Below, one piece after another: positions 1-64,000 of a DNA stretch of 64,000 nucleotides (its first letter is position 1; each line of letters starts with the position of its first letter). Both the position numbers and the translations under genes were made by a program. The stretch is taken from contig NZ_CP073117.1 in NCBI RefSeq assembly GCF_024205745.1, positions 1,612,001-1,676,000 on the forward strand. The letters are read 5' to 3'. The notes under the pieces were generated by a model, which did not search any database, was not told the DNA's origin, and was given only the letters and a program-made list of their open reading frames with translations. Origin of the DNA: Neisseria subflava (GTDB taxonomy: Bacteria > Pseudomonadota > Gammaproteobacteria > Burkholderiales > Neisseriaceae).

Positions 1-8
1 ATCATTCT

Positions 9-1994
9 ATGTCTGCCAAATCATGGCATATCGAGGAAGGCAAGCCTTATCCCATGGGCGCGACCCTGACAAGTAAGGGTGCAAATTTCACTTTGTTTTC
101 CATCAATGCCGAAAAGGTCGAATTGTGTCTGTTTGATAAGGATAAAGAAACCCGTTTGGAGATGCCTTCGCGGCGCGGTTCGGTATTTTACGGATTTGTG
201 CCGGACGTTAAGGCGGGGCAGCGATACGGTTTCCGCGTGTATGGACGTGAAAACGCAGAATACGGCTCATGTTTTAATCCCAACAAATTGCTGATTGATC
301 CGTATTCCAAAAAAATTGACGGCAAACCAAGCTACCGTACCGCCGAAGAAATGGCATGGTTCAGGCCGGAAGATGAACGCGACAATACCGCCGTTGCACC
401 GAAAAGTGTCGTGATCGGACGCAGCCGATTTAATTGGGCCAAAGATTGCCGTCCGGAAATACCGTGGGGCAAAACCATTATTTATGAAGCCCATGTCAAA
501 GGGTTTACCAAGCAGTTCCCCGATTTGAAGTACGCAGGCACTTATAAGGCCTTGAGTGATAAACGGGTTTTGACCTATTTGCAAGAGTTGGGGGTGACGA
601 CGGTCGAGTTGCTGCCGATTCATTATCATCTGGACGAATACCATCTTCAGCAGATGGGCTTGAGCAATTATTGGGGTTACAACACTTACTCCCATTTTGC
701 CGTTGAGCCGTCTTATGCCGATAATCCCGAGCGTGCGGCGGCAGAGCTGAAACAGGCGGTTAAAGCCCTGCATCAGGCGGGTTTGGAAGTGATTTTGGAT
801 GTCGTGTACAACCACACGGCAGAACAGGACGACAAAGGCCCGATGCTGTGTCAGCGCGGTATCGACAACACTTTATGGTATTGGCACACCTCTTACGGCA
901 GCTATGAGAACTGGTCAGGTTGCGGCAATACGCTCAATATTGTCCGTCGCGACGTTACCCGTTGGGCGGCAGACAGCCTGCGCTATTGGGCTGAAGAGTT
1001 TCATGTTGACGGCTTCCGATTCGACTTGGGAACCGTATTGGGACGCGAACCCGATTTCCAATCATATGGCCGTTTTTTCCAAGTCCTGTATCAAGACCCG
1101 GTATTGGCCGGTTTGAAGCTGATTGTCGAAGCATGGGACATCGGCGAGGGCGGCTATCACTTGGGCAATTTCCCGCAACCTTTTGCCGAATGGAACGGCC
1201 GTTTCCGCGATGATATGCGCGCGTTTTGGTCGTGGGAAAGCGGTAATTTAGGTGCATTTGCCGAACGCTTGGCCGGGTCGTCCGATATTTTCAACCACAG
1301 CGGCCGCCGACCGTCTGCCAGCATCAACTTCATTACCGCACATGACGGCTTCACTCTGCACGATTTGGTCAGCTACAACGAAAAACACAACGAAGCGAAT
1401 GGTGAAAACAACCGCGACGGGCATAATGAAAACATCAGCTACAACCACGGCGTAGAAGGCGAAACCGATGATGAAGAGGTTTTGCTCAACCGCGAATACA
1501 CGTCCAAAGCGTTGCTTGCCTCCTTATTTTTATCCAACGGTACGCCCATGCTGTTGGCCGGCGATGAGTTCGGCAACAGTCAGCAAGGCAACAACAACAG
1601 CTACTGCCAAGATAATCCGATTACATGGTTGGATTGGCAAAATGAGTCCCATGCGTTGCAAAATTACACTCAAGAGCTGATACGTGTCCGCAGCCAAATC
1701 AAGCTGCTGACAGATGATTGTTGGTGGGAAAAAGAGCGTGTGCAATGGCTCAATGCCGATAGCAGCCCAATGACCGAATATTGTTGGCACAACAGGGGCA
1801 GTAAGGCGATTCAGATCGTTTTGGATGATGAGTGGCTGCTGTTGGTAAATGCCAAACGTAGTCGTCAGTTATTTAATCTGCCTCAAGGTAATTGGAAAAT
1901 TTCTTGCGTACCATCAGAGAAATTAAATTACGAAGAATCAGGGAAATGTGTTGTTGAGCATATGGGGATTTGGATTTTGCATAAAACAAATTAA
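9..1994 (+). CDS. glgX: Glycogen debranching enzyme GlgX
   Basis: GlgX hydrolyses alpha-1,6 branch stubs left by glycogen phosphorylase, in the cytoplasm. The 661-residue product has the family's usual length (about 660). An N-terminal early-set/CBM48 region (about 10-110) precedes a GH13 barrel. GH13 motifs are visible: DVVYNH near 263, DGFRFD with the catalytic Asp near 339, the acid Glu in VEAWD near 374, and TAHDG near 441. The start lies 8 bases inside the window, so its ribosome site and anything upstream are not visible. glgP follows about 310 bases downstream on the same strand, and the two enzymes act together in glycogen breakdown. Family assignment is firm. Confidence 0.95.
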   Translation: MSAKSWHIEEGKPYPMGATLTSKGANFTLFSINAEKVELCLFDKDKETRLEMPSRRGSVFYGFVPDVKAGQRYGFRVYGRENAEYGSCFNPNKLLIDPYSKKIDGKPSYRTAEEMAWFRPEDERDNTAVAPKSVVIGRSRFNWAKDCRPEIPWGKTIIYEAHVKGFTKQFPDLKYAGTYKALSDKRVLTYLQELGVTTVELLPIHYHLDEYHLQQMGLSNYWGYNTYSHFAVEPSYADNPERAAAELKQAVKALHQAGLEVILDVVYNHTAEQDDKGPMLCQRGIDNTLWYWHTSYGSYENWSGCGNTLNIVRRDVTRWAADSLRYWAEEFHVDGFRFDLGTVLGREPDFQSYGRFFQVLYQDPVLAGLKLIVEAWDIGEGGYHLGNFPQPFAEWNGRFRDDMRAFWSWESGNLGAFAERLAGSSDIFNHSGRRPSASINFITAHDGFTLHDLVSYNEKHNEANGENNRDGHNENISYNHGVEGETDDEEVLLNREYTSKALLASLFLSNGTPMLLAGDEFGNSQQGNNNSYCQDNPITWLDWQNESHALQNYTQELIRVRSQIKLLTDDCWWEKERVQWLNADSSPMTEYCWHNRGSKAIQIVLDDEWLLLVNAKRSRQLFNLPQGNWKISCVPSEKLNYEESGKCVVEHMGIWILHKTN

Positions 1995-2307
1995 ATGAGA
2001 ATTAAACTATTGTTTGATTAACTCTTTGATATGTTGTTGGTATTTGTTCATTTTTGGCTTCGTGGTATAAATCGAAAATGCCGATGATATGATTGATGGG
2101 TTAGTTGTTAATTAAATGTTTTATAAAGAAAAAAATATCCTTTTTTTAAATCTTTCCGCTATAATTCCTTGTTGTGTAACAAACCTACGCGTCATTCCTT
2201 TCAGACGGCCTGTTACCGTTGTCAGGCCGTCTGAAAACCGAGTTTCGTTGTTTTTAATAAAACCATCAGGCGCGTTGTCCAGTGCCTCACGCTAGAGAAA
2301 GGCTTCC
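1995..2307 (+). other. glgX-glgP intergenic region
   Basis: This AT-rich 313-base gap holds no convincing gene. It contains a TATAAT -10 candidate at 2160-2165 with no good -35. Next comes a perfect inverted pair of uptake words at 2199-2212 and 2223-2236, which would fold into a 14-bp stem with a 10-base loop. The AGAAAGG ribosome site for glgP is at about 2295. The hairpin sits between the -10 and glgP, so it would lie in the glgP leader RNA if that -10 is used. Confidence 0.5.
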
Positions 2308-4788
2308 ATGGCTAAGAAAAAACTCCCTATCTCCGGTTACGATTACGTAATGCCTAAACCGGACGCCGAAACCATCCGTAAATCCATCGTTTACAAGCTG
2401 ATTTTCATCTTGGGCGTAGATCCGAAGGAGGCAACTTCACACCAATGGCTCAACGCCGCCATGCTTGCCGCGCGTGACCTGATTGCGGAAGATTTCCTCA
2501 AAACACGCCGCGCCCACATCGACAACAGCAAACGCATGGTTTATTACCTGTCTATGGAATTCCTGCTCGGCCGTTCGTTTGTCAACGCGCTGATTAACGA
2601 AGGCGTTTACGCCGAATTTGAAGAGGCCTTCAAGCAACTGGGCAAAGAATTTGCCGATGTCTGCGAACAAGAAGAAGATCCGGGTTTGGGTAACGGCGGT
2701 TTGGGCCGTTTAGCCGCCTGCTTCCTCGACTCTTTGGCAACCCTGCGCATTCCGGCCATGGGCTACGGTATCCGTTACCAATACGGTATGTTCAAACAAG
2801 AAATCGTGGATGGCCAACAAGTCGAAAAACCCGATTTGTGGCTCGACCAAGATTTGGCATGGCAGTTTGCCCGTCCGAACAAACAATATTCCATCCGTTT
2901 CGGCGGTCACGTGTTGAACTTGGGTGACAAAAAAGAATGGCAGCCGAGCGAAGAAATTTCCGCCTGGGCATACGATGAAATCATTCCTGGCTATGGCGGC
3001 GAATGTGCCAACCCATTGCGCTTGTGGACTGCACACGCAGGCAACCTGTTTGACCTTGCCGACTTCAACCGAGGCGACTATGCCTCTGCCGTTCGCGCAC
3101 AAAACAGCGACGAAAACATCTCACGCGTTCTGTATCCGAACGACTCTACAGAATCCGGCCGCGAATTGCGCCTGAAACAAGAATACTTCTTGGTTTCCGC
3201 TTCCGTTCAAGACATCGTTGCACGCCATAAATGTCGTTTCCCAAGTATCCGCACTTTGGCAGACGAAGTCGCCATCCACTTGAACGATACCCATCCGGTG
3301 CTCGCCATTCCAGAATTGATGCGCATCCTGATTGACGAAGAGGGCATTGCATGGACTGAAGCATGGAATATGTGCTGTAAGATTTTCTCTTACACCAACC
3401 ACACATTGATGAGCGAAGCCTTGGAAACCTGGCAGGTTGACCTGATGGGCCGTCTGCTGCCGCGCCACTTGGACATCATCTTTGAAATCAACGCTTACTT
3501 CCTCAATGCCTTACGCGCCATCGGCAACTTCGACGACGACTTTGTCCGCCGCGTATCCATCATCGACGAAACCCACGGCCGTCGCGTCCGCATGGCATGG
3601 CTTGCCGTAATCGGTTCGCACAAAGTCAACGGTGTGGCAAAAATCCACTCTGATTTGATGACCACATCCATCTTTGCCGACTTTGCCAAAATATTCCCGG
3701 AACGCTTTACCAACGTAACCAACGGCGTAACCCCACGCCGCTGGATCAACATCGCCAACCCGGGCTTGACCAAATTCTTGGACAAACATCTGGGCGATGA
3801 AGACTGGCGTTTGCATTTGGACAACCTGGCCAAGCTCAACGACAAAGTGGACGATGCCTCCGTACAGGCAGAATTCGGCGAAGTGAAAAAAGCCGCCAAA
3901 GAGCGCCTTGCCAAATACATCGAAAATGAGCTGGGCATCAAAGTTAACACTGATGCACTTTTCGACATCCAAATCAAACGTATCCACGAGTACAAACGTC
4001 AAGCATTGAACGTGATGCACATCGTCGACCGCTACAACAAAATCTTGGAAAACCCGGATTTCGATTGGCAGCCGCGCGTGTTCATCTTTGCCGGTAAAGC
4101 CGCTTCCGCCTATTACATGGCGAAGAAAATCATCCGACTGATTAACGACGTTGCCAAAGTCATCAACAACGACACCCGTATCCGCGACCTGATTAAAGTC
4201 GTTTACATCCCAAACTACAGCGTCAGTCTTGCCCAAATCATCATTCCTGCCGCCGATTTGCACGAACAAATCTCACTGGCGGGTACAGAGGCATCCGGTA
4301 CCAGCAACATGAAATTTGCCCTCAACGGCGCAATCTGTATGGGTACACTGGATGGCGCGAACGTTGAGATTTTGGAAAAAGTCGGCGCGGACAACTGCTA
4401 TATCTTCGGTAACACCGTAGAACAAGTCGAAGAAATCCGCCGTAACGGTTACGACCCGTTGAGCTATATCGAGCGAGACAGCGACCTGCGCCGCGTCGTC
4501 AACCAAATCAGCCAAGGCACTTTCTCTCCGGAAGAGCCAAATCGCTACAACGACGTGTTGCAACCATATGGCGATTTCTATCAACTGATGGCGGATTTCC
4601 GCAGCTACATCGACACGCAATACAAAGCGGACGAACACTACCGCAACGTATCCGCATGGCGCAAATCAGCCTTGATCAACATCGCCAACATGGGCTTCTT
4701 CTCATCCGACCGCTCCATCGCCGACTACTGCCGCGATATTTGGTACATCAAACCATTGAGCGAAAAAGAACTGCCCGGCAAAAATTAA
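2308..4788 (+). CDS. glgP: Glycogen/maltodextrin phosphorylase
   Basis: This GT35 phosphorylase releases glucose-1-phosphate from the non-reducing ends of glycogen or maltodextrin. The 826 residues match the usual length (about 800-830). The pyridoxal-phosphate signature EASGTSNMKF is at about 660-669, with the cofactor lysine near 668. The glycine-rich segment GNGGLGRLAACF near 130 is also typical. GlgP and MalP types cannot be separated from sequence alone, but the glgX neighbour favours glycogen. The start ATG follows an AGAAAGG-like ribosome site. A clean intrinsic terminator follows the stop codon. Confidence 0.95.
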   Translation: MAKKKLPISGYDYVMPKPDAETIRKSIVYKLIFILGVDPKEATSHQWLNAAMLAARDLIAEDFLKTRRAHIDNSKRMVYYLSMEFLLGRSFVNALINEGVYAEFEEAFKQLGKEFADVCEQEEDPGLGNGGLGRLAACFLDSLATLRIPAMGYGIRYQYGMFKQEIVDGQQVEKPDLWLDQDLAWQFARPNKQYSIRFGGHVLNLGDKKEWQPSEEISAWAYDEIIPGYGGECANPLRLWTAHAGNLFDLADFNRGDYASAVRAQNSDENISRVLYPNDSTESGRELRLKQEYFLVSASVQDIVARHKCRFPSIRTLADEVAIHLNDTHPVLAIPELMRILIDEEGIAWTEAWNMCCKIFSYTNHTLMSEALETWQVDLMGRLLPRHLDIIFEINAYFLNALRAIGNFDDDFVRRVSIIDETHGRRVRMAWLAVIGSHKVNGVAKIHSDLMTTSIFADFAKIFPERFTNVTNGVTPRRWINIANPGLTKFLDKHLGDEDWRLHLDNLAKLNDKVDDASVQAEFGEVKKAAKERLAKYIENELGIKVNTDALFDIQIKRIHEYKRQALNVMHIVDRYNKILENPDFDWQPRVFIFAGKAASAYYMAKKIIRLINDVAKVINNDTRIRDLIKVVYIPNYSVSLAQIIIPAADLHEQISLAGTEASGTSNMKFALNGAICMGTLDGANVEILEKVGADNCYIFGNTVEQVEEIRRNGYDPLSYIERDSDLRRVVNQISQGTFSPEEPNRYNDVLQPYGDFYQLMADFRSYIDTQYKADEHYRNVSAWRKSALINIANMGFFSSDRSIADYCRDIWYIKPLSEKELPGKN

Positions 4789-4807
4789 GCGTTGAGCAGA
4801 TAGCGAA

Positions 4808-4841
4808 AGCCGATACATCAGGAAGGTGTATCGGCTTTTTT
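4808..4841 (+). terminator. Intrinsic terminator of glgP
   Basis: A perfect 10-bp stem (AGCCGATACA paired with TGTATCGGCT) with a 9-base loop is followed by a T run. It lies 20 bases after the glgP stop. Unlike most terminators in this window it does not use uptake words. Confidence 0.9.
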
Positions 4842-4848
4842 CGGGTGT

Positions 4849-4854
4849 TATAAT
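4849..4854 (+). promoter_or_regulatory. -10 candidate for hsdR
   Basis: A perfect TATAAT lies 42 bases before the hsdR ATG, directly after the glgP terminator. The expected -35 position overlaps the terminator stem and is weak. Confidence 0.45.
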
Positions 4855-4890
4855 CTGTTTCAATAATTATATTTATGGTTGGTTACGTCT

Positions 4891-7800
4891 ATGTCTCAAA
4901 CTCACAACGAAAATTCCCGCGTCAAAATCCCTGCTATTTTGCACCTAATGCGGTTGGGCTACGATTACCTCTCGCTCAAAAATGCAAATTGGGACAAATC
5001 AACCAATATTTTTCCTGAAATCTTCATAGAAAGCCTCTGCCGCATTAATCCCGATTTATCGCCGGACGATGCACGCCGTTTGCTGACTGACATTACTATT
5101 GAGTTAGACAACGAAGACTTGGGGCAAAAATTTTACGAACGCCTCACCAATCAATCCGGCGGCAAGAAACTAATAGACTTTCAAAATTTTGATAACAACA
5201 GCTTCCACGTTGTAACCGAATTGCCCTGCATCAACGGCGATGAAGAATTCCGCCCTGACATTACCCTGCTGGTAAACGGTATGCCTTTGGTCTTTATCGA
5301 AGTCAAAAAGCCCAATAACAAAGGCGGCATCGGTGAAGAGCGGGAGCGCATGGGCAAACGTGCGAAAAATCCCAAATTCCGCCGTTTCATCAACATCACC
5401 CAATTCATGATTTTTTCCAACAACATGGAATACGACGACGGCGCAACCGAGCCGGTGCAGGGTGCGTTTTATGCCTCGTCTGCTTATGGCAAGCCCATGT
5501 TTAACTATTTCCGCGAAGAGCATAAATTAAACCTTGCCGAATTATTGAACACGTTTTCAGACGGCCTTGAAAATACCGTACTGCAGGATAATAATTTATC
5601 TGTTATCAAACACAGTCCCGAATTTGCCAGCAATAAATCGCCCGATACACCGACCAACCGCATCCTGACATCGCTGCTTTGCCGTAATCGTCTTGCCTTT
5701 ATCCTGCAGCATGGGCTGACTTACGTCAGAAGCAACCAAAGCATGATACAAAAACACATCATGCGCTATCCGCAGCTATTTGCTACTCTTGCCATTGAAA
5801 AACATCTGACGGATGGCGGCAAAAAAGGCGTGATTTGGCATACCCAAGGCTCGGGCAAAACCGCGCTTGCCTATTACAACACACGCTATTTGACGCACTA
5901 TTACGCCAAACAAGGCATCGTACCGAAATTCTATTTCATTGTAGACAGGCTCGATTTATTGAAACAAGCGCAGCGCGAATTTACCGCCCGCGACTTAATC
6001 GTCCATACCATCGACAGCCGCGAAGCTTTCGCTGCTGATATCAAATCCGCCCAAACCCTGCACAACCACTCAGGCAAACCGGAAATTACCGTCGTCAACA
6101 TCCAAAAATTCAAAGATGACCCTGATGTTGTCGCCCGTAACGACTACGACCTCGCCATCCAGCGCGTTTATTTTCTTGACGAAGTACACCGCAGCTACAA
6201 CCCCAAAGGCTCGTTTCTTGCCAATCTCAACCAGTCGGACATAAACGCCGTCAAAATCGGGCTGACCGGCACGCCGCTTATCGGCGTAACCGCAGGCAAC
6301 GTCAACACCCGAGAGCTTTTCGGCGACTACATCCACAAATACTATTACAACGCCTCCATTGCCGACGGCTACACCCTACGCCTGATACGTGAAGAAATCG
6401 GCAGCCGATACAAAGCCCAATTACAAGAAGCACTGGCGCAACTTGAAGTCGAAAAAGGCAGCTTTGACCGCAAAGAAATCTATGCCCATCCGCATTTCGT
6501 CCGTCCGATGCTCGACTATATCCTTGACGACTTTGCCAAATTCAGAAAAACCAACCAAGACGACAGCCTCGGCGCCATGGTCGTTTGCGACAGCTCAGAA
6601 CAGGCACGACAACTCTTTGACCATTTTCAGACAGCCTCAGACCACAATCTCACCGCCGCGCTGATATTGCACGATATCGGCACCAAAGACGAACGCGACC
6701 AATGGGTTAAAGACTTTAAAGCAGGCAAAATCGACATCCTGTTTGTGTACAACATGCTTTTGACCGGCTTTGACGCGCCGCGCCTGAAAAAGCTCTACTT
6801 AGGCAGACTCATCAAAGCCCACAATCTTCTACAAACTCTGACCCGCGTCAACCGCACCTACAAATCATACCGTTACGGTTATGTTGTCGATTTTGCCGAC
6901 ATCCAAAGCGAATTTGATAAAACCAACCGCGCCTATTGGGACGAACTTTCTAACGAATTGGGCGACGAAATCGGCAGCTACAGCCAGCTTTTCAAAACCG
7001 CCGAAGAAATCGAACAGGAAATTGCAGGAATTAATGACGCCCTGTTTGAATTCGATAGAGAAAACGCCGAAGTATTTCGTCATCAAATCGAACAAATAGC
7101 AGATAAAAAACAACTTCTTGCCCTGAAAAAAGCCTTGCAAACCGCAAGAGAGTTGTACAACGTCCTGCGCCTGCAAGGCAATCATGAGTTTCTCGAGCGT
7201 CTGGATTTTGACAAACTCAATCTTTTATATCGCGAAGCTGTTTCACGCTTAGATACCTTAAACATTATTGAAAAACAGCAACAAGGCAATATCGCCCATT
7301 TGCTCAATGAAGCATTGGAAGACGTTTACTTCCAGTTCGTCAAAATCAGCGAAGCCGAGCTCAAGCTTGCCGACGATTTGAAAGACATCATGCGCAAAGT
7401 GCGTGAAGGGCTGGCAAGCAACTTCGACCAACAGGACCCCGAATACATCAGCCTGCGCGAAGAGCTGGAACGTATCTTCAAGAAAAAGAACCTCGCCGAA
7501 GTCGGACAAGAAGAAATGCAGGCAAACATCGCTACGCTCGATGTTGTTTATGCCAAAATCAAAGAGCTGAACCGTCAAAACGACCTCTTACGGCACAAAT
7601 ACCACGGCGACACCAAATACGCCCGACTTCATAAGCGGCTGATGGAAAACCCCGCCCTCTACGGCGATAAACTCAAAGTCTTTAACGCGCTGACGGGTGT
7701 AAAAACCGATGCTGACCAAAAAGTGCTGGATATGGAGCAGATTTTGGACAACCAGAATTACTTTGAAAAACAAATGCAGGGCATCGTATTAAAACGCTTT

Positions 7801-7896
7801 AGAACGGAGCAAAAATTCCCCGTTCAACCCGCCGACATCCAAGCCATCAACCGCCTGTTGGTGCGGGAATATTTAAAAGAAAGCGGGCGGGTTTGA
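4891..7896 (+). CDS. hsdR: Type I restriction enzyme, R (endonuclease/translocase) subunit
   Basis: HsdR is the DNA-translocating and cleaving subunit of a type I restriction enzyme. The N-terminal nuclease domain shows the D...ExK pattern (RPDITLL near 122, FIEVKK near 136). The SF2 motor has Walker A QGSGKTA near 319, a DEVH box near 430 and the TGTP motif near 459. The C-terminal third is helical, as expected for binding the methylase complex. I chose ATG 4891; a TTG at 4879 would add four residues. About 1000 residues is normal for the family. The order R-S-M on one strand, with about 100 and 50 bases between genes, suggests co-transcription. Confidence 0.95.
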   Translation: MSQTHNENSRVKIPAILHLMRLGYDYLSLKNANWDKSTNIFPEIFIESLCRINPDLSPDDARRLLTDITIELDNEDLGQKFYERLTNQSGGKKLIDFQNFDNNSFHVVTELPCINGDEEFRPDITLLVNGMPLVFIEVKKPNNKGGIGEERERMGKRAKNPKFRRFINITQFMIFSNNMEYDDGATEPVQGAFYASSAYGKPMFNYFREEHKLNLAELLNTFSDGLENTVLQDNNLSVIKHSPEFASNKSPDTPTNRILTSLLCRNRLAFILQHGLTYVRSNQSMIQKHIMRYPQLFATLAIEKHLTDGGKKGVIWHTQGSGKTALAYYNTRYLTHYYAKQGIVPKFYFIVDRLDLLKQAQREFTARDLIVHTIDSREAFAADIKSAQTLHNHSGKPEITVVNIQKFKDDPDVVARNDYDLAIQRVYFLDEVHRSYNPKGSFLANLNQSDINAVKIGLTGTPLIGVTAGNVNTRELFGDYIHKYYYNASIADGYTLRLIREEIGSRYKAQLQEALAQLEVEKGSFDRKEIYAHPHFVRPMLDYILDDFAKFRKTNQDDSLGAMVVCDSSEQARQLFDHFQTASDHNLTAALILHDIGTKDERDQWVKDFKAGKIDILFVYNMLLTGFDAPRLKKLYLGRLIKAHNLLQTLTRVNRTYKSYRYGYVVDFADIQSEFDKTNRAYWDELSNELGDEIGSYSQLFKTAEEIEQEIAGINDALFEFDRENAEVFRHQIEQIADKKQLLALKKALQTARELYNVLRLQGNHEFLERLDFDKLNLLYREAVSRLDTLNIIEKQQQGNIAHLLNEALEDVYFQFVKISEAELKLADDLKDIMRKVREGLASNFDQQDPEYISLREELERIFKKKNLAEVGQEEMQANIATLDVVYAKIKELNRQNDLLRHKYHGDTKYARLHKRLMENPALYGDKLKVFNALTGVKTDADQKVLDMEQILDNQNYFEKQMQGIVLKRFRTEQKFPVQPADIQAINRLLVREYLKESGRV

Positions 7897-8000
7897 GAAG
7901 TAGATTTTCAGGGAGCCTTTATGGGCGTATTGCATACTTTCGAAGTGGACAATAAAAGTGCGGTCGGATTTTGAAATGTTTTTCAGACGGCCTTTAAATA
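7897..8000 (+). other. hsdR-hsdS spacer with a 17-codon ORF
   Basis: A short ATG ORF (7921-7974, 17 residues) has a GGGAGCC sequence just upstream that could act as a ribosome site. It is followed by TTTTTCAGACGGCC, a single uptake word. I see no similarity to a known peptide. It may be a remnant of an inserted gene, since such genes often sit inside neisserial hsd loci, or a chance ORF. Confidence 0.3.
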
Positions 8001-9203
8001 ATGTTTAGAGATGAAGTTGATATGAAAAGTTATACTCTCAAAGATGCCTGTTATATTACAACAGGAAAATTAGATGCTAATCAATCTATAAAAAATGGTA
8101 TTTACCCATTTTTTACTTGTGCAGAATTTCCGGATGCGATTAATACTTATGCTTTTGATTGTGATGCTGTTTTAGTTGCAGGGAATAATGCTAGAGGAAA
8201 TTTTCATGTTAATCGCTATAAAGGAAAATTTAATGCTTACCAAAGGACTTACGTATTAACATCAAAGGAAAACTTTGATATTGATTTCATTTTTTATAGT
8301 TTAAAACTAGAACTTAAAAGGCTAAAAGAGAAATCACAAGGATCACAAACAAAATTTCTTACTTTACCAATACTACAAAATATACATTTTTCTAGTATTT
8401 TAATAAATGAACAGAAATCCATCGCTGCCGTCCTATCCGCTTTGGACAAAAAAATCGCCCTGAACAAACAAATCAACGCGCGCTTGGAAGAGATGGCGAA
8501 AACCCTGTACGACTACTGGTTCGTGCAGTTCGACTTCCCCGATACCAACGGCAAGCCCTACAAATCCTCAGGCGGCGAAATGGTATTTGACGAAACCTTG
8601 AAACGGGAAATTCCGAAGGGGTGGGAGGTGAAGAAGCTAAAGGATGCGATGCAGATCGTTAGAGGAGCTTCACCAAGACCAATAGATGATTTTCTCAGTG
8701 ATAACGGAATTCCCTGGATAAAAATTTCAGATGCAACGGCTACAAGTACGCCGTTCATATTTAAGACAAAAGAATTCATTAAATCTAACGGAAAACAATA
8801 TAGCCGATACTTGTATCCTAATACGTTGATTTTATCAAATAGTGCGACACCTGGAATTCCTAGAATTGTTGAATTGGAATGTTGTGTTCATGATGGTTGG
8901 TTAATTATAGAAAATTTAAAAAATGGTTTATTCAATGAATTCATGTATTTTTACTTTTTAAATTTTAAAGAAAAAATTATAAATTTAGGGTCTGGTAGTA
9001 TCTTTAAGAATCTAAAAACAGAATATATTAAAGAGTTGGATTTAATTATTCCTAATAAGGAAACATTGGAAAACGCAAAAACAATTTTTTCAGATGTATT
9101 TAAAAAAATTAAAAATACACAAAAACAAAACCACCAACTAACCCAACTACGCGATTTCCTACTGCCTATGTTGATGAACGGGCAGGTATCTGTGACGGAA
9201 TAA
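8001..9203 (+). CDS. hsdS: Type I restriction enzyme, S (specificity) subunit
   Basis: HsdS reads the bipartite DNA target for both modification and restriction. The 400 residues show two target-recognition domains (about 5-135 and 205-345). Each is followed by a conserved helical spacer: INEQKSIAAVLSALDKKIAL near 133, and KNTQKQNHQLTQLRDFLLPM near 371. The domains are visibly AT-rich while the spacers have the composition of the host, the usual sign of recognition-domain exchange by recombination. The first ATG (8001) has no good ribosome site; ATG 8022 is an alternative. No simple-sequence tract that would allow slippage is seen in the gene. Confidence 0.92.
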   Translation: MFRDEVDMKSYTLKDACYITTGKLDANQSIKNGIYPFFTCAEFPDAINTYAFDCDAVLVAGNNARGNFHVNRYKGKFNAYQRTYVLTSKENFDIDFIFYSLKLELKRLKEKSQGSQTKFLTLPILQNIHFSSILINEQKSIAAVLSALDKKIALNKQINARLEEMAKTLYDYWFVQFDFPDTNGKPYKSSGGEMVFDETLKREIPKGWEVKKLKDAMQIVRGASPRPIDDFLSDNGIPWIKISDATATSTPFIFKTKEFIKSNGKQYSRYLYPNTLILSNSATPGIPRIVELECCVHDGWLIIENLKNGLFNEFMYFYFLNFKEKIINLGSGSIFKNLKTEYIKELDLIIPNKETLENAKTIFSDVFKKIKNTQKQNHQLTQLRDFLLPMLMNGQVSVTE

Positions 9204-9251
9204 TCTGGATTCAAGAATCCGACCTACAAGATGAAACAAACGAGATAAAAA

Positions 9252-10853
9252 ATGACCGAACAACACTTTACCGGACAAACCAAAGCGCTGATTGACAGCT
9301 TAAAAACCATTTGCGCCAACTATGGCTTAGGTAACGATGGCAACGAGTTCAAAATCATCAGTCAGGCGTTTTTGTATAAATTCTTAAATGACAAATACGA
9401 TTTTGAAGTGAAACAAATTCGCAAAGAAAACCCTGACGAGCCAATCGATTTTGTCAATATGGACATTGAGGGAAAAACAGCCGTTTTAAAGCCTGAACAT
9501 TCCATCAAGTATTTGTCCGAGCGACAAAACGGCGCGGACTTTGCCAAATTGTTTGACGATACGCTCACCGATATTGCCGCTTGTAATGCGGAGTTGTTTT
9601 CGGTGAAAACCGAAGGCGGGGCAAAAATCGTGTTGTTCGAGCGTATCAGTCAATATATTACGGATGAAGGCCGCCGCGACGATTTTTGCCGTGCGCTGAT
9701 TTCCAAGTTGGCGGGTTTTAGCTTTGAGGCGATTTTTGCGCAAAAATTTGATTTTTTCGCCACGATTTTTGAATACCTGATTAAAGACTACAACAGCAAT
9801 TCGGGCGGCAAATACGCCGAATACTACACGCCGCATGCGGTGGCGCGGATTATGGCGGATATTTTGGTGCCGGAAGATGTGCGCGGGCAAATCCGCAGCG
9901 TGGACGTTTACGACCCGTCGGCCGGTTCGGGAACGCTGCTGATGAATGTCGCCCATGCCATCGGTGAAGATAAATGCATGATTTATACTCAGGATATTTC
10001 GCAAAAATCGTCCAATCTTTTACGGCTGAATCTGATTTTGAATAATTTGGTGCATTCGCTGAATAATGTGGTTCAGGGCAATACGATTTTGTCGCCGTAT
10101 CACAAAGACGCTTCAGGCCGTCTGAAAAAATTTGATTTCATTGTTTCCAATCCGCCGTTTAAATTGGATTTCAGCGATTTCCGCGATCAGCTGGAAAGCG
10201 ATGAAAACCGCGAACGCTTTTTTGCCGGTATCCCGAAAATTAAGGCGAAGGATAAGAATAAAATGGAAATTTACCAGCTTTTTATCCAGCATATCTTGTT
10301 TAGCCTGAAAGAAAACGGCAAAGCGGCGATTGTATTGCCGACCGGCTTTATCACTGCCCAATCGGGCATCGACAAAAAAATCCGCGAATATTTGGTGGAA
10401 AACAAAATGCTCGCCGGCGTGGTGTCCATGCCTTCCAATATTTTCGCTACGACGGGAACCAACGTTTCCATCCTGTTTATCGATAAAGCCAATAAAGACA
10501 ACGTAGTATTAATCGACGCATCGGGCTTGGGCGAAAAAATCAAAGACGGCAAAAACCAAAAAACCGTACTTTCCTGCGAAGAAGAACAAAAAATCTGCAA
10601 TACCTTCACGCACAAACAGGCAGTGGAAGATTTCAGCGTGATGGTCAGCTACGATGAAATTAAAGCCAAAAACTACAGCCTGTCGGCAGGTCAATATTTT
10701 GAAGTAAAAATTGATTATGTGGATATTTCCGCCGAGGAATTCGAGCAGAAAATGGCAGGATTTTCGGCAGATTTGGACAAGCTCTTTGCGGAATCTGCCG
10801 AATTGGAAAAAGAGATTAAAGATAGATTGGCAATGTTGAAATTCAATTCATAA
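9252..10853 (+). CDS. hsdM: Type I restriction enzyme, M (methylase) subunit
   Basis: HsdM is the N6-adenine methyltransferase subunit. It modifies the target as M2S and restricts as R2M2S. An N-terminal helical domain (about 1-150) precedes the methylase fold, with the SAM-binding DPSAGSGTLL at about 221-230 and catalytic NPPF at 300-303. The C-terminus is a coiled helix (about 490-533) of the type that contacts HsdS. The 533-residue length is normal. It is the last gene of the operon, which ends at an uptake-word hairpin. Confidence 0.95.
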   Translation: MTEQHFTGQTKALIDSLKTICANYGLGNDGNEFKIISQAFLYKFLNDKYDFEVKQIRKENPDEPIDFVNMDIEGKTAVLKPEHSIKYLSERQNGADFAKLFDDTLTDIAACNAELFSVKTEGGAKIVLFERISQYITDEGRRDDFCRALISKLAGFSFEAIFAQKFDFFATIFEYLIKDYNSNSGGKYAEYYTPHAVARIMADILVPEDVRGQIRSVDVYDPSAGSGTLLMNVAHAIGEDKCMIYTQDISQKSSNLLRLNLILNNLVHSLNNVVQGNTILSPYHKDASGRLKKFDFIVSNPPFKLDFSDFRDQLESDENRERFFAGIPKIKAKDKNKMEIYQLFIQHILFSLKENGKAAIVLPTGFITAQSGIDKKIREYLVENKMLAGVVSMPSNIFATTGTNVSILFIDKANKDNVVLIDASGLGEKIKDGKNQKTVLSCEEEQKICNTFTHKQAVEDFSVMVSYDEIKAKNYSLSAGQYFEVKIDYVDISAEEFEQKMAGFSADLDKLFAESAELEKEIKDRLAMLKFNS

Positions 10854-10881
10854 ATACTGACAAATTAAACTGGCCAAACTT

Positions 10882-10914
10882 AAAGGCCGTCTGAAAATTT
10901 TCAGACGGCCTTTT
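10882..10914. terminator. Uptake-word hairpin between hsdM and ribB
   Basis: Inverted uptake words with A and T flanks form a long stem between convergent genes and should stop transcription in both directions. Confidence 0.85.
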
Positions 10915-10947
10915 ATTTCATTTGCTTTGAGAATCAATCAAGCAAGA

Positions 10948-12039
10948 TTATTTTTCAGCTTCTTCAAAGCCGACGACTTCGAGGCCGAAGCCGGTAAGGC
11001 CGGTAAAGGATGAAGGTTGGCCGAGGACGCGCAGTTTTTTGACGTTGAGGCCGGCGAGGATTTGTGCGCCTATGCCGTAGCTTTTGCTGTCCCATTTGTA
11101 GGCTTGGTTGGCGCCTTTGGGTAGGGTGCGGTCGAGCAGGGTGGCGCCATCTTCGGTACGGTGTAGGAGGATGACTACGCCGCTTTCGGCTTGTTGGATG
11201 CGCTCAAGGGCTTTGGGCAGAGACCATGAATGGCGCGGGTTGGCTTGGATGAAGTCCATGACGCTGAAGGGTTCGTGGACGCGGACGAGGGTTTCTTCGT
11301 CGGCGGTTGGTGTGCCTTTGACGAGGGCAAGGTGGGTTTCGCCGGAGAGTTTGTCGACGTAAACGTGTTGTTGGAACTCGCCCCACGGGGTTTGTACGGG
11401 TGCGTTGCCCATGTCTTCGAGCAGGCTTTCGGTACGGCTGCGGTATTCGATGAGGTCGGTAATGGTACCGATTTTGAGATTGTGTTCCTCGGCGAACTTC
11501 ATCAGTTCGGGCATACGCGCCATGGTGCCGTCGTCGTTGATGATTTCGCAGATGACTGCGGCAGGAATCAGGCCGTTCATTTGTGCCAGGTCAACGCCGG
11601 CTTCGGTATGTCCGGCGCGGACGAGTACGCCGCCTTTTTGGGCGCGCAGTGGGAAGATGTGGCCGGGTTGGACGATGTCTTCTGGTTTGGCGGATGGGGA
11701 AACGGCGGTTTGAATGGTCAGGGCGCGGTCGGCGGCGGAGATGCCGGTGGTAATGCCGTGGGCGGCTTCGATGGAGACGGTAAAGTTGGTACCGTATTGC
11801 GCGCCGTTTTTCTGGGTCATCATGGGCAGGCCGAGTTTTTCGACCATTTCGCCGTCCATCGGCAGGCAGACCAGGCCGCGTGCGTGTTTAATCATGAAGT
11901 TGATGGCTTCGGGGGTAACGAATTGGGCGGCCATCAGCAAGTCGCCTTCGTTTTCGCGGTCTTCGGCATCGGTGATGATGACCATTTTGCCGGCTTTGAT
12001 GTCTGCTAGGATTTCTGGGATGGTGGAGATGTGGGACAT
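10948..12039 (-). CDS. ribB: 3,4-dihydroxy-2-butanone 4-phosphate synthase with a degenerate GTP cyclohydrolase II-like domain
   Basis: The N-terminal half (about 1-200) makes the four-carbon riboflavin precursor from ribulose 5-phosphate. It shows the acidic metal/substrate motif DRENEGD near 27 and HTEAG near 149. The C-terminal half has the RibA fold, with blocks such as GIGAQIL. However, the cysteines that bind zinc in true GTP cyclohydrolase II are absent, so this half is unlikely to be active. I chose ATG 12039, 363 residues; an upstream in-frame start (12099) would lie inside the HTH gene. The first 34 bases overlap the end of that gene, so translation may be coupled. No FMN riboswitch is apparent upstream. 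Confidence 0.9.
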   Translation of the reverse strand: MSHISTIPEILADIKAGKMVIITDAEDRENEGDLLMAAQFVTPEAINFMIKHARGLVCLPMDGEMVEKLGLPMMTQKNGAQYGTNFTVSIEAAHGITTGISAADRALTIQTAVSPSAKPEDIVQPGHIFPLRAQKGGVLVRAGHTEAGVDLAQMNGLIPAAVICEIINDDGTMARMPELMKFAEEHNLKIGTITDLIEYRSRTESLLEDMGNAPVQTPWGEFQQHVYVDKLSGETHLALVKGTPTADEETLVRVHEPFSVMDFIQANPRHSWSLPKALERIQQAESGVVILLHRTEDGATLLDRTLPKGANQAYKWDSKSYGIGAQILAGLNVKKLRVLGQPSSFTGLTGFGLEVVGFEEAEK

Positions 12040-12287
12040 GGTATTTCTTTCTTGGCTGATGGTGGGGCGTGGCGGTCTTGGTGGTCTTGATCCAGCCACA
12101 TGTCAGGCATATTGGCTGCCTGCTCGATTTTTCGGGCTTTTTTCTCGCCGAAAGATTTGTTTTTCAACAGGGCGGACAGCTCGCCTTGGTTGATGGCGAT
12201 GGCTTGTGCAAACTTGGTCTGCTGGCCGTTGTGGTGTTGTGTTATCCATTGCCGCAGGTTGTGGCGGCGCAGGTCGGTGGTGTTCAT
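12006..12287 (-). CDS. Small phage-like helix-turn-helix protein
   Basis: The 93-residue basic protein contains a Cro/CI-type helix-turn-helix at about 23-62 (TKFAQAIAINQGELSALL, then KKARKIEQAA). After it comes a short MPDMWLDQD segment common in XRE regulators, and then a disordered tail. It overlaps the ribB start by 34 bases in another frame. The two are therefore likely one transcript, and this gene may control its own operon. A 7-bp inverted repeat 80 bases upstream is a candidate operator. The target genes cannot be read from sequence. Confidence 0.75.
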   Translation of the reverse strand: MNTTDLRRHNLRQWITQHHNGQQTKFAQAIAINQGELSALLKNKSFGEKKARKIEQAANMPDMWLDQDHQDRHAPPSAKKEIPCPTSPPSQKS

Positions 12288-12366
12288 GATGAGATGGAAT
12301 TGAATTGTGTGTAATGGATTGTAGTCTTGTCTTTACCAAAAGGCAAACTTTGTTTATTGAGTTTTT

Positions 12367-12384
12367 TATTACTTTTTAGTAATA
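12367..12384. promoter_or_regulatory. Inverted repeat, possible operator
   Basis: TATTACT-TTTT-AGTAATA is a perfect 7-bp inverted repeat in the AT-rich gap between the divergent HTH gene and the DUF4230 gene. It is about 83 bases from the HTH start. Binding by the HTH protein is inference. Confidence 0.35.
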
Positions 12385-12484
12385 AGTTTTAATATTTCAG
12401 ACGGCCTGGGTATGGCTTGAAATTGACGGTTTTGGGAGAATATGGGGAATGTTTTGATGATTATTTTAACGGGGGATGTTTGAA

Positions 12485-13087
12485 ATGAAAATGCTTGGGC
12501 GCGGATTGGTCGTGCTGGTGTTGTGTGCGCTGACGGCTGCAGGCGGCTGGTTTTATGCCCTGCATGGTCAGAACGAAGAACATCAGGTTTTGTCCCGTGA
12601 GGGGGTTTTGATGCAGATTAAGCAGATGAACCGCTTGGAAAGTACGGCATTTTATATCGATACGATTATCCGTACGGAGAAAAAAGGGGATTGGCGCAGG
12701 CTTTGGCAGGATTCTCAAAGCGGTATTTTTATTGTGCGCGGTAAGGTGTTGGCCGGTTTGGATTTGGACAAGTTAGGCGCGGACAATGTCAATATTGTGG
12801 ACGACAAGGTCTTAATCAGCCTGCCGGCGGTGGAAATTTTGAGCGTGGATTTGGAAAATATCGAAGTGTACGATATTCAGACCGGCTCGTTTAATTTGCT
12901 GCCTATGGATAAGTCGGTATTTAAGACGGTGCAGGAAGAAGCGAAAAGGCAGGTATTGCAAAGCGCGTGTAAGGCTGAGATTTTGGAGCATGCCAACCGT
13001 CAGGCGCAAATCCAGTTGGAAAACTTATTTGCATTGACGCAGACGAAGGTGTCCGTCTATCCGGCTGCGGTAGGGAAGTGCGGTTAA
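12485..13087 (+). CDS. DUF4230 membrane-anchored protein
   Basis: A single N-terminal transmembrane or uncleaved signal segment (about 4-23) precedes an outside domain of about 175 residues of the DUF4230 type. The function of that family is not known. The region around FYIDTIIRTEKKGDW and FIVRGKVLAGLDLDKL is its conserved part. ATG 12485 has a GGGGG ribosome site at good spacing; ATG 12476 sits too close to it. It is a single-gene unit ending at an uptake-word hairpin. Confidence 0.7.
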   Translation: MKMLGRGLVVLVLCALTAAGGWFYALHGQNEEHQVLSREGVLMQIKQMNRLESTAFYIDTIIRTEKKGDWRRLWQDSQSGIFIVRGKVLAGLDLDKLGADNVNIVDDKVLISLPAVEILSVDLENIEVYDIQTGSFNLLPMDKSVFKTVQEEAKRQVLQSACKAEILEHANRQAQIQLENLFALTQTKVSVYPAAVGKCG

Positions 13088-13106
13088 ATAGATTGCTTGA
13101 AAAGAT

Positions 13107-13138
13107 AAGGCCGTCTGAAAAATTTTCAGACGGCCTTT
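13107..13138. terminator. Uptake-word hairpin between DUF4230 gene and amiC
   Basis: A perfect inverted uptake-word pair lies between convergent genes; its stem is flanked by AA and TT. Confidence 0.85.
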
Positions 13139-13152
13139 GTTTCATCAAGCCA

Positions 13153-14399
13153 TTATCCGCGTCGTAAAACGGCGGTATTGATGTATTTTTGAATACCGGT
13201 GGCAATGGCTTGGGCGCATTGTTGGCGGAAGGATTCGCTGCCGAGTAGCCGCTCTTCGGTAGGGTTGGAGAGGAAGGCGGTTTCCACCAAAATGGACGGA
13301 ACATCCGGCGCGCGGAGGACAGCGAAGTTGGCTTCGTCAACGCGGCCTTTGTGTAATTGGTTGAGTTTGCCCAATTCGGTCAAGACGGAATGGCCGAGTT
13401 TGCGGCTGTCACGCAGGGTCGCGGTTTGGGTCATGTCCAAAATCGTGTTGTCGACATTGGGGTTGCCGCTGGTTTGTACGCCGCCGATGGCGTCGGCGTT
13501 GTTTTGGGTTTGGGCAAGGAATTTTGCCGCCGAGCTGGTCGCTCCTTTGGTATTGAGCATATATACGCCGGTACCGCGAGCGGACGGGCTGGTAAAGGCA
13601 TCGGCGTGGATGGACACGAATACGTCGGCATTGCGTGCACGGCCTTTGGCAACGCGTACGCCCAATGGGATAAAGATGTCTTCGTTGCGCGTCATGAATA
13701 CGTTGTAACCCAAGGCTTCGAGGCGTTTTTTGGTTTCGCGTGCGATGGAGAGTACGACGTTTTTTTCTTTGAGGCCGCTCGGGCCGATTGCGCCGGGGTC
13801 TTCGCCGCCATGACCGGGGTCGATCATAATCACGGGACGGCGGTTGCCGCCGCTGCCGCGATTGCTTTTAGGGCAGGGGTGTCGTATGCGATATTGGTAT
13901 TCGGACGTTGTTTGGGGACATTGCCGTTGAGTAAGGCCATCATCGGGTCGTTGGCATCTGCGCCGTGCGGATAGAGGTCGATAACCAGGCGGTTTCTGAA
14001 GTTACCGACGGGTGCGAGCGCAAAGACTTGCGGATGGGTGCTTTGTTTGAGGTCGATGACGATACGCACGGTATTGGGCGTATTTTGACCGGCGCGAATG
14101 CTGCGGATAAAAGGGTCGTTAGACAGCACTTTGCTGGAAATGCCTTGCAGGACGCTGTTGATTTCCGCTCCTTGAATATCTACAACCAACCGGCTGGGGT
14201 TGTCCAACATAAAATGTTGGTATTTCATCGAGTGGTTGCTCTCAAGGGTAACGCGTGTGTAGGCGTTCGCCGGCCAAATGCGGACGGCAAGGAATTGCGC
14301 AGGAGAGGCCGGTTTGGCCAATGCGGCACCAACGGGCGTGAGGGTGAGAAATAGTCCTGTGCCTTGACGGAGAATGTGTCTTCTAGTTAATTTGACCAT
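13153..14399 (-). pseudogene. amiC: N-acetylmuramoyl-L-alanine amidase AmiC, split by a frameshift
   Basis: AmiC cleaves the peptide from glycan in septal peptidoglycan so that daughter cells separate. The first frame (14399-13830) has a twin-arginine signal (TRRHIL near 5) and an AMIN domain. The second (13833-13153) is a complete Amidase_3 domain with the zinc-ligand block DPGHGGEDPG and ETAFLSN near its end. Together they have the usual length of about 415 residues. The second frame is -1 to the first. Reading back, it runs through a Gly/Ser/Asn linker and joins at an AAAA run (13866-13869, coding strand), where one missing A would explain the break. The GTGA overlap could permit coupled restart, but the amidase would then lack an export signal. 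Its gene overlaps tsaE. Confidence 0.85.
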
Positions 14400-14857
14400 G
14401 ATTCTAAACTTTTTCGGCCTTGGTTTGTGTGGGCGGAAAAGGTGCAGGTTCTGCCCTTATCGGTGTACGTCAATGTAATGGTAATGTCTGCCGGAGGCGT
14501 GAATTCCCCACCTTGCTGCGGCCATTCGATGAGGCAGATGCTGTCGGGCGCAAACAATTCGTCCAAACCGGCATCTTCCCATTCCTCAGGCATGGTAAAG
14601 CGGTAGAGGTCGAAATGGTGGAGGGTGAATGCATCCAGCGGATAAGATTCGACAATGGTGTAAGTCGGGCTTTTGACTGCGCCCGTATGTCCCAGTCCGC
14701 GCAAAATCCCGCGTGTCAGCGTGGTTTTGCCTGCACCCAGCCCGCCTTCAAGATAGATGGTCAGCGGAGCGGAAAGCTGCTTGCTCCATTCTTCACCCAG
14801 TTTCAGGGTTGCTTCTTCATCGGGCAGAAAACGGGTGTACAGTCCGTTTGAGTGCAT
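14387..14857 (-). CDS. tsaE: tRNA threonylcarbamoyladenosine synthesis ATPase TsaE
   Basis: TsaE is the ATPase that cycles the TsaBDE complex during t6A37 formation on ANN-decoding tRNAs. The P-loop GGLGAGKTTL is near 37-46 and a conserved HHFDLYR block near 79. ATG 14857 gives 156 residues, the family norm; a TTG 21 bases upstream is possible. The last 13 bases overlap the start of amiC, so amiC is probably translated from the same message. Confidence 0.92.
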   Translation of the reverse strand: MHSNGLYTRFLPDEEATLKLGEEWSKQLSAPLTIYLEGGLGAGKTTLTRGILRGLGHTGAVKSPTYTIVESYPLDAFTLHHFDLYRFTMPEEWEDAGLDELFAPDSICLIEWPQQGGEFTPPADITITLTYTDKGRTCTFSAHTNQGRKSLESWSN

Positions 14858-14952
14858 GGAATAGGCCTTGTCGTTCAAAAGGCTTAATTATGATGGAATT
14901 GGCGGCGTTTGCAAACCTGATAGACGATAAAGTTAGATAAAGATAGTATTGA

Positions 14953-14984
14953 GGCCGTCTGAAAACGGAATTCAGACGGCCTTT
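14953..14984. terminator. Uptake-word hairpin upstream of pheA
   Basis: An inverted uptake-word pair (loop ACGGAA) lies between divergent tsaE and pheA. No gene ends here, so it may serve DNA uptake only. Confidence 0.6.
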
Positions 14985-15028
14985 AATGTTAAAATCAAAA
15001 TATCCCCCACAAAATTGCGAGACAGCTT

Positions 15029-16116
15029 ATGCCTTTATCCATAGATGAACAATTGTTGCCGCACCGCAATGCCATCGACAGCATCGATGCGGAAATCCTC
15101 CGTTTGCTCAACGAGCGCGCCGGTCATGCGCATGCTATCGGCGAATTGAAAGGGACGGGGCAGTTTACCGTCCTGAACGGGAAGTGGCCGTTTTACGCCG
15201 GATTCAGGATTTGAACCGCGGCCCCTTGCCTGATGAATCAGTTACTCGGCTGTTTCGCGAGATTATGAGCGAATGTTTGGCGGTGGAGCGTCCGCTGACG
15301 ATTGCCTATTTGGGCCCGAAGGGAACATTTACCCAGCAAGCCGCCATCAAACATTTCGGCCACGCCGCACACACTATGGCGTGTACCACCATCGACAACT
15401 GCTTCAAACAAGTTGAAACGCGCCAAGCCGATTATTTGGTGGCGCCTGTGGAAAACTCGACAGAAGGTTCGGTGGGTCGTACTTTGGACTTGCTGGCTGT
15501 AACTGCTTTAAAAGCCTGCGGCGAAGTGGTTGTCCGCATTCATCACAACCTGTTGCGTAAAGACAGCCACGAAATCGGCGGCATTACCAAAGTTTTCGCC
15601 CATGCCCAAGCCTTGGCGCAATGCAACGACTGGCTCGGCCGCAACCTGCCCAATGCCGAGCGTATCGCCGTGGCCAGCAATGCCGAAGCAGCGCGTTTGG
15701 TTGCCGAATCTGACAGCCCGAATGTGGCCGCCATTGCCGGACGTATCGCCGCGGAAATTTATCAATTGAGCTTTGCCGCCGAGTGTATCGAAGACGAACC
15801 GAACAACACCACGCGCTTCTTGGTGATGGGTCATCAAGAAACCGGCCGCAGCGGCAACGACAAAACTTCTTTGGTCGTATCCGCACCCAACCGTGCCGGT
15901 GCCGTTACTTCCTTGTTGCAACCTTTCACCGAGTTGGGCATTTCCATGACCAAATTTGAAAGCCGCCCAAGCAAATCGGTTTTGTGGGAATACCTGTTCT
16001 TCATCGATATCGAAGGCCATCAAAGCGATGAAAATGTCCAAAAAGCCTTGCAGCTTTTGGGCGAACGCGCTTCCTTCGTGAAAGTTGTCGGCTCTTATCC
16101 GATCGTTGTTTTGTAA
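15029..16116 (+). pseudogene. pheA: Chorismate mutase/prephenate dehydratase PheA, split by a frameshift
   Basis: PheA converts chorismate to phenylpyruvate for phenylalanine synthesis. Three parts are visible: the mutase domain (RNAIDSIDAEILRLLNERA near 11), the dehydratase domain (YLGPKGTFTQQAA and TTRFLVMG) and a C-terminal ACT regulatory domain (FESRPSK). The mutase frame runs into a stop after 61 codons. The rest continues in another frame. Reading that frame back gives AVYRPEREVAVLRRIQDLN, the normal continuation. The switch falls at GGGG (15157-15160), where one more G would restore a single ORF of 362 residues. As written the enzyme is broken in the mutase domain; a GTG at 15184 could start the dehydratase part alone. 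Confidence 0.88.
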
Positions 16117-16132
16117 GGATTATTGGGTATCA

Positions 16133-16162
16133 AAGGCCGTCTGAAAAGTTTTCAGACGGCCT
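16133..16162. terminator. Uptake-word hairpin after pheA
   Basis: A perfect inverted uptake-word pair lies 17 bases after the pheA stop. Confidence 0.8.
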
Positions 16163-16223
16163 AAATTATGTTTTCAATAGTTGCCATTTATGCAACATTA
16201 TTGGCAGATTAATGTCAGTAAGT

Positions 16224-16253
16224 TTGCATGATTGGAAATGAACACTCTATAAT
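16224..16253 (+). promoter_or_regulatory. Promoter for the rtcB2-prfH leader
   Basis: TTGCAT (16224-16229) and a perfect TATAAT (16248-16253) are separated by 18 bases. Transcription would begin near 16260, leaving an unusually long leader of about 250 bases before rtcB2. No sigma-54 motif or rtcR regulator gene is seen nearby. Confidence 0.7.
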
Positions 16254-16295
16254 CCGAACGTTTTTAATATTTTCATGCAAAGAAAGGAGCAAGCC

Positions 16296-16355
16296 ATGAC
16301 ACGTAATACTTCAATCCGCTCAATCACATTCTTTGCAGCCCAAGCGTCGGTCTGA
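16296..16355 (+). CDS. Leader ORF, 19 residues
   Basis: The reading frame MTRNTSIRSITFFAAQASV has a strong ribosome site (AAAGGAGC) 5-6 bases before its ATG, better than those of most genes here. It begins about 36 bases after the predicted transcription start and ends 158 bases before rtcB2. Its GCA GCC codons form one strand of a stem with downstream RNA. I do not recognise the peptide. Position, size and ribosome site suggest a translated leader peptide rather than a functional protein. Confidence 0.55.
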   Translation: MTRNTSIRSITFFAAQASV

Positions 16356-16402
16356 TTTTCGGATAACGCTTTTCGCATTCCATGTCGCCCGCTTCGGGCT
16401 GC
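16335..16402 (+). promoter_or_regulatory. Two competing stems in the rtcB2 leader RNA
   Basis: GCAGCCC inside the leader ORF (16335-16341) is a perfect complement of GGGCTGC (16396-16402). The same downstream strand also forms a tight local hairpin, GCCCG-CTT-CGGGC (16387-16399). The two cannot form together. Ribosomes on the last codons of the leader ORF would block the first stem. A third stem (CGTCTG/CAGACG, about 16434-16455) follows, made from a diverged uptake-word pair. No T run follows, so control of initiation or Rho access is as likely as classical attenuation. Confidence 0.4.
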
Positions 16403-16513
16403 TTTCCCTACGATTATCGGCTAGAAACCAGGTCGTCTGAACATTTCACAGACGGTGGATATTTATTGTCATCTGTTGTCGGTTTCTATCCGTTTTAAAG
16501 AAAGCATAAACAC

Positions 16514-17647
16514 ATGGGCAATTATCCCCATCATATTCAAATTATTGCCGATTCAAATACATGGATTGAAGGCAACGCTGTCGCACAGCTCGAAACCACC
16601 GCCCGATTACCGCATATGCTGCGCGTTGCCGGAATGCCGGATTTACACGCAGGGCGCGGTTATCCGGTTGGCGCGGCATTTTTCAGCGACCGTCATTTTT
16701 ATCCTGCCCTGATTGGGAACGACATCGGTTGCGGCATGGCGTTTTGGCAGACCGATTTACGTGCAGCCAAACTCAAACCGGCCAAACTCGCCAAACAGCT
16801 CGGCAACATCGATACTCCGCTAGATAAAGACGAACAGGTTGATTTGTTAGGCTACGCTGTCGATATGTTCCCATTTTCAGATGGCCTTGCCGTAGGTACG
16901 ATTGGCGGCGGCAACCATTTTGCCGAGTTGCAAACCGTTGATACTGTTTATCGCGCCGATCTGCTTCCTACAGATTTTGATGAAAACCATCTGCAACTAT
17001 TGGTGCATAGCGGTTCGCGCGGATTGGGCCAGCAGATTTTGCAACGCCAGATTGCCGCCTTCGGGCATCAAGGTTTGGCGGAAGAGGGCGAAGCGGCGGC
17101 AGCCTATCTTGCCGAACACCAAGCAGCCCTGGAATTTGCCGGACTTAACCGCCGTTTGATTGCGGCCAGAATGCTCGATCGTTGGCGCGCAGAAGGAACA
17201 TGCCTGCTCGATGTCCATCATAATTTTTTGGAACAAACCGAGATTGACGGCACAACCGGTTGGCTGCACCGAAAAGGTGCAACGCCCACCGATAAAGGCT
17301 TGGTCATGATACCCGGCTCGCGCGGCGATTACAGCTATCTGGTCCGACCTGCCGAAGACTGCCAAATTTCGTTGAATACCTTGGCTCACGGCGCAGGCCG
17401 GAAATGGCAGCGCGGCGAATGCAAAGGCAGGCTGTCGCACAAATACACTGCCGACAGCCTGCGCCAGACCGAATTTGGCAGCGTAGTCGTTTGTCAGGAT
17501 AAGGCCTTGATTTTTGAAGAAGCGCCACAGGCTTATAAAAGCATCGACAGCGTTATTGCCGCCATGAAAAACGCAGGTTTGATTGAATTGGTCGCGCGGT
17601 TCAAGCCTGTTTTGACTTATAAAACCGGTGGCGAGTGTGGAGTGTAA
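16514..17647 (+). CDS. RtcB-family RNA ligase of the PrfH-linked type (RtcB2)
   Basis: RtcB ligases join a 2',3'-cyclic phosphate or 3'-phosphate end to a 5'-OH, using GTP and manganese. Active-site features are visible: GNDIGCG near 73 (metal Asp/Cys), GGGNHFAE near 132, the HSGSRG block near 163, DVHHN near 234, and AHGAGRK with the histidine expected to be guanylylated near 293. At 377 residues it is shorter than canonical RtcB (about 400-480), as in the release-factor-H-coupled subfamily. prfH follows immediately; the pair is known to be linked to rescue and repair of ribosomes cut at the decoding centre. A long leader with its own promoter precedes it. Confidence 0.9.
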   Translation: MGNYPHHIQIIADSNTWIEGNAVAQLETTARLPHMLRVAGMPDLHAGRGYPVGAAFFSDRHFYPALIGNDIGCGMAFWQTDLRAAKLKPAKLAKQLGNIDTPLDKDEQVDLLGYAVDMFPFSDGLAVGTIGGGNHFAELQTVDTVYRADLLPTDFDENHLQLLVHSGSRGLGQQILQRQIAAFGHQGLAEEGEAAAAYLAEHQAALEFAGLNRRLIAARMLDRWRAEGTCLLDVHHNFLEQTEIDGTTGWLHRKGATPTDKGLVMIPGSRGDYSYLVRPAEDCQISLNTLAHGAGRKWQRGECKGRLSHKYTADSLRQTEFGSVVVCQDKALIFEEAPQAYKSIDSVIAAMKNAGLIELVARFKPVLTYKTGGECGV

Positions 17648-17649
17648 AG

Positions 17650-18288
17650 ATGAAACAGAATACACCATTGATTTATCTGCAAATTTCCACCGCGCAAGGG
17701 CCGGCAGAGTGCCGTATATTTGCCCGTTTCGTTTTGGGCAAGCTGCTTGCCGAAGCTCAAGTAAAAGGCATTGATGCCGAACTTGTTACTGAAACCGCCG
17801 ATAAGTACGGCATTTTGTCGGCAACGCTCAAATTGGAAGGGCAGAAAGCCGAAAGTTTGGCACAATCTTGGCAGGGGACGCTCCAATGGATATGCCCCAG
17901 CCCTATCCGCCCGAAACATCCGCGCAAAAATTGGTATATAGGTGTTTTCCGCTTGCCCGATATGCCGCAGATGTATGAAATGCCTTCTGAAAACGGAATC
18001 GAGTTTCAAACCTGCCGTTCGGGCGGTAAGGGTGGGCAACACGTCAATAAAACTGAAAGCGCCGTCCGTGCTACCCATAAAGAAAGCGGCATTTCCGTGC
18101 GGGTCGAGAGCGAACGCAGCCAGCACGCCAATAAAAAATTGGCGGTAATGTTATTGGCGCAAAAGCTGGCGGAGCATCATGCCGGACAAGCTGGAAGTTT
18201 TGCGCAGGAGCAGCACGCGCAACTCTATCAAGTTGAGCGCGGCAATCCGAAAAGGACGTTTGTCGGAGCGACGTTTAAGGAGAAATAA
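17650..18288 (+). CDS. prfH: Peptide chain release factor homologue PrfH
   Basis: PrfH is a release-factor-like protein that hydrolyses peptidyl-tRNA. It carries the catalytic GGQ loop (SGGKGGQHVNKTESAVR, near 125) followed by the basic domain 3. The N-terminal third is short and unlike RF1/RF2 domain 2, so stop-codon recognition in the usual way is not expected. ATG 17650 lies two bases after the rtcB2 stop; an in-frame start 15 bases earlier would overlap it. The tight coupling implies one message and joint action: release of the nascent chain, then RNA resealing. Confidence 0.9.
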   Translation: MKQNTPLIYLQISTAQGPAECRIFARFVLGKLLAEAQVKGIDAELVTETADKYGILSATLKLEGQKAESLAQSWQGTLQWICPSPIRPKHPRKNWYIGVFRLPDMPQMYEMPSENGIEFQTCRSGGKGGQHVNKTESAVRATHKESGISVRVESERSQHANKKLAVMLLAQKLAEHHAGQAGSFAQEQHAQLYQVERGNPKRTFVGATFKEK

Positions 18289-18326
18289 TTTGCCTGCCGG
18301 ATAAGTAGGCATTTAAAACATAAACT

Positions 18327-18359
18327 AAAGGCCGTCTGAAAACGTTCAGACGGCCTTTT
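18327..18359. terminator. Uptake-word hairpin between prfH and the hlyD-like gene
   Basis: A perfect inverted uptake-word pair with a T-rich flank lies between convergent genes. Confidence 0.85.
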
Positions 18360-18372
18360 ATCGGTTTATCGA

Positions 18373-19602
18373 TTAGCGTTCGCTCAATGCTTGTTTCATA
18401 CGCGTAATCGGTTTGATCAGGTATTGGAAGATGGTTTTTTCGCCGGTTTTGATGTCCACAGTTGCAACCATACCCGGAATAATCGGCATAGGTTTGCCGT
18501 TTTTGTCTTTCAGGGAGTTGTTTTCGGTTTGGACGAGAACGCGGTAATAGACTTGGTTCGGGTCGAGTTTCAAGTCATTGGCACGGTTTTGCATGGAGTT
18601 GCTGACGGTATCGGCACCAACGAGGGTAACTTTGCCTTCCAAACCGCCGTAGATGGAGTAGTCGTATGCACTGACTTTAACCAATGCAGGTTGGCCTGCG
18701 CGGATAAAGGCGATATCTTGCGGACGGATATAGGCTTCGACCAGCAGTTTGTCGTCAACCGGGACGATTTGCATAATGTCTTCGCCTGCGTTCACAACGC
18801 CGCCGATGGTGGTAACTTTTATGCCTTTGACGATGCCGCGCATAGGTGCGCGGATTTGCGAGCGTTCAACTGGGTCGGCACGCATGGCAACGTTTTCTTT
18901 GGATTGTGCCAGCTCGGATTCGGCTTGCAAGAGTTCGTTGTTGGCATCGGCTTTGTAGCGGTTGCGGCGTTCGGAGATTTGGGTGGTCAAATCTGCAGAA
19001 TCACGGCGCATTCTTAAAAGTTCGACTTCGGAAACCACGCCTTCGGCAACCATAGGCGCAGTAATGGCGATTTCGCGGTCAAGTGCGGCCTTGCTTTGGG
19101 AAAGGCCGCTGACGGCGTCGGTCATGGCTTGACGGCGTGCTTTGTAGGCGGCGATTTCGCGACGGCGAAGCTCAGGGCTCACGCTGTCAGGGAAGGAGAG
19201 CTTGGTGCCGTAGGCCTCGGCTTTAAGTCGGGCGACGGTGGCTTCGAGGTTTTGGACTTTGGCTTCGCTTTCACGCAAAACGGCGGAGCTGCGCGTGTCG
19301 TCGAGTTTCATCAGAATCTGATCTTTCTCGACCATATCGCCTTCTTTAACCATGATTTCGGTTACGATGCCGGGGTCGAGGCTTTGGATGACTTGCTCAC
19401 GGCTGCTGGGAATGATATTGCCGTTGCCGCGGGTCACTTCTTCGACAGGGCTGTTGTATGCCCAGACGACGAAGACAACCAGGAAAAGGAAGAATAGGAT
19501 GATGACCCAAAATTGGCCGCTGTGTTTTTCTTTTTGAAGGGCGGCATTGAGGTCGTTGATGAGGTGTAGGTCTTTGGATTTGACGTTGTTTTCGCGGCTC
19601 AT
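18373..19602 (-). CDS. Type I secretion membrane-fusion protein (HlyD family)
   Basis: This periplasmic adaptor links the inner-membrane ABC exporter to the TolC-like channel. A short cytoplasmic N-terminus and one transmembrane helix (about 31-50) precede a lipoyl/barrel region with EEVTRGNGNIIPS, then a long coiled-coil hairpin (about 105-235). A second half-motif (RAPMRGIVKGI near 252) and a beta-barrel domain follow. The 409 residues are normal for the HlyD/LapC group. It is the third gene of a TolC-ABC-HlyD set on the minus strand, about 90 bases after the ABC gene, with an uptake-word hairpin in that gap. Confidence 0.92.
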   Translation of the reverse strand: MSRENNVKSKDLHLINDLNAALQKEKHSGQFWVIILFFLFLVVFVVWAYNSPVEEVTRGNGNIIPSSREQVIQSLDPGIVTEIMVKEGDMVEKDQILMKLDDTRSSAVLRESEAKVQNLEATVARLKAEAYGTKLSFPDSVSPELRRREIAAYKARRQAMTDAVSGLSQSKAALDREIAITAPMVAEGVVSEVELLRMRRDSADLTTQISERRNRYKADANNELLQAESELAQSKENVAMRADPVERSQIRAPMRGIVKGIKVTTIGGVVNAGEDIMQIVPVDDKLLVEAYIRPQDIAFIRAGQPALVKVSAYDYSIYGGLEGKVTLVGADTVSNSMQNRANDLKLDPNQVYYRVLVQTENNSLKDKNGKPMPIIPGMVATVDIKTGEKTIFQYLIKPITRMKQALSER

Positions 19603-19648
19603 AATCGTGTATCTTTATTGTGTTTGGTGGATTTTAACCATTAGGGCA

Positions 19649-19687
19649 GGCCGTCTGAAAGAGTAAGTTGGTTTCAGACGGCCTTTT
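19649..19687. terminator. Uptake-word hairpin between ABC and HlyD genes
   Basis: An inverted uptake-word pair with an 11-base loop lies inside the presumed operon. It could lower expression of the hlyD-like gene relative to the ABC gene. Confidence 0.6.
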
Positions 19688-19690
19688 GCT

Positions 19691-21907
19691 TTATTGTGCT
19701 GCCGATTGAGGGGCGGCGGCAGCTTGTTGTTGCTGCTGTTTGATTGCAGCAGCTTGTTGCTGTTGTTGTTTGACGTTGGCTGCTTTGGCCTGTTCGTTTT
19801 GCATGAGTTTTTGCAATACCAGGTCACGCGGGCCGTCCATCACGACTTTACCATTGTCCATCACAATGATGCGGTTGACGATTTGCAGAACTTGCGGACG
19901 ATGCGTCACTAAAAGCATGGTGCGGTTGCGGCCCCATTGGGCAATAGCATTGAGCGCCATACGCTCAGTGGCTTGGTCCAGACTGGTGGTCGGCTCGTCC
20001 AGCAAGACGACTTTCGGGTTGCGCAAGGTCATGCGTGCCAGGGCGATGATTTGTTTTTGACCGCCGGACAAGCCCAAGCCGTCTTCACCCAGAGGCATAT
20101 CCAAACCGCGCGGATGGTTGCGGATGATTTTGTCGAGGCCGAAGCGGTTGAGTGCAGTCAGTAAGTCTTGGTCGGTAGAGTAGCTGCCGGTGCGCGCCAA
20201 GTCCATGTTTTCACGCAATGTGCCGAGGAACAGGCGTGGCGATTGGCTTAACAGCAGGACTTGATCGCGCAGGAAATTGGGGTCAAGCTGGCGCATATCG
20301 ACGCCGTCAAGGGTAACGTTGCCTTTTTCAGTGTCGTACAGACCGCTGGCCAGTTTGAGCATGGTGCTTTTACCGCTGCCGATACGGCCCAAAATACCGA
20401 CTTTTTCGCCCGGTTTGATGGTCAGGCGCAAATCTTCGACAGCGCTGTTGTTGTCGGCTTGATATTTGAACGATACGTTTTCAAAGGTAATACTGCCTTG
20501 AACGTTGTCCAAAGTAATGTATTTGCGTTCCGGATTACGCTCGATAGGGCGGGTAACGATGTCGTTGACGCCTTTGAGGGCAAGTTTGGCCTGTTGGAAG
20601 CGGGTAGCCAAACCGGCAATTTGTGCCAACGGTGCCAAGGCGCGGCCGGACAGAATCACGGAGGCAATCAATGCACCCATGGTGATGCGTTCCGCATGGT
20701 TGTCGGCATGAATCAGATAGGTACCGACGACGACCAAAAAGACGGTATTGAGCTGCTGCATAGCAACGGCGAAGTTGACCATGAAGTTGCTGGTGTCTTT
20801 GACTTTGATGGAAGAGGCGGAAGTTTTGGCAGTGTATTCGTCCCAGCGCTGTTGTGCCCAAGATGTGGCGTTGTTGGTTTTCAGGGTTTCGATGCCTTCG
20901 ATGGCTTCAACGGCAAGGCCGGAGCGTTGCGAACCTTCTTTCATCGATTCGTTGATGTGGCGAGAGAGCGGGCGTTGTACGACAAAACCGACAATCACGA
21001 CAATCGGAATGATGGTCAGGGGAACGAGTGCCAGTTTGCCGCCGACCATGGAAATTACGAAGATAAACAGCAACAGGAAAGGCAAGTCGACAATAGTCAA
21101 CAAGCTGGCACTGGTCATAAACTCACGCACGGCTTCAAATTCACGCAAATTGCTGGCGTATGAGCCGGAAGAAGCTGGACGGTCTGCCAAACGCAATGCC
21201 ATCACGCGACGGAACAGGGCGGAGCTGATGATCAGGTCGGCTTTTTTGCCGGCAATATCGGTCAAGTGGCCGCGAATCATCTTGGCGGCAAATTCAAACA
21301 AAATCGCCAAGACCACGCCGATGCTCAATACCCACAAGGTTTCATAGGCTTGGTTGGGAATCACGCGGTCGTACACGTTCATCACATATAAAGAGCTGAC
21401 GAGCGCAAGAAAGTTAATGATGATGGTGGCCAAGATGACTTGGTAGTAGTAGCTGCGGAAACGCCAAATGACTTTCCAAAACCATGCTTTGGGCAAATGG
21501 TATTCAGGCAGCTCCGAGCGCATATCGGTCGCCATTTTGGGTTTGATAAACCAGCAATAGCCCAAATACAGGCCGGAGAGCTGTTCGTGGCTGAGTTCTT
21601 GTTCCAAGCCGTCCACCTGGCGGATATGGTATTTGCGCTCTTGGCCGGAGCCTTCGATTTGGGTGATGACCGCTGCTTCTTCGTTGTGCAGGATAATCAT
21701 GACCGGCACGGCGAGCGAGGGGATGTCTTCCAGATTGCGTTTGGATAAGGTGTTTTCAAAGCCGTGGCTGCGCAGGACTTCGACCAGTGAGTGATAGTTG
21801 ACCTTGAGCTTTTTATCGCGCACGACCTCGGCGGACAAAGCGGCTTCGGATACGGGCGCACCCAAAAGGCGGGTCACTAAAACGATATGTTCAATGATGG
21901 CTTTCAT
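19691..21907 (-). CDS. Type I secretion ABC exporter with peptidase-like N-domain
   Basis: This inner-membrane exporter has an N-terminal C39-peptidase-like domain (about 1-120) that lacks the catalytic cysteine, so it should bind rather than cut the substrate. About six membrane segments (about 155-430) and an ATPase domain follow. The ATPase shows Walker A GRIGSGKST near 502, signature LSGGQKQ near 609, Walker B VVLLDEP and an H-loop THRPQV. Length and order match the LapB/RTX-exporter type. The last 30 residues are an odd Gln/Ala tail made of a tandem 10-residue repeat. No large repeat adhesin or RTX gene lies within the window. Confidence 0.93.
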   Translation of the reverse strand: MKAIIEHIVLVTRLLGAPVSEAALSAEVVRDKKLKVNYHSLVEVLRSHGFENTLSKRNLEDIPSLAVPVMIILHNEEAAVITQIEGSGQERKYHIRQVDGLEQELSHEQLSGLYLGYCWFIKPKMATDMRSELPEYHLPKAWFWKVIWRFRSYYYQVILATIIINFLALVSSLYVMNVYDRVIPNQAYETLWVLSIGVVLAILFEFAAKMIRGHLTDIAGKKADLIISSALFRRVMALRLADRPASSGSYASNLREFEAVREFMTSASLLTIVDLPFLLLFIFVISMVGGKLALVPLTIIPIVVIVGFVVQRPLSRHINESMKEGSQRSGLAVEAIEGIETLKTNNATSWAQQRWDEYTAKTSASSIKVKDTSNFMVNFAVAMQQLNTVFLVVVGTYLIHADNHAERITMGALIASVILSGRALAPLAQIAGLATRFQQAKLALKGVNDIVTRPIERNPERKYITLDNVQGSITFENVSFKYQADNNSAVEDLRLTIKPGEKVGILGRIGSGKSTMLKLASGLYDTEKGNVTLDGVDMRQLDPNFLRDQVLLLSQSPRLFLGTLRENMDLARTGSYSTDQDLLTALNRFGLDKIIRNHPRGLDMPLGEDGLGLSGGQKQIIALARMTLRNPKVVLLDEPTTSLDQATERMALNAIAQWGRNRTMLLVTHRPQVLQIVNRIIVMDNGKVVMDGPRDLVLQKLMQNEQAKAANVKQQQQQAAAIKQQQQQAAAAPQSAAQ
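19712..19771 (-). repeat. Tandem 30-base repeat coding a Gln/Ala tail
   Basis: Two successive 10-residue units, KQQQQQAAAI and KQQQQQAAAA, end the ABC exporter. The codons vary between CAA and CAG, so the repeat is not a pure trinucleotide tract. Confidence 0.8.
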
Positions 21908-21950
21908 ATTTTTTCGCGTAATGTTTTTGATTTAACCGGCGGATATGGCT

Positions 21951-23219
21951 TTATTTTTGTGCCAAACCGACCCAAGCGGAAATTTTGGCCTGGGTATTTA
22001 AATAGTCAAGCGCCGCATCGCGGAAATCGTTGCGGGCGGCAACATAATCCTGCTCGATGGAGGACAACTCGCTGTATGCACTCAAAACGTCGGTCAGCGT
22101 ACGTCGGGCAATTTTAAACTGCAATTCGTACACTTTGATGACTTCTTTTTGGGCGGCGATGTGTTGCGCCGTCAGCGCAGTACGCTGTTCACTTTCCTGC
22201 ATGTCGATGGCGGAAGTTTGAACGCGTTCGTTCATGTCGCGCAGGATTTGTTCGGACTTGGCTTCTGCGGCGATCAATGATTTGGCATTGCGTTCTACAT
22301 TGTGTCGTGCGGCAATATCCAACACATTCCATGCAACGTTCAAATAAAGTTGTCTGGTGTTGCGCGTTGCACTGCCTTCCAAATTGAGGGCAGGCAGGCG
22401 TTCAGCTTTGGAAGCGTCCAAATCGGCACGGACACTGTCGCGTTCGGCCAATTGTGCTTGATAGGATGGATTGTTGTTGCGATTGGGGTTGTTGAAGCGT
22501 TCGCTGATGGATTTTGCCGTGTCGTTTTTAAACGGATCTTCCAAATCGTTGGCGGTCAGTTGGCGCGAGGTATAGCGGGACAGACGGCTCAGTGCCAAAT
22601 CCATGGTGCGGCGTTGTTGGGCGATAATGTTGGCTACTTGCAGCTGGCGCGCGCGCGCTTCAATCAGTTCGGAACGGCGGCCGGCATCATATTTGACGAT
22701 GGTATCCAAGTCTTTTAAGAGCTTGTTGTGGCGCGCTAAAGTCTGCTCGTTGAGGATCAGGGTTTCTTTTGCACGCAATGCGCTTAGGTAGAGGCGGCCA
22801 ATATCGCTGCCCAGCTGCTCTTGGCTTTCGGTGTATTTGTGTTGATAGTATTCTTCGCGGCTGCGGTCGCGGCGGACGGCGGCTTCAATCGCACCCCATG
22901 AGTAGATGTTCACGCTACCGCGCACGCCGATACCGTCTTCCATGTCGTTGCTGGAATATTTATTGTGTTGCGCCAGCACTTTCGTGCCGGTCAGGGTCAC
23001 GACAGGATAATGGCGCGCACGCGTGGCTTTGGTCGTACTTTGCGCTGCTTCTTGAGTGGCTTTGGCTTCACGCACAATCGGGTCGCTGATTAAAGCGTCC
23101 CTGAGGATGTCTTGCAGGCTGTATGCAGAGGCCGTCTGAAACGGCAACAGACAGCAGGCGACGGCAACGGCCGATAATAATAAACGGGGCTTTGTGGGGG
23201 AAGAATAAATATGCGACAT
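21951..23219 (-). CDS. TolC-family outer-membrane channel for type I secretion
   Basis: The 422-residue protein has a signal peptide (about 1-32, ending TASA) and the repeated helical-barrel pattern of outer membrane efflux proteins; SLQDILRDALISDP near 34 and RRTLTDVLSAYSELSSIEQD near 374 are typical. It is closest in style to the LapE/AggA group that serves biofilm-adhesin exporters. It is the first gene of the set, 43 bases before the ABC gene. The 220-base AT-rich gap upstream holds an imperfect inverted pair (TAAGGCATG and CATGCCTTA) about 100 bases apart. Confidence 0.9.
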   Translation of the reverse strand: MSHIYSSPTKPRLLLSAVAVACCLLPFQTASAYSLQDILRDALISDPIVREAKATQEAAQSTTKATRARHYPVVTLTGTKVLAQHNKYSSNDMEDGIGVRGSVNIYSWGAIEAAVRRDRSREEYYQHKYTESQEQLGSDIGRLYLSALRAKETLILNEQTLARHNKLLKDLDTIVKYDAGRRSELIEARARQLQVANIIAQQRRTMDLALSRLSRYTSRQLTANDLEDPFKNDTAKSISERFNNPNRNNNPSYQAQLAERDSVRADLDASKAERLPALNLEGSATRNTRQLYLNVAWNVLDIAARHNVERNAKSLIAAEAKSEQILRDMNERVQTSAIDMQESEQRTALTAQHIAAQKEVIKVYELQFKIARRTLTDVLSAYSELSSIEQDYVAARNDFRDAALDYLNTQAKISAWVGLAQK

Positions 23220-23441
23220 GATTTTTAACCAAATGATTTATATATTATCGTTGTCCGTATCGGGTATTGCCTAAGGCATGACCGGGCGAATTTTGAACGA
23301 GAACACATACATTTACAAAGCATAAAGCATTTTTTCTAGCTTTTCACAATATTCTGATAAAAGGTCGAGATACATGCCTTAAAGTATATTATTGCAGAGC
23401 GCGACTATCGTATCTAATGATTTTAATGTAAAAAATCTATC

Positions 23442-23478
23442 AAAAAGGCCGTCTGAAAGGATTTCAGACGGCCTTTTC
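23442..23478. terminator. Uptake-word hairpin after the rsmB-like gene
   Basis: An inverted uptake-word pair with A5 and T4 flanks lies just past the stop of the minus-strand methyltransferase gene. Confidence 0.8.
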
Positions 23479-23483
23479 CAACC

Positions 23484-24743
23484 TTAATCCTTGCGTTGCA
23501 ATACAGCGGCAAAAAAGCCGTCGGTTTGGTGTTCTCCGGAGTTGAGGCGCAGGTATTTTCCGGTATCCAAATCAATCTTCAGGCTTTGCAGCAGTTCGGC
23601 GCAGTTGACGAGTTCAAATTCGGGATGTTCGGACAGGAAACGTTCGACTTGCAACTCATTTTCTTCCGGCAATACGCTGCAAGTGGCATAAACCAAGCGG
23701 CCTTGCGGTTTCACCAGTTTGGAGGCGGCATCGAGGATGCTGTGTTGCTGTTCCAAAAGGTTGGCCACGGTCTCGGCGGATTGGCGGTATTTGAGGTCGG
23801 GATTGCGGCGTAAAGTACCCAAACCGGAGCAGGGGGCATCCACCAACACACGGTCTGCTTTGCCTGCCAGTCGGGCAATACGGGTATCGTGTTCGTTGCT
23901 GATGCGTTCGGGGTGGATATTGGTCAGTCCGGCGCGGGTCATGCGCGGTTTGAGGTTGGCCAAGCGTTTTTCGGCGATGTCGAAGGCGTAGATTCTGCCT
24001 TTGTTGGCCATTTGTGCGCCGACAGCCAAGGTTTTACCGCCGGCACCAGCACAGAAATCGACAATGATTTCGCCGCGTTTTGCGCCCACCAATAAGGCAA
24101 GCAGTTGGCTGCCTTCGTCTTGGACTTCCAGTGTGCCGTCCAAAAACAGTTCGTGTTTGTTAAGCGCAATTTTATTTTGCATGCGGATGCCCCAAGGCGA
24201 ATAAGGCGTTGCCTCTGCATCGGCACTTTCGGCTTGCAACAATGGCAATACTTTATCGCGTTTTCCTTTCAAGGTATTGACGCGGATGTCGAGCGGGGCA
24301 GGTTGGTTGATGCTGCGGCCGAAGGCGAGGATTTCTTCTTCGCTCCAATGCTGTTGCAGTTGTTCCACCAGCCATTGCGGCAATTCTGCGGCGGTATTTA
24401 GGCCGTCTGAAAACTCGGTTTTGCGGGCTTTCAAATTGCCGAGAAACTCTGTTTCTTCTTCATCGAGCAGGTCTTTGATTTGGCTGATGTTGGTGCTTCT
24501 GCCGAGAACCAGTGCGGCGAGAGCGGCTTTGCGCGGCTGCGCATGCGGACGGCGCAGGGCGGTACTGATTTTTTGATAGTGGCGCAGCGCGGCAAAGGCG
24601 GTTTCGGCGATTTCGTGGCGGTCTTGGCGGCCGAGCTTTTTGTGTTCGCGGAAATAGGCAGAGAGGACGGCATCGGCAGGCTGTTTGAAAGTCAGCATTT
24701 CAGCCAAAACTTTGGCGGTATGGTCGAGTTGTGCGGCGTTCAT
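23484..24743 (-). CDS. RsmB/NOP-family rRNA cytosine-C5 methyltransferase
   Basis: This SAM-dependent m5C methyltransferase probably acts on 16S rRNA. A helical N-terminal domain (about 1-130) precedes a Rossmann core. The SAM motif is VDFCAGAGGKTLAVG near 229. The two family cysteines are visible: DAPCSGLGTLRRNPD near 301 and ATCSVLPEENELQ near 354. Length (419) fits. Whether it is the RsmB orthologue or a related enzyme cannot be settled here. The DUF1853 gene lies 34 bases upstream on the same strand. Confidence 0.88.
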   Translation of the reverse strand: MNAAQLDHTAKVLAEMLTFKQPADAVLSAYFREHKKLGRQDRHEIAETAFAALRHYQKISTALRRPHAQPRKAALAALVLGRSTNISQIKDLLDEEETEFLGNLKARKTEFSDGLNTAAELPQWLVEQLQQHWSEEEILAFGRSINQPAPLDIRVNTLKGKRDKVLPLLQAESADAEATPYSPWGIRMQNKIALNKHELFLDGTLEVQDEGSQLLALLVGAKRGEIIVDFCAGAGGKTLAVGAQMANKGRIYAFDIAEKRLANLKPRMTRAGLTNIHPERISNEHDTRIARLAGKADRVLVDAPCSGLGTLRRNPDLKYRQSAETVANLLEQQHSILDAASKLVKPQGRLVYATCSVLPEENELQVERFLSEHPEFELVNCAELLQSLKIDLDTGKYLRLNSGEHQTDGFFAAVLQRKD

Positions 24744-24777
24744 AATGTAATGGGTTCTCTTAAGTGGGTAAAGGGTT

Positions 24778-25647
24778 TCAGACGGCCTTCATGATGCGTT
24801 CGATTTCGTGCCAAAAGCCGTCTGGCCGTAATTCCAAAACGGCAATCAAGCCTTGGTAGATACGGCGGATTTCGGTTTCGTTCAATGTTTCGGTTTCGGC
24901 GACACGCGCAGGTGCAAGATAGGCCATGCGATCGAGCAAGTGATAACGCGCTTCTTGGCGTTCAAACCCGTATTCCGCCCAATCTTGAATATAGATGCCG
25001 CGCCAGCCGTATGGATTAAGTGGCGGCTCAAAAGCATGGAAACCTTGTGGAAAAAATCCGATGCCGCGCACGATGGAAGCAGGGAGCGGATTTTCCGGCA
25101 GGGCTTGTGCGGCTAAAGTTGCTTTGCCTTGCGGCGTATGCAGCAGCTGGGATTGCTGTACCAATTTGGCGGCTTTGTCCGTCAGCGTGTCTTTAGGATT
25201 GAGGCCGCGCAGGTTTTGCACTTGGTCTCCGCCGTAGTATTTACACGCCAGCTCGATATGGTAGGGCTGTTGATTGAGGGAAGCGACAAAATCCGCGGCG
25301 CCTAAAGTTTGGCCGTCTGAAAAAACGGGCAGGTTGTATGCGTGCAGTTTGGCGTGCGGCGCGTTGGTAAACCAGAAAGCCAGCAGCTCTTCGGCATAAA
25401 TGCCGAGACGGTGGCCGAACGGGGCGCGTTGGGCAAGGTAATCCGTCAGCGGAGCGGGATCGGCGTCCAATGCCAACAGGTAGCGGAAACCGTGTTCCCC
25501 CAATAGTTCGCGCACGCTCAATTCGCAACCGCTTTGCCATAAAGGCGGCGCAGTCAGCAGCGAGGCGAGGTCGCGGACGGGTTGGCTGGTGAGTTTCCAC
25601 CATAATGCGTCTAGGGCGTAATTCATGCTTATCCGAATATCAGTCAT
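24778..25647 (-). CDS. DUF1853 family protein
   Basis: A 289-residue soluble protein of the DUF1853 type, with a conserved stretch of acidic, Lys and Tyr residues (HIELACKYYGGD near 130). That stretch resembles a PD-(D/E)xK-like core (GAADFV...ELACKYY). The biochemical role is unknown to me. The first ATG follows an uptake word directly with no ribosome site; ATG 25626 (MNYALDAL) is an alternative. It is probably co-transcribed with the downstream methyltransferase gene. Confidence 0.75.
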   Translation of the reverse strand: MTDIRISMNYALDALWWKLTSQPVRDLASLLTAPPLWQSGCELSVRELLGEHGFRYLLALDADPAPLTDYLAQRAPFGHRLGIYAEELLAFWFTNAPHAKLHAYNLPVFSDGQTLGAADFVASLNQQPYHIELACKYYGGDQVQNLRGLNPKDTLTDKAAKLVQQSQLLHTPQGKATLAAQALPENPLPASIVRGIGFFPQGFHAFEPPLNPYGWRGIYIQDWAEYGFERQEARYHLLDRMAYLAPARVAETETLNETEIRRIYQGLIAVLELRPDGFWHEIERIMKAV

Positions 25648-25648
25648 G

Positions 25649-25684
25649 CCGTCTGAAAAGCTGGAAACGTTTTCAGACGGCCTT
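25649..25684. terminator. Uptake-word hairpin after trmJ
   Basis: An inverted uptake-word pair lies between the trmJ stop and the DUF1853 start on the minus strand. Confidence 0.75.
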
Positions 25685-25687
25685 AAA

Positions 25688-26503
25688 TCAGTCTTTTTTA
25701 TGGATACGGTGGCTGACGGTATTGAAAAAACCGCGCAGGATGTCGATGTCTTCGGTTTGCGTGTTGGCGCGTCCGAACAGGCTCTGCATACGGCGCATCA
25801 GGCGCTCGCCGTTGCGGCGGTTGAAAAAGCCGATGTCGTTCATCACGCTTTCCATGTGGGCGACCATGCCTTTGATTTGCTCGTGGGTCGCGGCGTGGTC
25901 TTCCTGTTGCAGATGGGTCATGGGCGAATCGGTTTGGCTGAAGATTTCGTAGCTCACGACCTGCACGGCTTGGGCAAGGTTGAGCGAGAAATAGTCGGGA
26001 TTGCCGTTGATGGTCATCAGTCGGTTGCAGGCTTGGACTTCTTCGATGCTCAAGCCAAAAGTCTCGTTACCGAAGACCAGCGCCACTTTCTCGCCACGGT
26101 TGGCAGCCTGTAGTAATTCGGGCACCAAGTCGCGCGGCGTTTGCAGCGGCGCAGTGATTTCGCGGCGGCGGCTGGTCAGGGCGCAGGTGATGGTGGTGTC
26201 GGCAAGGGCTTCGTCCAAAGAAGCGGCAATGGTGGCATTTTCCAAAACGTCCGCCGCGCCGGAAGCGAGGATGAAACTTTCTTCCGGTAATTTAAACGAT
26301 TGCGGATGTTCCGGATCGAACACGGGCGGATTTTCCGTCATCGGCGTTGCCATCAGATTGGGAGCGACGATGGTTAGTTTGTGCAGGCCCATCGTTTTCA
26401 TGGCGCGCGCGGCGGAGCCGATATTGGCGGGATGGCTGGTGCGCGTGAGGATGATGCGGATGTTGTCCAGATAAGCGGGCAGGGCGGGTTTTTCGGAAGT
26501 CAT
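25688..26503 (-). CDS. trmJ: SPOUT tRNA/rRNA 2'-O-methyltransferase TrmJ-like
   Basis: SPOUT methyltransferases of this group 2'-O-methylate position 32 of several tRNAs. Visible motifs are NIRIILTRTSHPANIGSAAR near 12 (substrate/SAM side), VALVFGNETFGLS near 119 and NLAQAVQVVSYEI near 156. A helical C-terminal extension binds RNA. ATG 26503 gives 271 residues; upstream in-frame codons cross an uptake-word hairpin and are unlikely to be translated. It is divergent from suhB. Confidence 0.87.
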   Translation of the reverse strand: MTSEKPALPAYLDNIRIILTRTSHPANIGSAARAMKTMGLHKLTIVAPNLMATPMTENPPVFDPEHPQSFKLPEESFILASGAADVLENATIAASLDEALADTTITCALTSRRREITAPLQTPRDLVPELLQAANRGEKVALVFGNETFGLSIEEVQACNRLMTINGNPDYFSLNLAQAVQVVSYEIFSQTDSPMTHLQQEDHAATHEQIKGMVAHMESVMNDIGFFNRRNGERLMRRMQSLFGRANTQTEDIDILRGFFNTVSHRIHKKD

Positions 26504-26554
26504 GTTTTGTTTTCTGTTTGTACGGGAATCAGGTATAATGCGCCATCTTTTTGT

Positions 26555-26587
26555 TTTCAGACGGCCTTTTTCCATGCCGTCTGAAAT
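26555..26587. other. Uptake-word inverted pair between trmJ and suhB
   Basis: Inverted uptake words lie in the divergent promoter region, not after a gene, so transcription termination is not their obvious job. A plus-strand TATAAT is at 26534-26539. Confidence 0.6.
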
Positions 26588-26678
26588 GTTCTTTAACAGC
26601 ATCGGAAACGATTAACAGCCTCTTGTGTGCCTTGTTCGGCGCATTAGGGCGTATTTTACCTGAATTAGAAAGAAAACC

Positions 26679-27464
26679 ATGAATCCGTTTTTAAATACCG
26701 CTTTCAAAGCCGCCCGTAAAGCAGGGCAAATGATGATTCGCGCCGCCGGCAATCTGGATGCCGTCAAAGTAGACAGCAAAGCATTCAACGACTTCGTTTC
26801 CGATGTTGACCGCAGCTCCGAAATGATTTTGGTGGAAGCGCTTAAAGAAGCCTATCCGCATCACAAAATCACTTGCGAAGAAGGCGGTTCCCACGGTAAA
26901 GCCACCGCCGAGTACGAATGGATTATCGATCCGCTCGACGGCACAACCAACTTCCTCCACGGCCATCCACAATACGCTATCTCTATGGCACTCCTGCACA
27001 AAGGCGTGTTGCAAGAAGCTTTGGTGTACGCACCTGAGCGCAACGATGTGTACATGGCATCCCGCGGAAAAGGCGCGTTGCTCAACGACCGCCGCATCCG
27101 CGTTTCCAACCGCATCGAATTGAATCGCTGCCTGATTGGTACCGGCTTCCCTGTTGTCGATCAAAGCATGATGGACAAGTATCTGGCAATTTTGAAAGAT
27201 TTCTTGTCAAAAACCGCCGGCGGCCGTCGTGAAGGCGCGGCTTCTTTGGATTTGTGTGCCGTTGCGGCCGGCCGTTTGGACGGGTTCTTTGAGTTCAACC
27301 TTAAACCTTGGGATATTGCCGCCGGTGCATTGATTGTCCAAGAAGCAGGCGGCATCGTTACCGATATGTCCGGTAATGAGGGCTGGTTGGAAAGCGGCGA
27401 CATCGTTGCGGCCAATCCTAAAGTATTGGCGCAAATGCTGAAAATTATTGCTGATCACCAATAA
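26679..27464 (+). CDS. suhB: Inositol-1-monophosphatase SuhB
   Basis: SuhB is a Mg-dependent phosphatase acting on inositol monophosphate; in other bacteria the protein also binds the rRNA antitermination complex. Metal-site motifs are WIIDPLDGTTNF near 86 and KPWDIAAGALIVQEAGG near 209. At 261 residues it has the family length. It is a single gene with an AGAAAG ribosome site, followed by an uptake-word hairpin. Confidence 0.93.
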   Translation: MNPFLNTAFKAARKAGQMMIRAAGNLDAVKVDSKAFNDFVSDVDRSSEMILVEALKEAYPHHKITCEEGGSHGKATAEYEWIIDPLDGTTNFLHGHPQYAISMALLHKGVLQEALVYAPERNDVYMASRGKGALLNDRRIRVSNRIELNRCLIGTGFPVVDQSMMDKYLAILKDFLSKTAGGRREGAASLDLCAVAAGRLDGFFEFNLKPWDIAAGALIVQEAGGIVTDMSGNEGWLESGDIVAANPKVLAQMLKIIADHQ

Positions 27465-27521
27465 GCGTTTGTAGGGAACGGGCTGTATTTATCGTGGCAG
27501 GCCATGTTCCCAATAATCGGT

Positions 27522-27566
27522 AAAAGGCCGTCTGAAACCTGGAATCGGGTTTCAGACGGCCTTTTA
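27522..27566. terminator. Uptake-word hairpin after suhB
   Basis: Inverted uptake words with AAAA and TTTT flanks give a long stem about 60 bases after suhB. Confidence 0.8.
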
Positions 27567-27727
27567 TTTTGTTGTTAACGGATTCGGATAAAGGCTGAAA
27601 ATACGGTTTTAAAGGAAGCGTTTTTTAATTTTGTCTGTATTTTCTATTGCTTCGCAGTTATGATGTAGACACGTTTGGCTGAAATAGTGCCGCATGCAAT
27701 CATAAAAATAGAAAGCAGAGGAGAATA

Positions 27728-28531
27728 ATGAAACGAGATTTTGAAGCAGTAAAACGCATTGTCATTAAGATTGGAACCAGTTCTTTGGTGTTGCCAAACG
27801 GCAAAATCAATTTGACAAAAATCGACCAACTGGCCTTTGTCATTTCCAGTTTGGTCAGTAAGGGCAAAGAAATTGTGCTGGTGTCTTCCGGCGCGATGGG
27901 TTTTGGGCTGAATGTCCTCAACATGGAAAAACGTCCGGTGGAAATGGCGCAGCAGCAGGCTGTTTCCAGCGTCGGCCAAGTGGCCATGATGAGCCTTTAT
28001 TCGCAGATTTTTTCCCATTATCGAATGACGGTATCGCAAATCCTGCTGACGCGTGATGTGGTCGAATATCCGGAAAGTTTGGCAAACGTTACCAATGCTT
28101 TTGAATCCCTGCTTTCCATCGGCGTCATTCCTATTGTCAATGAGAACGACGCGGTCAGTGTGGACGAGATGGACCATGCGACCAAGTTTGGCGATAACGA
28201 CCGTTTGTCGGCAGTTGTGGCGAAAATCGTTAAAGCTGATTTGCTGATTATGTTGTCCGATATTGACGGTTTGTTTGATAAAAATCCGACCGTTCATGCC
28301 GATGCCAAGCTGCGCAGCCATGTGGCCGATATTACCGAAGAAATTATTGCTTCTGCTGGCGGATCGGGCAGTAAGTTTGGTACGGGCGGCATGCTCAGTA
28401 AGATTAAGAGTGCGCAGATGATGTTTGAACATCATGGCCAGATGGTGTTGATGAACAGCGCCAATCCGCGCGATATCCTTCAGGTTTTAGATGGCGCGCC
28501 TATCGGAACGTGGTTTGCACAAGAGAAATAG
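27728..28531 (+). CDS. proB: Glutamate 5-kinase
   Basis: ProB phosphorylates glutamate, the first step of proline synthesis. The amino-acid-kinase fold shows [11 protein letters not shown] near 11, SSGAMGFGL near 55 and NENDAVS near 139. The 267-residue product ends after the kinase domain and lacks the C-terminal PUA domain present in many ProB proteins. This is a known short form. The ribosome site is AGAGGAG. proA follows after nine bases. Confidence 0.93.
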
Positions 28532-28540
28532 GGAGGTTTG

Positions 28541-29791
28541 ATGAACTATATCGAACAGTTGGGCAAGAATGCTCAAAAAGCCAGTAAAACGTTAATCAGC
28601 TTGGGAAGCGTGGAAAAAAACAATCTGCTGCGTCAGGTTGCGGCGGCTTTGGTTGAACAGGCTGAAATGATTTTGGCGGAAAATGCCCGCGATTTGGCCG
28701 CTGCAAAAGAAAACGGCATTTCGGACATTATGCTCGACAGGCTGCGCTTGAATCACGAACGCATCAAAGGCATTGCGGAAGGCGTTGGGCAGGTTGCCGA
28801 TTTGCAGGACCCGATTGGGCAGGTTGTCCGCGGCTATACCAATTTGGACGGTTTGAAGATTGTTCAAAAACGCGTGCCTTTGGGCGTGGTCGCCATGATT
28901 TTTGAAAGCCGCCCCAATGTTTCGGTCGATGCGTTTTCTCTGGCCTTTAAAACCGGAAATGCCATTATTTTGCGCGGCGGTCGAGATGCCATCCATTCCA
29001 ATACCGCATTGATTGCCGTCATCAGGCAGACTTTGGTAAAAGCGGGAATGGATGCCGATGTGGTGCAGCTGGTCGAAGATACCAGTCATGCCGCCGCCGA
29101 GGAATTGATGCAGGCAGTCGATTATATTGATGTACTGATTCCGCGCGGCGGCGCGCGCTTGATTCAGACGGTGAAAGAGAAATCGAAAGTTCCCGTCATT
29201 GAAACCGGAGTCGGCAATTGCCATATTTATGTCGATGACAGCGCCGATTTGGAGATGGCAGTCGATATCGTCGTGAACGCGAAAACGCAGCGTCCGAGCG
29301 TGTGTAATGCCGCGGAGTCTTTGGTTGTTCATGAAAAGATAGCGGAAGTGTTTTTGCCCAAACTGGAAGAAGCCGTTGCCAAAGTGCATCCGGTCGAATT
29401 TAGAGCCGATCAGGAAGCATTGCGTATGTTTCAAAATGCTGTTTTGGCGACCGAGGAAGATTACAGTACCGAGTTTCTTGACTATATTATGTCGGTCAAA
29501 ATAGTGAAATCAGTGGAAGAAGCCGTCGATTGGATTAACGGCCATACGACGCATCACTCGGAAGCGATTGTGACCCAAAGCATTGCCCATGCCGAGTTTT
29601 TCCAAGAAAGCATTGATGCGGCGGCGGTTTATGTCAATGCATCCACTCGGTTCACCGACGGCTTTGTTTTCGGATTGGGCGCGGAAATCGGGATTTCCAC
29701 CCAAAAAATGCACGCCCGCGGCCCGATGGGTTTGGAAGCGCTGACTTCGACCAAGTTCTACATCAACGGCAACGGTCAGATCCGACGTTGA
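28541..29791 (+). CDS. proA: Gamma-glutamyl phosphate reductase
   Basis: ProA reduces gamma-glutamyl phosphate to glutamate semialdehyde in proline synthesis. It is an aldehyde-dehydrogenase-fold enzyme: [13 protein letters not shown] near 118, the GVGNCH block with the catalytic cysteine near 226, and THHSEAIVT near 334. ATG 28541 sits close behind GGGAGG; a TTG one codon earlier is possible. 416 residues is normal. It forms a proBA operon. Confidence 0.95.
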
Positions 29792-29879
29792 TAAACGCCC
29801 CTCAACTTCATCAATTTGCGTATAATGGCGGGAAATTTGATTTTTCCCGAACAACCGATTTAGTAAAAAGGAACACACA

Positions 29880-30191
29880 ATGTCCTCTATCCACGATCAA
29901 ATCAAAGAAGTCGTAACCACCCACCGCGTCGTATTGTTCATGAAAGGCACGAAGCAGTTCCCACAATGCGGCTTCTCTTCCCGTGCCGTACAAATCCTGA
30001 ATGCGGCAGGTTGCACCGACTATGTGACTGTCAACGTATTGGAAAACGATGCCGTACGCCAAGGCATTAAAGAATACAGCGATTGGCCGACCATTCCTCA
30101 ACTGTACGTCAACGGCGAATTTGTCGGCGGTTCTGACATTTTGATGGAAATGTACGAAGCCGGCGAATTGCAAGAATTGCTGAAAGCTTAA
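29880..30191 (+). CDS. grxD: Monothiol glutaredoxin (Grx4 type)
   Basis: This CGFS-type glutaredoxin (103 residues) carries Fe-S clusters for delivery to target proteins. [19 protein letters not shown] near 22-40 has the single-cysteine CGFS motif, and [19 protein letters not shown] is the glutathione-binding region. A TATAAT is at 29821-29826 and AAAAGGA precedes the start. Confidence 0.94.
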
Positions 30192-30226
30192 TTATCCACA
30201 ATATTCCGTAATGTAAAATTGTTGAC

Positions 30227-30262
30227 AAAGGCCGTCTGAAACCCTGATTCAGACGGCCTTTC
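30227..30262. terminator. Uptake-word hairpin after grxD
   Basis: An inverted uptake-word pair with AAA and TT flanks lies 35 bases after the grxD stop. Confidence 0.8.
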
Positions 30263-30300
30263 GTACAAAACATACCCTTTCCGCCCTTCGTGAAAAAAAG

Positions 30301-30306
30301 TATAAT
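30301..30306 (+). promoter_or_regulatory. -10 element for upp
   Basis: A perfect TATAAT lies 33 bases before the upp start, right after the grxD terminator. A -35 is not clear. Confidence 0.5.
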
Positions 30307-30339
30307 TCAGTCCGTCAACGAAACTCGGAAATACAGAAA

Positions 30340-30966
30340 ATGAACGTTACCGTCATCAATCATCCCCTCGTCCGCCACAAACTGACTTTGATGCGCGAGG
30401 CAGAATGCAGCACCTATAAATTCCGCACGCTCACTACCGAGCTGGCACGCCTGATGGCATACGAAGCCAGCCGCGACTTTGAAACCGAAAAATACATCAT
30501 CGACGGTTGGTGTGGCTCCATCGAAGGCGACCGTATCAAAGGCAAAACCTTGACCGTTGTCCCTATTTTGCGTGCCGGTTTGGGTATGCTCGACGGCGTA
30601 CTCGACCTGATTCCTACCGCTAAAATCAGCGTTGTCGGCTTGCAGCGCGATGAAGAAACGCTGAAACCGGTTTCTTACTTTGAAAAATTCGTTGACAGCA
30701 TGGCCGAGCGTCCCGCCCTGATTATCGACCCGATGTTGGCGACCGGCGGCTCTATGGTTGCGACCATCGACTTGCTGAAAGCCAAAGGTTGCAGCAATAT
30801 CAAAGCATTGGTATTGGTTGCCGCTCCGGAAGGCGTGAAAGCCGTTAATGACGCGCATCCTGATGTAACCATCTACACTGCCGCGCTCGACAGCCACTTG
30901 AACGAACACGGCTACATCATCCCAGGCTTGGGCGATGCCGGCGATAAGATTTTCGGTACACGTTAA
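30340..30966 (+). CDS. upp: Uracil phosphoribosyltransferase
   Basis: Upp salvages uracil by joining it to PRPP to give UMP. The PRPP loop ([10 protein letters not shown] near 129) and the C-terminal uracil-binding [13 protein letters not shown] are visible. 208 residues is the standard length. It is a single gene between uptake-word hairpins. Confidence 0.95.
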
Positions 30967-30978
30967 TTGAAATGTTTA

Positions 30979-31021
30979 AGGCCGTCTGAAAAGTGTCAAA
31001 CATCAACTTTCAGACGGCCTT
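30979..31021. terminator. Uptake-word hairpin after upp
   Basis: Inverted uptake words with an 18-base loop lie just after the upp stop. Confidence 0.75.
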
Positions 31022-31063
31022 GTTATATGGTTTGCTTTAAAACCCACATCAGAAAGGACAATC

Positions 31064-31381
31064 ATGAGCTTCCAAGATAATCTGGCCGCCATGCCTGCCA
31101 TCGACCATTTGATCGGCTTGGATATTCTCGATAAAGAGGGCAATGTGGTTCATCACATTCCCAATGCGCCCGGCAAACAAGGCTCGCTCAAGCTTTACCA
31201 TGCTTTGGCGCAAGAGTTTGACGGCAAGCTGGATGCAGCGGCGGCAGAACGCGGCTTGGCATGGTTTGCTGAACATGTTGCCGATGCCGAAGCCAATCCG
31301 GGCAAACATCCGAATATTGATTTATTGTTTAAAGTGAAGGCTGACAATATCAGCCTGACTTTGAAACCATTGGCTGCTTAA
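31064..31381 (+). CDS. Small conserved protein (DUF2322-like)
   Basis: A 105-residue acidic soluble protein with no signal or membrane segment. The sequence (ending NIDLLFKVKADNISLTLKPL) looks like the DUF2322 family, whose function is unknown. The assignment is by recollection of the family pattern and is moderate. It has a good AGAAAGGA ribosome site and is a single-gene unit between hairpins. Confidence 0.65.
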   Translation: MSFQDNLAAMPAIDHLIGLDILDKEGNVVHHIPNAPGKQGSLKLYHALAQEFDGKLDAAAAERGLAWFAEHVADAEANPGKHPNIDLLFKVKADNISLTLKPLAA

Positions 31382-31390
31382 CCGATACAA

Positions 31391-31428
31391 AAAAGGCCGT
31401 CTGAAAACAATTTTCAGACGGCCTTTTT
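31391..31428. terminator. Uptake-word hairpin between DUF2322-like gene and trxA
   Basis: Inverted uptake words with A-rich and T5 flanks lie between convergent genes. Confidence 0.85.
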
Positions 31429-31442
31429 ATATGCTTAAAGCC

Positions 31443-31775
31443 TTAAGCGATAGAGGCTTCAACGAATGCAGTCAGTTGACCTTTAGCCAATGCGCCGACT
31501 TTAGTTGCAACGTTTTCGCCGTTTTTGAACACCATCAGGGTAGGGATGCCGCGAACGCCGAATTTGGCAGGAGTAGCTTCATTGTCGTCGATGTTGATTT
31601 TAACGACTTTCAGACGTCCTTGGAATTCGGAGGCGATGTCGTCCAAGATTGGGGCAATCATTTTGCAAGGGCCGCACCATGGTGCCCAGAAGTCCAGCAA
31701 TACAGGTACGTCGGATTTCAAAACGTCTTGTTCGAAGCTGGCATCGCTGGCGTGGATAATCAATTCGCTGCTCAT
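31443..31775 (-). CDS. trxA: Thioredoxin
   Basis: Thioredoxin reduces cytoplasmic disulfides, recycled by thioredoxin reductase. The active site WCGPC is near 32-36 and the cis-proline segment [12 protein letters not shown] near 73. ATG 31775 gives 110 residues, the usual size; an upstream in-frame extension of 23 residues lacks a ribosome site. It is a single gene. Confidence 0.95.
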
Positions 31776-31900
31776 GTTATTTCCTTTTGAATCGGGATTA
31801 ATAAAGATGTTGTTCAGAATAGTGGCAGACAGGGAAAATTTCAAGTGCCGCCACTAGGTAATAGTTTTTTTGAAATGCGTCTATCGTAATCCTTAAAGAT

Positions 31901-33466
31901 TCAGACGGCCTCTTGAACCATGTGGCCGGAGTGTGCAATCAAATGGCGCGTATAGTCGCTGCTTGGATTGGCAAACACGTTTTCGCATTCGCCTTCTTCA
32001 ACGACTTTGCCGTCTTTCAACACCATCACGCGGTGGGAAATGGCGCGGATCACGGCGAGGTCGTGGCTGATGATGATGAAGGCGAGGCCGTATTCTTTTT
32101 GCAGGTTGCTGAGCAATTCAAGGATTTGTTGTTGCCATTGGACATCAAGTGCGCTGGTTGGTTCGTCCAATACGAGGATTTTCGGGCGGACAATGATGGC
32201 GCGGGCGATGGCGAGGCGTTGGCGCTGGCCGCCGGAGAATGCGTGCGGATAGCGTTCGAGGGCGTCTTCGGGCAGTCCGACTTGTTTGAGGACTTCTTCG
32301 ACACGGCGGCGCATTTCTTCGCGCGGCATACTTGGCTCGTGAACGCGCAAGGCTTCGGAAACGGTATCAAAGACGTTCATGCGCGGATTGAATGCGCCGA
32401 ATGGGTCTTGGAACACCATTTGGATTTCGCGTCTCAATTCGCGTTTCCATGGCTCGCCGTTGACAATCAGACTGCCTTCGGAATCGATAAGGTGCATAAC
32501 GGCTTTCGCCAGCGTGGTTTTGCCGCAACCACTTTCGCCGATGATACCTAAGGTTTCGCCGGATTTGAGGTCGAAAGAAATGGGGTTGAGAATAGTTTTG
32601 TCGCGTTTTTTAAACCAGCCGTCCGATTCTTTGACGGAGAAGGCGATTTGTTCGGCCTTAAGGACGGTGGCAGGGTTTTCAAGCAAGGGGGCGACGCGTC
32701 GCGTTGTGCCGGCATTGAGCAGCATTTTGGTGTATTCGTGCTGCGGATTGGCGAAGACTTCGGTTGCTTTGCCGGTTTCGAGGATACGGCCGTTACGCAT
32801 AACGGCGACATCGTCGGCAAAACGGCGCACAAGGTTTAAGTCATGCGTAATGTAGAGCATGGTCATGCCGTGTTCTTCCTGCAGGCGTGAGAGCAGGTCG
32901 AGGATTTGGGCTTGAACGGCAACGTCCAAAGCAGTGGTCGGTTCATCGGCAATCAAGAGCTTGGGCTGGGCTGATACGGCCATGGCAATCATGGCGCGTT
33001 GGCGTTGGCCGCCGGAAAGTTGGAAAGGGTAGGCCTGGGCTTTTTGCTCGGGCTGGTGGATGCCGGTTTCGTCCAGGAGTTCGATAGCGCGCGCCCATGC
33101 CTGTTTTTTATCCAAACCCAAATGTAGGGACAGGACTTCGGCGATTTGTTCGCCGACACGCATGACGGGGTTGAGGGCGGTCATGGGTTCTTGAAACACC
33201 ATGCCGATTTCGCGGCCGCGCAGTTTTTGCAGGGCGCGTTCGGGTTGGGTCAGCAGCTCGGTTCCGCAATATTTCAGACTGCCTTCAAAGGTAACCATCG
33301 GATTCAGGCGCATAATGCCTTGCGATAATACGGTTTTGCCGCTGCCACTCTCGCCGACCAATGCCAGTTTGCGGCCGGGTTGCAAGGTCAGGTTGATATC
33401 GTGCAGGACTTGCTTGCTCGGAAAGGAGCCGTTTAGGTTTTCGATTTCGAGTATAGGTGTCGTCAT
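31901..33466 (-). CDS. yejF: Oligopeptide ABC transporter ATPase, two domains in one chain (YejF type)
   Basis: Two complete ABC ATPase domains are fused in 521 residues. The first has GESGSGKTV near 36 and [14 protein letters not shown] near 150. The second has GESGCGKTT near 313 and [14 protein letters not shown] near 421. This arrangement is typical of YejF, which drives import of peptides such as microcin C. The matching permeases yejB and yejE lie 14 kb away on the opposite strand, and no periplasmic YejA is in the window. ATG 33466 is preferred because the longer in-frame ORF reads through an uptake word. Confidence 0.88.
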
Positions 33467-33547
33467 GGTCGTGGCCGTCTGAAAAGTTTGTTGATGACAG
33501 GTTTCCAGACGGCCTGCATGAATCAAGGGGCCGTCTGAAACAGCGGT

Positions 33548-35101
33548 TTAGTCTTGAAACTGTTCTTTGAGTTTGCGTTTTAACACTTTGCCGGTGGCAT
33601 TGCGCGGCAGCTCATCTTGGAAGATGACCTGTTTAGGGATTTTAAAGTTTGCCAACAGGCCGCGCAGGTGGCTGCGGACTTCGGCTTCTTCCAGTTTCAT
33701 GCCTTCTTTGAGTTGGATAAAGGCAATGATTTCTTCATCGGCGTATTGGTCTTTCACGCCGATTACGGCGGCAGCTTCCACGGCTTCGAGTTTGTAGATG
33801 GCTTCTTCGATTTCGCGCGGATAGACGTTTTGGCCTTTGGAGATAATCAGGTCTTTTTTGCGGTCGACGATGAAGATAAAGCCGTCTTCGTCTATGGTGA
33901 CGAAGTCGCCGGTTTTCAGCCAACCGTTGACAATGGTTTCATCTGTGGCGTCAGGCATATTGAGGTAGCCCTGCATCACCGAGCCGCCTTTGATGATGAG
34001 TTCGCCCACTTCACCGCGCGGCACTTCGATCAATTCGTCATCGACGGCTTTCACGGTCAAGCCGGGCAGGGCGACGCCGACGCTGGCGGTTTTTTGGCGT
34101 TCGGGCGTATTGACGGCAACAACGGGCGAGCATTCGCTCAAGCCGTAGCCTTCCAGCAATTTGGCACGCGGGAATTTGGCTTTAAAGTCGTCAATGGTTT
34201 GTTCGGCCAGAGGCGCACCACCGCTGATAAATAGGCGGACGCGGTTGAACCATCTGAAATACCAAGGGATTTTGGCTTTGCTCATGGCAGTGTAAATAGC
34301 CGGTACGCCGAGGAAAATGGTAGCGCGTTTGAGTAAAACCTGTTTCAACACGTTGGAGAACGGGAAGACGGATTTGACCAAAATAATCGAGCAGGCTTGA
34401 TATATCGGCAGCAAAACCATGGCAGTCAGCGTAAAGCTGTGGAACATGGGCAAGAAGACGACGAAGCGGTCTTTTTGCGAAATTTGGAAAATTTGTTCGA
34501 TGCCCGAAAGGTTGGAAAATAGATTGCTATAACTGATTAATGCGCCTTTGGGGTGGCCGGTTGTACCAGAGGTGTAGATAATATGTGCCAAATCGTTGGC
34601 AGACGGCTGACGGCTCAGATTCGGCTTGCCGGGGAATGTACGCGCGGCATCGAAATAGCTGTCATCGCCACTGGCGGCTTTGGTTTCGCCAATCCAGATG
34701 ATTTTATTGACTTTGGTTTTGGCTTTGATGTTTTTGAGTTCTTTGGCCAACGGCGCGGAGGCGAACATAAAGCGTGCGCCGCAGTCATTAAGAATGTAGG
34801 AAAATTCTTCGCTTTTCAAAAAGACGTTGAGTGGGACGGCTACCGCGCCGATGGAAGTAATGGCGAAATAGGCGGCAATAAATTCGGGAGAGTTGGAAAC
34901 GACAAGGGCGACCCTGTCGCCATATTGTACGCCTTGGTGTTGCAGATAGGCAGCGACGGTTTCTACTTCGCGTTTGAGGGAGGAATAGCTGATTTTTTCT
35001 TTGTCGTTGAAAATGACTGTGCCTTTACCGTTTTTTTGGCAGGCTGCAGTCAGCATAGCGTAAAAATTAGGGTGGGTGTGCATTTCGGAGTTTGTGTCCA
35101 T
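33548..35101 (-). CDS. Long-chain acyl-CoA synthetase-like AMP-forming ligase
   Basis: This adenylate-forming enzyme activates a carboxylic acid, probably a fatty acid, through an acyl-AMP. The P-loop-like IIYTSGTTGHPKGAL near 173, GYGLSECSP near 322 and the C-terminal NATGKVLKRKL with the catalytic lysine near 509 are present. The 517-residue size fits FadD-like enzymes. The substrate is not readable from sequence. It lies 80 bases upstream of yejF on the same strand with an uptake word between. Confidence 0.87.
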   Translation of the reverse strand: MDTNSEMHTHPNFYAMLTAACQKNGKGTVIFNDKEKISYSSLKREVETVAAYLQHQGVQYGDRVALVVSNSPEFIAAYFAITSIGAVAVPLNVFLKSEEFSYILNDCGARFMFASAPLAKELKNIKAKTKVNKIIWIGETKAASGDDSYFDAARTFPGKPNLSRQPSANDLAHIIYTSGTTGHPKGALISYSNLFSNLSGIEQIFQISQKDRFVVFLPMFHSFTLTAMVLLPIYQACSIILVKSVFPFSNVLKQVLLKRATIFLGVPAIYTAMSKAKIPWYFRWFNRVRLFISGGAPLAEQTIDDFKAKFPRAKLLEGYGLSECSPVVAVNTPERQKTASVGVALPGLTVKAVDDELIEVPRGEVGELIIKGGSVMQGYLNMPDATDETIVNGWLKTGDFVTIDEDGFIFIVDRKKDLIISKGQNVYPREIEEAIYKLEAVEAAAVIGVKDQYADEEIIAFIQLKEGMKLEEAEVRSHLRGLLANFKIPKQVIFQDELPRNATGKVLKRKLKEQFQD

Positions 35102-35181
35102 ATTGTGTCGATTGATGTACGGTTTTGATGAACCGTTTATTTCGAAGGGTAGGTTTTACATCCTATCAGTAAAATAAGCAA

Positions 35182-35213
35182 GAGGCCGTCTGAAAATACT
35201 TTCAGACGGCCTT
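35182..35213. other. Uptake-word hairpin upstream of the acyl-CoA synthetase gene
   Basis: A perfect inverted pair lies between two minus-strand genes. It could end transcription of the short ORF at 35256-35348 or of tatD. Confidence 0.7.
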
Positions 35214-35255
35214 GTACTTTGCTGGGCTTAGGAAAGCAATATTTTGAATTTAAAC

Positions 35256-35348
35256 TTATTTATTGTGTTGATGGGAATATTCCCATTCTTCAAAAGTCTG
35301 GCCGTTCGGAAGATAGCGCAAGCCTATTGCGTTTCTGTCTCGGGTCAT
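35256..35348 (-). CDS. Possible 30-residue ORF
   Basis: A minus-strand ATG ORF (MTRDRNAIGLRYLPNGQTFE, then ten more residues) ends 43 bases before an uptake-word hairpin. The frame stays open for about 13 codons upstream without another start codon. The peptide contains Trp and Tyr and looks protein-like, so it may be a real small gene or the tail of a decayed one. A 16-base palindrome (GGGAATATTCCC core, near 35273-35284) lies inside it. I do not recognise it. Confidence 0.3.
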   Translation of the reverse strand: MTRDRNAIGLRYLPNGQTFEEWEYSHQHNK

Positions 35349-35399
35349 TTCGAGTTTACCGCTGTGTTTGAGGCAGAGCCAATGTTAGAGGCTTTAGAC

Positions 35400-36185
35400 C
35401 TAGCCGTTGTTCAGACGGCCATCGGGTACTTTCTTAAACAGGCGATAGAAATTGTCGCTGGTGTTTTGTGCCAATGTTTCCAAGCTCTCGCCGCGCAGAT
35501 TGGCTAAGAACTCGGCTGTATAGCGGACGTAGGAAGGCTCGTTTTGTTTGCCGCGTTTGGGAACCGGCGCGAGGAAGGGTGCATCGGTTTCTACCAAGAT
35601 TCTATCGGCAGGGACGTATTTGGCGGCTTCCTGTATCAGCGGTGCGTTTTTAAACGTCACAATGCCGGAGAAGGAGATGTATAACCCTAAATCCAAAGCG
35701 GCTTTGGCAAAGGCAACGTCTTCAGAGAAGCAGTGAATCACGCCGGAGTTGGTGTGGCATTCTTTTAAAATCCGCAACGTGTCTTCGGCCGCATCGCGCG
35801 TGTGGACGATAACGGGCAGGCCGCTTTCGTTGGCGGCTTGGATATGGTCGGCAAAGCGTTGATGTTGCCATGACAAATCGCCTTTGCACCAGTAATAGTC
35901 CAAACCGGTTTCGCCGATACCGACGATTTTCGGATGTTTGGCCGCCTCTACCATTTCTGCAATGGTAAATTCTTCCGCTTCTTGGCTGTCGGGATGTATA
36001 CCGATGGTGCAGTAAATGTGGTCGTTTGCCTGAGCAATGTCGAAGACTTCGGCAAAACTTTGTTTGCTGACGCTGATGGCAAGCGCCTGTTTGACGCTTT
36101 GCGCTTCCATATTGGCAAAGACTTCGGGCAGGCGGTCTTTTAAGCCGTCAAAGTTGAGATGGCAATGTGAATCGATTAAATACAT
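35400..36185 (-). CDS. TatD-family metal-dependent hydrolase
   Basis: This TIM-barrel deoxyribonuclease-like hydrolase has the metal-binding IDSHCHLNF near 4, GIGETGLDYYW near 91, VIHTRDA near 123 and ILVETDAPFL near 196. The family acts on DNA ends or oxidised RNA/DNA. ATG 36185 (261 residues) is the family-consistent start. The following gene order holB-pilZ-tatD on the minus strand, with gaps of 4-10 bases, indicates one operon. Confidence 0.9.
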   Translation of the reverse strand: MYLIDSHCHLNFDGLKDRLPEVFANMEAQSVKQALAISVSKQSFAEVFDIAQANDHIYCTIGIHPDSQEAEEFTIAEMVEAAKHPKIVGIGETGLDYYWCKGDLSWQHQRFADHIQAANESGLPVIVHTRDAAEDTLRILKECHTNSGVIHCFSEDVAFAKAALDLGLYISFSGIVTFKNAPLIQEAAKYVPADRILVETDAPFLAPVPKRGKQNEPSYVRYTAEFLANLRGESLETLAQNTSDNFYRLFKKVPDGRLNNG

Positions 36186-36189
36186 GGTA

Positions 36190-36543
36190 TTACAGGGTAA
36201 AAGTAGTGCGGTCGCTGCGCAGGCGCGGGCCAAGCTCGGCTTCGATCAGGTTTTTGGCCTGCAGGCAGCTTTCGTGTTCGGAGAATGCAAGGCCTACGCC
36301 TTTGGGGCGGTGGGCTGAAGTGCGAGCCGGATTGATCCAAACGACTTTGGTGGGCAGGAAGCGTTTGGGGTAGTCGGCGATTTCTACGGCCAAGAGGATG
36401 TCTTCGCCTAGGGAGAGTACGTCATCGGTCGGTACGAACAGGCCGCCGTGTTCTAAAAACGGCATATAGCAGTTGTACAGTAGATTGGGGTCTTTGAGTT
36501 GCAAAGCCAACATCTTCGCCGGAATGTCTTTTTTATTCATCAT
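36190..36543 (-). CDS. pilZ: Type IV pilus assembly protein PilZ
   Basis: A 117-residue PilZ-domain protein needed for type IV pilus formation in Neisseria and Pseudomonas. FLEHGGLFVPTDD near 29 and WINPARTSAHRPKGVGLAF near 69 are typical. The RxxxR c-di-GMP motif is absent, as known for this non-binding PilZ type. It lies four bases before tatD and ten bases after holB, the conserved beta/gammaproteobacterial order. Confidence 0.92.
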   Translation of the reverse strand: MMNKKDIPAKMLALQLKDPNLLYNCYMPFLEHGGLFVPTDDVLSLGEDILLAVEIADYPKRFLPTKVVWINPARTSAHRPKGVGLAFSEHESCLQAKNLIEAELGPRLRSDRTTFTL

Positions 36544-36553
36544 TTATTACCTG

Positions 36554-37534
36554 TTAGGGTTTGTTTTGCCAAAAATCTAAATATTCGATAAGCAGATACT
36601 CAAGCTGCATTTTAACACTCAAGGTATGGTATCCGTAAGGGTTGAGCGCGTTCAGACGGCCCAATAGGGCAAACAGCTTGCGTGAATCGGTTTTAGAGGC
36701 CGTCTGAAGCAGGGCTTGGGCATGGTGCGGATAATAAAGCGGCACCATGCTTTGTTGTGCCAAGCCGACATCCATCAGCCACTTTTGCAGCCAGTCGATG
36801 AAAACGGCCAGCGGTTGTTTTTGTTTGTCGAACGCGGCGGCATAGTCGAGTATGGCCAACAGGCGCGGGGCAGCCAGCAGCGTCAGCAACTCTTCGCGTA
36901 ATGCGTCCAATTCGGGAGTCGGCGTGAATAAAGGAGCGCCGCTGTGGAATGCTAATAAGGCTTCGGCATTTTCCACGCCCTGTTGGCGCAGGTATGCCGT
37001 AGCCTGCTCATGGGTAGGCGAGGGCAGTACCATCTGGCGGCAACGGCTTTTAATTGTAGGCAGGAGTTTGTCACGCGCATGGGTAACGAGCAGGAAAACG
37101 ACGTGTTGCGGTGGCTCTTCCAAAGCTTTCAATAAACCGTTTGCCGCCTGTGTGTTCATACTTTCCGCCGGATGCACCAATACCACGCGCAGGCCGCCGC
37201 GGACAGCGGTCAGGTAAATGTTTTCCACAATATCGCGCACGGCATCGATTTTGATTTGCAGAAGTTTGCGTCCTGTTGCCTCGCCTTCGGGAATTTCCGG
37301 CGTGAGTTCGTAAAAGTCGGGATGGGTGTTTTGGCTGAACAAATGGCACGAAGCACACTCGCCGCAGGGTTCATGACCGGACTTGGGCGATTCGCATAGC
37401 AATGCCTGCGCGACAAAGCGGGCAAACTCGGTTTTGCCGGTATTTTCTTTGCCGGTAAACAGCCAGGCGTTGGGACGGTTTTGCCAATGGGCGGCGAGCT
37501 GTTGCCATTGGGTTTCATGCCATGGATAAATCAT
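36554..37534 (-). CDS. holB: DNA polymerase III subunit delta'
   Basis: HolB is part of the clamp loader. The modified P-loop (FTGKENTGKTEFA near 26) and a zinc-binding cysteine cluster (CESPKSGHEPCGECASCH near 48) are visible, then the sensor region VLVHPAESMNTQAANGLLK near 118. At 326 residues the length is normal. It is the first gene of the holB-pilZ-tatD operon seen here. Confidence 0.93.
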   Translation of the reverse strand: MIYPWHETQWQQLAAHWQNRPNAWLFTGKENTGKTEFARFVAQALLCESPKSGHEPCGECASCHLFSQNTHPDFYELTPEIPEGEATGRKLLQIKIDAVRDIVENIYLTAVRGGLRVVLVHPAESMNTQAANGLLKALEEPPQHVVFLLVTHARDKLLPTIKSRCRQMVLPSPTHEQATAYLRQQGVENAEALLAFHSGAPLFTPTPELDALREELLTLLAAPRLLAILDYAAAFDKQKQPLAVFIDWLQKWLMDVGLAQQSMVPLYYPHHAQALLQTASKTDSRKLFALLGRLNALNPYGYHTLSVKMQLEYLLIEYLDFWQNKP

Positions 37535-37574
37535 ATCGTTTGGGAACTATAAGGTAGGTAGTTATTATACTCTC

Positions 37575-37607
37575 AGGCCGTCTGAAAAAGGTTTCAGACG
37601 GCCTTTA
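37575..37607. other. Uptake-word hairpin upstream of holB
   Basis: An inverted pair lies 40 bases before the holB start. It could terminate a minus-strand message coming from the lplT side. Confidence 0.6.
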
Positions 37608-37857
37608 ATAAACTGCCTAGAAATTAATCAAATATCGTTTTTATTTGAAATATCAATCATTAAGCTTACTTATTCACAGCCTTTGCACACGCTTGTTTGG
37701 GGAAAATGTGCATTTTGTTTGGCGGTAAAGTGTTGCTTAAAATTTAGGCAGTACTGTTTTTTTAATGTTAAATCAGACAGTAATCTGATTTATGCACAAG
37801 CTGTCCACGCGATTGAACAGTGAAAATGTGCATGGTGGGGATACATTTCAGACGGCC
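37608..37857. promoter_or_regulatory. AT-rich gap with DnaA-box-like 9-mers and an inverted repeat
   Basis: No gene is seen in this gap. It holds TTATTCACA (37670-37678) and TTATGCACA (37790-37798), both matching TTATNCACA. It also holds related words: TTTGCACA, TGTGCATTTT, GTCCACGC and AAATGTGCAT (the last twice). A perfect 9-bp inverted repeat TAAATCAGA/TCTGATTTA spans 37769-37792. This could be a DnaA-binding site or replication origin, or another regulator's operator. Sequence alone does not decide. Confidence 0.35.
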
Positions 37858-39174
37858 TTATTTGTTGATTTTCAACAAAGCGGTCAAATCCCCGATAAAT
37901 TTCGGTTCCCGTTTGATGAGGTAAACAATCAACGGAAGATTACCCACGGCAACAATCAAATATAGCAGCGTAATGCTGTCGAACAAGATCAGCAAAATCG
38001 CGCTCAAAATGGCAGCCGACACCATAAATACGCCGTTGATGATGTTGTTGGCGGCGACAGCGTGGGCGCGGAAGGTTTCGCTGCTGGCGGTTTGCAGCCA
38101 AGTATAGAGCGGTACGGAGAAGAAGCCGCCGAAAAAGCCGATGGCCGACATCACGAGCATAACCGGATACGCTTGGGCTTGCGATAAAAACCAAATAATG
38201 CCGTTTAATTCGGTAAAGCGTTGGCCGTGGGTCAGCCACACCAGCAATAATCCACAGACAGTCAGACCCAATGTGCCGATGGTAACCAAGCCCAAAATCA
38301 GGCGCTCATGGCTGAGTTTGGCGCATAACACCGAGCCGATGGCAATGCCGATGGAGAACAGCGCCAACATCAGGTTGAACACATTATCGTTGCCGCCCAA
38401 ATGAATTTGTGTGAACGTCGGCAGTTGGGTGGTATAAACCGAGCCGATAAACCAAAACCATGAAATACCGATGATAGAAGTGAATACGGGACGATCGGCT
38501 GCCGCTTCACGAATCAGTGAATTTGTGCCTTTGATGATGTTCCATTCGATTTTTGTGTCCGGCATTTTAGCGGGTACAGACGGCATAAACAGGCTGGTCA
38601 TCGTACCGCCGATGGCGACCAATAATACCAAACCACCAACAATATACGGAGGAACGCCTGCGACTGCCGTACCCAAAATTTGACCGAGCAAGATGGCGAT
38701 AAACGTACCCGATTCAATCAGGCTGTTGCCCATAATCAGCTCTTTGTCGTTGAGGTAATCGGGCAAAATCGCGTATTTCAGCGGGCCGAACAAGGTTGAT
38801 TGCGTGCCCATGCAAAACAGGCAGATTAAAAGCAAAGGCGCAGATTGGATGTAGAAGCCATACGCCGCCACTGCCATGATGATGATTTCCAACAGCTTGA
38901 TCCAACGCGCTAAAACTGCTTTATCGAATTTGTTACTCAGCTGCCCAGAGAGTGCGGAAAACAGGAAGTAGGGCAGGATAAACAGCATTGCGCCCAAGTT
39001 CAGCATTTGGCTGGGCGGCAGCAAGTCGTTTTTGCCCAAACCGTAAAAACTGATCATCACGAATAATGCGGTTTTGAACATATTATCGTTAAACGCGCCC
39101 AAAAACTGCGTCCCAAAGAGCGGCGCAAAACGGCGGGTCGCGTGGAAATTCAGATTGTCTTTTTTAAGGCTCAT
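37858..39174 (-). CDS. MFS transporter, LplT-like
   Basis: The 438-residue protein has about 12 hydrophobic segments. The N-terminal FAPLFGTQFLGAFNDNMFK near 16 is the hallmark of the LplT lysophospholipid flippase group. No acyltransferase gene (aas) is fused or adjacent, so the substrate is not proven. The start overlaps the end of ccoS by four bases (ATGA), suggesting co-translation with ccoS and the small gene before it. Confidence 0.85.
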   Translation of the reverse strand: MSLKKDNLNFHATRRFAPLFGTQFLGAFNDNMFKTALFVMISFYGLGKNDLLPPSQMLNLGAMLFILPYFLFSALSGQLSNKFDKAVLARWIKLLEIIIMAVAAYGFYIQSAPLLLICLFCMGTQSTLFGPLKYAILPDYLNDKELIMGNSLIESGTFIAILLGQILGTAVAGVPPYIVGGLVLLVAIGGTMTSLFMPSVPAKMPDTKIEWNIIKGTNSLIREAAADRPVFTSIIGISWFWFIGSVYTTQLPTFTQIHLGGNDNVFNLMLALFSIGIAIGSVLCAKLSHERLILGLVTIGTLGLTVCGLLLVWLTHGQRFTELNGIIWFLSQAQAYPVMLVMSAIGFFGGFFSVPLYTWLQTASSETFRAHAVAANNIINGVFMVSAAILSAILLILFDSITLLYLIVAVGNLPLIVYLIKREPKFIGDLTALLKINK

Positions 39175-39359
39175 TGTTTGGATTCTTTGTCTTCGTCTTT
39201 TTCGATCAGTTTTTCAGTGGAGTCATCGTCCATCAAAATGCGGTGCGCAGGTCCTTCAAGGTCGTCAAACTGTCCGTTTTTACCCGACCACCAGAAAAAC
39301 CAGCCGATGATAAAGGCCAAAATAATGCTGATGGGGACAAGGATAAACATACTTTCCAT
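39171..39359 (-). CDS. ccoS: Cytochrome cbb3 oxidase maturation protein CcoS
   Basis: A 62-residue membrane protein with one N-terminal helix (about 4-24) and the CcoS block WSGKNGQFDDLEGPAHRIL near 24. CcoS is needed to insert cofactors into cbb3 oxidase. The ccoNOP genes are not in the window. It overlaps its neighbours by one and four bases on either side, forming a tight three-gene unit. Confidence 0.92.
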   Translation of the reverse strand: MESMFILVPISIILAFIIGWFFWWSGKNGQFDDLEGPAHRILMDDDSTEKLIEKDEDKESKQ

Positions 39360-39664
39360 TACATCGCTCCGGTCAAATCGGTCAGGATAAAGGTTTTACC
39401 GCTGATGGTCAGATACTCGTTGCGCAATGCGCCGATATTTTTATCGTCAAAAAACAATTCGATACGGTCTTTAACCACGCGCCAGTATTGCGGGATATCG
39501 GTTTGCTCAAAAGGAGACAATACCGCCGCTTCGGCTGCATCTTCGCTTTGCAGCTTGATTGCGAAGCGTCCGCTTTGCGGCGGATTTTGTGATTCATCGT
39601 CTGCCAACATAATAAAAAATCCGGCGTGTTCGCCGTCTTGAGTGTGGATACTGAAATAATGCAT
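39359..39664 (-). CDS. Small uncharacterised protein upstream of ccoS
   Basis: A 101-residue soluble acidic protein without signal, membrane helix or recognised motif (begins MHYFSIHTQDGEHAGFF). Its stop shares one base with the ccoS start, so the two are translated together. A part in oxidase assembly is only a guess from position. Confidence 0.7.
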   Translation of the reverse strand: MHYFSIHTQDGEHAGFFIMLADDESQNPPQSGRFAIKLQSEDAAEAAVLSPFEQTDIPQYWRVVKDRIELFFDDKNIGALRNEYLTISGKTFILTDLTGAM

Positions 39665-39900
39665 ATCGGGAAATCTTCAAAACCGCCGTCATTTTTTTCA
39701 GACGGCCTAAAATAAAATTCCGTCCATTTTACATCAAATATTAAGTCAAGCAGCCGATTACATTTTTTGTTAGAATACGGCGTTTACTTTGTTAATCTGT
39801 TCAGACCGCTACCCACTACGTCCCACAAGGGGTGCAATATAGCCGGAGCAGTAGTAAGGTCCCGACAAAAAATGCCGTCTGAAACCTCAAGGAGCATAAA

Positions 39901-41097
39901 ATGACACAAAAATTAATCTTGGTTTTGAACTGCGGCAGCTCTTCCCTCAAAGGTGCCGTATTGGATAACGACAGCGGCGAAGTATTGCTGAGCTGCCTTG
40001 CCGAAAAACTCAATCTGCCCGATGCCTACATCACCTTCAAATTCAACGGCGAAAAACACAAAGTTGACCTGTCTGCCAAGCCCGACCACACCGGCGCAGT
40101 TGAAGCCCTGATGGAAGAACTCAAAGCCCACGGCCTCGATACCCGTATCGGCGCGATCGGCCACCGCGTGGTAAGCGGCGGCGAATTGTACAGCGAATCC
40201 ATTTTGGTTACCGACGATGTTATCGCTGGTATCGAAAAATGTATTCCACTTGCTCCTTTACACAACCCGGCCCACCTTTTGGGCCTGCGCGCTGCACAAA
40301 GCATCTTCAAAGGCCTGCCGAACGTTGTCGTATTCGACACTGCATTCCATCAAACCATGCCTGAACACGCTTACAAATATGCTGTTCCACATGAATTGTA
40401 TGAAAAATACGGCTTGCGCCGTTATGGTGCACACGGTACCAGCTACCGCTTCGTTTCTGACGAAACTGCACGCTTCCTCGGCAAAGACAAAAAAGACCTG
40501 CGCATGGTCATTGCCCACTTGGGTAACGGCGCATCTATTACCGCCGTCGCCAACGGCGAATCACGCGATACCAGCATGGGCCTAACCCCGCTGGAAGGTT
40601 TGGTAATGGGTACCCGCAGCGGCGACATCGATCCCGCAGTGTTCAGCTTCTTGGCTGAAAACGCAAACATGACCATTTCCCAAATTACCGAAATGCTGAA
40701 CAAAAAATCCGGCCTGCTCGGTATCTCCGGTTTGTCTAACGACTGCCGTACCATTGAAGAAGAAGCTGCCAACGGTCACGCAGGTGCCAAACTGGCTCTG
40801 GAAATCTTCATCTACCGCTTGGCTAAATACATCGGCAGCATGACAGTAGCAGCAGGCGGTTTGGACGCATTGGTCTTCACCGGCGGTATCGGTGAAAACT
40901 CCGACATCATCCGCGAACGTGTATTGGGCTACTTGGGCTTCCTCGGTCTGCACATTGACCAAGAAGCCAACCTGAAGGCTCGCTTCGGCAATGCCGGTGT
41001 GATTACCACTACCGACAGCAAAGCTGTTGCCGTTGTGATTCCTACCAATGAAGAATTGATGATTGCACACGATACAGCCCGTCTGAGCGGCCTGTAA
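39901..41097 (+). CDS. ackA: Acetate kinase
   Basis: AckA interconverts acetyl phosphate and acetate with ATP. The N-terminal LVLNCGSSSLK near 7, FDTAFHQTMPEHAY near 149, the HLGNGAS phosphate loop near 206 and FTGGIGENS near 325 are all present. 398 residues is standard. It has an AAGGAG ribosome site and is followed by an intrinsic terminator. pta is not nearby. Confidence 0.96.
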   Translation: MTQKLILVLNCGSSSLKGAVLDNDSGEVLLSCLAEKLNLPDAYITFKFNGEKHKVDLSAKPDHTGAVEALMEELKAHGLDTRIGAIGHRVVSGGELYSESILVTDDVIAGIEKCIPLAPLHNPAHLLGLRAAQSIFKGLPNVVVFDTAFHQTMPEHAYKYAVPHELYEKYGLRRYGAHGTSYRFVSDETARFLGKDKKDLRMVIAHLGNGASITAVANGESRDTSMGLTPLEGLVMGTRSGDIDPAVFSFLAENANMTISQITEMLNKKSGLLGISGLSNDCRTIEEEAANGHAGAKLALEIFIYRLAKYIGSMTVAAGGLDALVFTGGIGENSDIIRERVLGYLGFLGLHIDQEANLKARFGNAGVITTTDSKAVAVVIPTNEELMIAHDTARLSGL

Positions 41098-41112
41098 TCC
41101 GTCATTATTGAA

Positions 41113-41139
41113 AACCTGTCCGCAAGGGCAGGTTTTTTG
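41113..41139 (+). terminator. Intrinsic terminator of ackA
   Basis: A stem AACCTGTCC/GGGCAGGTT closes on a GCAA loop and is followed by six T. It lies 16 bases after the stop. Confidence 0.9.
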
Positions 41140-41175
41140 TTGTGTATTGATGAAGAAAATTTTGAGAATATATTG

Positions 41176-41213
41176 AAAAAAGCCGGCAAATATTGTGTTT
41201 GTCGGCTTTTTAA
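41176..41213. terminator. Bidirectional hairpin between ackA and the TonB receptor gene
   Basis: A long stem (AAAAAGCCGGCAAA with TTTGTCGGCTTTTT) has A and T runs on both sides. It should stop both convergent transcripts. Confidence 0.85.
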
Positions 41214-41246
41214 TTAGTGTTACATTAAGAATGCTTATAGATAGGT

Positions 41247-44007
41247 TTAGAACTTATAGCTGATGGTAAACAGCAAAGTTCTGCCTCGTGCGTAGTTGTT
41301 CAAGACGGAGCGTGTCGTGCCGCCATATTTGCCATTGCATAAACCGTTGGCATCGCATTCGACTTCCTCATCATCTAAACCGCCTTTTCTTTCAAATACG
41401 CTGAAATAGCGCTGGGTTGCGGCATCATTTGCGGCATCCAAAGGGTCGATATAGCGTTTATTGAACGCATTTTGAATGTCGAAACGAAGGATAAGGTTTT
41501 TCTTCGGTTCATAATTGGCATAGAAATCAAAAATCAGTGGCTGTCTGTTGATGCTTTCTGTTTTTTTGATCACCCTTCTGCCCATTTGGTGTGAAGAGTA
41601 GGTATTGGCACCGGTTGTCCCGTCAACAAACTCTTCCTCAGTCGTTGCCCGTGTACTTTTGCCGTAATAGCGCATAATGCCGCCGATGGTCAATTTGTTG
41701 CCCAACCAGCGTGAGCCCAATTCAAACCGACCGTAATCTCGGGCAGGCGGGAAATTTTGCTTAAGCCGTAGCCTTGTTTGATTTGGTCTTCTTTAGAAGA
41801 GTTGCGGGGAGATTCGCTGGCATCGCTATAGTTGGTCGGCTGGTTGGTTTTTTGATAGGCGTAAGACAGGGTGGTAAAAAAGCGGCCGAAATCATAGTTC
41901 ATTTCCACTTCCAAACCATTTTTATGGACAGGTTTGGCGTAGTTTCGATGCTGGATAGAGTATTGCAGGCCGGTGCTGGTTACCCAGCTGGGTGCTTTGT
42001 CTAAATCCCACCATTTGCCATAAACATTGTGGATATAGTTGTTGATCCTACTGCGATAGGCGACCAGTTTGAAACCCAATACATCATCCGGCTTGAAAAT
42101 CCCTTTTTTGAAGGTATTGAAGCCTATTTGGTAAGTATTGGCCTGTTCCGGCTTAAGGGCGGTATTGACGCCCGAGTCGCCGATTTGTGAAAAATACATT
42201 TCTTGAATATTCGGCATTCTATGCGTACGCGAATAGCTGATAAACGGCATAAAGTAGTCATTGACATTGATGTTTAATGCTACCGAATGGTTTACCGCAT
42301 GCTTTTTACCGGATTTGGTATAAACCGGTTCGTAAAGGTCGCAGCTTGGCGTGCAATGCTGTTTATAAATTTCAGAGTCTTCTCCAAATGCTTTTTTAAA
42401 GTCTTCTTGGGTATTGAAGTAGTCGGTATATTCGCCCTTGTAGCGGTAGTTGACCATATTGGCGCTGTAATTCAATTGATAAATGCCTTTTTTCAAGGAA
42501 GTATCAAAATAGAAGGTATTGAATTTTTGCTGGCCTGAAGGTTGCAATATCGTTGATTTTTGGGGAAATATTCCTTTGTCGCCTTTGAAGCGGCCTAAAA
42601 AGCTGTACAGGCCGGCATCTTGATCGGGGCCGTCGTAAAACAGGCTCAGCTCTTCCGGAAAGCGGTTTTTACTGTATTGGTTTTTAAAGAAATTGAAACC
42701 GACGGTGGCTTTTAAATCTGTTTTTTGGGGAAGTTTGAAAGAAAAGCTGTTGTTGATATCCAAAAGATTGGCTGTGTTTTTGGTTTCCAAATAATCCAAC
42801 AGCCCCCATCCTGAAAAACGTGAGTTTTTCGGATATTTTTGTTTGCCCAGATTATGGGCGGCCAACACGTTTAAATCGACATAATCGCCAATGTTTAAAT
42901 TGTAATTGGCTTGGTAGTTGCGATTTTCTACTTTGCGGCTGCCGATGCGGTTGTTCATGGTACGAAGCTGAAGGTCCAGCTTGTTGTTGTCGTTTTCGTA
43001 TTCCACTTTGACCAAATGGCTGTTTGAGCGTTGTTGCAGGCTGGTCGGGTCGATTGGAGTCAGGTCCCATTGCGGTGCCAAATTCTCTTTCCAGCTTCTT
43101 TCCAAATCATCGACATAATCTCTTTGCAAAACTTCAGGATCGTTATATTTTTTGGAGAAAGGGTAGTCCCAATAGCTTTTACCGACCGCATTGCGTTTGG
43201 AAAAGTCACGAACCCAGAGATTTTGTTCGTGGTCGAATTTCAATAAGTTGCTCTCAAAATATTCTTGTTTTTTACGGTCCAAATATTCTTCGCCAAAATT
43301 GCCGATACGCTGACCGCCGCCGCCCACTTTATAGTTTTGCTCGACATTACGGTGGCTGTAACCATATAACGCACCAAGGCGTGCACCACTGTCAAACCAT
43401 TTTTGTACCGCTCCGGTTGCCATAAAATTGCTTTTGGTGCTGTTTGTGCCGGTCAATCCTTTGGTCAAGAGGCCGAAGGTATTGTTTCCGTGTACCACAT
43501 CGTCTACCCGTAAAGTACGGAAATTGGCTGTACCGGATAAGGTATTGATGCCGTTGGCACCTGTGAAACTGCCTTTGGTTACATCCACGCCGGCAATGAA
43601 ATTGGGATCCAGTGCCGTACCGAATTGCGAGGAGCTGCCGCTGCGTCCGGCATCGGCAGAAGTGGAATAGAAGGTTTGGGTGACGCCGTCAACCATCGTA
43701 TTGACGCGTCCCAAACCGCTATCGCCACGGATATTGACCGCCAATACCCCGATCCCTTGTCTTGTTGGGTAAAAACGCCGGGCATGCTCCGAACGATGGT
43801 ATCGATGTTTTCGCTGGATTGATAAACGCGTTCACGCGAACTTTTGGCTTGGCCTTCGGTAAAAACTTTTTTCTCTTTGGCAATGTGTTTGCCTTTGACT
43901 TGAATTTCATCAAGCTCTTGAGTTGAAACCTCGTCTTCTGCGTGTGCGATACTTGTTATAGCCAGTAAAGATAATGTTAGTAGATTTAATTTGAAATTCG
44001 GATTCAT
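41247..44007 (-). pseudogene. TonB-dependent outer-membrane receptor (Tdf type), broken by two frameshifts
   Basis: Three consecutive frames encode one receptor of about 915 residues: signal peptide (about 1-23), TonB-box-like ELDEIQVKG, plug domain ([13 protein letters not shown], then [18 protein letters not shown]), a long beta-barrel and a C-terminal TISYKF ending in Phe. The first break is at a G4 run (43747-43750 on the plus strand), where a fifth G restores the frame. The second is near 41712-41718, where one more T restores [12 protein letters not shown]. Such receptors take up metal from chelates or host proteins; the ligand here is not readable. As given, no intact barrel can be made. 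Confidence 0.88.
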
Positions 44008-44343
44008 GATAGTTACCTCAGAAACGAAGTCGCTACTTTATAACATATTATTAAACTTTACAAATATTTTGATAATGGTTTTTATTTGTTAAAAAATAAA
44101 GCAGATACTTGTTTCAGGAGATAATCCAACCGCATATGATTAATCCGGCTGAAAAAATAAAGCAGGTCTGAATTTGAATTGGGTTGGTCAAGAAAAGGGG
44201 AGATTTAATTGAATTTAAACAGCCGGAAGAAGAAAATTTGATTGCGCTATGTGAATTGAGCCGTCGGTTTCAAATGAAACCGTTAAAAAACATGAAATGC
44301 AAAATATAAAGTCGATATAGAAAGGTTTGAAGTCAGTTGAAGA
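44008..44343. other. AT-rich region upstream of the TonB receptor
   Basis: No convincing gene. The stretch next to the receptor start is very AT-rich and contains TATAACATATTATTAAA and GATAATGG, fragments that loosely resemble metal-regulator boxes, but no full Fur or Zur palindrome. A plus-strand frame of about 40 codons (about 44190-44310, with FKQPEEENLIALCELSRRF) has no good start and may be a gene remnant. Confidence 0.35.
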
Positions 44344-44380
44344 AAAGGCCGTCTGAAAATGATATTTCAGACGGCCTTTA
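44344..44380. terminator. Uptake-word hairpin after the cytochrome c' gene
   Basis: An inverted uptake-word pair with A4 and T3 flanks lies 17 bases past the cytochrome stop. Confidence 0.8.
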
Positions 44381-44396
44381 TTGTTTGTTTTAAGCC

Positions 44397-44858
44397 TTAT
44401 TCCGGACCGCGGAATGTGTCGTGGCAGGATTTGCAGGTTGCACCGGTTTCGCCGTAAGCGGCTTTGATTTCTTCCAGTTTGCCGGTTTGGGCTGCGGCGT
44501 TGAGTTTCTCAACCGCTGCAACGAATTTTTCTTCTTCGGCTTTGAATTTTGCTGTGTCTGTCCAGATGGCAGGCAGGGCGCGGCCGTTGCCTTGAGGGTC
44601 GGATTCAAACAGGGTGAACGGTTTTTTGCTGTTTTCGGCAAAAGTGGCTGCAGCTTGTTTGAATTTCTCAACGTCGTAAGGCTCTTCGTCTTTGACCATT
44701 TTGCCCATGCGGGTAAACTCAGGCATCATGGATTTGAATGCGGCAGTGCGGTCTTCGGAAATAGGGCCTTTAGGCTGGGAAGGCGCACCGCTGCCGCCGC
44801 AGGCGGAAAGCGTAAGCACCACGGCTGCCAGCGCAACTGGGAGAAAACGGGTTTTCAT
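44397..44858 (-). CDS. Cytochrome c'-type haem lipoprotein
   Basis: A 153-residue four-helix cytochrome c'. A signal peptide with lipobox (LTLSAC near 16-21) indicates a lipid-anchored protein, and CKSCH near the C-terminus (about 145-149) binds haem c. Cytochromes c' bind NO and protect denitrifying Neisseria from it. It is a single gene, divergent from the SDR gene. The upstream gap contains TGATTATCGTTAAA, not a full FNR site. Confidence 0.88.
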   Translation of the reverse strand: MKTRFLPVALAAVVLTLSACGGSGAPSQPKGPISEDRTAAFKSMMPEFTRMGKMVKDEEPYDVEKFKQAAATFAENSKKPFTLFESDPQGNGRALPAIWTDTAKFKAEEEKFVAAVEKLNAAAQTGKLEEIKAAYGETGATCKSCHDTFRGPE

Positions 44859-44990
44859 ATGGAGTGTGTCCTATTGTGATGATATGATTATCGTTAAATT
44901 TAGAATCAGTCGGCCAAACTCTCAGGCCGTCTGATAAGGCGTTATCATACCTTAAACCCAAGTCTGAAACGAGTATAGAAAGGAAACGAT

Positions 44991-45815
44991 ATGGCAATTT
45001 TGATTACCGGGGCATCGGCAGGATTCGGCGCGGCGATGTGCCGCACCTTTGTTGCGGCAGGCTATCATGTCATCGGTGCGGCAAGGCGCGAAGACAAATT
45101 GCAGCAGTTGGCAGAGGAATTGGGCGAGCAGTTTTACCCTTTGGAAATGGATGTTTCGCGCACGGAGTCAATTCAAAACGCTTTGAACAGCCTGCCCGAG
45201 CATTTGTCCGAAATCGATTGCCTGATCAACAACGCCGGTTTGGCTTTAGGTCTGGATACAGCCGATAAAGCCGATTTTGGCGATTGGGAAACCATGATTC
45301 AAACCAATATCATCGGCCTGACTTTTCTGACCCGCCAGATTTTGCCGCAAATGGTTGCGCGCAAACAGGGCTACATCATCAATTTGGGTTCTATTGCCGG
45401 CAGTTATGCTTATCCCGGCAGTAATGTCTATGGCGCGACCAAGGCTTTTGTGCGCCAATTTAGCATGAATCTGCGCGCCGAATTGGCAGACAAAAATATC
45501 CGTATTACCAATATCGAACCGGGCCTGTGCGGCGATACCGAGTTTTCCAACGTCCGTTTCAAAGGCGACGACCAGCGTGCGGCCGAGGTTTATGAGAATG
45601 TCGAGTTTATCCAGCCGCAAGATATTGCCGATACCGCTTTATGGCTCTATCAGCGTCCTGCGCGGATGAACGTCAATTCCATCGAAATCATGCCGGTTGC
45701 CCAGACCTTTGCAGGCATGAAAGTTTACCGTGACGCGCCTGCTCCGGCGAAGGAAGAAACGTTTGAAAAACAAAGCATGTCTTTGTTTGGAAAAATTAAA
45801 TCTTGGTTTAAGTAA
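44991..45815 (+). CDS. Short-chain dehydrogenase/reductase (YdfG-like)
   Basis: A classical SDR with NADP-binding TGASAGFGAAM near 5, NNAG near 82, catalytic YGATK near 145 and NIEPGLCGDTEF near 174. These resemble YdfG, which oxidises hydroxy acids such as L-allo-threonine. The 274 residues include a C-terminal tail of about 25 basic residues (FGKIKSWFK) not usual for YdfG, possibly a membrane-touching helix. Confidence 0.87.
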   Translation: MAILITGASAGFGAAMCRTFVAAGYHVIGAARREDKLQQLAEELGEQFYPLEMDVSRTESIQNALNSLPEHLSEIDCLINNAGLALGLDTADKADFGDWETMIQTNIIGLTFLTRQILPQMVARKQGYIINLGSIAGSYAYPGSNVYGATKAFVRQFSMNLRAELADKNIRITNIEPGLCGDTEFSNVRFKGDDQRAAEVYENVEFIQPQDIADTALWLYQRPARMNVNSIEIMPVAQTFAGMKVYRDAPAPAKEETFEKQSMSLFGKIKSWFK

Positions 45816-45822
45816 TCGGCAT

Positions 45823-45852
45823 CAGGCCGTCTGAACGTTTCAGACGGCCTCT
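45823..45852. terminator. Uptake-word hairpin after the SDR gene
   Basis: A compact inverted uptake-word pair lies eight bases after the stop. Confidence 0.8.
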
Positions 45853-45928
45853 TTGTTATCTGAAATTGAGTAAACACGCTATAATGTAATTTTTTATTAA
45901 CAAGGCCGTCTGAAAGGCTGTTTCAGTT

Positions 45929-46402
45929 ATGAACGCAATCAAACAAAAAATCTTAGAACAAGCGCAGCGCGATGGCGTGCAGGTAACCGCATTGCGTGAG
46001 CAAGTGCTTGATATTGTTTTGAAACAAAGCGGCGTGATTAAAGCCTACAACGTTCTGTCGCAGATGCAGCAGCAAAGCGAGGGTGTGGTTGCGCCGCCGA
46101 CGGCCTACCGCGCCCTTGATTTTTGGGCGGAACAGGGAGTTTTGCACAAAGTGGCGGCGGTCAACGGCTATATTTTGTGCAGCCACGCGCAGCACGAGTG
46201 CAACGACCATTGCCACGACCACGAAGAAACAGAGGCGCACCACAGCGCGTTTATTTTGGTTTGCACCGAATGCGGTACGGCGGATGAGCAGACCTTGAGC
46301 CAAGAATGGGCGGCCTTGCGTGCAGGCGTGGCCGAAACCGGTTTCTCATTAAAAGAAGAACATGTTGTTTTAACAGGAATTTGTAAAAAATGTCAGAAGT
46401 AA
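45929..46402 (+). CDS. zur: Zinc-responsive Fur-family repressor Zur
   Basis: A Fur-family winged-helix repressor of 157 residues. It has an extended His/Cys segment (HAQHECNDHCHDHEE near 89), CTECG near 112 and a final CKKC. The DNA-binding helix is in PPTAYRALDFW near 55. Zinc-specific rather than iron-specific function is inferred from the histidine-rich loop and the neighbouring zinc GTPase. The last 13 bases overlap that gene. A TATAAT lies at about 45881. Confidence 0.9.
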   Translation: MNAIKQKILEQAQRDGVQVTALREQVLDIVLKQSGVIKAYNVLSQMQQQSEGVVAPPTAYRALDFWAEQGVLHKVAAVNGYILCSHAQHECNDHCHDHEETEAHHSAFILVCTECGTADEQTLSQEWAALRAGVAETGFSLKEEHVVLTGICKKCQK

Positions 46403-47319
46403 AAAAGACCAAAGTCCACCTGATTTCAGGCTTTCTCGGAACAGGCAAAACCACCGCACTCAAAAGTCTGATGGCGCAAAAAGACCCGAATGAAAAATGG
46501 GTTATCATCGTCAACGAATTTGGCGAAATCGGCATTGACGGCGCCGTCTTGAGCGACAACGGCATTCCCGTGGCAGAAATCGCCGGCGGCTGTTTGTGCT
46601 GTACTGCCGGCGCGCAAATGGGTACGACCGTACAAAAAATGTTGCGCGACGCCCAACCCGACCGCTTGATGATTGAAGCCAGCGGTCTGGCGCACGCCGC
46701 CAGCGTTATCGACGAATTGAAAGCCAAACCGCTCGACAGTATGCTGGAAATCGGCGCAGTCTTTACCGTTGTCGATCCGCGCCAATTCATTAATCCCGAT
46801 TACGCGCAACAAGCCTTGTATAAAGACCAAATCGGCATTTGCGACGTATTGGTCGCCAGCAAAACCGACTTGTGCACCCCCGAGCAGCTGGCTGAGTTTC
46901 ACGATAAAGCGGCCAAGCTGTTCCCGCCTAAAGCCAAAGTGGTCGAAGTACAAAATGCGCAACTCGACATCCAATGGCTTGATATTCCCGTTGTCGAAAA
47001 ATCGCGCTACCGCCTCAAAGCCTTGCCTGACAATACCATGGGCTTCCAGTCTCAAGGCTTCACTTTCCCTGCCGGACGTGATTTCGACGGCGAAAAACTG
47101 ACCGATTTCTTCAACGACCTGCCTAAATTTACAGACGGCCTCGTCCGCGCCAAAGGCGTGTTTCAAGTACTCGGCACTTGGGTGTGGCTGAACTGGGTGG
47201 ACGGTCAATGGGGCGCAAACCAAGTTTCATGGCGCCGCGATTCCCGCTTTGAATTGATTGCCAAATCGTTTGATGCGGATTTGATTGAGAAGAAATTGCA
47301 GGAGGCGTTGGAGAAGTAA
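46390..47319 (+). CDS. COG0523 zinc metallochaperone GTPase
   Basis: A G3E GTPase of the CobW/ZigA/YeiR group. Walker A GFLGTGKTT near 14, the metal motif GGCLCCTAG (CxCC) near 63, base-recognition SKTDLCTPEQ near 157, and a CobW C-terminal domain. These proteins deliver zinc to enzymes when zinc is scarce. The 13-base overlap with zur makes a two-gene operon, which implies zinc-dependent control. Confidence 0.92.
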   Translation: MSEVKKTKVHLISGFLGTGKTTALKSLMAQKDPNEKWVIIVNEFGEIGIDGAVLSDNGIPVAEIAGGCLCCTAGAQMGTTVQKMLRDAQPDRLMIEASGLAHAASVIDELKAKPLDSMLEIGAVFTVVDPRQFINPDYAQQALYKDQIGICDVLVASKTDLCTPEQLAEFHDKAAKLFPPKAKVVEVQNAQLDIQWLDIPVVEKSRYRLKALPDNTMGFQSQGFTFPAGRDFDGEKLTDFFNDLPKFTDGLVRAKGVFQVLGTWVWLNWVDGQWGANQVSWRRDSRFELIAKSFDADLIEKKLQEALEK

Positions 47320-47354
47320 ATCATCGGCCAAACGCTTATTAATCCGTTACTATA

Positions 47355-47387
47355 TGCCGTCTGAAGTCAGCGGTTTCAGACGGCCTT
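47355..47387. terminator. Uptake-word hairpin after the zinc GTPase gene
   Basis: Inverted uptake words, one preceded by AT and one by AG, lie about 35 bases after the stop. Confidence 0.7.
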
Positions 47388-47417
47388 CAAATCAAAAAAA
47401 TAGAGGAACACTTAACC

Positions 47418-48473
47418 ATGTGGCGTTATATCTTTCATCGTATGCTCCTTTTGATTCCCACGTTATTGGGGATTTTGGCGATTACCTTCGCCGTGATTCA
47501 GTTTGTTCCCGGCGGTCCGGTGGAGCAGATGGTTCAGCAGCTGACGCAGGGTGCGGTTGGCGGTGAGACGGCAGGACACAGCATGCCTGGAACTTTGGCC
47601 AAAAACGGCAACCGCATCAGTGCGGAAGATTTGGCCGCGCTGAATGCTTTGTACGGTTTCGACAAGCCGCCTGTGACGCGTTTTGTTGATATGGTATGGA
47701 AATTTGCCCGTTTCGATTTGGGCGAGAGTTTTTTCCACCATCAAACCGTATTTGATCTGGTGAAAGAGAAAATGCCGGTATCGATGAGTTTGGGTTTGTG
47801 GACGTTTTTCCTGACTTATTTGATATGTATTCCGTTGGGTATTGCCAAGGCGGTCAGGGATGGTAGCCGATTCGATACGATTACGGGTATGATCATTTTG
47901 GTCGGCTATACTGTACCGCCGTTTGTATTGGGTTTGGTGTTGCTGGTGTTGTTTGGCGGCGGCAGCTTTTTTGCCTGGTTTCCGCAGGGCGGCTTGGTCG
48001 GCGATGATTTCGATACGCTCTCTTGGGCAGGTAAAGTCAAAGATTATTTGTGGCATATGGCCTTGCCGATTACCGCTTCGGTGGCAGGCAACTTGGCGGT
48101 GATGACCGTATTGACGAAAAATGTGTTCCTTGAAGAAATCCGCCGTCAATATGTATATACCGCGCGAGCCAAGGGTTTGCCTGAGAAGCAGATTTTGTGG
48201 AAGCATATTTTCCGCAACGCCATGATTCCTCTGATTACTGGTTTCCCGGCCGCATTTATCGGCGCATTCTTTACCGGAAGCCTGTTGATTGAAACGTTGT
48301 TCTCGCTGGACGGGTTGGGTTTGTTGTCTTACGAGGCAGTGATGAAACGCGATTATCCTGTCGTAATGGGTACACTGTATGTGTTCACGCTAATGGGGTT
48401 GTTGGCTAAATTGGTGTCGGATATTTCTTATTCGTGGGTCGATCCGCGCATTCACTTTGGCGGACAGAAATAA
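47418..48473 (+). CDS. yejB: Peptide ABC transporter permease YejB
   Basis: A DppB-type inner-membrane permease of 351 residues. The first helix carries RMLLLIPTLLGILAITFAV near 8, followed by FVPGGPVEQM, the YejB form. About six membrane segments and the EAA loop (YVYTARAKGLPEKQILW near 237) that docks on the ATPase are visible. yejE follows after about 36 bases. The ATPase gene (31901-33466) is remote. Confidence 0.92.
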   Translation: MWRYIFHRMLLLIPTLLGILAITFAVIQFVPGGPVEQMVQQLTQGAVGGETAGHSMPGTLAKNGNRISAEDLAALNALYGFDKPPVTRFVDMVWKFARFDLGESFFHHQTVFDLVKEKMPVSMSLGLWTFFLTYLICIPLGIAKAVRDGSRFDTITGMIILVGYTVPPFVLGLVLLVLFGGGSFFAWFPQGGLVGDDFDTLSWAGKVKDYLWHMALPITASVAGNLAVMTVLTKNVFLEEIRRQYVYTARAKGLPEKQILWKHIFRNAMIPLITGFPAAFIGAFFTGSLLIETLFSLDGLGLLSYEAVMKRDYPVVMGTLYVFTLMGLLAKLVSDISYSWVDPRIHFGGQK

Positions 48474-48509
48474 GGCCGTCTGAAAATATCTTCAATCCAT
48501 TATTAAAGA

Positions 48510-49550
48510 ATGTTTCGAACCATGAAAAAGAAAAAATCTACTTCAAACCCTACTTGGCAAGCCTTTAAGCAGCATAAGCGCGGTTGGTTGGCTTTGCGGA
48601 TTTTGGCCGTTTTGTTTGTCGTCACTTTGCTTGCGCCTTTGTGGAGCAACGACAAACCTTTGTGGATACGCTATCAGGGCGAGTATTTCTTCCCCTTGGT
48701 AAACGAATACAACGAAACCACATTTGGCGGCGATTTCGATACGCCGGCGGATTATCTGGATCCGCTTATCCGTCACAACATTACTTCAGACGGCAATTTT
48801 GCCCTTTACCTGCCCAATCCTTACGATGCCGATACCTTGAACGATTTTGATACGGCACCCGATCCGGCCAAACCGTCCGAACGGCATATCTTGGGAACGG
48901 ACGACCGCGGCCGCGACCTGTTGGCGCGCTTGGTTTACGGTTTCCGCGATTCGCTGTTGTTTGCCTTGGTATTGACTGTGGTGACTACCGTAATCGGCGT
49001 GGTTGCAGGCGCGGTACAGGGTTATTTCGGCGGTAAAACCGACCTTTTGATGCAGCGTTTTATCGAGGTTTGGGGCGGTATGCCGGAGTTGTACCTCTTG
49101 ATTATCCTGTCTTCGTTCTTTAATCCGGGGCTGTTGATTTTGCTGGTGTTGCTGTCGCTTTTCGGCTGGATGGGCTTATCTGACTATGTCCGCGCCGAGT
49201 TTTTGAAAAACCGTCAGACCGATTATGTTTTGGCGGCGCGCGCGATGGGCGTGGGCAACCGTGAAATCATGTGGCGCCATATCCTGCCCAACAGCTTGAC
49301 GCCGGTATTGGCCTTTTTGCCTTTCCGTATTTCGGGTGCCGTACTTGCCCTGACCAGTTTGGACTTCTTGGGCTTGGGCGTACCTGCCTCACAGGCGAGC
49401 TTGGGCGAGTTGCTGGCGCAAGGCAAAGACAACTTGGACGCGTGGTGGATCGGTCTGTCTGCCGTTGCTACACTGACGGTGATGCTGCTTTTGCTGGTTA
49501 TGATCGGCGAAGGTTTGCGTCAGGCATTTGACGTACGCGCACGCAGTTAA
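48510..49550 (+). CDS. yejE: Peptide ABC transporter permease YejE
   Basis: A DppC-type permease of 346 residues. One N-terminal helix precedes a large outside loop (about 45-130, with PLWIRYQGEYFFPLVNEYNE), which is typical for YejE, then five helices. The EAA loop DYVLAARAMGVGNREIMW is near 237. ATG 48522 (MKKKKSTSN) is an equally good start. It works with yejB and the YejF-like ATPase. Confidence 0.92.
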   Translation: MFRTMKKKKSTSNPTWQAFKQHKRGWLALRILAVLFVVTLLAPLWSNDKPLWIRYQGEYFFPLVNEYNETTFGGDFDTPADYLDPLIRHNITSDGNFALYLPNPYDADTLNDFDTAPDPAKPSERHILGTDDRGRDLLARLVYGFRDSLLFALVLTVVTTVIGVVAGAVQGYFGGKTDLLMQRFIEVWGGMPELYLLIILSSFFNPGLLILLVLLSLFGWMGLSDYVRAEFLKNRQTDYVLAARAMGVGNREIMWRHILPNSLTPVLAFLPFRISGAVLALTSLDFLGLGVPASQASLGELLAQGKDNLDAWWIGLSAVATLTVMLLLLVMIGEGLRQAFDVRARS

Positions 49551-49603
49551 TTGCTTTTCTAAAGCGTGAAGAGGGTGGGCGGAAAAGCCTGTCCTGCATT
49601 CTT

Positions 49604-49633
49604 AGGGCCGTCTGAAAAGTTTCAGACGGCCTC
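49604..49633. terminator. Uptake-word hairpin after yejE
   Basis: A perfect inverted uptake-word pair lies about 54 bases after yejE. Confidence 0.8.
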
Positions 49634-49660
49634 ATCCATTCGTTTGAATCATTAAAAACC

Positions 49661-50341
49661 ATGAATCAAGAAATCACATTTCTTACGCTTTTTCTGCTCG
49701 GCTTTTTTGGCGGAACGCATTGCGTCGGCATGTGCGGCGGATTAAGCAGCGCATTCGCTTTGCAGCTGCCGCCACATTTAAACCGAATCGGGCTGATTGT
49801 ATTGTTGAACTTGGGGCGCATCAGCAGCTATGTCGTCATTGGCCTTCTGGTCGGCTTGGTCGGGCAGGTCGGCATTTCCTTGGATGATACACGTGCGGTT
49901 CAAAACGGTTTGTATATTGCCGCCAATGTCTTGTTGCTTTTGCTCGGTCTGTATCTTGCCGGTATTTCGACTACCGCAACCAAAATCGAAGGCATCGGCA
50001 AACCGATATGGAAACGCCTGAATCCTTTGCTGAACAAATTGCTGCCGATTAAATCGGTATCTGCCTGTTTCGGCGTGGGCGTGCTTTGGGGCTGGCTGCC
50101 TTGCGGTTTGGTGTACAGCGCGTCTTTGTATGCTTTAGGCAGCGGCAATGCCTTGCACGGCGGACTGTATATGCTGGCATTTGCGTTGGGAACCTTGCCG
50201 AACCTGCTCGCGATGGGCATATTTGCAGCGCATTTGAAAACCTTTTTGCAAAAACGCATGGTTCGTTTGTGCGCCGGATTGTTGGTGGCAGGATGGGCAA
50301 TATGGCGCTTGGCTGTATTTGCGATGGGGCAAATTAGGTAG
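49661..50341 (+). CDS. Cytochrome-maturation-type membrane protein (COG2836, TauE/UreH-like)
   Basis: A 226-residue protein with about six membrane helices. GGTHCVGMCGG near 18 is characteristic of the COG2836 group often found beside cbb3 oxidase assembly genes. GVLWGWLPCGLVYSA near 144 holds another conserved cysteine. The paired Cys-containing helices suggest metal (copper) or redox handling; this is inference. ccoS in the same window fits that setting but lies 10 kb away. Confidence 0.83.
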   Translation: MNQEITFLTLFLLGFFGGTHCVGMCGGLSSAFALQLPPHLNRIGLIVLLNLGRISSYVVIGLLVGLVGQVGISLDDTRAVQNGLYIAANVLLLLLGLYLAGISTTATKIEGIGKPIWKRLNPLLNKLLPIKSVSACFGVGVLWGWLPCGLVYSASLYALGSGNALHGGLYMLAFALGTLPNLLAMGIFAAHLKTFLQKRMVRLCAGLLVAGWAIWRLAVFAMGQIR

Positions 50342-50380
50342 AGAAAAAGATTTAATTTAGTTTGTTTTTATTGTCATGAA

Positions 50381-50414
50381 ACAGGCCGTCTGAAAGAGTT
50401 TCAGACGGCCTTTT
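50381..50414. terminator. Uptake-word hairpin between two TauE-like genes
   Basis: An inverted uptake-word pair lies between convergent genes. Confidence 0.85.
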
Positions 50415-50426
50415 CACAAGAAAGAT

Positions 50427-51236
50427 TTAATGAATCAAATTCCAAGTCATTTTGGCGGCAATCAGCAGCAACATGATGCCGAAGGCGATTTTGAGTTTTC
50501 GGGCGGGCAGCTTGTGCGCCGTTTTAACGCCGAGTGGGGCAAAGAGGATGGTGGCAATGCTCAAAATGGCTACGGCCGGAAGATAAATAAAGCCTGCCGC
50601 GCCTTCAGGCAGGTTGGCAATAGGCAAACCGTTGGCAAAATAGCCGATGGTGCCGGCAACTGCAATCGGCCATGCCAGACCTGAAGATGTGCCGATGGCG
50701 CGGTGCGCCGGAAAGTTGCAATACAGTAGGAATGGAACGGATAGCGAACCGCCGCCGATACCGACCCAGCTCGAAGCCGCACCAAAAAGCGTGCCTGCAG
50801 CTGTCAGGCCGGGGAGGGCGGGCAGGGTGCGTGAAGGCGTGGGTTTGGAATCGCGTAGGGTTTTGAGTGCGATAAAGGCAAGAAATGCAATAAAGAAAAC
50901 CTGCAAAGCCAGCGTCGGCATATATTTTGCCGTTACTGCGCCGAGGAGGACGCCGAATATCATGCCCGGTGTCATCCGGCGGACGGTTGCCCAATCGATG
51001 GCGTGTTTTTTATGTTGGGCGTACATACTAGAGAAGGTGGTAAATACCATGACGGCAAATGAAGTGCCAATGGCTAGATGCTGGGCATAGGGGTGGCCGC
51101 CTATGCCTTGCAGCTGCAACGCCCATAAGACAACAGGAACAATTAACGTGCCGCCGCCTACGCCGAATAGTCCGGCAATAAAGCCCGCCGCGCTGCCGAC
51201 GGCGAGCAGTGCAAGGATGATGTCCAAAGACCACAT
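50427..51236 (-). CDS. TauE/SafE (TSUP) family anion transporter
   Basis: A 269-residue protein with about eight hydrophobic segments and the family's repeated glycine-rich loops (GLFGVGGGTLIVPVV near 22, SSWVGIGGGSLSVPFLL near 155). Family members export sulfite or related organosulfur anions; the substrate is unknown here. It follows pssA after a single base, so it is in the same operon. Confidence 0.88.
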   Translation of the reverse strand: MWSLDIILALLAVGSAAGFIAGLFGVGGGTLIVPVVLWALQLQGIGGHPYAQHLAIGTSFAVMVFTTFSSMYAQHKKHAIDWATVRRMTPGMIFGVLLGAVTAKYMPTLALQVFFIAFLAFIALKTLRDSKPTPSRTLPALPGLTAAGTLFGAASSWVGIGGGSLSVPFLLYCNFPAHRAIGTSSGLAWPIAVAGTIGYFANGLPIANLPEGAAGFIYLPAVAILSIATILFAPLGVKTAHKLPARKLKIAFGIMLLLIAAKMTWNLIH

Positions 51237-51237
51237 T

Positions 51238-52017
51238 TCAGACGGCCTTGTCGTGTTTGTGTGCTTTATGGCGTTTTTTAAACCAACGGATGACTGCCAT
51301 CACATAACCGGACAGGCTGTAACCAAGGAAAAACAAGAAGAGGACGAGTGAAGGTTTCCAGTTGATGAGCAGCAGTACCAACACGGCAAGCACCATGCCC
51401 ATGAACGGCACTTGGCGGCGGATATTGATTTCTTTGAAGCTCCAAAACGGAATCTGCACAATCATGGAAATACCGGCAAACAGGGTAATGCCCAATGCCC
51501 ACCAATGCACGCCGGGGAAGCGTTCAAAGCTGTGATTGACCCAAATCAGGCCGACAATCAACGCAGCGGCGGTCGGGCTTGGAACGCCGATAAACCAGCG
51601 TTTATCGACCTTGCCGATGAGCGTGTTGAACAGTGCCAAACGCAGGGCGGCGCAAGCGCAGTAGATAAAGGCGACGGAATAACCGATTTTGCCAAACTGC
51701 CAAAGTTGCCATTTATAGGCAATCAGGGCAGGCGCTACACCGAAGCTGACCATATCGGCAAGGCTGTCGAGCTGTTCGCCGAACGCGCTTTGGCTGTTGG
51801 TTAAACGGGCAACACGTCCGTCCATGCCGTCGAGCAGCATGGAAAGGAAAACTGCAATCGCCGCCGTTTCATAACGTCCGTGCATGGACTGGGTAATGGC
51901 GAAGAACGCGCAAAACAGTGCGGCGATGGTAAAGGAATTGGGCAGCAGGTAAATGCTGTTTTTGCGGATGGAGTTGCGTGGAGGAATCGGATTTTCTGTA
52001 TTTTGTGAGTTGTCCAT
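51238..52017 (-). CDS. pssA: CDP-diacylglycerol--serine O-phosphatidyltransferase
   Basis: PssA makes phosphatidylserine, the precursor of phosphatidylethanolamine. The CDP-alcohol motif DGRVAR...GEQLDSLAD is near 66-88 within a protein of about seven helices and 259 residues. The N-terminal region is polar (about 1-22). The sequence is of the membrane (type II) form rather than the E. coli cytosolic form. Confidence 0.93.
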   Translation of the reverse strand: MDNSQNTENPIPPRNSIRKNSIYLLPNSFTIAALFCAFFAITQSMHGRYETAAIAVFLSMLLDGMDGRVARLTNSQSAFGEQLDSLADMVSFGVAPALIAYKWQLWQFGKIGYSVAFIYCACAALRLALFNTLIGKVDKRWFIGVPSPTAAALIVGLIWVNHSFERFPGVHWWALGITLFAGISMIVQIPFWSFKEINIRRQVPFMGMVLAVLVLLLINWKPSLVLFLFFLGYSLSGYVMAVIRWFKKRHKAHKHDKAV

Positions 52018-52140
52018 AATGTTTCCGTATATGCTGCGTGTGCAGATGAGGCATTATACCGCATTGGTTGGTTAAGGATTTTTAAAAGGCAGACATAGTT
52101 TCACTTTATCAGCATAAAGTTTCAGACGGCCTTTATTTTG

Positions 52141-53490
52141 TCAGTCAAACAACTCGCCCTGCGCCTGCTCTTTGGTCACGCGTACGTCGGTTTCGCCGTC
52201 GGCAAAAGTGATGTGTAGTTTCTGCCCTTGTTTCAATGTATCAGCATTGCGGATGACTTGTCCGCGTGTGTTTTTGACGACCGAAAAACCACGCTCCAAA
52301 ATATGCTGAGGCGATACGGCTTCGAGTAATGCGGCTTGGGCGGTCAGGCTTTGACGGCGGTGGACAAGCAGCTGGCGGAAGGAATGCGACAAGGTCGTCT
52401 GAAAGCGGTCGATATTTTGTGTGTAAACGGAAACATCAGGGCGGCAATGTTTCAGGGTTTGGGTTTGGCGTTCAAAACGGGCGGTGTGGGCGCGGACGTT
52501 TTGCGTCATCGAGTAAGACAGCGTTTGCGCCAGCTTGCTGATTGAGGCACGCTGCTCGTCAAGTTTTTGGCGCGGATGACGGATTTGCCGCGCCAGCCAG
52601 TCGAGTTTTTGGCTGGCATCGAAATAGCGTTGTTCCAAAACGGTTTTCAGACGGCCTTGCGCTTGGGCGAGGCGGTGTAGCGATTCTTGGCGGTTGGGGC
52701 TGACCAGCTCTGCCGCGCCGGTTGGTGTCGGTGCGCGCACGTCGGCAACAAAATCGGCGAGCGTGAAATCGGTTTCGTGGCCTACGCCGCTGACGACGGG
52801 AATCGCGCAGGCTTCGATGGCGCGTACAACCGGCTCTTCATTAAACGCCCACAAGTCTTCAATGCTACCGCCGCCGCGACAGACAATCAGTACATCACAT
52901 TCGGCGCGTTGCGAAGCGGTTTTAATCGCTTGGGCAATTTGCAACTCGCTGCCTGTGCCTTGTACGGGCGTCGGATAAACGATAACGGGGATTTCGGGCG
53001 CGCGGCGGTTTAAGGTGGTCACGACATCGCGCAAAGCCGCCGCCGCCAGGCTGGTGACGATGCCGATACATTGCGGACGGGCAGGCAACGGTTTTTTGCG
53101 TTCCGCTGAAAACGCGCCTTCCGCCTGCAACTGCGCTTTCAATCGTTCATAGGCTTCGTAAAGCTGCCCCAAACCTTTGAGCCGTACTTCGTTTACGGTA
53201 ATCTGAAATTCTCCACGCGCTTCATAAATGCTGATTTTTCCTGATACTTCGATATGGTCGCCTTCTTTCAAAGGCTTCGCCAAGCGCATAGCCGCGCCCT
53301 TAAACATCGCGCAACGCACCTGCGCACGGCTGTCTTTAAGCGAGAAATAATAATGTCCGCTGGCGGCACGGGTCAGGTTGGATACTTCGCCGGCAATCCA
53401 CAAGCCTGCGAGATGGTCTTCCAGCAAGGCTTTGGCGAGGGCGTTGAGCTCGGATACGGAAATGGATGAGGGTGCGAAAAGTTCGGACAT
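52141..53490 (-). CDS. xseA: Exodeoxyribonuclease VII large subunit
   Basis: XseA degrades single-stranded DNA from both ends with XseB. An OB-fold (about 1-100, WIAGEVSNLTRAASGHYYFSL) precedes the catalytic core (IGIVTSLAAAALRDV near 140; CRGGGSIEDLWAFNEE near 204; SGVGHETDFTLADFVAD near 235) and a long coiled-coil. 449 residues is normal. An AGGTCGTCTGAA variant uptake word lies inside the gene (52392-52403). Confidence 0.95.
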   Translation of the reverse strand: MSELFAPSSISVSELNALAKALLEDHLAGLWIAGEVSNLTRAASGHYYFSLKDSRAQVRCAMFKGAAMRLAKPLKEGDHIEVSGKISIYEARGEFQITVNEVRLKGLGQLYEAYERLKAQLQAEGAFSAERKKPLPARPQCIGIVTSLAAAALRDVVTTLNRRAPEIPVIVYPTPVQGTGSELQIAQAIKTASQRAECDVLIVCRGGGSIEDLWAFNEEPVVRAIEACAIPVVSGVGHETDFTLADFVADVRAPTPTGAAELVSPNRQESLHRLAQAQGRLKTVLEQRYFDASQKLDWLARQIRHPRQKLDEQRASISKLAQTLSYSMTQNVRAHTARFERQTQTLKHCRPDVSVYTQNIDRFQTTLSHSFRQLLVHRRQSLTAQAALLEAVSPQHILERGFSVVKNTRGQVIRNADTLKQGQKLHITFADGETDVRVTKEQAQGELFD

Positions 53491-53665
53491 TACGAAATGG
53501 AAAAAATTTGGGAAAGTTGAATTATAAGGGTTTTAGAGCGATTCGTTGTATTCGTTTTCATGAAACTTGCGCCCTTTGTTTTAACATTATCAAAGCCGCA
53601 TGTTCAGACGGCCTTGTATGGGCAGGCTTGTGTTATATTATCGTTTGATTTCCGCTTCAAAAGCC

Positions 53666-54682
53666 ATGCGTATGCCCAAACTCCACCAAATTATCGAACG
53701 CCATTGGCAATCCCCCAATCCGTTTCTGTCTTTACTATTAAAACCACTGTCCAAGCTGTTTGCTAAAATTGCGGTGAAACGGCGCGATGATTTTGTTTCA
53801 GGCCGTCTGAAAAGCGAAAAATTGCCTGTGCCTGTGGTGGTGGTCGGCAATATCCATGCAGGCGGAACAGGGAAAACGCCGATAGTCGCCGCGCTGGTGT
53901 CGGGTTTGCAGGAAAAGGGCGTTAAGGTCGGCATCATCAGCCGAGGTTATGGGCGCAAGAGTAAGGCGGTTCATGTATTGAATACAGCCAGCAGCGCGGC
54001 AGATGCAGGCGACGAGCCTTTATTGCTGTTTCGCCAAACTGGCGCGCCGACGGCGGTGGGCAGCAGCCGTGCAGAAGCAGGCAGGGCATTGCTTGCGGCG
54101 TATCCGGAGCTTGAATTGATTGTGGCCGACGACGGCTTGCAACATTATGCCTTGCAACGCGATATGGAAATTGCCGTATTCCCGGCGGCAGATACAGGAC
54201 GTACCAATTTGGATTTACTGCCCAACGGCAGCTTGCGCGAACCTTTGTCTCGATTGGCTTCCGTTGATGCGGTCGTCGTCAGCGGGTGGCAAGCAGATAC
54301 GGCATTCAGGCCGTCTGAAAATATGTTTGCCAGCCATATTGAAACAGGGCAGATTTACCGTTTGAACAGGCCGTCTGAAAAATTGGATTTGGCGGGCTTA
54401 GGAAATCAAACCGTCGCCGCCGTCGCCGGTATCGCTAAGCCGGAGCGTTTTTTCAATACGTTGCAAAAGATGAATATCGCTTTAAAACAAACCGTTGCCT
54501 TGCCTGATCATGCAGATATTACGGCAGCGGATTTGCCGGACGCAGATGTAGTGATTATCACGGAAAAGGATGCGGTCAAATTTTCAGACGGCCACGGCCT
54601 GAATCATGTGTGGGTCTTGCCTGTTTATGCGATAATTGAGCCGAACTTGGCGGCGTTTGTATCCGCGAATGTTTCAATCTAA
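53666..54682 (+). CDS. lpxK: Tetraacyldisaccharide 4'-kinase
   Basis: LpxK adds the 4'-phosphate of lipid A at the inner membrane. It has an N-terminal membrane-contact segment ([20 protein letters not shown]), Walker [12 protein letters not shown] near 62 and EADDGLQH-like [13 protein letters not shown] near 151. ATG 53666 (338 residues) or 53672 is favoured over the earlier in-frame start, since family proteins begin just before HWQ. Two uptake words lie inside the gene (near 54310 and 54369). Confidence 0.92.
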
Positions 54683-54746
54683 ATGCTGATAGATGTTTCA
54701 CAGATGTTTTAAATATGATCTTCAAACTACGCAATAGGAGTAAATC

Positions 54747-55413
54747 ATGAAGTTAAAATATTTGTTGGTCGCTTGTGCAGCTTTATTTGTATCCACTCAA
54801 AGCTTAGCTGCTAAACCAAGTGATGAATCTGTAATGAAATGGTTGGAGATTCAAGGGATAAGCAATAATTATAGCGAGAAAGTACAACGTTCTTTGGAGA
54901 TGGTGAATAAAGAGGACAATGAGCGCTTGTTAACGATGACGCCCAAAGCTCAAAAAGCGCAGATGAAGGCGGTCATCAGTCGTTATATGAAAAACATGCA
55001 AGACGATTTGAGCCGCCCTGAGTTGAAAAAACAATGGTTGGATGAAGAAAAGCGTGCCGTACAGAAAGTATTTACACAAGAAGAAGTCGATGTGCTCAAC
55101 CGCTTTTTCTCTTCCCCTCGGGGCAAGGGTATTTTGAAAAAAAATCAATCATCTCAGACGGCATGGCGGAGATATTGATAATGTCCTGAGCCAAGCAGAC
55201 GTGGATAGCATAGTAAAAGTATTTGAGCATGGGGCCGGTAAGTCTGCATTTGAAAAGGTGGAACGTTTCGATAAATTGAATGATGAGATTGTTGAAAAGA
55301 CAATGAGCAACAACTATATCAACGCAAGCAGGAAATATACGCCTGCTTTTGAAGCGCAAACGCGCGATATTTTGTGCAAGGGCAATAAACATTCTTCGGA
55401 ATGTGCCAAATAA
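54747..55413 (+). pseudogene. DUF2059 exported protein, split by a frameshift
   Basis: A signal peptide (about 1-22) precedes a helical DUF2059-type domain (QKVFTQEEVDVLNRFFSSPRG near 109). At an A8 run (55137-55144) the frame goes to a stop after a further 12 codons. With seven A the frame continues through INHLRRHGGDIDNVLSQADVD to a natural end at 55413, giving about 221 residues. The intact neighbour at 55460 is its paralogue (shared start SDES..WL and TQEEV). The A8 tract makes slippage or read error plausible. Confidence 0.8.
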
Positions 55414-55459
55414 TTTTCCGACTATCTGAAAATATTTTTTTATTGAAAAGGAGAAAAAA

Positions 55460-56008
55460 ATGAAACTGAAAACCTTATTATTGCCCTTCGCCATGCTGGC
55501 CTTGTGTGCCAATGCGTTTGCCGCTACACCTAGCGATGAGTCGCTGGAGCGTTGGTTGGATACGCAGAATTTTGACCGGGAATTAGAAAAAAATATGATT
55601 GACGGTTTCAATGTTGGATTTAAACCGTATGCAGATAAAGCCCTTGCCAAAGTACCGGAAGCGAAAAAAGAGCAAATAGCAAAAGCTATTGACCGTTATC
55701 GCGAAAATGTTTTGAGAGATTTGATTACGCCCGAAGTGAAACAGACTATCCGCAATAATTTATTAAAGAACGCCAAATTAACATACACTCAAGAAGAAGT
55801 TAACGGCATGATTGCCTTTAATAGTTCACCTGTCGGGCAGGCTGTTGCTGTTAAGACTCCTCTTATGCTCAATCAAGCTATGAACGAACTAATGACTTTT
55901 GGATTGGCATTAACAGAGAAAGTTGCACAGCGTCATATGCCTGAATTTGCGAAAGAGATGCAAGGTATCATGTGCGGCGGCAAAAAAACTGATGCAAGCT
56001 GTAATTAA
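55460..56008 (+). CDS. DUF2059 exported protein
   Basis: A 182-residue protein with a cleavable signal (about 1-20, ANAFA) and a DUF2059-like helical domain (LTYTQEEVNGMIAFNSSPVGQ near 110). Two C-terminal cysteines (CGG...SCN) may form a disulfide in the periplasm. The role is unknown. It is a tandem paralogue of the preceding frameshifted gene, 46 bases upstream, and has a strong AAAGGAG ribosome site. Confidence 0.78.
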   Translation: MKLKTLLLPFAMLALCANAFAATPSDESLERWLDTQNFDRELEKNMIDGFNVGFKPYADKALAKVPEAKKEQIAKAIDRYRENVLRDLITPEVKQTIRNNLLKNAKLTYTQEEVNGMIAFNSSPVGQAVAVKTPLMLNQAMNELMTFGLALTEKVAQRHMPEFAKEMQGIMCGGKKTDASCN

Positions 56009-56042
56009 GCCAAATAGGTTGGGAAAAGCATAAGAAATAAAT

Positions 56043-56075
56043 TATAGTCGTCTGAAAAAATATTTCAGACGACCT
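56043..56075. terminator. Inverted pair of variant uptake words (GTCGTCTGAA form)
   Basis: The stem uses TCGTCTGAA/TTCAGACGA instead of the usual CCGTCTGAA. The right arm reads AGGTCGTCTGAA on the minus strand. It lies 35 bases after the DUF2059 gene. Confidence 0.7.
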
Positions 56076-56104
56076 CCAATTTATCAAACCCGAAAGTAAA
56101 CCCC

Positions 56105-56287
56105 ATGGAAAAAAAATTCTTAGACATCCTCGTTTGTCCTGTAACCAAAGGCAAACTCGAATACCATCAAGACAAACAGGAATTGTGGAGCCGTCAGGCG
56201 AAGTTGGCTTATCCGATTCGTGACGGCATCCCTTATATGTTGAAAAACGAAGCGCGCCCGTTGAGCGAAGAGGAACTGAAAGCATGA
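56105..56287 (+). CDS. Trm112-family small zinc-binding-like protein
   Basis: A 60-residue Trm112/UPF0434 protein ([18 protein letters not shown] near 5; [11 protein letters not shown] near 37). Relatives act as small partners of methyltransferases. Only one cysteine is left of the usual four. It overlaps kdsB by four bases (ATGA), the conserved lpxK-trm112-kdsB order, interrupted here by the two DUF2059 genes. Confidence 0.9.
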
Positions 56288-57042
56288 CCGAATTTGTCGT
56301 ATTGATTCCGGCGCGGTTGGATTCTTCACGTCTGCCGGGTAAGGCTTTGGCCGATATTCACGGTAAACCAATGGTTGTACGCGTTGCCGAGCAGGCAGCG
56401 AAAAGCAAGGCTGCGCGTGTTGTCGTTGCCACCGACCATCCCGATATTCAGACGGCCTGTCAGGCGCATGGTGTCGAAGTGGTCATGACTTCCAATCAAC
56501 ACGAAAGCGGTACAACGCGCCTTGCCGAAGCGGCCAATACGCTGAAACTGCCGCAACATCTGATTGTTGTGAACGTACAAGGCGACGAGCCTTTAATTGA
56601 TCCCGAACTTATCAACCGTACAGCCGAAGTTTTGGTTGAAAACAATGTGCAAATGGCGACCGCCGCCCATGAATTGCACGATTTTGACGAGTTTATGAAT
56701 CCCAACGTCGTCAAAGTCGTCCTTGATAAAAACCGCAACGCCATCTATTTCAGCCGCGCCCCGATTCCTTATCCGCGCGATGTGATGCGTGCCGAAAAAC
56801 GCGAATTGCCTTCCGAAACAGCCGTTTTGCGCCACATCGGCATTTATGCCTATCGTGCAGGCTTCCTGCAACGCTATTCGGAAATGGATGTTTCACCTTT
56901 GGAAACCATCGAATCGCTGGAACAGTTGCGCGTCCTGTGGCACGGTTATCCGATTGCTGTTGAAATCACCCAAGAAGCGCCTGCTGCAGGTGTGGATACG
57001 CAGGAAGATTTGGACAGAGTACGTGTTGCGTTTAAAGCTTAA
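56284..57042 (+). CDS. kdsB: CMP-KDO synthetase
   Basis: KdsB activates KDO with CTP for the inner core of lipooligosaccharide. The N-terminal [17 protein letters not shown] near 6 binds the nucleotide; [13 protein letters not shown] near 97 holds the metal Asp. 252 residues is the standard length. Translation is coupled to the Trm112 gene by ATGA. Confidence 0.96.
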
Positions 57043-57063
57043 GGCCGTCTGAAAGGAAAAGAC

Positions 57064-57582
57064 ATGAATGATTTCCGCCATTTGAGCCGTGAAGAACAAA
57101 AATTGCTTGCCGACGTGGAGAAGCTGGTAAGAGATGACGAACAAGAATTCAACTATGACATGCTGAAAATAGAGGCGCCGGAGCAGGCCAGCGGCGAGTT
57201 TTGGTTCCGCATGGCAGAAATGCTCAGCACTTTGCCGCCCAACCAGTCGTTGGACTTGCGTATGAACGGCGGACGCTTGACCGTTGCCGTATCGATTTTG
57301 TCGGTATTGCTGCAAGACAATCCCGATATTCCGCAGCTTTGGGCACAAAAAATCATTGCGCTCAACTATTTGGCTCATGGCCATCAAACCCGTGCAATCG
57401 GTCTGGCGCAGCAGCCTGACAAAGCGGCCGAAGCCAATGAGGAAGAATATTTGGCGAAAGCCTTATCGCAAAACTTGCTTTCCACTTTGAAAGACGCGAT
57501 AGAGCGATTCCCCGAAGACTCATGGTTTATCGAAATGCGCGACGATGCATGGAAGCATTTCGGCCCGAAAGAGGCCGTCTGA
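57064..57582 (+). CDS. Uncharacterised helical protein downstream of kdsB
   Basis: A 172-residue acidic, helical soluble protein with no signal peptide. The central part (WAQKIIALNYLAHGHQTRAIGLAQQ) has a TPR-like look, but no clear repeat. I do not recognise the family. It lies 21 bases after kdsB, separated by an uptake word that includes its leader, so it is probably in the kdsB operon. Confidence 0.75.
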   Translation: MNDFRHLSREEQKLLADVEKLVRDDEQEFNYDMLKIEAPEQASGEFWFRMAEMLSTLPPNQSLDLRMNGGRLTVAVSILSVLLQDNPDIPQLWAQKIIALNYLAHGHQTRAIGLAQQPDKAAEANEEEYLAKALSQNLLSTLKDAIERFPEDSWFIEMRDDAWKHFGPKEAV

Positions 57583-57629
57583 AGTTTTGAACGATAAACA
57601 CAAGCCGTGTAAAATTATCTGAACATTAA

Positions 57630-58301
<672 letters not shown>

Positions 58302-58322
58302 GTTTTGCCGAAGTAAAATCAT

Positions 58323-58357
58323 AAGGCCGTCTGAAAAAATATTTTCAGACGGCCTTA
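58323..58357. terminator. Uptake-word hairpin after adk
   Basis: A perfect inverted uptake-word pair lies 21 bases after the stop. Confidence 0.85.
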
Positions 58358-58411
58358 TGTGTACAAAAGCTGTTAAAATCGAAGCTATAACCGTTTATCC
58401 GCAGGCATCTT

Positions 58412-59143
58412 ATGAATCCCTTGATCTCCGACTTCCAAACTCAGCAACAACGCACCCCCGTTATCGTCGCCCTCGATTTTGCCAACGAAAAAGATACGCT
58501 CGGATTTGTCCGCAATCTTGACCCGACACTGTGTCAAATCAAAATCGGCAAAGAGCTGTTTACCGCAACCGGCCGTAATTTGGCAGAAAGCTTAATCAAT
58601 CAAGGTTTCAAACTTTTCCTCGATTTGAAATACCACGATATTCCCCACACAGTTGCTCAAGCCTGTAAAGTTGCCGCCGATATGGGCGTTTGGATGGTCG
58701 ATATGCACGCCTCCGGTGGCCGCCGTATGATGGAAGCCGCAGCAGAAGCCGTTGCCGGATATCAAACCAAGCCGCTTTTGATCGGCGTAACCGTGTTAAC
58801 CAGTATGGAACAAAGCGACTTGGCAGAAATCGGTTTGAATATCGCTCCCGAAGAGCAAGTCATCCGCTTGGCAAAACTGACGCAAAGTTCAGGCTTGGAC
58901 GGCGTGGTCTGTTCCGCCCAAGAAGCCGCGCCGCTGCGCCGTGAATTGGGACAGGATTTTGTCTTGGTCACACCGGGCATCCGCTTGGACGTTGCGGGCA
59001 ACAACGACGACCAACGCCGCATCATGACACCAGCCGAAGCATTGGCTGCCGGCTCAACCTATTTGGTCATGGGCCGTCCGGTAACCAAAGCTGCAGATCC
59101 GGTAGCCGTATTGCGTGAAGTCAATCGGGTGGCAAACGCTTAA
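58412..59143 (+). CDS. pyrF: Orotidine 5'-phosphate decarboxylase
   Basis: PyrF makes UMP in the last step of de novo pyrimidine synthesis. Key residues are IVALDFANE near 19, the catalytic [10 protein letters not shown] near 71 and VTPGIR near 189 with GRPVTKA near 223. 243 residues is normal. The next gene begins 13 bases downstream. Confidence 0.96.
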
Positions 59144-59156
59144 GGCCGTCTGAAGT

Positions 59157-59828
59157 ATGAAGGCGATTGTAATTGGTGCGACAGGCGCAACAGGAAAATC
59201 CTTGTTGCCTCTGCTTGCAGCCAGTTCAGAGGTTGAGTCTATCGACTGTTTTGGTCGCAGACATCCTGATTTTACCCACCAAAAGCTAAATAGCCATCAA
59301 ATTGATTTTACTCAGCCTAATATTTGGCACGAAGAAGTGCAGGGCGATGTATTGTTTGCCTGCTTGGGAACTACCTTGAAAGCGGCTGGCAGTAAAGAAG
59401 CGCAATGGGCTATCGATTATGAAGCGAATCTTGAATTTGCCAAAGCAGCCAGACAAAACGGCGTGAATACTTTGGTTTTGGTTTCCGCTTCCGGTGCAAA
59501 TTCTGCTTCGCGCCTGTTTTATCAAAGGATGAAAGGCGAATTGGAGCAGGCATTAATTGCTTTGAACTTTCCGTGCCTCATCATTTTCCGTCCACCATTG
59601 CTGATTCGTCCGAATAGCGACCGATTGGGTGAGAAAATTGCCGAACGGATTTTGTATGGATTCAACCGCATCGGCATGCTGAAAAGCCAACGTCCGCTTG
59701 CTGTCGAAAAATTGGCACAAGCCATGCTGAAAGCAGCGTTGTTGTCATCTCATGAACAGGCGTTGTACTCGAAAAACCATATGCAGGTATATGAGCCTCA
59801 AGATATTTTTAGGCTGTTAGATCAATAA
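59157..59828 (+). CDS. NAD(P)-binding Rossmann protein (TIP30/YbjT-like)
   Basis: A 223-residue atypical SDR with IGATGATGKSLLPLLA near 6 and SASGANSASRLFYQRMKGELE near 105. The SDR YxxxK is replaced by YQRMK, so the Tyr-Lys pair is kept. RPPLLIRPNSDRLGE near 144 is typical of the HTATIP2/TIP30-like group. The substrate is unknown. It starts right after an uptake word, 13 bases past pyrF. Confidence 0.8.
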   Translation: MKAIVIGATGATGKSLLPLLAASSEVESIDCFGRRHPDFTHQKLNSHQIDFTQPNIWHEEVQGDVLFACLGTTLKAAGSKEAQWAIDYEANLEFAKAARQNGVNTLVLVSASGANSASRLFYQRMKGELEQALIALNFPCLIIFRPPLLIRPNSDRLGEKIAERILYGFNRIGMLKSQRPLAVEKLAQAMLKAALLSSHEQALYSKNHMQVYEPQDIFRLLDQ

Positions 59829-59869
59829 TCTGATAACAGGCCTTACACAGAGATTTTAATGGAGCCAGT

Positions 59870-60832
59870 ATGGTAACCAAGTTCCAACAAGAAACCCTTA
59901 AATCACGTTTTGCACAAGCCAAAGTCCTTGTTGTCGGCGATGTGATGCTCGACCGCTATTGGTTTGGCGATGTGTCCCGCATTTCTCCTGAAGCCCCTGT
60001 GCCGGTGGCGAAAATCGCCCGTATCGACCAGCGGGCGGGCGGGGCGGCAAACGTTGCGCGCAATATTGCCTCATTGGGCGGTAAAGTAGGGCTGTTGTCC
60101 GTGAGCGGCGATGACGAAGCTGCAGATGCACTGGATGCGTTGATGGCGCAAGACGGTGTTTCTTCCTATCTGATGCGCGACAAGCAGATTGCGACTACTG
60201 TCAAACTGCGCGTTGTTGCTCGCAACCAGCAGCTTATCCGACTTGATTTTGAAGAATTACCTCATCGTGAAGTGTTGGAACAAATCAAACATCAATTTCG
60301 TGAAGTGTTGCCTGAATACGATGCCATTATTTTTTCAGATTACGGCAAGGGCGGTTTGTCGCATATTTCCGATATGATCGATTGGGCGAAGCAGGTCGGT
60401 AAACCCGTTTTAATCGATCCGAAAGGCGATGATTACGAAAAATATGCCGGCGCTACGCTGATTACGCCTAACCGTGCAGAATTGAAAGAAGTAGTGGGCA
60501 GCTGGAAAAACGAAAATGATTTGACCGAAAAAGCCCAGAATCTGCGCCGTCATCTCGATTTGACTGCTATTTTGCTGACCCGAAGCGAAGAGGGTATGAC
60601 ACTGTTCAATGAGGGCGAGCCGATTTATCAGCCTACACGAGCGCAAGAAGTCTATGATGTATCCGGTGCGGGAGATACCGTTATTGCTGGAGTGGGCTTG
60701 GGTTTGGCTGCTGGTTATACCATGCCCGAAGCGATGCACCTTGCCAATACTGCGGCAGGGGTTGTCGTAGCGAAACTTGGTACGGCGGTTTGCTCATTTG
60801 CAGAATTGACTAAGGCATTGGAAGAGCAATAA
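59870..60832 (+). CDS. hldA: D-glycero-beta-D-manno-heptose-7-phosphate kinase
   Basis: A PfkB-family kinase that phosphorylates heptose-7-phosphate at C1 for the LOS inner core. GDVMLDRYWFGDVSRISPEAPVPV near 23 is the HldE-kinase signature and DVSGAGDTVIAG near 263 holds the catalytic Asp. With 320 residues it is the kinase only. The adenylyltransferase half found in E. coli HldE must be a separate gene elsewhere. hldD follows. Confidence 0.94.
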   Translation: MVTKFQQETLKSRFAQAKVLVVGDVMLDRYWFGDVSRISPEAPVPVAKIARIDQRAGGAANVARNIASLGGKVGLLSVSGDDEAADALDALMAQDGVSSYLMRDKQIATTVKLRVVARNQQLIRLDFEELPHREVLEQIKHQFREVLPEYDAIIFSDYGKGGLSHISDMIDWAKQVGKPVLIDPKGDDYEKYAGATLITPNRAELKEVVGSWKNENDLTEKAQNLRRHLDLTAILLTRSEEGMTLFNEGEPIYQPTRAQEVYDVSGAGDTVIAGVGLGLAAGYTMPEAMHLANTAAGVVVAKLGTAVCSFAELTKALEEQ

Positions 60833-60838
60833 TTGCTG

Positions 60839-60877
60839 TTTCAGACGGCCTTAAAATCTAAAGGCCGTCTGAAAATA
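60839..60877. terminator. Uptake-word hairpin between hldA and hldD
   Basis: Inverted uptake words face outward with a short loop, just after the hldA stop. A variant AGGTCGTCTGAA word follows at 60935-60946. Confidence 0.7.
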
Positions 60878-60970
60878 GAGTTGGAAAATAATCCAGACAG
60901 CAAAGTTTTTATTTTAGACGGCATGATTTCTTCAAGGTCGTCTGAAAAATCAAAATAAAGGAAATTCATT

Positions 60971-61975
60971 ATGACCATTATCGTAACAGGCGCGGCCGGC
61001 TTTATCGGCAGCAACATCGTCAAAGCACTTAACCAACGCGGTATTACCGACATTGTTGCCGTCGATAATTTGAGCAAAGGCGAAAAATTTAAAAACCTTG
61101 CCGAGTGTGAAATTGCCCATTATCTCGATAAACACGAATTTATCCGCCAAGTGCGCGGCCATCTTCTGCCTTACGACGATATTGAAGCCGTTTTCCATCA
61201 AGGTGCATGTTCCGATACCATGAATCATGATGGCCTTTACATGATGGACAACAACTACCAGTACACGCTTGATCTCTTGGACTGGTGTCAGGATGAACGC
61301 ATTCCGTTCCTTTATGCTTCCAGCGCCGCAGTGTACGGCAAGGGTGAAATCTTCCGCGAAGAGCGCGAACTGGAAAAACCGCTCAATGTATATGGCTACT
61401 CTAAATTCTTGTTTGACCAAGTATTGCGTCGTCGTATGAAAGAAGGTCTGACAGCCCAAGTTGTCGGCTTCCGCTACTTCAATGTTTACGGACAACAGGA
61501 ACAACACAAAGGCCGTATGGCATCCGTCGCCTTCCACCATTTTCATCAATACCGCGAGCATGGCTATGTTAACCTGTTTGGCGCCAATGATGGCTACGGC
61601 AACGGCGAGCAAACACGCGACTTTGTCAGCGTAGAAGACGTTGCCAAAGTTAACCTTTACTTCTTCGATCATCCCGAGCTTTCAGGCATCTTCAATCTCG
61701 GTACAGGCCGTAGCCAACAATTTAACGAACTTGCCGCCGCAACCGTCAACGCCTGCCGTGCAGCCGAAGGCAAGCCTGAAATGAGTTTGAAAGAGCTGGT
61801 TGAAGAAGAGCTTATCCGTTATATCCCATTCCCAGATGCGCTTAAAGGCAAATATCAGAGCTTTACTCAAGCGGATATCACCAAGCTGCGCGAAGCCGGG
61901 TATAAAGAAGAATTCTTGGATGTAAAACAAGGCGTCAGCCGTTATGTTAAATGGATGTTGGAGAACTTGGTTTAA
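60971..61975 (+). CDS. hldD: ADP-L-glycero-D-manno-heptose 6-epimerase
   Basis: HldD converts ADP-D,D-heptose to ADP-L,D-heptose, the donor for LOS inner core. The NADP loop [12 protein letters not shown] near 6, catalytic Ser in ASSAAVYG near 115 and YGYSKFLFD (YxxxK) near 140 are present. 334 residues is normal for the neisserial enzyme. It has an AAAGGAAA ribosome site. Confidence 0.96.
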
Positions 61976-61995
61976 TCCCTTTTGCTTAAATGAAG

Positions 61996-62029
61996 AAAGG
62001 CCGTCTGAAAAAGGGTTTCAGACGGCCTC
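61996..62029. terminator. Uptake-word hairpin after hldD
   Basis: A perfect inverted uptake-word pair lies about 20 bases past the stop. Confidence 0.85.
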
Positions 62030-62282
62030 ATCATTTTGGGAGGCTTTAAAATTATAAATTTGCCTTTATTCGATAAAAATGGAAATAGCGTTTTTTACAA
62101 CAAAGGTTTCAAAAAGGCTTAGTAGGGTAGCAGTGTATCTGCTGGAGTATTTGTAAAAGCTGTTGGGGTACTTAGATGTAAATAGATAAAATGAGATGAT
62201 ACTATAACCAGTAAAATCAAAATGACTGGAAGTTTTTTAGTCTATTTATTTTTTTAATTGATGGTTTGAGATTGTACTAGAC
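62030..62282. other. AT-rich gap between hldD and the tRNA cluster
   Basis: I see no gene, tRNA or repeat here. Short A and T runs dominate. An imperfect inverted pair (GACTGGAAG...TTTTTTAGTC, near 62222-62244) is the only structure seen. Confidence 0.5.
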
Positions 62283-62309
62283 AAAAAAATAACCGCTTAA
62301 AAGCGGTAA
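62283..62309 (-). terminator. Intrinsic terminator of the tRNA operon
   Basis: On the minus strand a perfect stem (ACCGCTT/AAGCGGT) is followed by TATTTTTTT, directly after the tRNA-Leu gene. Confidence 0.9.
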
Positions 62310-62310
62310 A

Positions 62311-62400
62311 TGGTGCCCGGAGCCGGAATCGAACCGGCACGGCCGGTTTAGGGCCGACGGATTTTAAGTCCGTTGTGTCTACCTATTTCACCACCCGGGC
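62311..62400 (-). tRNA. tRNA-Leu(UAA)
   Basis: A 90-nt class II tRNA with encoded CCA. The acceptor is GCCCGGG, the anticodon TAA sits in ACTTAAAAT, and the variable arm is long. It corresponds to leuZ at the end of the conserved glyW-cysT-leuZ cluster. Confidence 0.95.
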
Positions 62401-62421
62401 GTAGACAATAAATTGAGATAT

Positions 62422-62499
62422 TGGAGGCGGGGGCGCGGATTTGAACCGGCCTGTATAAGGGTTGCACCCCTTATAGCATAAACACTCTGCCACCCCGCC
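62422..62499 (-). tRNA. Abnormal tRNA-Cys-like gene
   Basis: A 78-nt tRNA-like sequence with encoded CCA, a perfect GGCGGGG/CCCCGCC acceptor, discriminator T and a D-arm (GCA...TTTATGC) nearly as in the normal tRNA-Cys next to it. The anticodon arm differs: TATAAGGG pairs perfectly with CCCTTATA (8 bp), leaving only GTGCAA as a six-base loop containing GCA. The T-stem keeps only three pairs (CGG/CCG), and one extra C precedes the 3' acceptor strand. It may be a pseudo-tRNA, a non-canonical cysteine tRNA or a tRNA-like RNA with another job. Confidence 0.6.
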
Positions 62500-62509
62500 A
62501 TGAAATGGA

Positions 62510-62583
62510 TGGAGGCGAGAGTCGGAATCGAACCGGCGTAGACGGATTTGCAATCCGCTGCATAACCACTTTGCTATCTCGCC
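62510..62583 (-). tRNA. tRNA-Cys(GCA)
   Basis: A canonical 74-nt tRNA with encoded CCA: acceptor GGCGAGA/TCTCGCC, anticodon loop TTGCAAA with GCA, T-loop TTCGATT, discriminator T. It corresponds to cysT. Confidence 0.96.
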
Positions 62584-62622
62584 AAATAAACTACTTTGGA
62601 GTGTTGTTTGTAGTATTGAAAC

Positions 62623-62698
62623 TGGAGCGGGAAACGAGTCTCGAACTCGCGACCTCAACCTTGGCAAGGTTGCGCTCTACCAACTGAGCTATTCCCGC
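62623..62698 (-). tRNA. tRNA-Gly(GCC), copy 4 in transcription order
   Basis: A 76-nt tRNA with encoded CCA: acceptor GCGGGAA/TTCCCGC, anticodon GCC in CTTGCCAAG, T-loop TTCGAGA. The sequence is the same as the three other copies upstream. Confidence 0.96.
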
Positions 62699-62719
62699 GT
62701 ATTCGGATGCATGATTTAA

Positions 62720-62795
62720 TGGAGCGGGAAACGAGTCTCGAACTCGCGACCTCAACCTTGGCAAGGTTGCGCTCTACCAACTGAGCTATTCCCGC
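62720..62795 (-). tRNA. tRNA-Gly(GCC), copy 3
   Basis: Same 76-nt sequence as the neighbouring copies; separated from the next by about 21 bases. Confidence 0.96.
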
Positions 62796-62819
62796 ATTTA
62801 AGTGCATCTGAAATTAAAC

Positions 62820-62895
62820 TGGAGCGGGAAACGAGTCTCGAACTCGCGACCTCAACCTTGGCAAGGTTGCGCTCTACCAACTGAGCTATTCCCGC
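62820..62895 (-). tRNA. tRNA-Gly(GCC), copy 2
   Basis: Same 76-nt sequence; spacers on each side differ, so the array arose by duplication of the gene, not of a larger unit. Confidence 0.96.
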
Positions 62896-62929
62896 ATATT
62901 GAAAAAGAACAATCAACAAGTAATCAGAA

Positions 62930-63005
62930 TGGAGCGGGAAACGAGTCTCGAACTCGCGACCTCAACCTTGGCAAGGTTGCGCTCTACCAACTGAGCTATT
63001 CCCGC
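62930..63005 (-). tRNA. tRNA-Gly(GCC), copy 1
   Basis: First tRNA of the operon, about 35 bases downstream of the predicted -10. Confidence 0.96.
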
Positions 63006-63042
63006 TCTGATATTTGTTGCTTCGTATATCGAAGAAGACGCA

Positions 63043-63071
63043 ATTATTATGGATTTAATCGTGTGCGTCAA
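63043..63071 (-). promoter_or_regulatory. Promoter of the tRNA operon
   Basis: On the minus strand TTGACG (63071-63066) and AATAAT (63048-63043) are 17 bases apart, just past pgsA and before the first tRNA-Gly. A GC-rich discriminator (GCGTC) follows, as is common for stable-RNA promoters. Confidence 0.75.
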
Positions 63072-63099
63072 GTGTTTTGTTTTTATTTTTTTAAAAATT

Positions 63100-63660
63100 T
63101 TATTTGAATTCTTTCCACGCCATTTTCAGGTAGTAGCACATGGACCAGATGGTTAATACAGATGCTATAAACATCAATATGTTACCAATGAGATAGAAAG
63201 GGTCATTATATTTGTCTGTGCCGATAAGCAAAAGGAAGATGGCGATCATTTGGGCAGTGGTTTTGAATTTACCGATAGTGGCCACTGCAACGCTGCCGCG
63301 TTTGCCCATTTGTGCCATCCATTCGCGCAGGGCGGAAATGGTGATTTCTCGGCCGATAATAATCATGGCGAAGATGGCGTATGTTCTGCCAAGGCTGACG
63401 AGCAGGAGTAGGGCAACGGCAACCATAAGTTTGTCGGCAACGGGGTCGAGGAATGCGCCAAAGTCGGAGGTTTGTTTCCAACGGCGTGCCAAAAAGCCGT
63501 CAAACCAGTCTGTAACAGCTGCAAGTGCAAAGATGATGGCGGCTGTCCAGTTGACGGTTTGTGGTTGAATCCATGTGTTCGGTAAATAGAATAGGATGGT
63601 GAACACGGGGATTAATAGGACGCGCATCCAGGTAAGTAAAATAGGTATGTTCCAAGGCAT
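63100..63660 (-). CDS. pgsA: CDP-diacylglycerol--glycerol-3-phosphate 3-phosphatidyltransferase
   Basis: PgsA makes phosphatidylglycerol phosphate. The CDP-alcohol motif DGFLAR...GAFLDPVADK is near 54-77, in a 186-residue protein with about five helices. ATG 63660 (MPWNIPILLTWMR) is the family start, with AAAAGG upstream. The same frame stays open all the way to the right edge of the window, so no stop separates it from the upstream sequence. A TATAAT lies about 40 bases before the start. The pgsA-glyW-cysT-leuZ order is conserved from E. coli. Confidence 0.94.
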   Translation of the reverse strand: MPWNIPILLTWMRVLLIPVFTILFYLPNTWIQPQTVNWTAAIIFALAAVTDWFDGFLARRWKQTSDFGAFLDPVADKLMVAVALLLLVSLGRTYAIFAMIIIGREITISALREWMAQMGKRGSVAVATIGKFKTTAQMIAIFLLLIGTDKYNDPFYLIGNILMFIASVLTIWSMCYYLKMAWKEFK

Positions 63661-64000
63661 GGTTTGGGACCTTTTGGACGATGTGTCGGATTGTCCATTA
63701 TAGCTTATTTGCTCGCTGGGCTTTTTTGAGTGTTGTTTTTTTGCCGACAAGTAACGTGGGCATAGGGCTTTGTTATGCGGGTTGTGAAGAAAGTCTGTTA
63801 AGGCCGTCTGAAAAATGGGCTGTTGAGGGGTATAAATATTTTTGGGCAGGTACGTGGCTGCAAAATAGTGGGCAACGAGGTCGGCTTGCTGCTCGATATT
63901 GAGTTGGTTGAAGTGAGGCAAAGGCATGGGATAGGCGTAAGCTTTGCGTTTCCTATATCCGCCTTTGAGCATAATGAATAAACCGGATAACCAAACTTTG
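63661..64000 (-). CDS. C-terminal part of an unidentified gene, cut by the window edge
   Basis: The minus strand encodes a protein-like sequence entering from the right edge. It includes YAYPMPLPHFNQLNIEQQAD and DLVAHYFAATYLPKNIY, and resembles the tail of zincin-type or toxin-associated proteins in which an LN-EQQA-DYF/HYF pattern recurs (weak resemblance, by recollection). In the sequence given it has no stop and reads into pgsA. One A more or fewer in the A7 run (63736-63742) would end it at 63698 or 63705. A true fusion is therefore unlikely. Confidence 0.5.

What the first reader, a model, noticed from the sequence alone, without database searches (positions are those of the whole stretch)
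16224..16513. Translated leader with competing stems in front of the rtcB2-prfH RNA-repair operon
A strong promoter (TTGCAT-18-TATAAT) is followed by a 19-codon ORF with a better ribosome site than most genes here, then 158 bases before rtcB2. GCAGCCC inside the ORF pairs perfectly with GGGCTGC, while the same downstream strand can instead close GCCCG-CTT-CGGGC. These stems exclude each other, and ribosome progress on the ORF would choose between them. rtcB2 and prfH are linked to rescue of ribosomes damaged at the decoding centre. A leader that reads translation efficiency would give the operon direct feedback: damaged ribosomes fail on the leader and expression changes. No rtcR-type activator or sigma-54 site is seen, so another control is needed. 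The promoter, ORF and stems are seen; the control model is inference.
Basis: partly seen in the sequence, partly recalled or inferred. Interest (0 to 1): 0.75.

Follow-up and report, generated by a model that had tools for sequence, protein, structure and literature searches.

The report
Ribosome-sensing leader before ribosome-repair genes
A short, strongly translated mini-gene in front of two ribosome-rescue genes in a Neisseria genome belongs to a conserved RNA switch, known so far from one Pseudomonas gene, that probably turns the rescue genes on when ribosomes start but cannot continue.

Summary
In detail: promoter, 19-codon ORF and both stems lie at the stated coordinates. All 13 full-length rtcB2 genes found in 46 Neisseria genomes carry the leader. 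Beyond the genus, 81 of 83 rtcB2 loci of the MG-start clade have such a leader ORF, 0 of 17 deeper relatives (groups partly sorted by hand). A stem with the rtcB2 ribosome site (3':4) has weaker support. A locus matching the published features of P. aeruginosa PA5471.1-armZ carries the same leader. So this is a member of a known kind, the ribosome-dependent PA5471.1 attenuator, here seen as a general leader of rtcB2-prfH. Masked folding predicts that a ribosome near the start forms 2:3 and weakens 3':4 (56 of 70 leaders, 1 opposite), but not for the window's own sequence. Colicin-E3-cleaved ribosomes are reported to initiate yet halt within about eight codons (PMC2615495); the leader geometry could trap them. 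Damage sensing itself is untested.

The parts
16224..16253 (+). Promoter: TTGCAT (16224-16229), 18-nt spacer, TATAAT (16248-16253)
   Evidence: sequence; best -10 candidate ends 40-48 nt before the leader ATG in many relatives
16254..16260 (+). GC-rich discriminator CCGAACG
   Evidence: GC 0.60-0.84 at the seven positions after the best -10 candidate in 82 leaders, against 0.43 in the surrounding 75 nt
16275..16289 (+). Segment 1, ATGCAAAGAAAGGAG: contains the leader SD AGAAAGGAG (16281-16289); pairs with segment 2
   Evidence: RNAfold, duplex energy -15.2, 16S tail
16296..16355 (+). Leader ORF, 19 codons, MTRNTSIRSITFFAAQASV
   Evidence: ORF with SD in 81 of 83 rtcB2 loci of this clade
16329..16346 (+). 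Segment 2, TTCTTTGCAGCCCAAGCG: 5' part pairs with segment 1, GCAGCCC (16335-16341) and AAGCG with segment 3
16387..16399 (+). Competing hairpin C:3, GCCCG-CTT-CGGGC
   Evidence: sequence; -8.4 kcal/mol
16390..16402 (+). Segment 3, CGCTTCGGGCTGC: partner of segment 2
   Evidence: -21.6 kcal/mol with segment 2; covariation of the 7-bp core
16400..16406 (+). Segment 3', TGCTTTC: pairs with the rtcB2 ribosome site; shares TGC with segment 3
   Evidence: the equivalent stem outside Neisseria has moderate support
16499..16506 (+). Segment 4, AGAAAGCA: rtcB2 SD (AGAAAG) and partner of segment 3'
16514..17647 (+). rtcB2 (RNA ligase RtcB family, release_rtcB)
   Evidence: TIGR03073 and NF007153 above cut-off; PF01139
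17650..18288 (+). prfH (peptide chain release factor H)
   Evidence: TIGR03072 above cut-off

Best explanation
It is the Neisseria member of the PA5471.1-type leader: a ribosome-dependent attenuator of the rtcB2-prfH (armZ-prfH) operon. With no ribosome on it, segment 1 pairs with segment 2, and segment 3' pairs with the rtcB2 ribosome site (off). An intact ribosome runs to the leader stop codon, where it covers segment 2, and 3':4 again stays closed (off). A ribosome held on the leader so that it breaks 1:2 but does not yet cover GCAG of segment 2 leaves segment 2 free. Segment 2 then takes segment 3, breaking hairpin C:3 and weakening 3':4, so rtcB2 is expressed (on). Shown: ORF, strong SD, conservation, covariation of 2:3, conserved distance from segment 2 to the stop codon. 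Moderately supported: 3':4, conserved promoter. Inferred: the on/off assignment (from folding with ribosome masks and from published PA5471.1 behaviour), output mainly through the rtcB2 ribosome site, and ribosome damage as a natural trigger.
For: Leader in 13 of 13 Neisseria rtcB2 loci and in 81 of 83 loci of the wider clade; the same rule scores 2 of 72 window ORFs, rtcB2 itself included in the 72. 2:3 covariation on 48 leaders: 5 of 7 pairs changed on both sides, 26 cells against 5.9, score 0.297 against 0.133, 0 of 500 shuffles, slid controls at most 7 cells (30 leaders without Neisseria). 3':4 on 43: 75.1% paired against 20-46% in slid controls, score 0.185 against 0.093 shuffled, 0 of 500. 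Segment 2 to stop 16.7 nt sd 2.1, against ATG to segment 2 26.8 sd 5.8, 70 leaders. Masking a ribosome at the start codon raises 2:3 from 1.71 to 4.53 expected pairs and lowers 3':4 from 5.58 to 3.23; start against stop, 3':4 falls in 56 and rises in 1 of 70. On average the effect lies at P sites 5-8 codons before segment 2. L160 = MIQFSTLCRLRLA, 13 codons, Q3, F4, 254 bp from ATG to ATG, as published for PA5471.1. Published stalling tied to codons 3 and 4 raises ArmZ, in or next to the predicted range for 13-codon leaders.
Against: For the window's own leader (L038) the masked folds show no switch: 2:3 stays at 0.3 pairs or less at every ribosome position, apparently because a local hairpin around the leader stop competes. 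In the other Neisseria leaders scanned (L042, L045, L046, L050) and L102 the switch appears only at some positions (codon 1 in three of five, and within codons 6-9), not at codons 2-5, where 1:2 stays formed. Mean unpaired fraction of the whole rtcB2 ribosome-site region barely changes (0.438 against 0.417). A covariance model built without Neisseria does not find the window leader; of 13 Neisseria loci it finds 5, at E 0.02-0.3. 1:2 does not covary beyond column make-up. For 3':4 double-changed cells (15) are not above slid controls (up to 22) and pair types are not above shuffles; in Neisseria it rests partly on a conserved SD, and by eye it is not evident in the PA5471.1-like locus. In unanchored tests most single leaders are not significant (26, 34 and 18 of 83 are).
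Confidence: 0.75

Rival explanations
1. Same sensing, but the output is premature transcription termination (intrinsic or Rho-dependent) in the gap between leader and rtcB2, as proposed for PA5471.1.
For: Published model for armZ. Terminator-like sites in the gap in 12 of 70 leaders against 5.7 expected; in L040, a close relative of the window leader, hairpin C:3 itself qualifies.
Against: No terminator-like site on the + strand between 16264 and 16513 of the window, none in the gap of the PA5471.1-like L160, and none in 58 of 70 leaders. The stem 3':4 ends a few bases before the rtcB2 ATG without a U-tract. Rho was not tested.
Confidence: 0.3
2. A nascent-peptide arrest leader that senses a small molecule or drug, in the manner of ermC or tnaC.
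For: A conserved start and a short ORF.
Against: The frame of segment 2 differs between clades, also inside Neisseria (7 loci phase 2, 6 phase 0), so the C-terminal peptide differs while RNA and stop position are kept.
Confidence: 0.05
3. A passive 5' region: the ORF only delivers ribosomes or protects the mRNA, and the stems have no switching role.
For: No switch predicted for the window sequence itself; rtcB2 has its own SD (6-base match).
Against: Strong covariation of 2:3, which competes with 1:2 and C:3 for the same bases, and published stalling-dependent control of the armZ leader.
Confidence: 0.09

Closest known systems
PA5471.1 leader of armZ (PA5471)-prfH (PA5470), Pseudomonas aeruginosa
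   Same: Same operon (RtcB-like gene plus prfH), leader ORF with SD, segment 2 CTTTGCAG inside the ORF, 2:3 pairing, ribosome-dependent control published. L160 matches the published length, codons 3-4, nucleotides 7 and 12, and spacing.
   Different: Neisseria ORF is 16-19 codons, not 13; core is GCAGCCC:GGGCTGC; the window clade has another phase relative to segment 2. Published output is a terminator; none is seen in the window. A MexZ/MexXY link in Neisseria was not searched for.
ermC-type translational attenuator (recalled)
   Same: Segments 1:2 and 3:4 off, 2:3 on when a ribosome is held on the leader; the target ribosome site lies in the last segment.
   Different: No conserved arrest peptide; segment 1 contains the leader's own SD; the expected trigger is any slow or damaged ribosome.
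trp/his/phe-type transcription attenuators (recalled)
   Same: Leader ORF and alternative stems.
   Different: No run of one codon, no U-tract terminator found in the window leader.

Membership tests
PA5471.1-type leader of rtcB2/armZ-prfH | short ORF with SD upstream of an RtcB-like gene that is followed by prfH | tested here: met
PA5471.1-type leader of rtcB2/armZ-prfH | segment 2 inside the ORF that pairs with a downstream segment 3 (covarying) | tested here: met
   a 2:3 duplex of -17.6 kcal/mol also in L160
PA5471.1-type leader of rtcB2/armZ-prfH | sequence-model homology: a model built without Neisseria finds it | tested here: inconclusive
   window not found; of 13 Neisseria loci L048, L050, L046, L045 and L047 found at the right place with E 0.02-0.3, the other 8 not
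PA5471.1-type leader of rtcB2/armZ-prfH | expression rises when ribosomes stall on the leader | not testable with these tools
   needs a reporter; in what I read it is reported for P. aeruginosa only
PA5471.1-type leader of rtcB2/armZ-prfH | terminator hairpin of the published model | tested here: not met
   none in the window leader; but also none in the gap of L160, so I treat it as a disputed model detail, not as a defining feature
ermC-type translational attenuator | nascent-peptide arrest by an inducer | tested here: not met
   peptide not conserved, phase differs: indirect; not filed as a member, though it may work like one
trp-type transcription attenuator | U-tract terminator controlled by leader translation | tested here: not met
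rtcR/sigma-54 control | sigma-54 promoter site upstream | tested here: not met
   no match with up to 2 mismatches in 16100-16513

The most novel reading that the evidence does not exclude
The leader is a dedicated detector of ribosomes cleaved in the decoding centre. Such ribosomes still initiate (about 75% of control) but halt within about eight codons (PMC2615495). The leader offers a longer anti-SD match than any of 74 window ORFs, and segment 2 starts 21-40 nt after the ATG. A cleaved ribosome would therefore be caught before segment 2 and switch on its own repair ligase (RtcB2) and rescue factor (PrfH): a closed repair loop, ancestral in Beta- and Gammaproteobacteria and later used in Pseudomonas for drug-efflux control.
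Probability: 0.32. Interest if true: 0.85.

Novelty: new member of a known kind. Interest (0 to 1): 0.66.

Why it matters
[quoted passage not shown] Here the same leader precedes rtcB2 in 49 groups of roughly genus rank (grouped by me), so the control probably belongs to ribosome repair first and to drug efflux second. That would explain why diverse ribosome inhibitors induce armZ, and makes a simple question testable: do cleaved ribosomes induce their own repair? A stem on the rtcB2 ribosome site is an alternative to the terminator model.

Tried and rejected
Rfam scan of 16000-16700: 8 matches, all far below gathering scores. Covariance model R1 from 30 non-Neisseria leaders: finds 22 of 72 further loci at E below 0.01 but not the window; its best window hit, 55437-55519 (E 0.00073), is an SD-ATG start of another ORF; over the own genome that same place is best (E 0.025). 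Unanchored pairing tests were weak per leader (26, 34 and 18 of 83 at p 0.05 or below for 1:2, 2:3 and 3:4); own partner beat other-genus partners in 39, 39 and 33 of 49 groups (sign tests 4e-5, 4e-5, 0.02). Covariation of 1:2 was not above shuffles. For 3':4 four of six slid controls reach 16-22 double-changed cells against 15 observed, and pair types are not above shuffles. Accessibility of the whole rtcB2 ribosome-site region hardly changed. The swap test of the 2:3 extension among seven Neisseriaceae leaders was clear for L038, L042 and L046 only. No PADLOC hit. Phage search: 407 records, all below 60% identity; of the ten listed, one short unannotated Salmonella phage record has 56.5%, the other nine about 30%. 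Plasmid searches: 110 and 122 records, among them E. coli and Klebsiella plasmids with an RtcB2-like gene and some chromosome-sized records; their leaders were not examined. Independent class sample (369 genomes): 5 new rtcB loci, 1 (L143) with a leader whose 2:3 is 15 nt of perfect complement by eye; L145, L146 and L148 show none, L147 has an ORF without clear stems.

Rows dropped or sorted by hand: L059 (contig starts at rtcB2) and L096 (same species as L045) left out of tallies. In one search I moved L126, L128, L132 and L139 to the deeper group by hand; L126 does start MG, so counting it strictly gives 81 of 84. L119 passes the rule but is doubtful; L082 and L084 fail it by one point although they have an ORF. 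Model and alignment sets were chosen by me: A2 30 leaders; A4 48 of 70 (left out: near-duplicates, but also divergent L106, L108, L109, L112, L120); A3 43 of 50 (left out L049, L056, L057, L108, L109, L112, L120). Searches used the 70 leaders with at least 6 of 8 matches to CTTTGCAG; segment 3 was misplaced there in L056 and L057 and perhaps in others. Leaders too divergent for the motif (e.g. Undibacterium, Burkholderia, Hydrogenophaga) were not in the pair counts. Groups were assigned by me from record titles; unnamed loci mostly counted singly.

Full report
OBSERVATION. The -35 is weak by consensus (3 of 6). The ORF's ribosome site, AGAAAGGAG, is a nine-base match to the genome's 16S tail CTCCTTTCT; none of 74 window ORFs of at least 150 codons reaches nine. 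I assume, but did not show, that the mature 16S reaches that CTTTCT.

CONSERVATION IN NEISSERIA. Thirteen of 46 genomes have a full-length rtcB2 (G007 has a fragment), and all 13 have the leader upstream. The DNA search matched 19 of 46 genomes; the six others match only short stretches, four of them in the repeat part of the query. Blocks shared by the 13 are GCAAAGAAAGGAG before the start codon, CTTTGCAGC near the end of the ORF, and the GGGCTGCTTTC strand. Inside the genus the frame changed: in the window clade the block reads TTC TTT GCA GCC, in other species CTT TGC AGC (7 loci phase 2, 6 phase 0). The peptides after it differ, while segment 2 and its distance to the stop codon (14-18 nt) are kept. 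This points to selection on RNA and ribosome position, not on the peptide.

CONSERVATION OUTSIDE. Of 83 loci of the clade whose protein starts MG (own and other Neisseria included), 81 have a leader ORF by a mechanical rule and 82 have prfH. Of 17 deeper relatives 0 have it, although 11 have prfH (four loci were placed in the deeper group by hand). The rule scores 2 of 72 window ORFs, rtcB2 itself being one of the 72. The motif is part of the rule, so this is a presence test, not a blind one. Most ORFs are 13 or 14 codons (49 of 70). In E. coli, 4244 of 5426 genomes hold at least 80% of the 651-base query that spans leader and rtcB2 start; in strain N3 the order is dinB-yafN-yafO-yafP-rtcB2-prfH-pepD.

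ANATOMY AND COVARIATION. Segment 1 (leader SD) pairs with segment 2; segment 2 (GCAG..) pairs with segment 3 (..CTGC); a short hairpin C competes for segment 3; segment 3' (the bases next to 3) pairs with segment 4 at the rtcB2 ribosome site. The 2:3 core on 48 leaders: 97.0% of cells paired (88.1 shuffled), 5 of 7 pairs with double changes, 26 double-changed cells (5.9 shuffled), 0 of 500 shuffles; slid controls pair 20-51% with at most 7 double-changed cells. Examples are GCAGCCC:GGGCTGC in Neisseria, GCAGGTC:GACCTGC in Pseudoalteromonas, GCAGGAC:GTCCTGC in Pseudomonas and TCAGGCC:GGCCTGA in Xenorhabdus. In the window 2:3 extends to GCAGCCCAAGCG:CGCTTCGGGCTGC, -21.6 kcal/mol, against -8.4 for hairpin C. 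3':4 on 43 non-Neisseria leaders is weaker: 75.1% paired (68.8 shuffled; 20-46% slid), covariation 0.185 against 0.093 shuffled (0 of 500) and at most 0.114 slid; but 15 double-changed cells against 5.2 shuffled is passed by four of six slid versions (16-22), and pair types are not above shuffles. 1:2 on 30 leaders: 89.1% paired but covariation not above shuffles; its support is conservation, the slid control (39-64%) and the swap test (39 of 49 groups). Related sequences inflate the shuffle control, as the tool warns.

GEOMETRY AND SWITCHING. Segment 2 to the stop codon is 16.7 nt (sd 2.1), so a ribosome at the stop covers segment 2; from the ATG it is 21-40 nt (70 leaders). With a ribosome mask at the start codon the expected 2:3 pairs rise from 1.71 to 4.53 and 3':4 falls from 5.58 to 3.23. 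With the mask at the stop 2:3 is 0.02 (it is masked by construction) and 3':4 is 5.72. Comparing start with stop, 3':4 falls by more than 0.3 pairs in 56 of 70 and rises in 1. Scanning the ribosome codon by codon puts the average effect at P sites 5-8 codons before segment 2. The masks and footprints are my choice, and single-sequence folding is crude. For the window sequence itself no switch is predicted (2:3 0.3 pairs or less at all positions). L042, L046 and L050 switch with the P site at codon 1 and within codons 6-8, L045 at codons 7-8, L102 (Conchiformibius) at codons 8-9; at codons 2-5 stem 1:2 stays formed.

KNOWN SYSTEM. Papers describe PA5471 (ArmZ) as RtcB-like, PA5470 as prfH, and PA5471.1 as a 13-residue leader about 250 bp upstream whose translation is monitored; the proposed output is transcription attenuation (passages of PMC12057347 and PMC3516279), though PMC3884212 speaks of translational attenuation (passages). 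PMC13041342 (passages and sections 10-11) reports stalling linked to codons 3 (Gln) and 4 (Phe). Searching the genus of P. nitroreducens gave 12 of 25 genomes with the leader at E 0.001 or below. One, L160 (E 3.6e-4), encodes MIQFSTLCRLRLA, 13 codons, with C at nucleotides 7 and 12 and 254 bp from ATG to ATG. So the window leader belongs to that known kind. Codons 3-4 lie in or next to the predicted range for 13-codon leaders (L062: 2:3 formed at P-site codons 1-4). No terminator-like site lies in the L160 gap or on the + strand of the window leader, so I favour closure of the rtcB2 ribosome site, with termination as the main rival; terminator-like sites occur in 12 of 70 leaders against 5.7 expected.

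LINK TO FUNCTION. The title of PMC9223846 states that the RtcB2-PrfH operon protects E. coli ATCC25922 from colicin E3 (listing and passages). PMC2615495 (abstract and passages) reports that E3-cleaved ribosomes initiate at about 75% of control but that essentially no peptide longer than about eight residues is expected. A leader that reads 'initiated but halted early' fits this damage. This is inference, and in Neisseria the folding model opens the switch only at some of those codons.

PROMOTER. In 82 leaders the best -10 candidate is followed by seven positions with GC 0.60-0.84 against 0.43 around, a feature I recall from growth-rate-controlled promoters; some -10 choices in that list look wrong because the search window was fixed.

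NOT IN PRINT, AS FAR AS SEARCHED. Within the held open-access library: armZ with rtcB2, 0 papers; prfH, release factor, leader and attenuat, 2 reviews; rtcB with leader peptide, 5 papers; prfH with rtcB, 9; PA5471.1, 11; PA5471, leader, attenuation and ribosome, 7; rtcB2, 12; armZ, homolog, leader peptide and Neisseria, 1; a wider search, 39 of which 10 were listed. I opened passages or sections of eight papers, the listings only of the rest. In what I saw there is no description of this leader outside P. aeruginosa; PMC3516279 mentions that the truncated E. coli ykfJ was inducible by 4-azaleucine. The original 2009 paper was not held under the DOI I tried, and subscription literature was not searched.

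Noticed in passing
16254-16260 and relatives: The leader promoter carries a recurrent GC-rich discriminator after the -10, as recalled for rRNA-like, growth-rate-controlled promoters.
   Followed up: partly
55437-55519: The non-Neisseria leader model gives an E 0.0007 hit at an SD-ATG start whose codons (MKLKTLLLPF..) look like the start of an exported protein; probably chance.
   Followed up: no
16430-16455: The gap between segments 3 and 4 holds a DUS-like stretch that matches many other places in the genome.
   Followed up: no
L051 (G007): One Neisseria genome keeps only a C-terminal rtcB2 fragment (101 residues, 90% identity), perhaps a recent loss.
   Followed up: no
L161: In E. coli strain N3 the rtcB2-prfH unit sits directly after dinB-yafN-yafO-yafP, yafO being annotated as an mRNA interferase toxin.
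   Followed up: no
L133: A Neisseriaceae MAG has a divergent rtcB-prfH pair without MG start and without the leader, suggesting separate acquisition.
   Followed up: no
plasmid records: RtcB2-like genes at 54-62% identity occur on E. coli and Klebsiella plasmid records (56-174 kb); whether they carry the leader was not checked.
   Followed up: no
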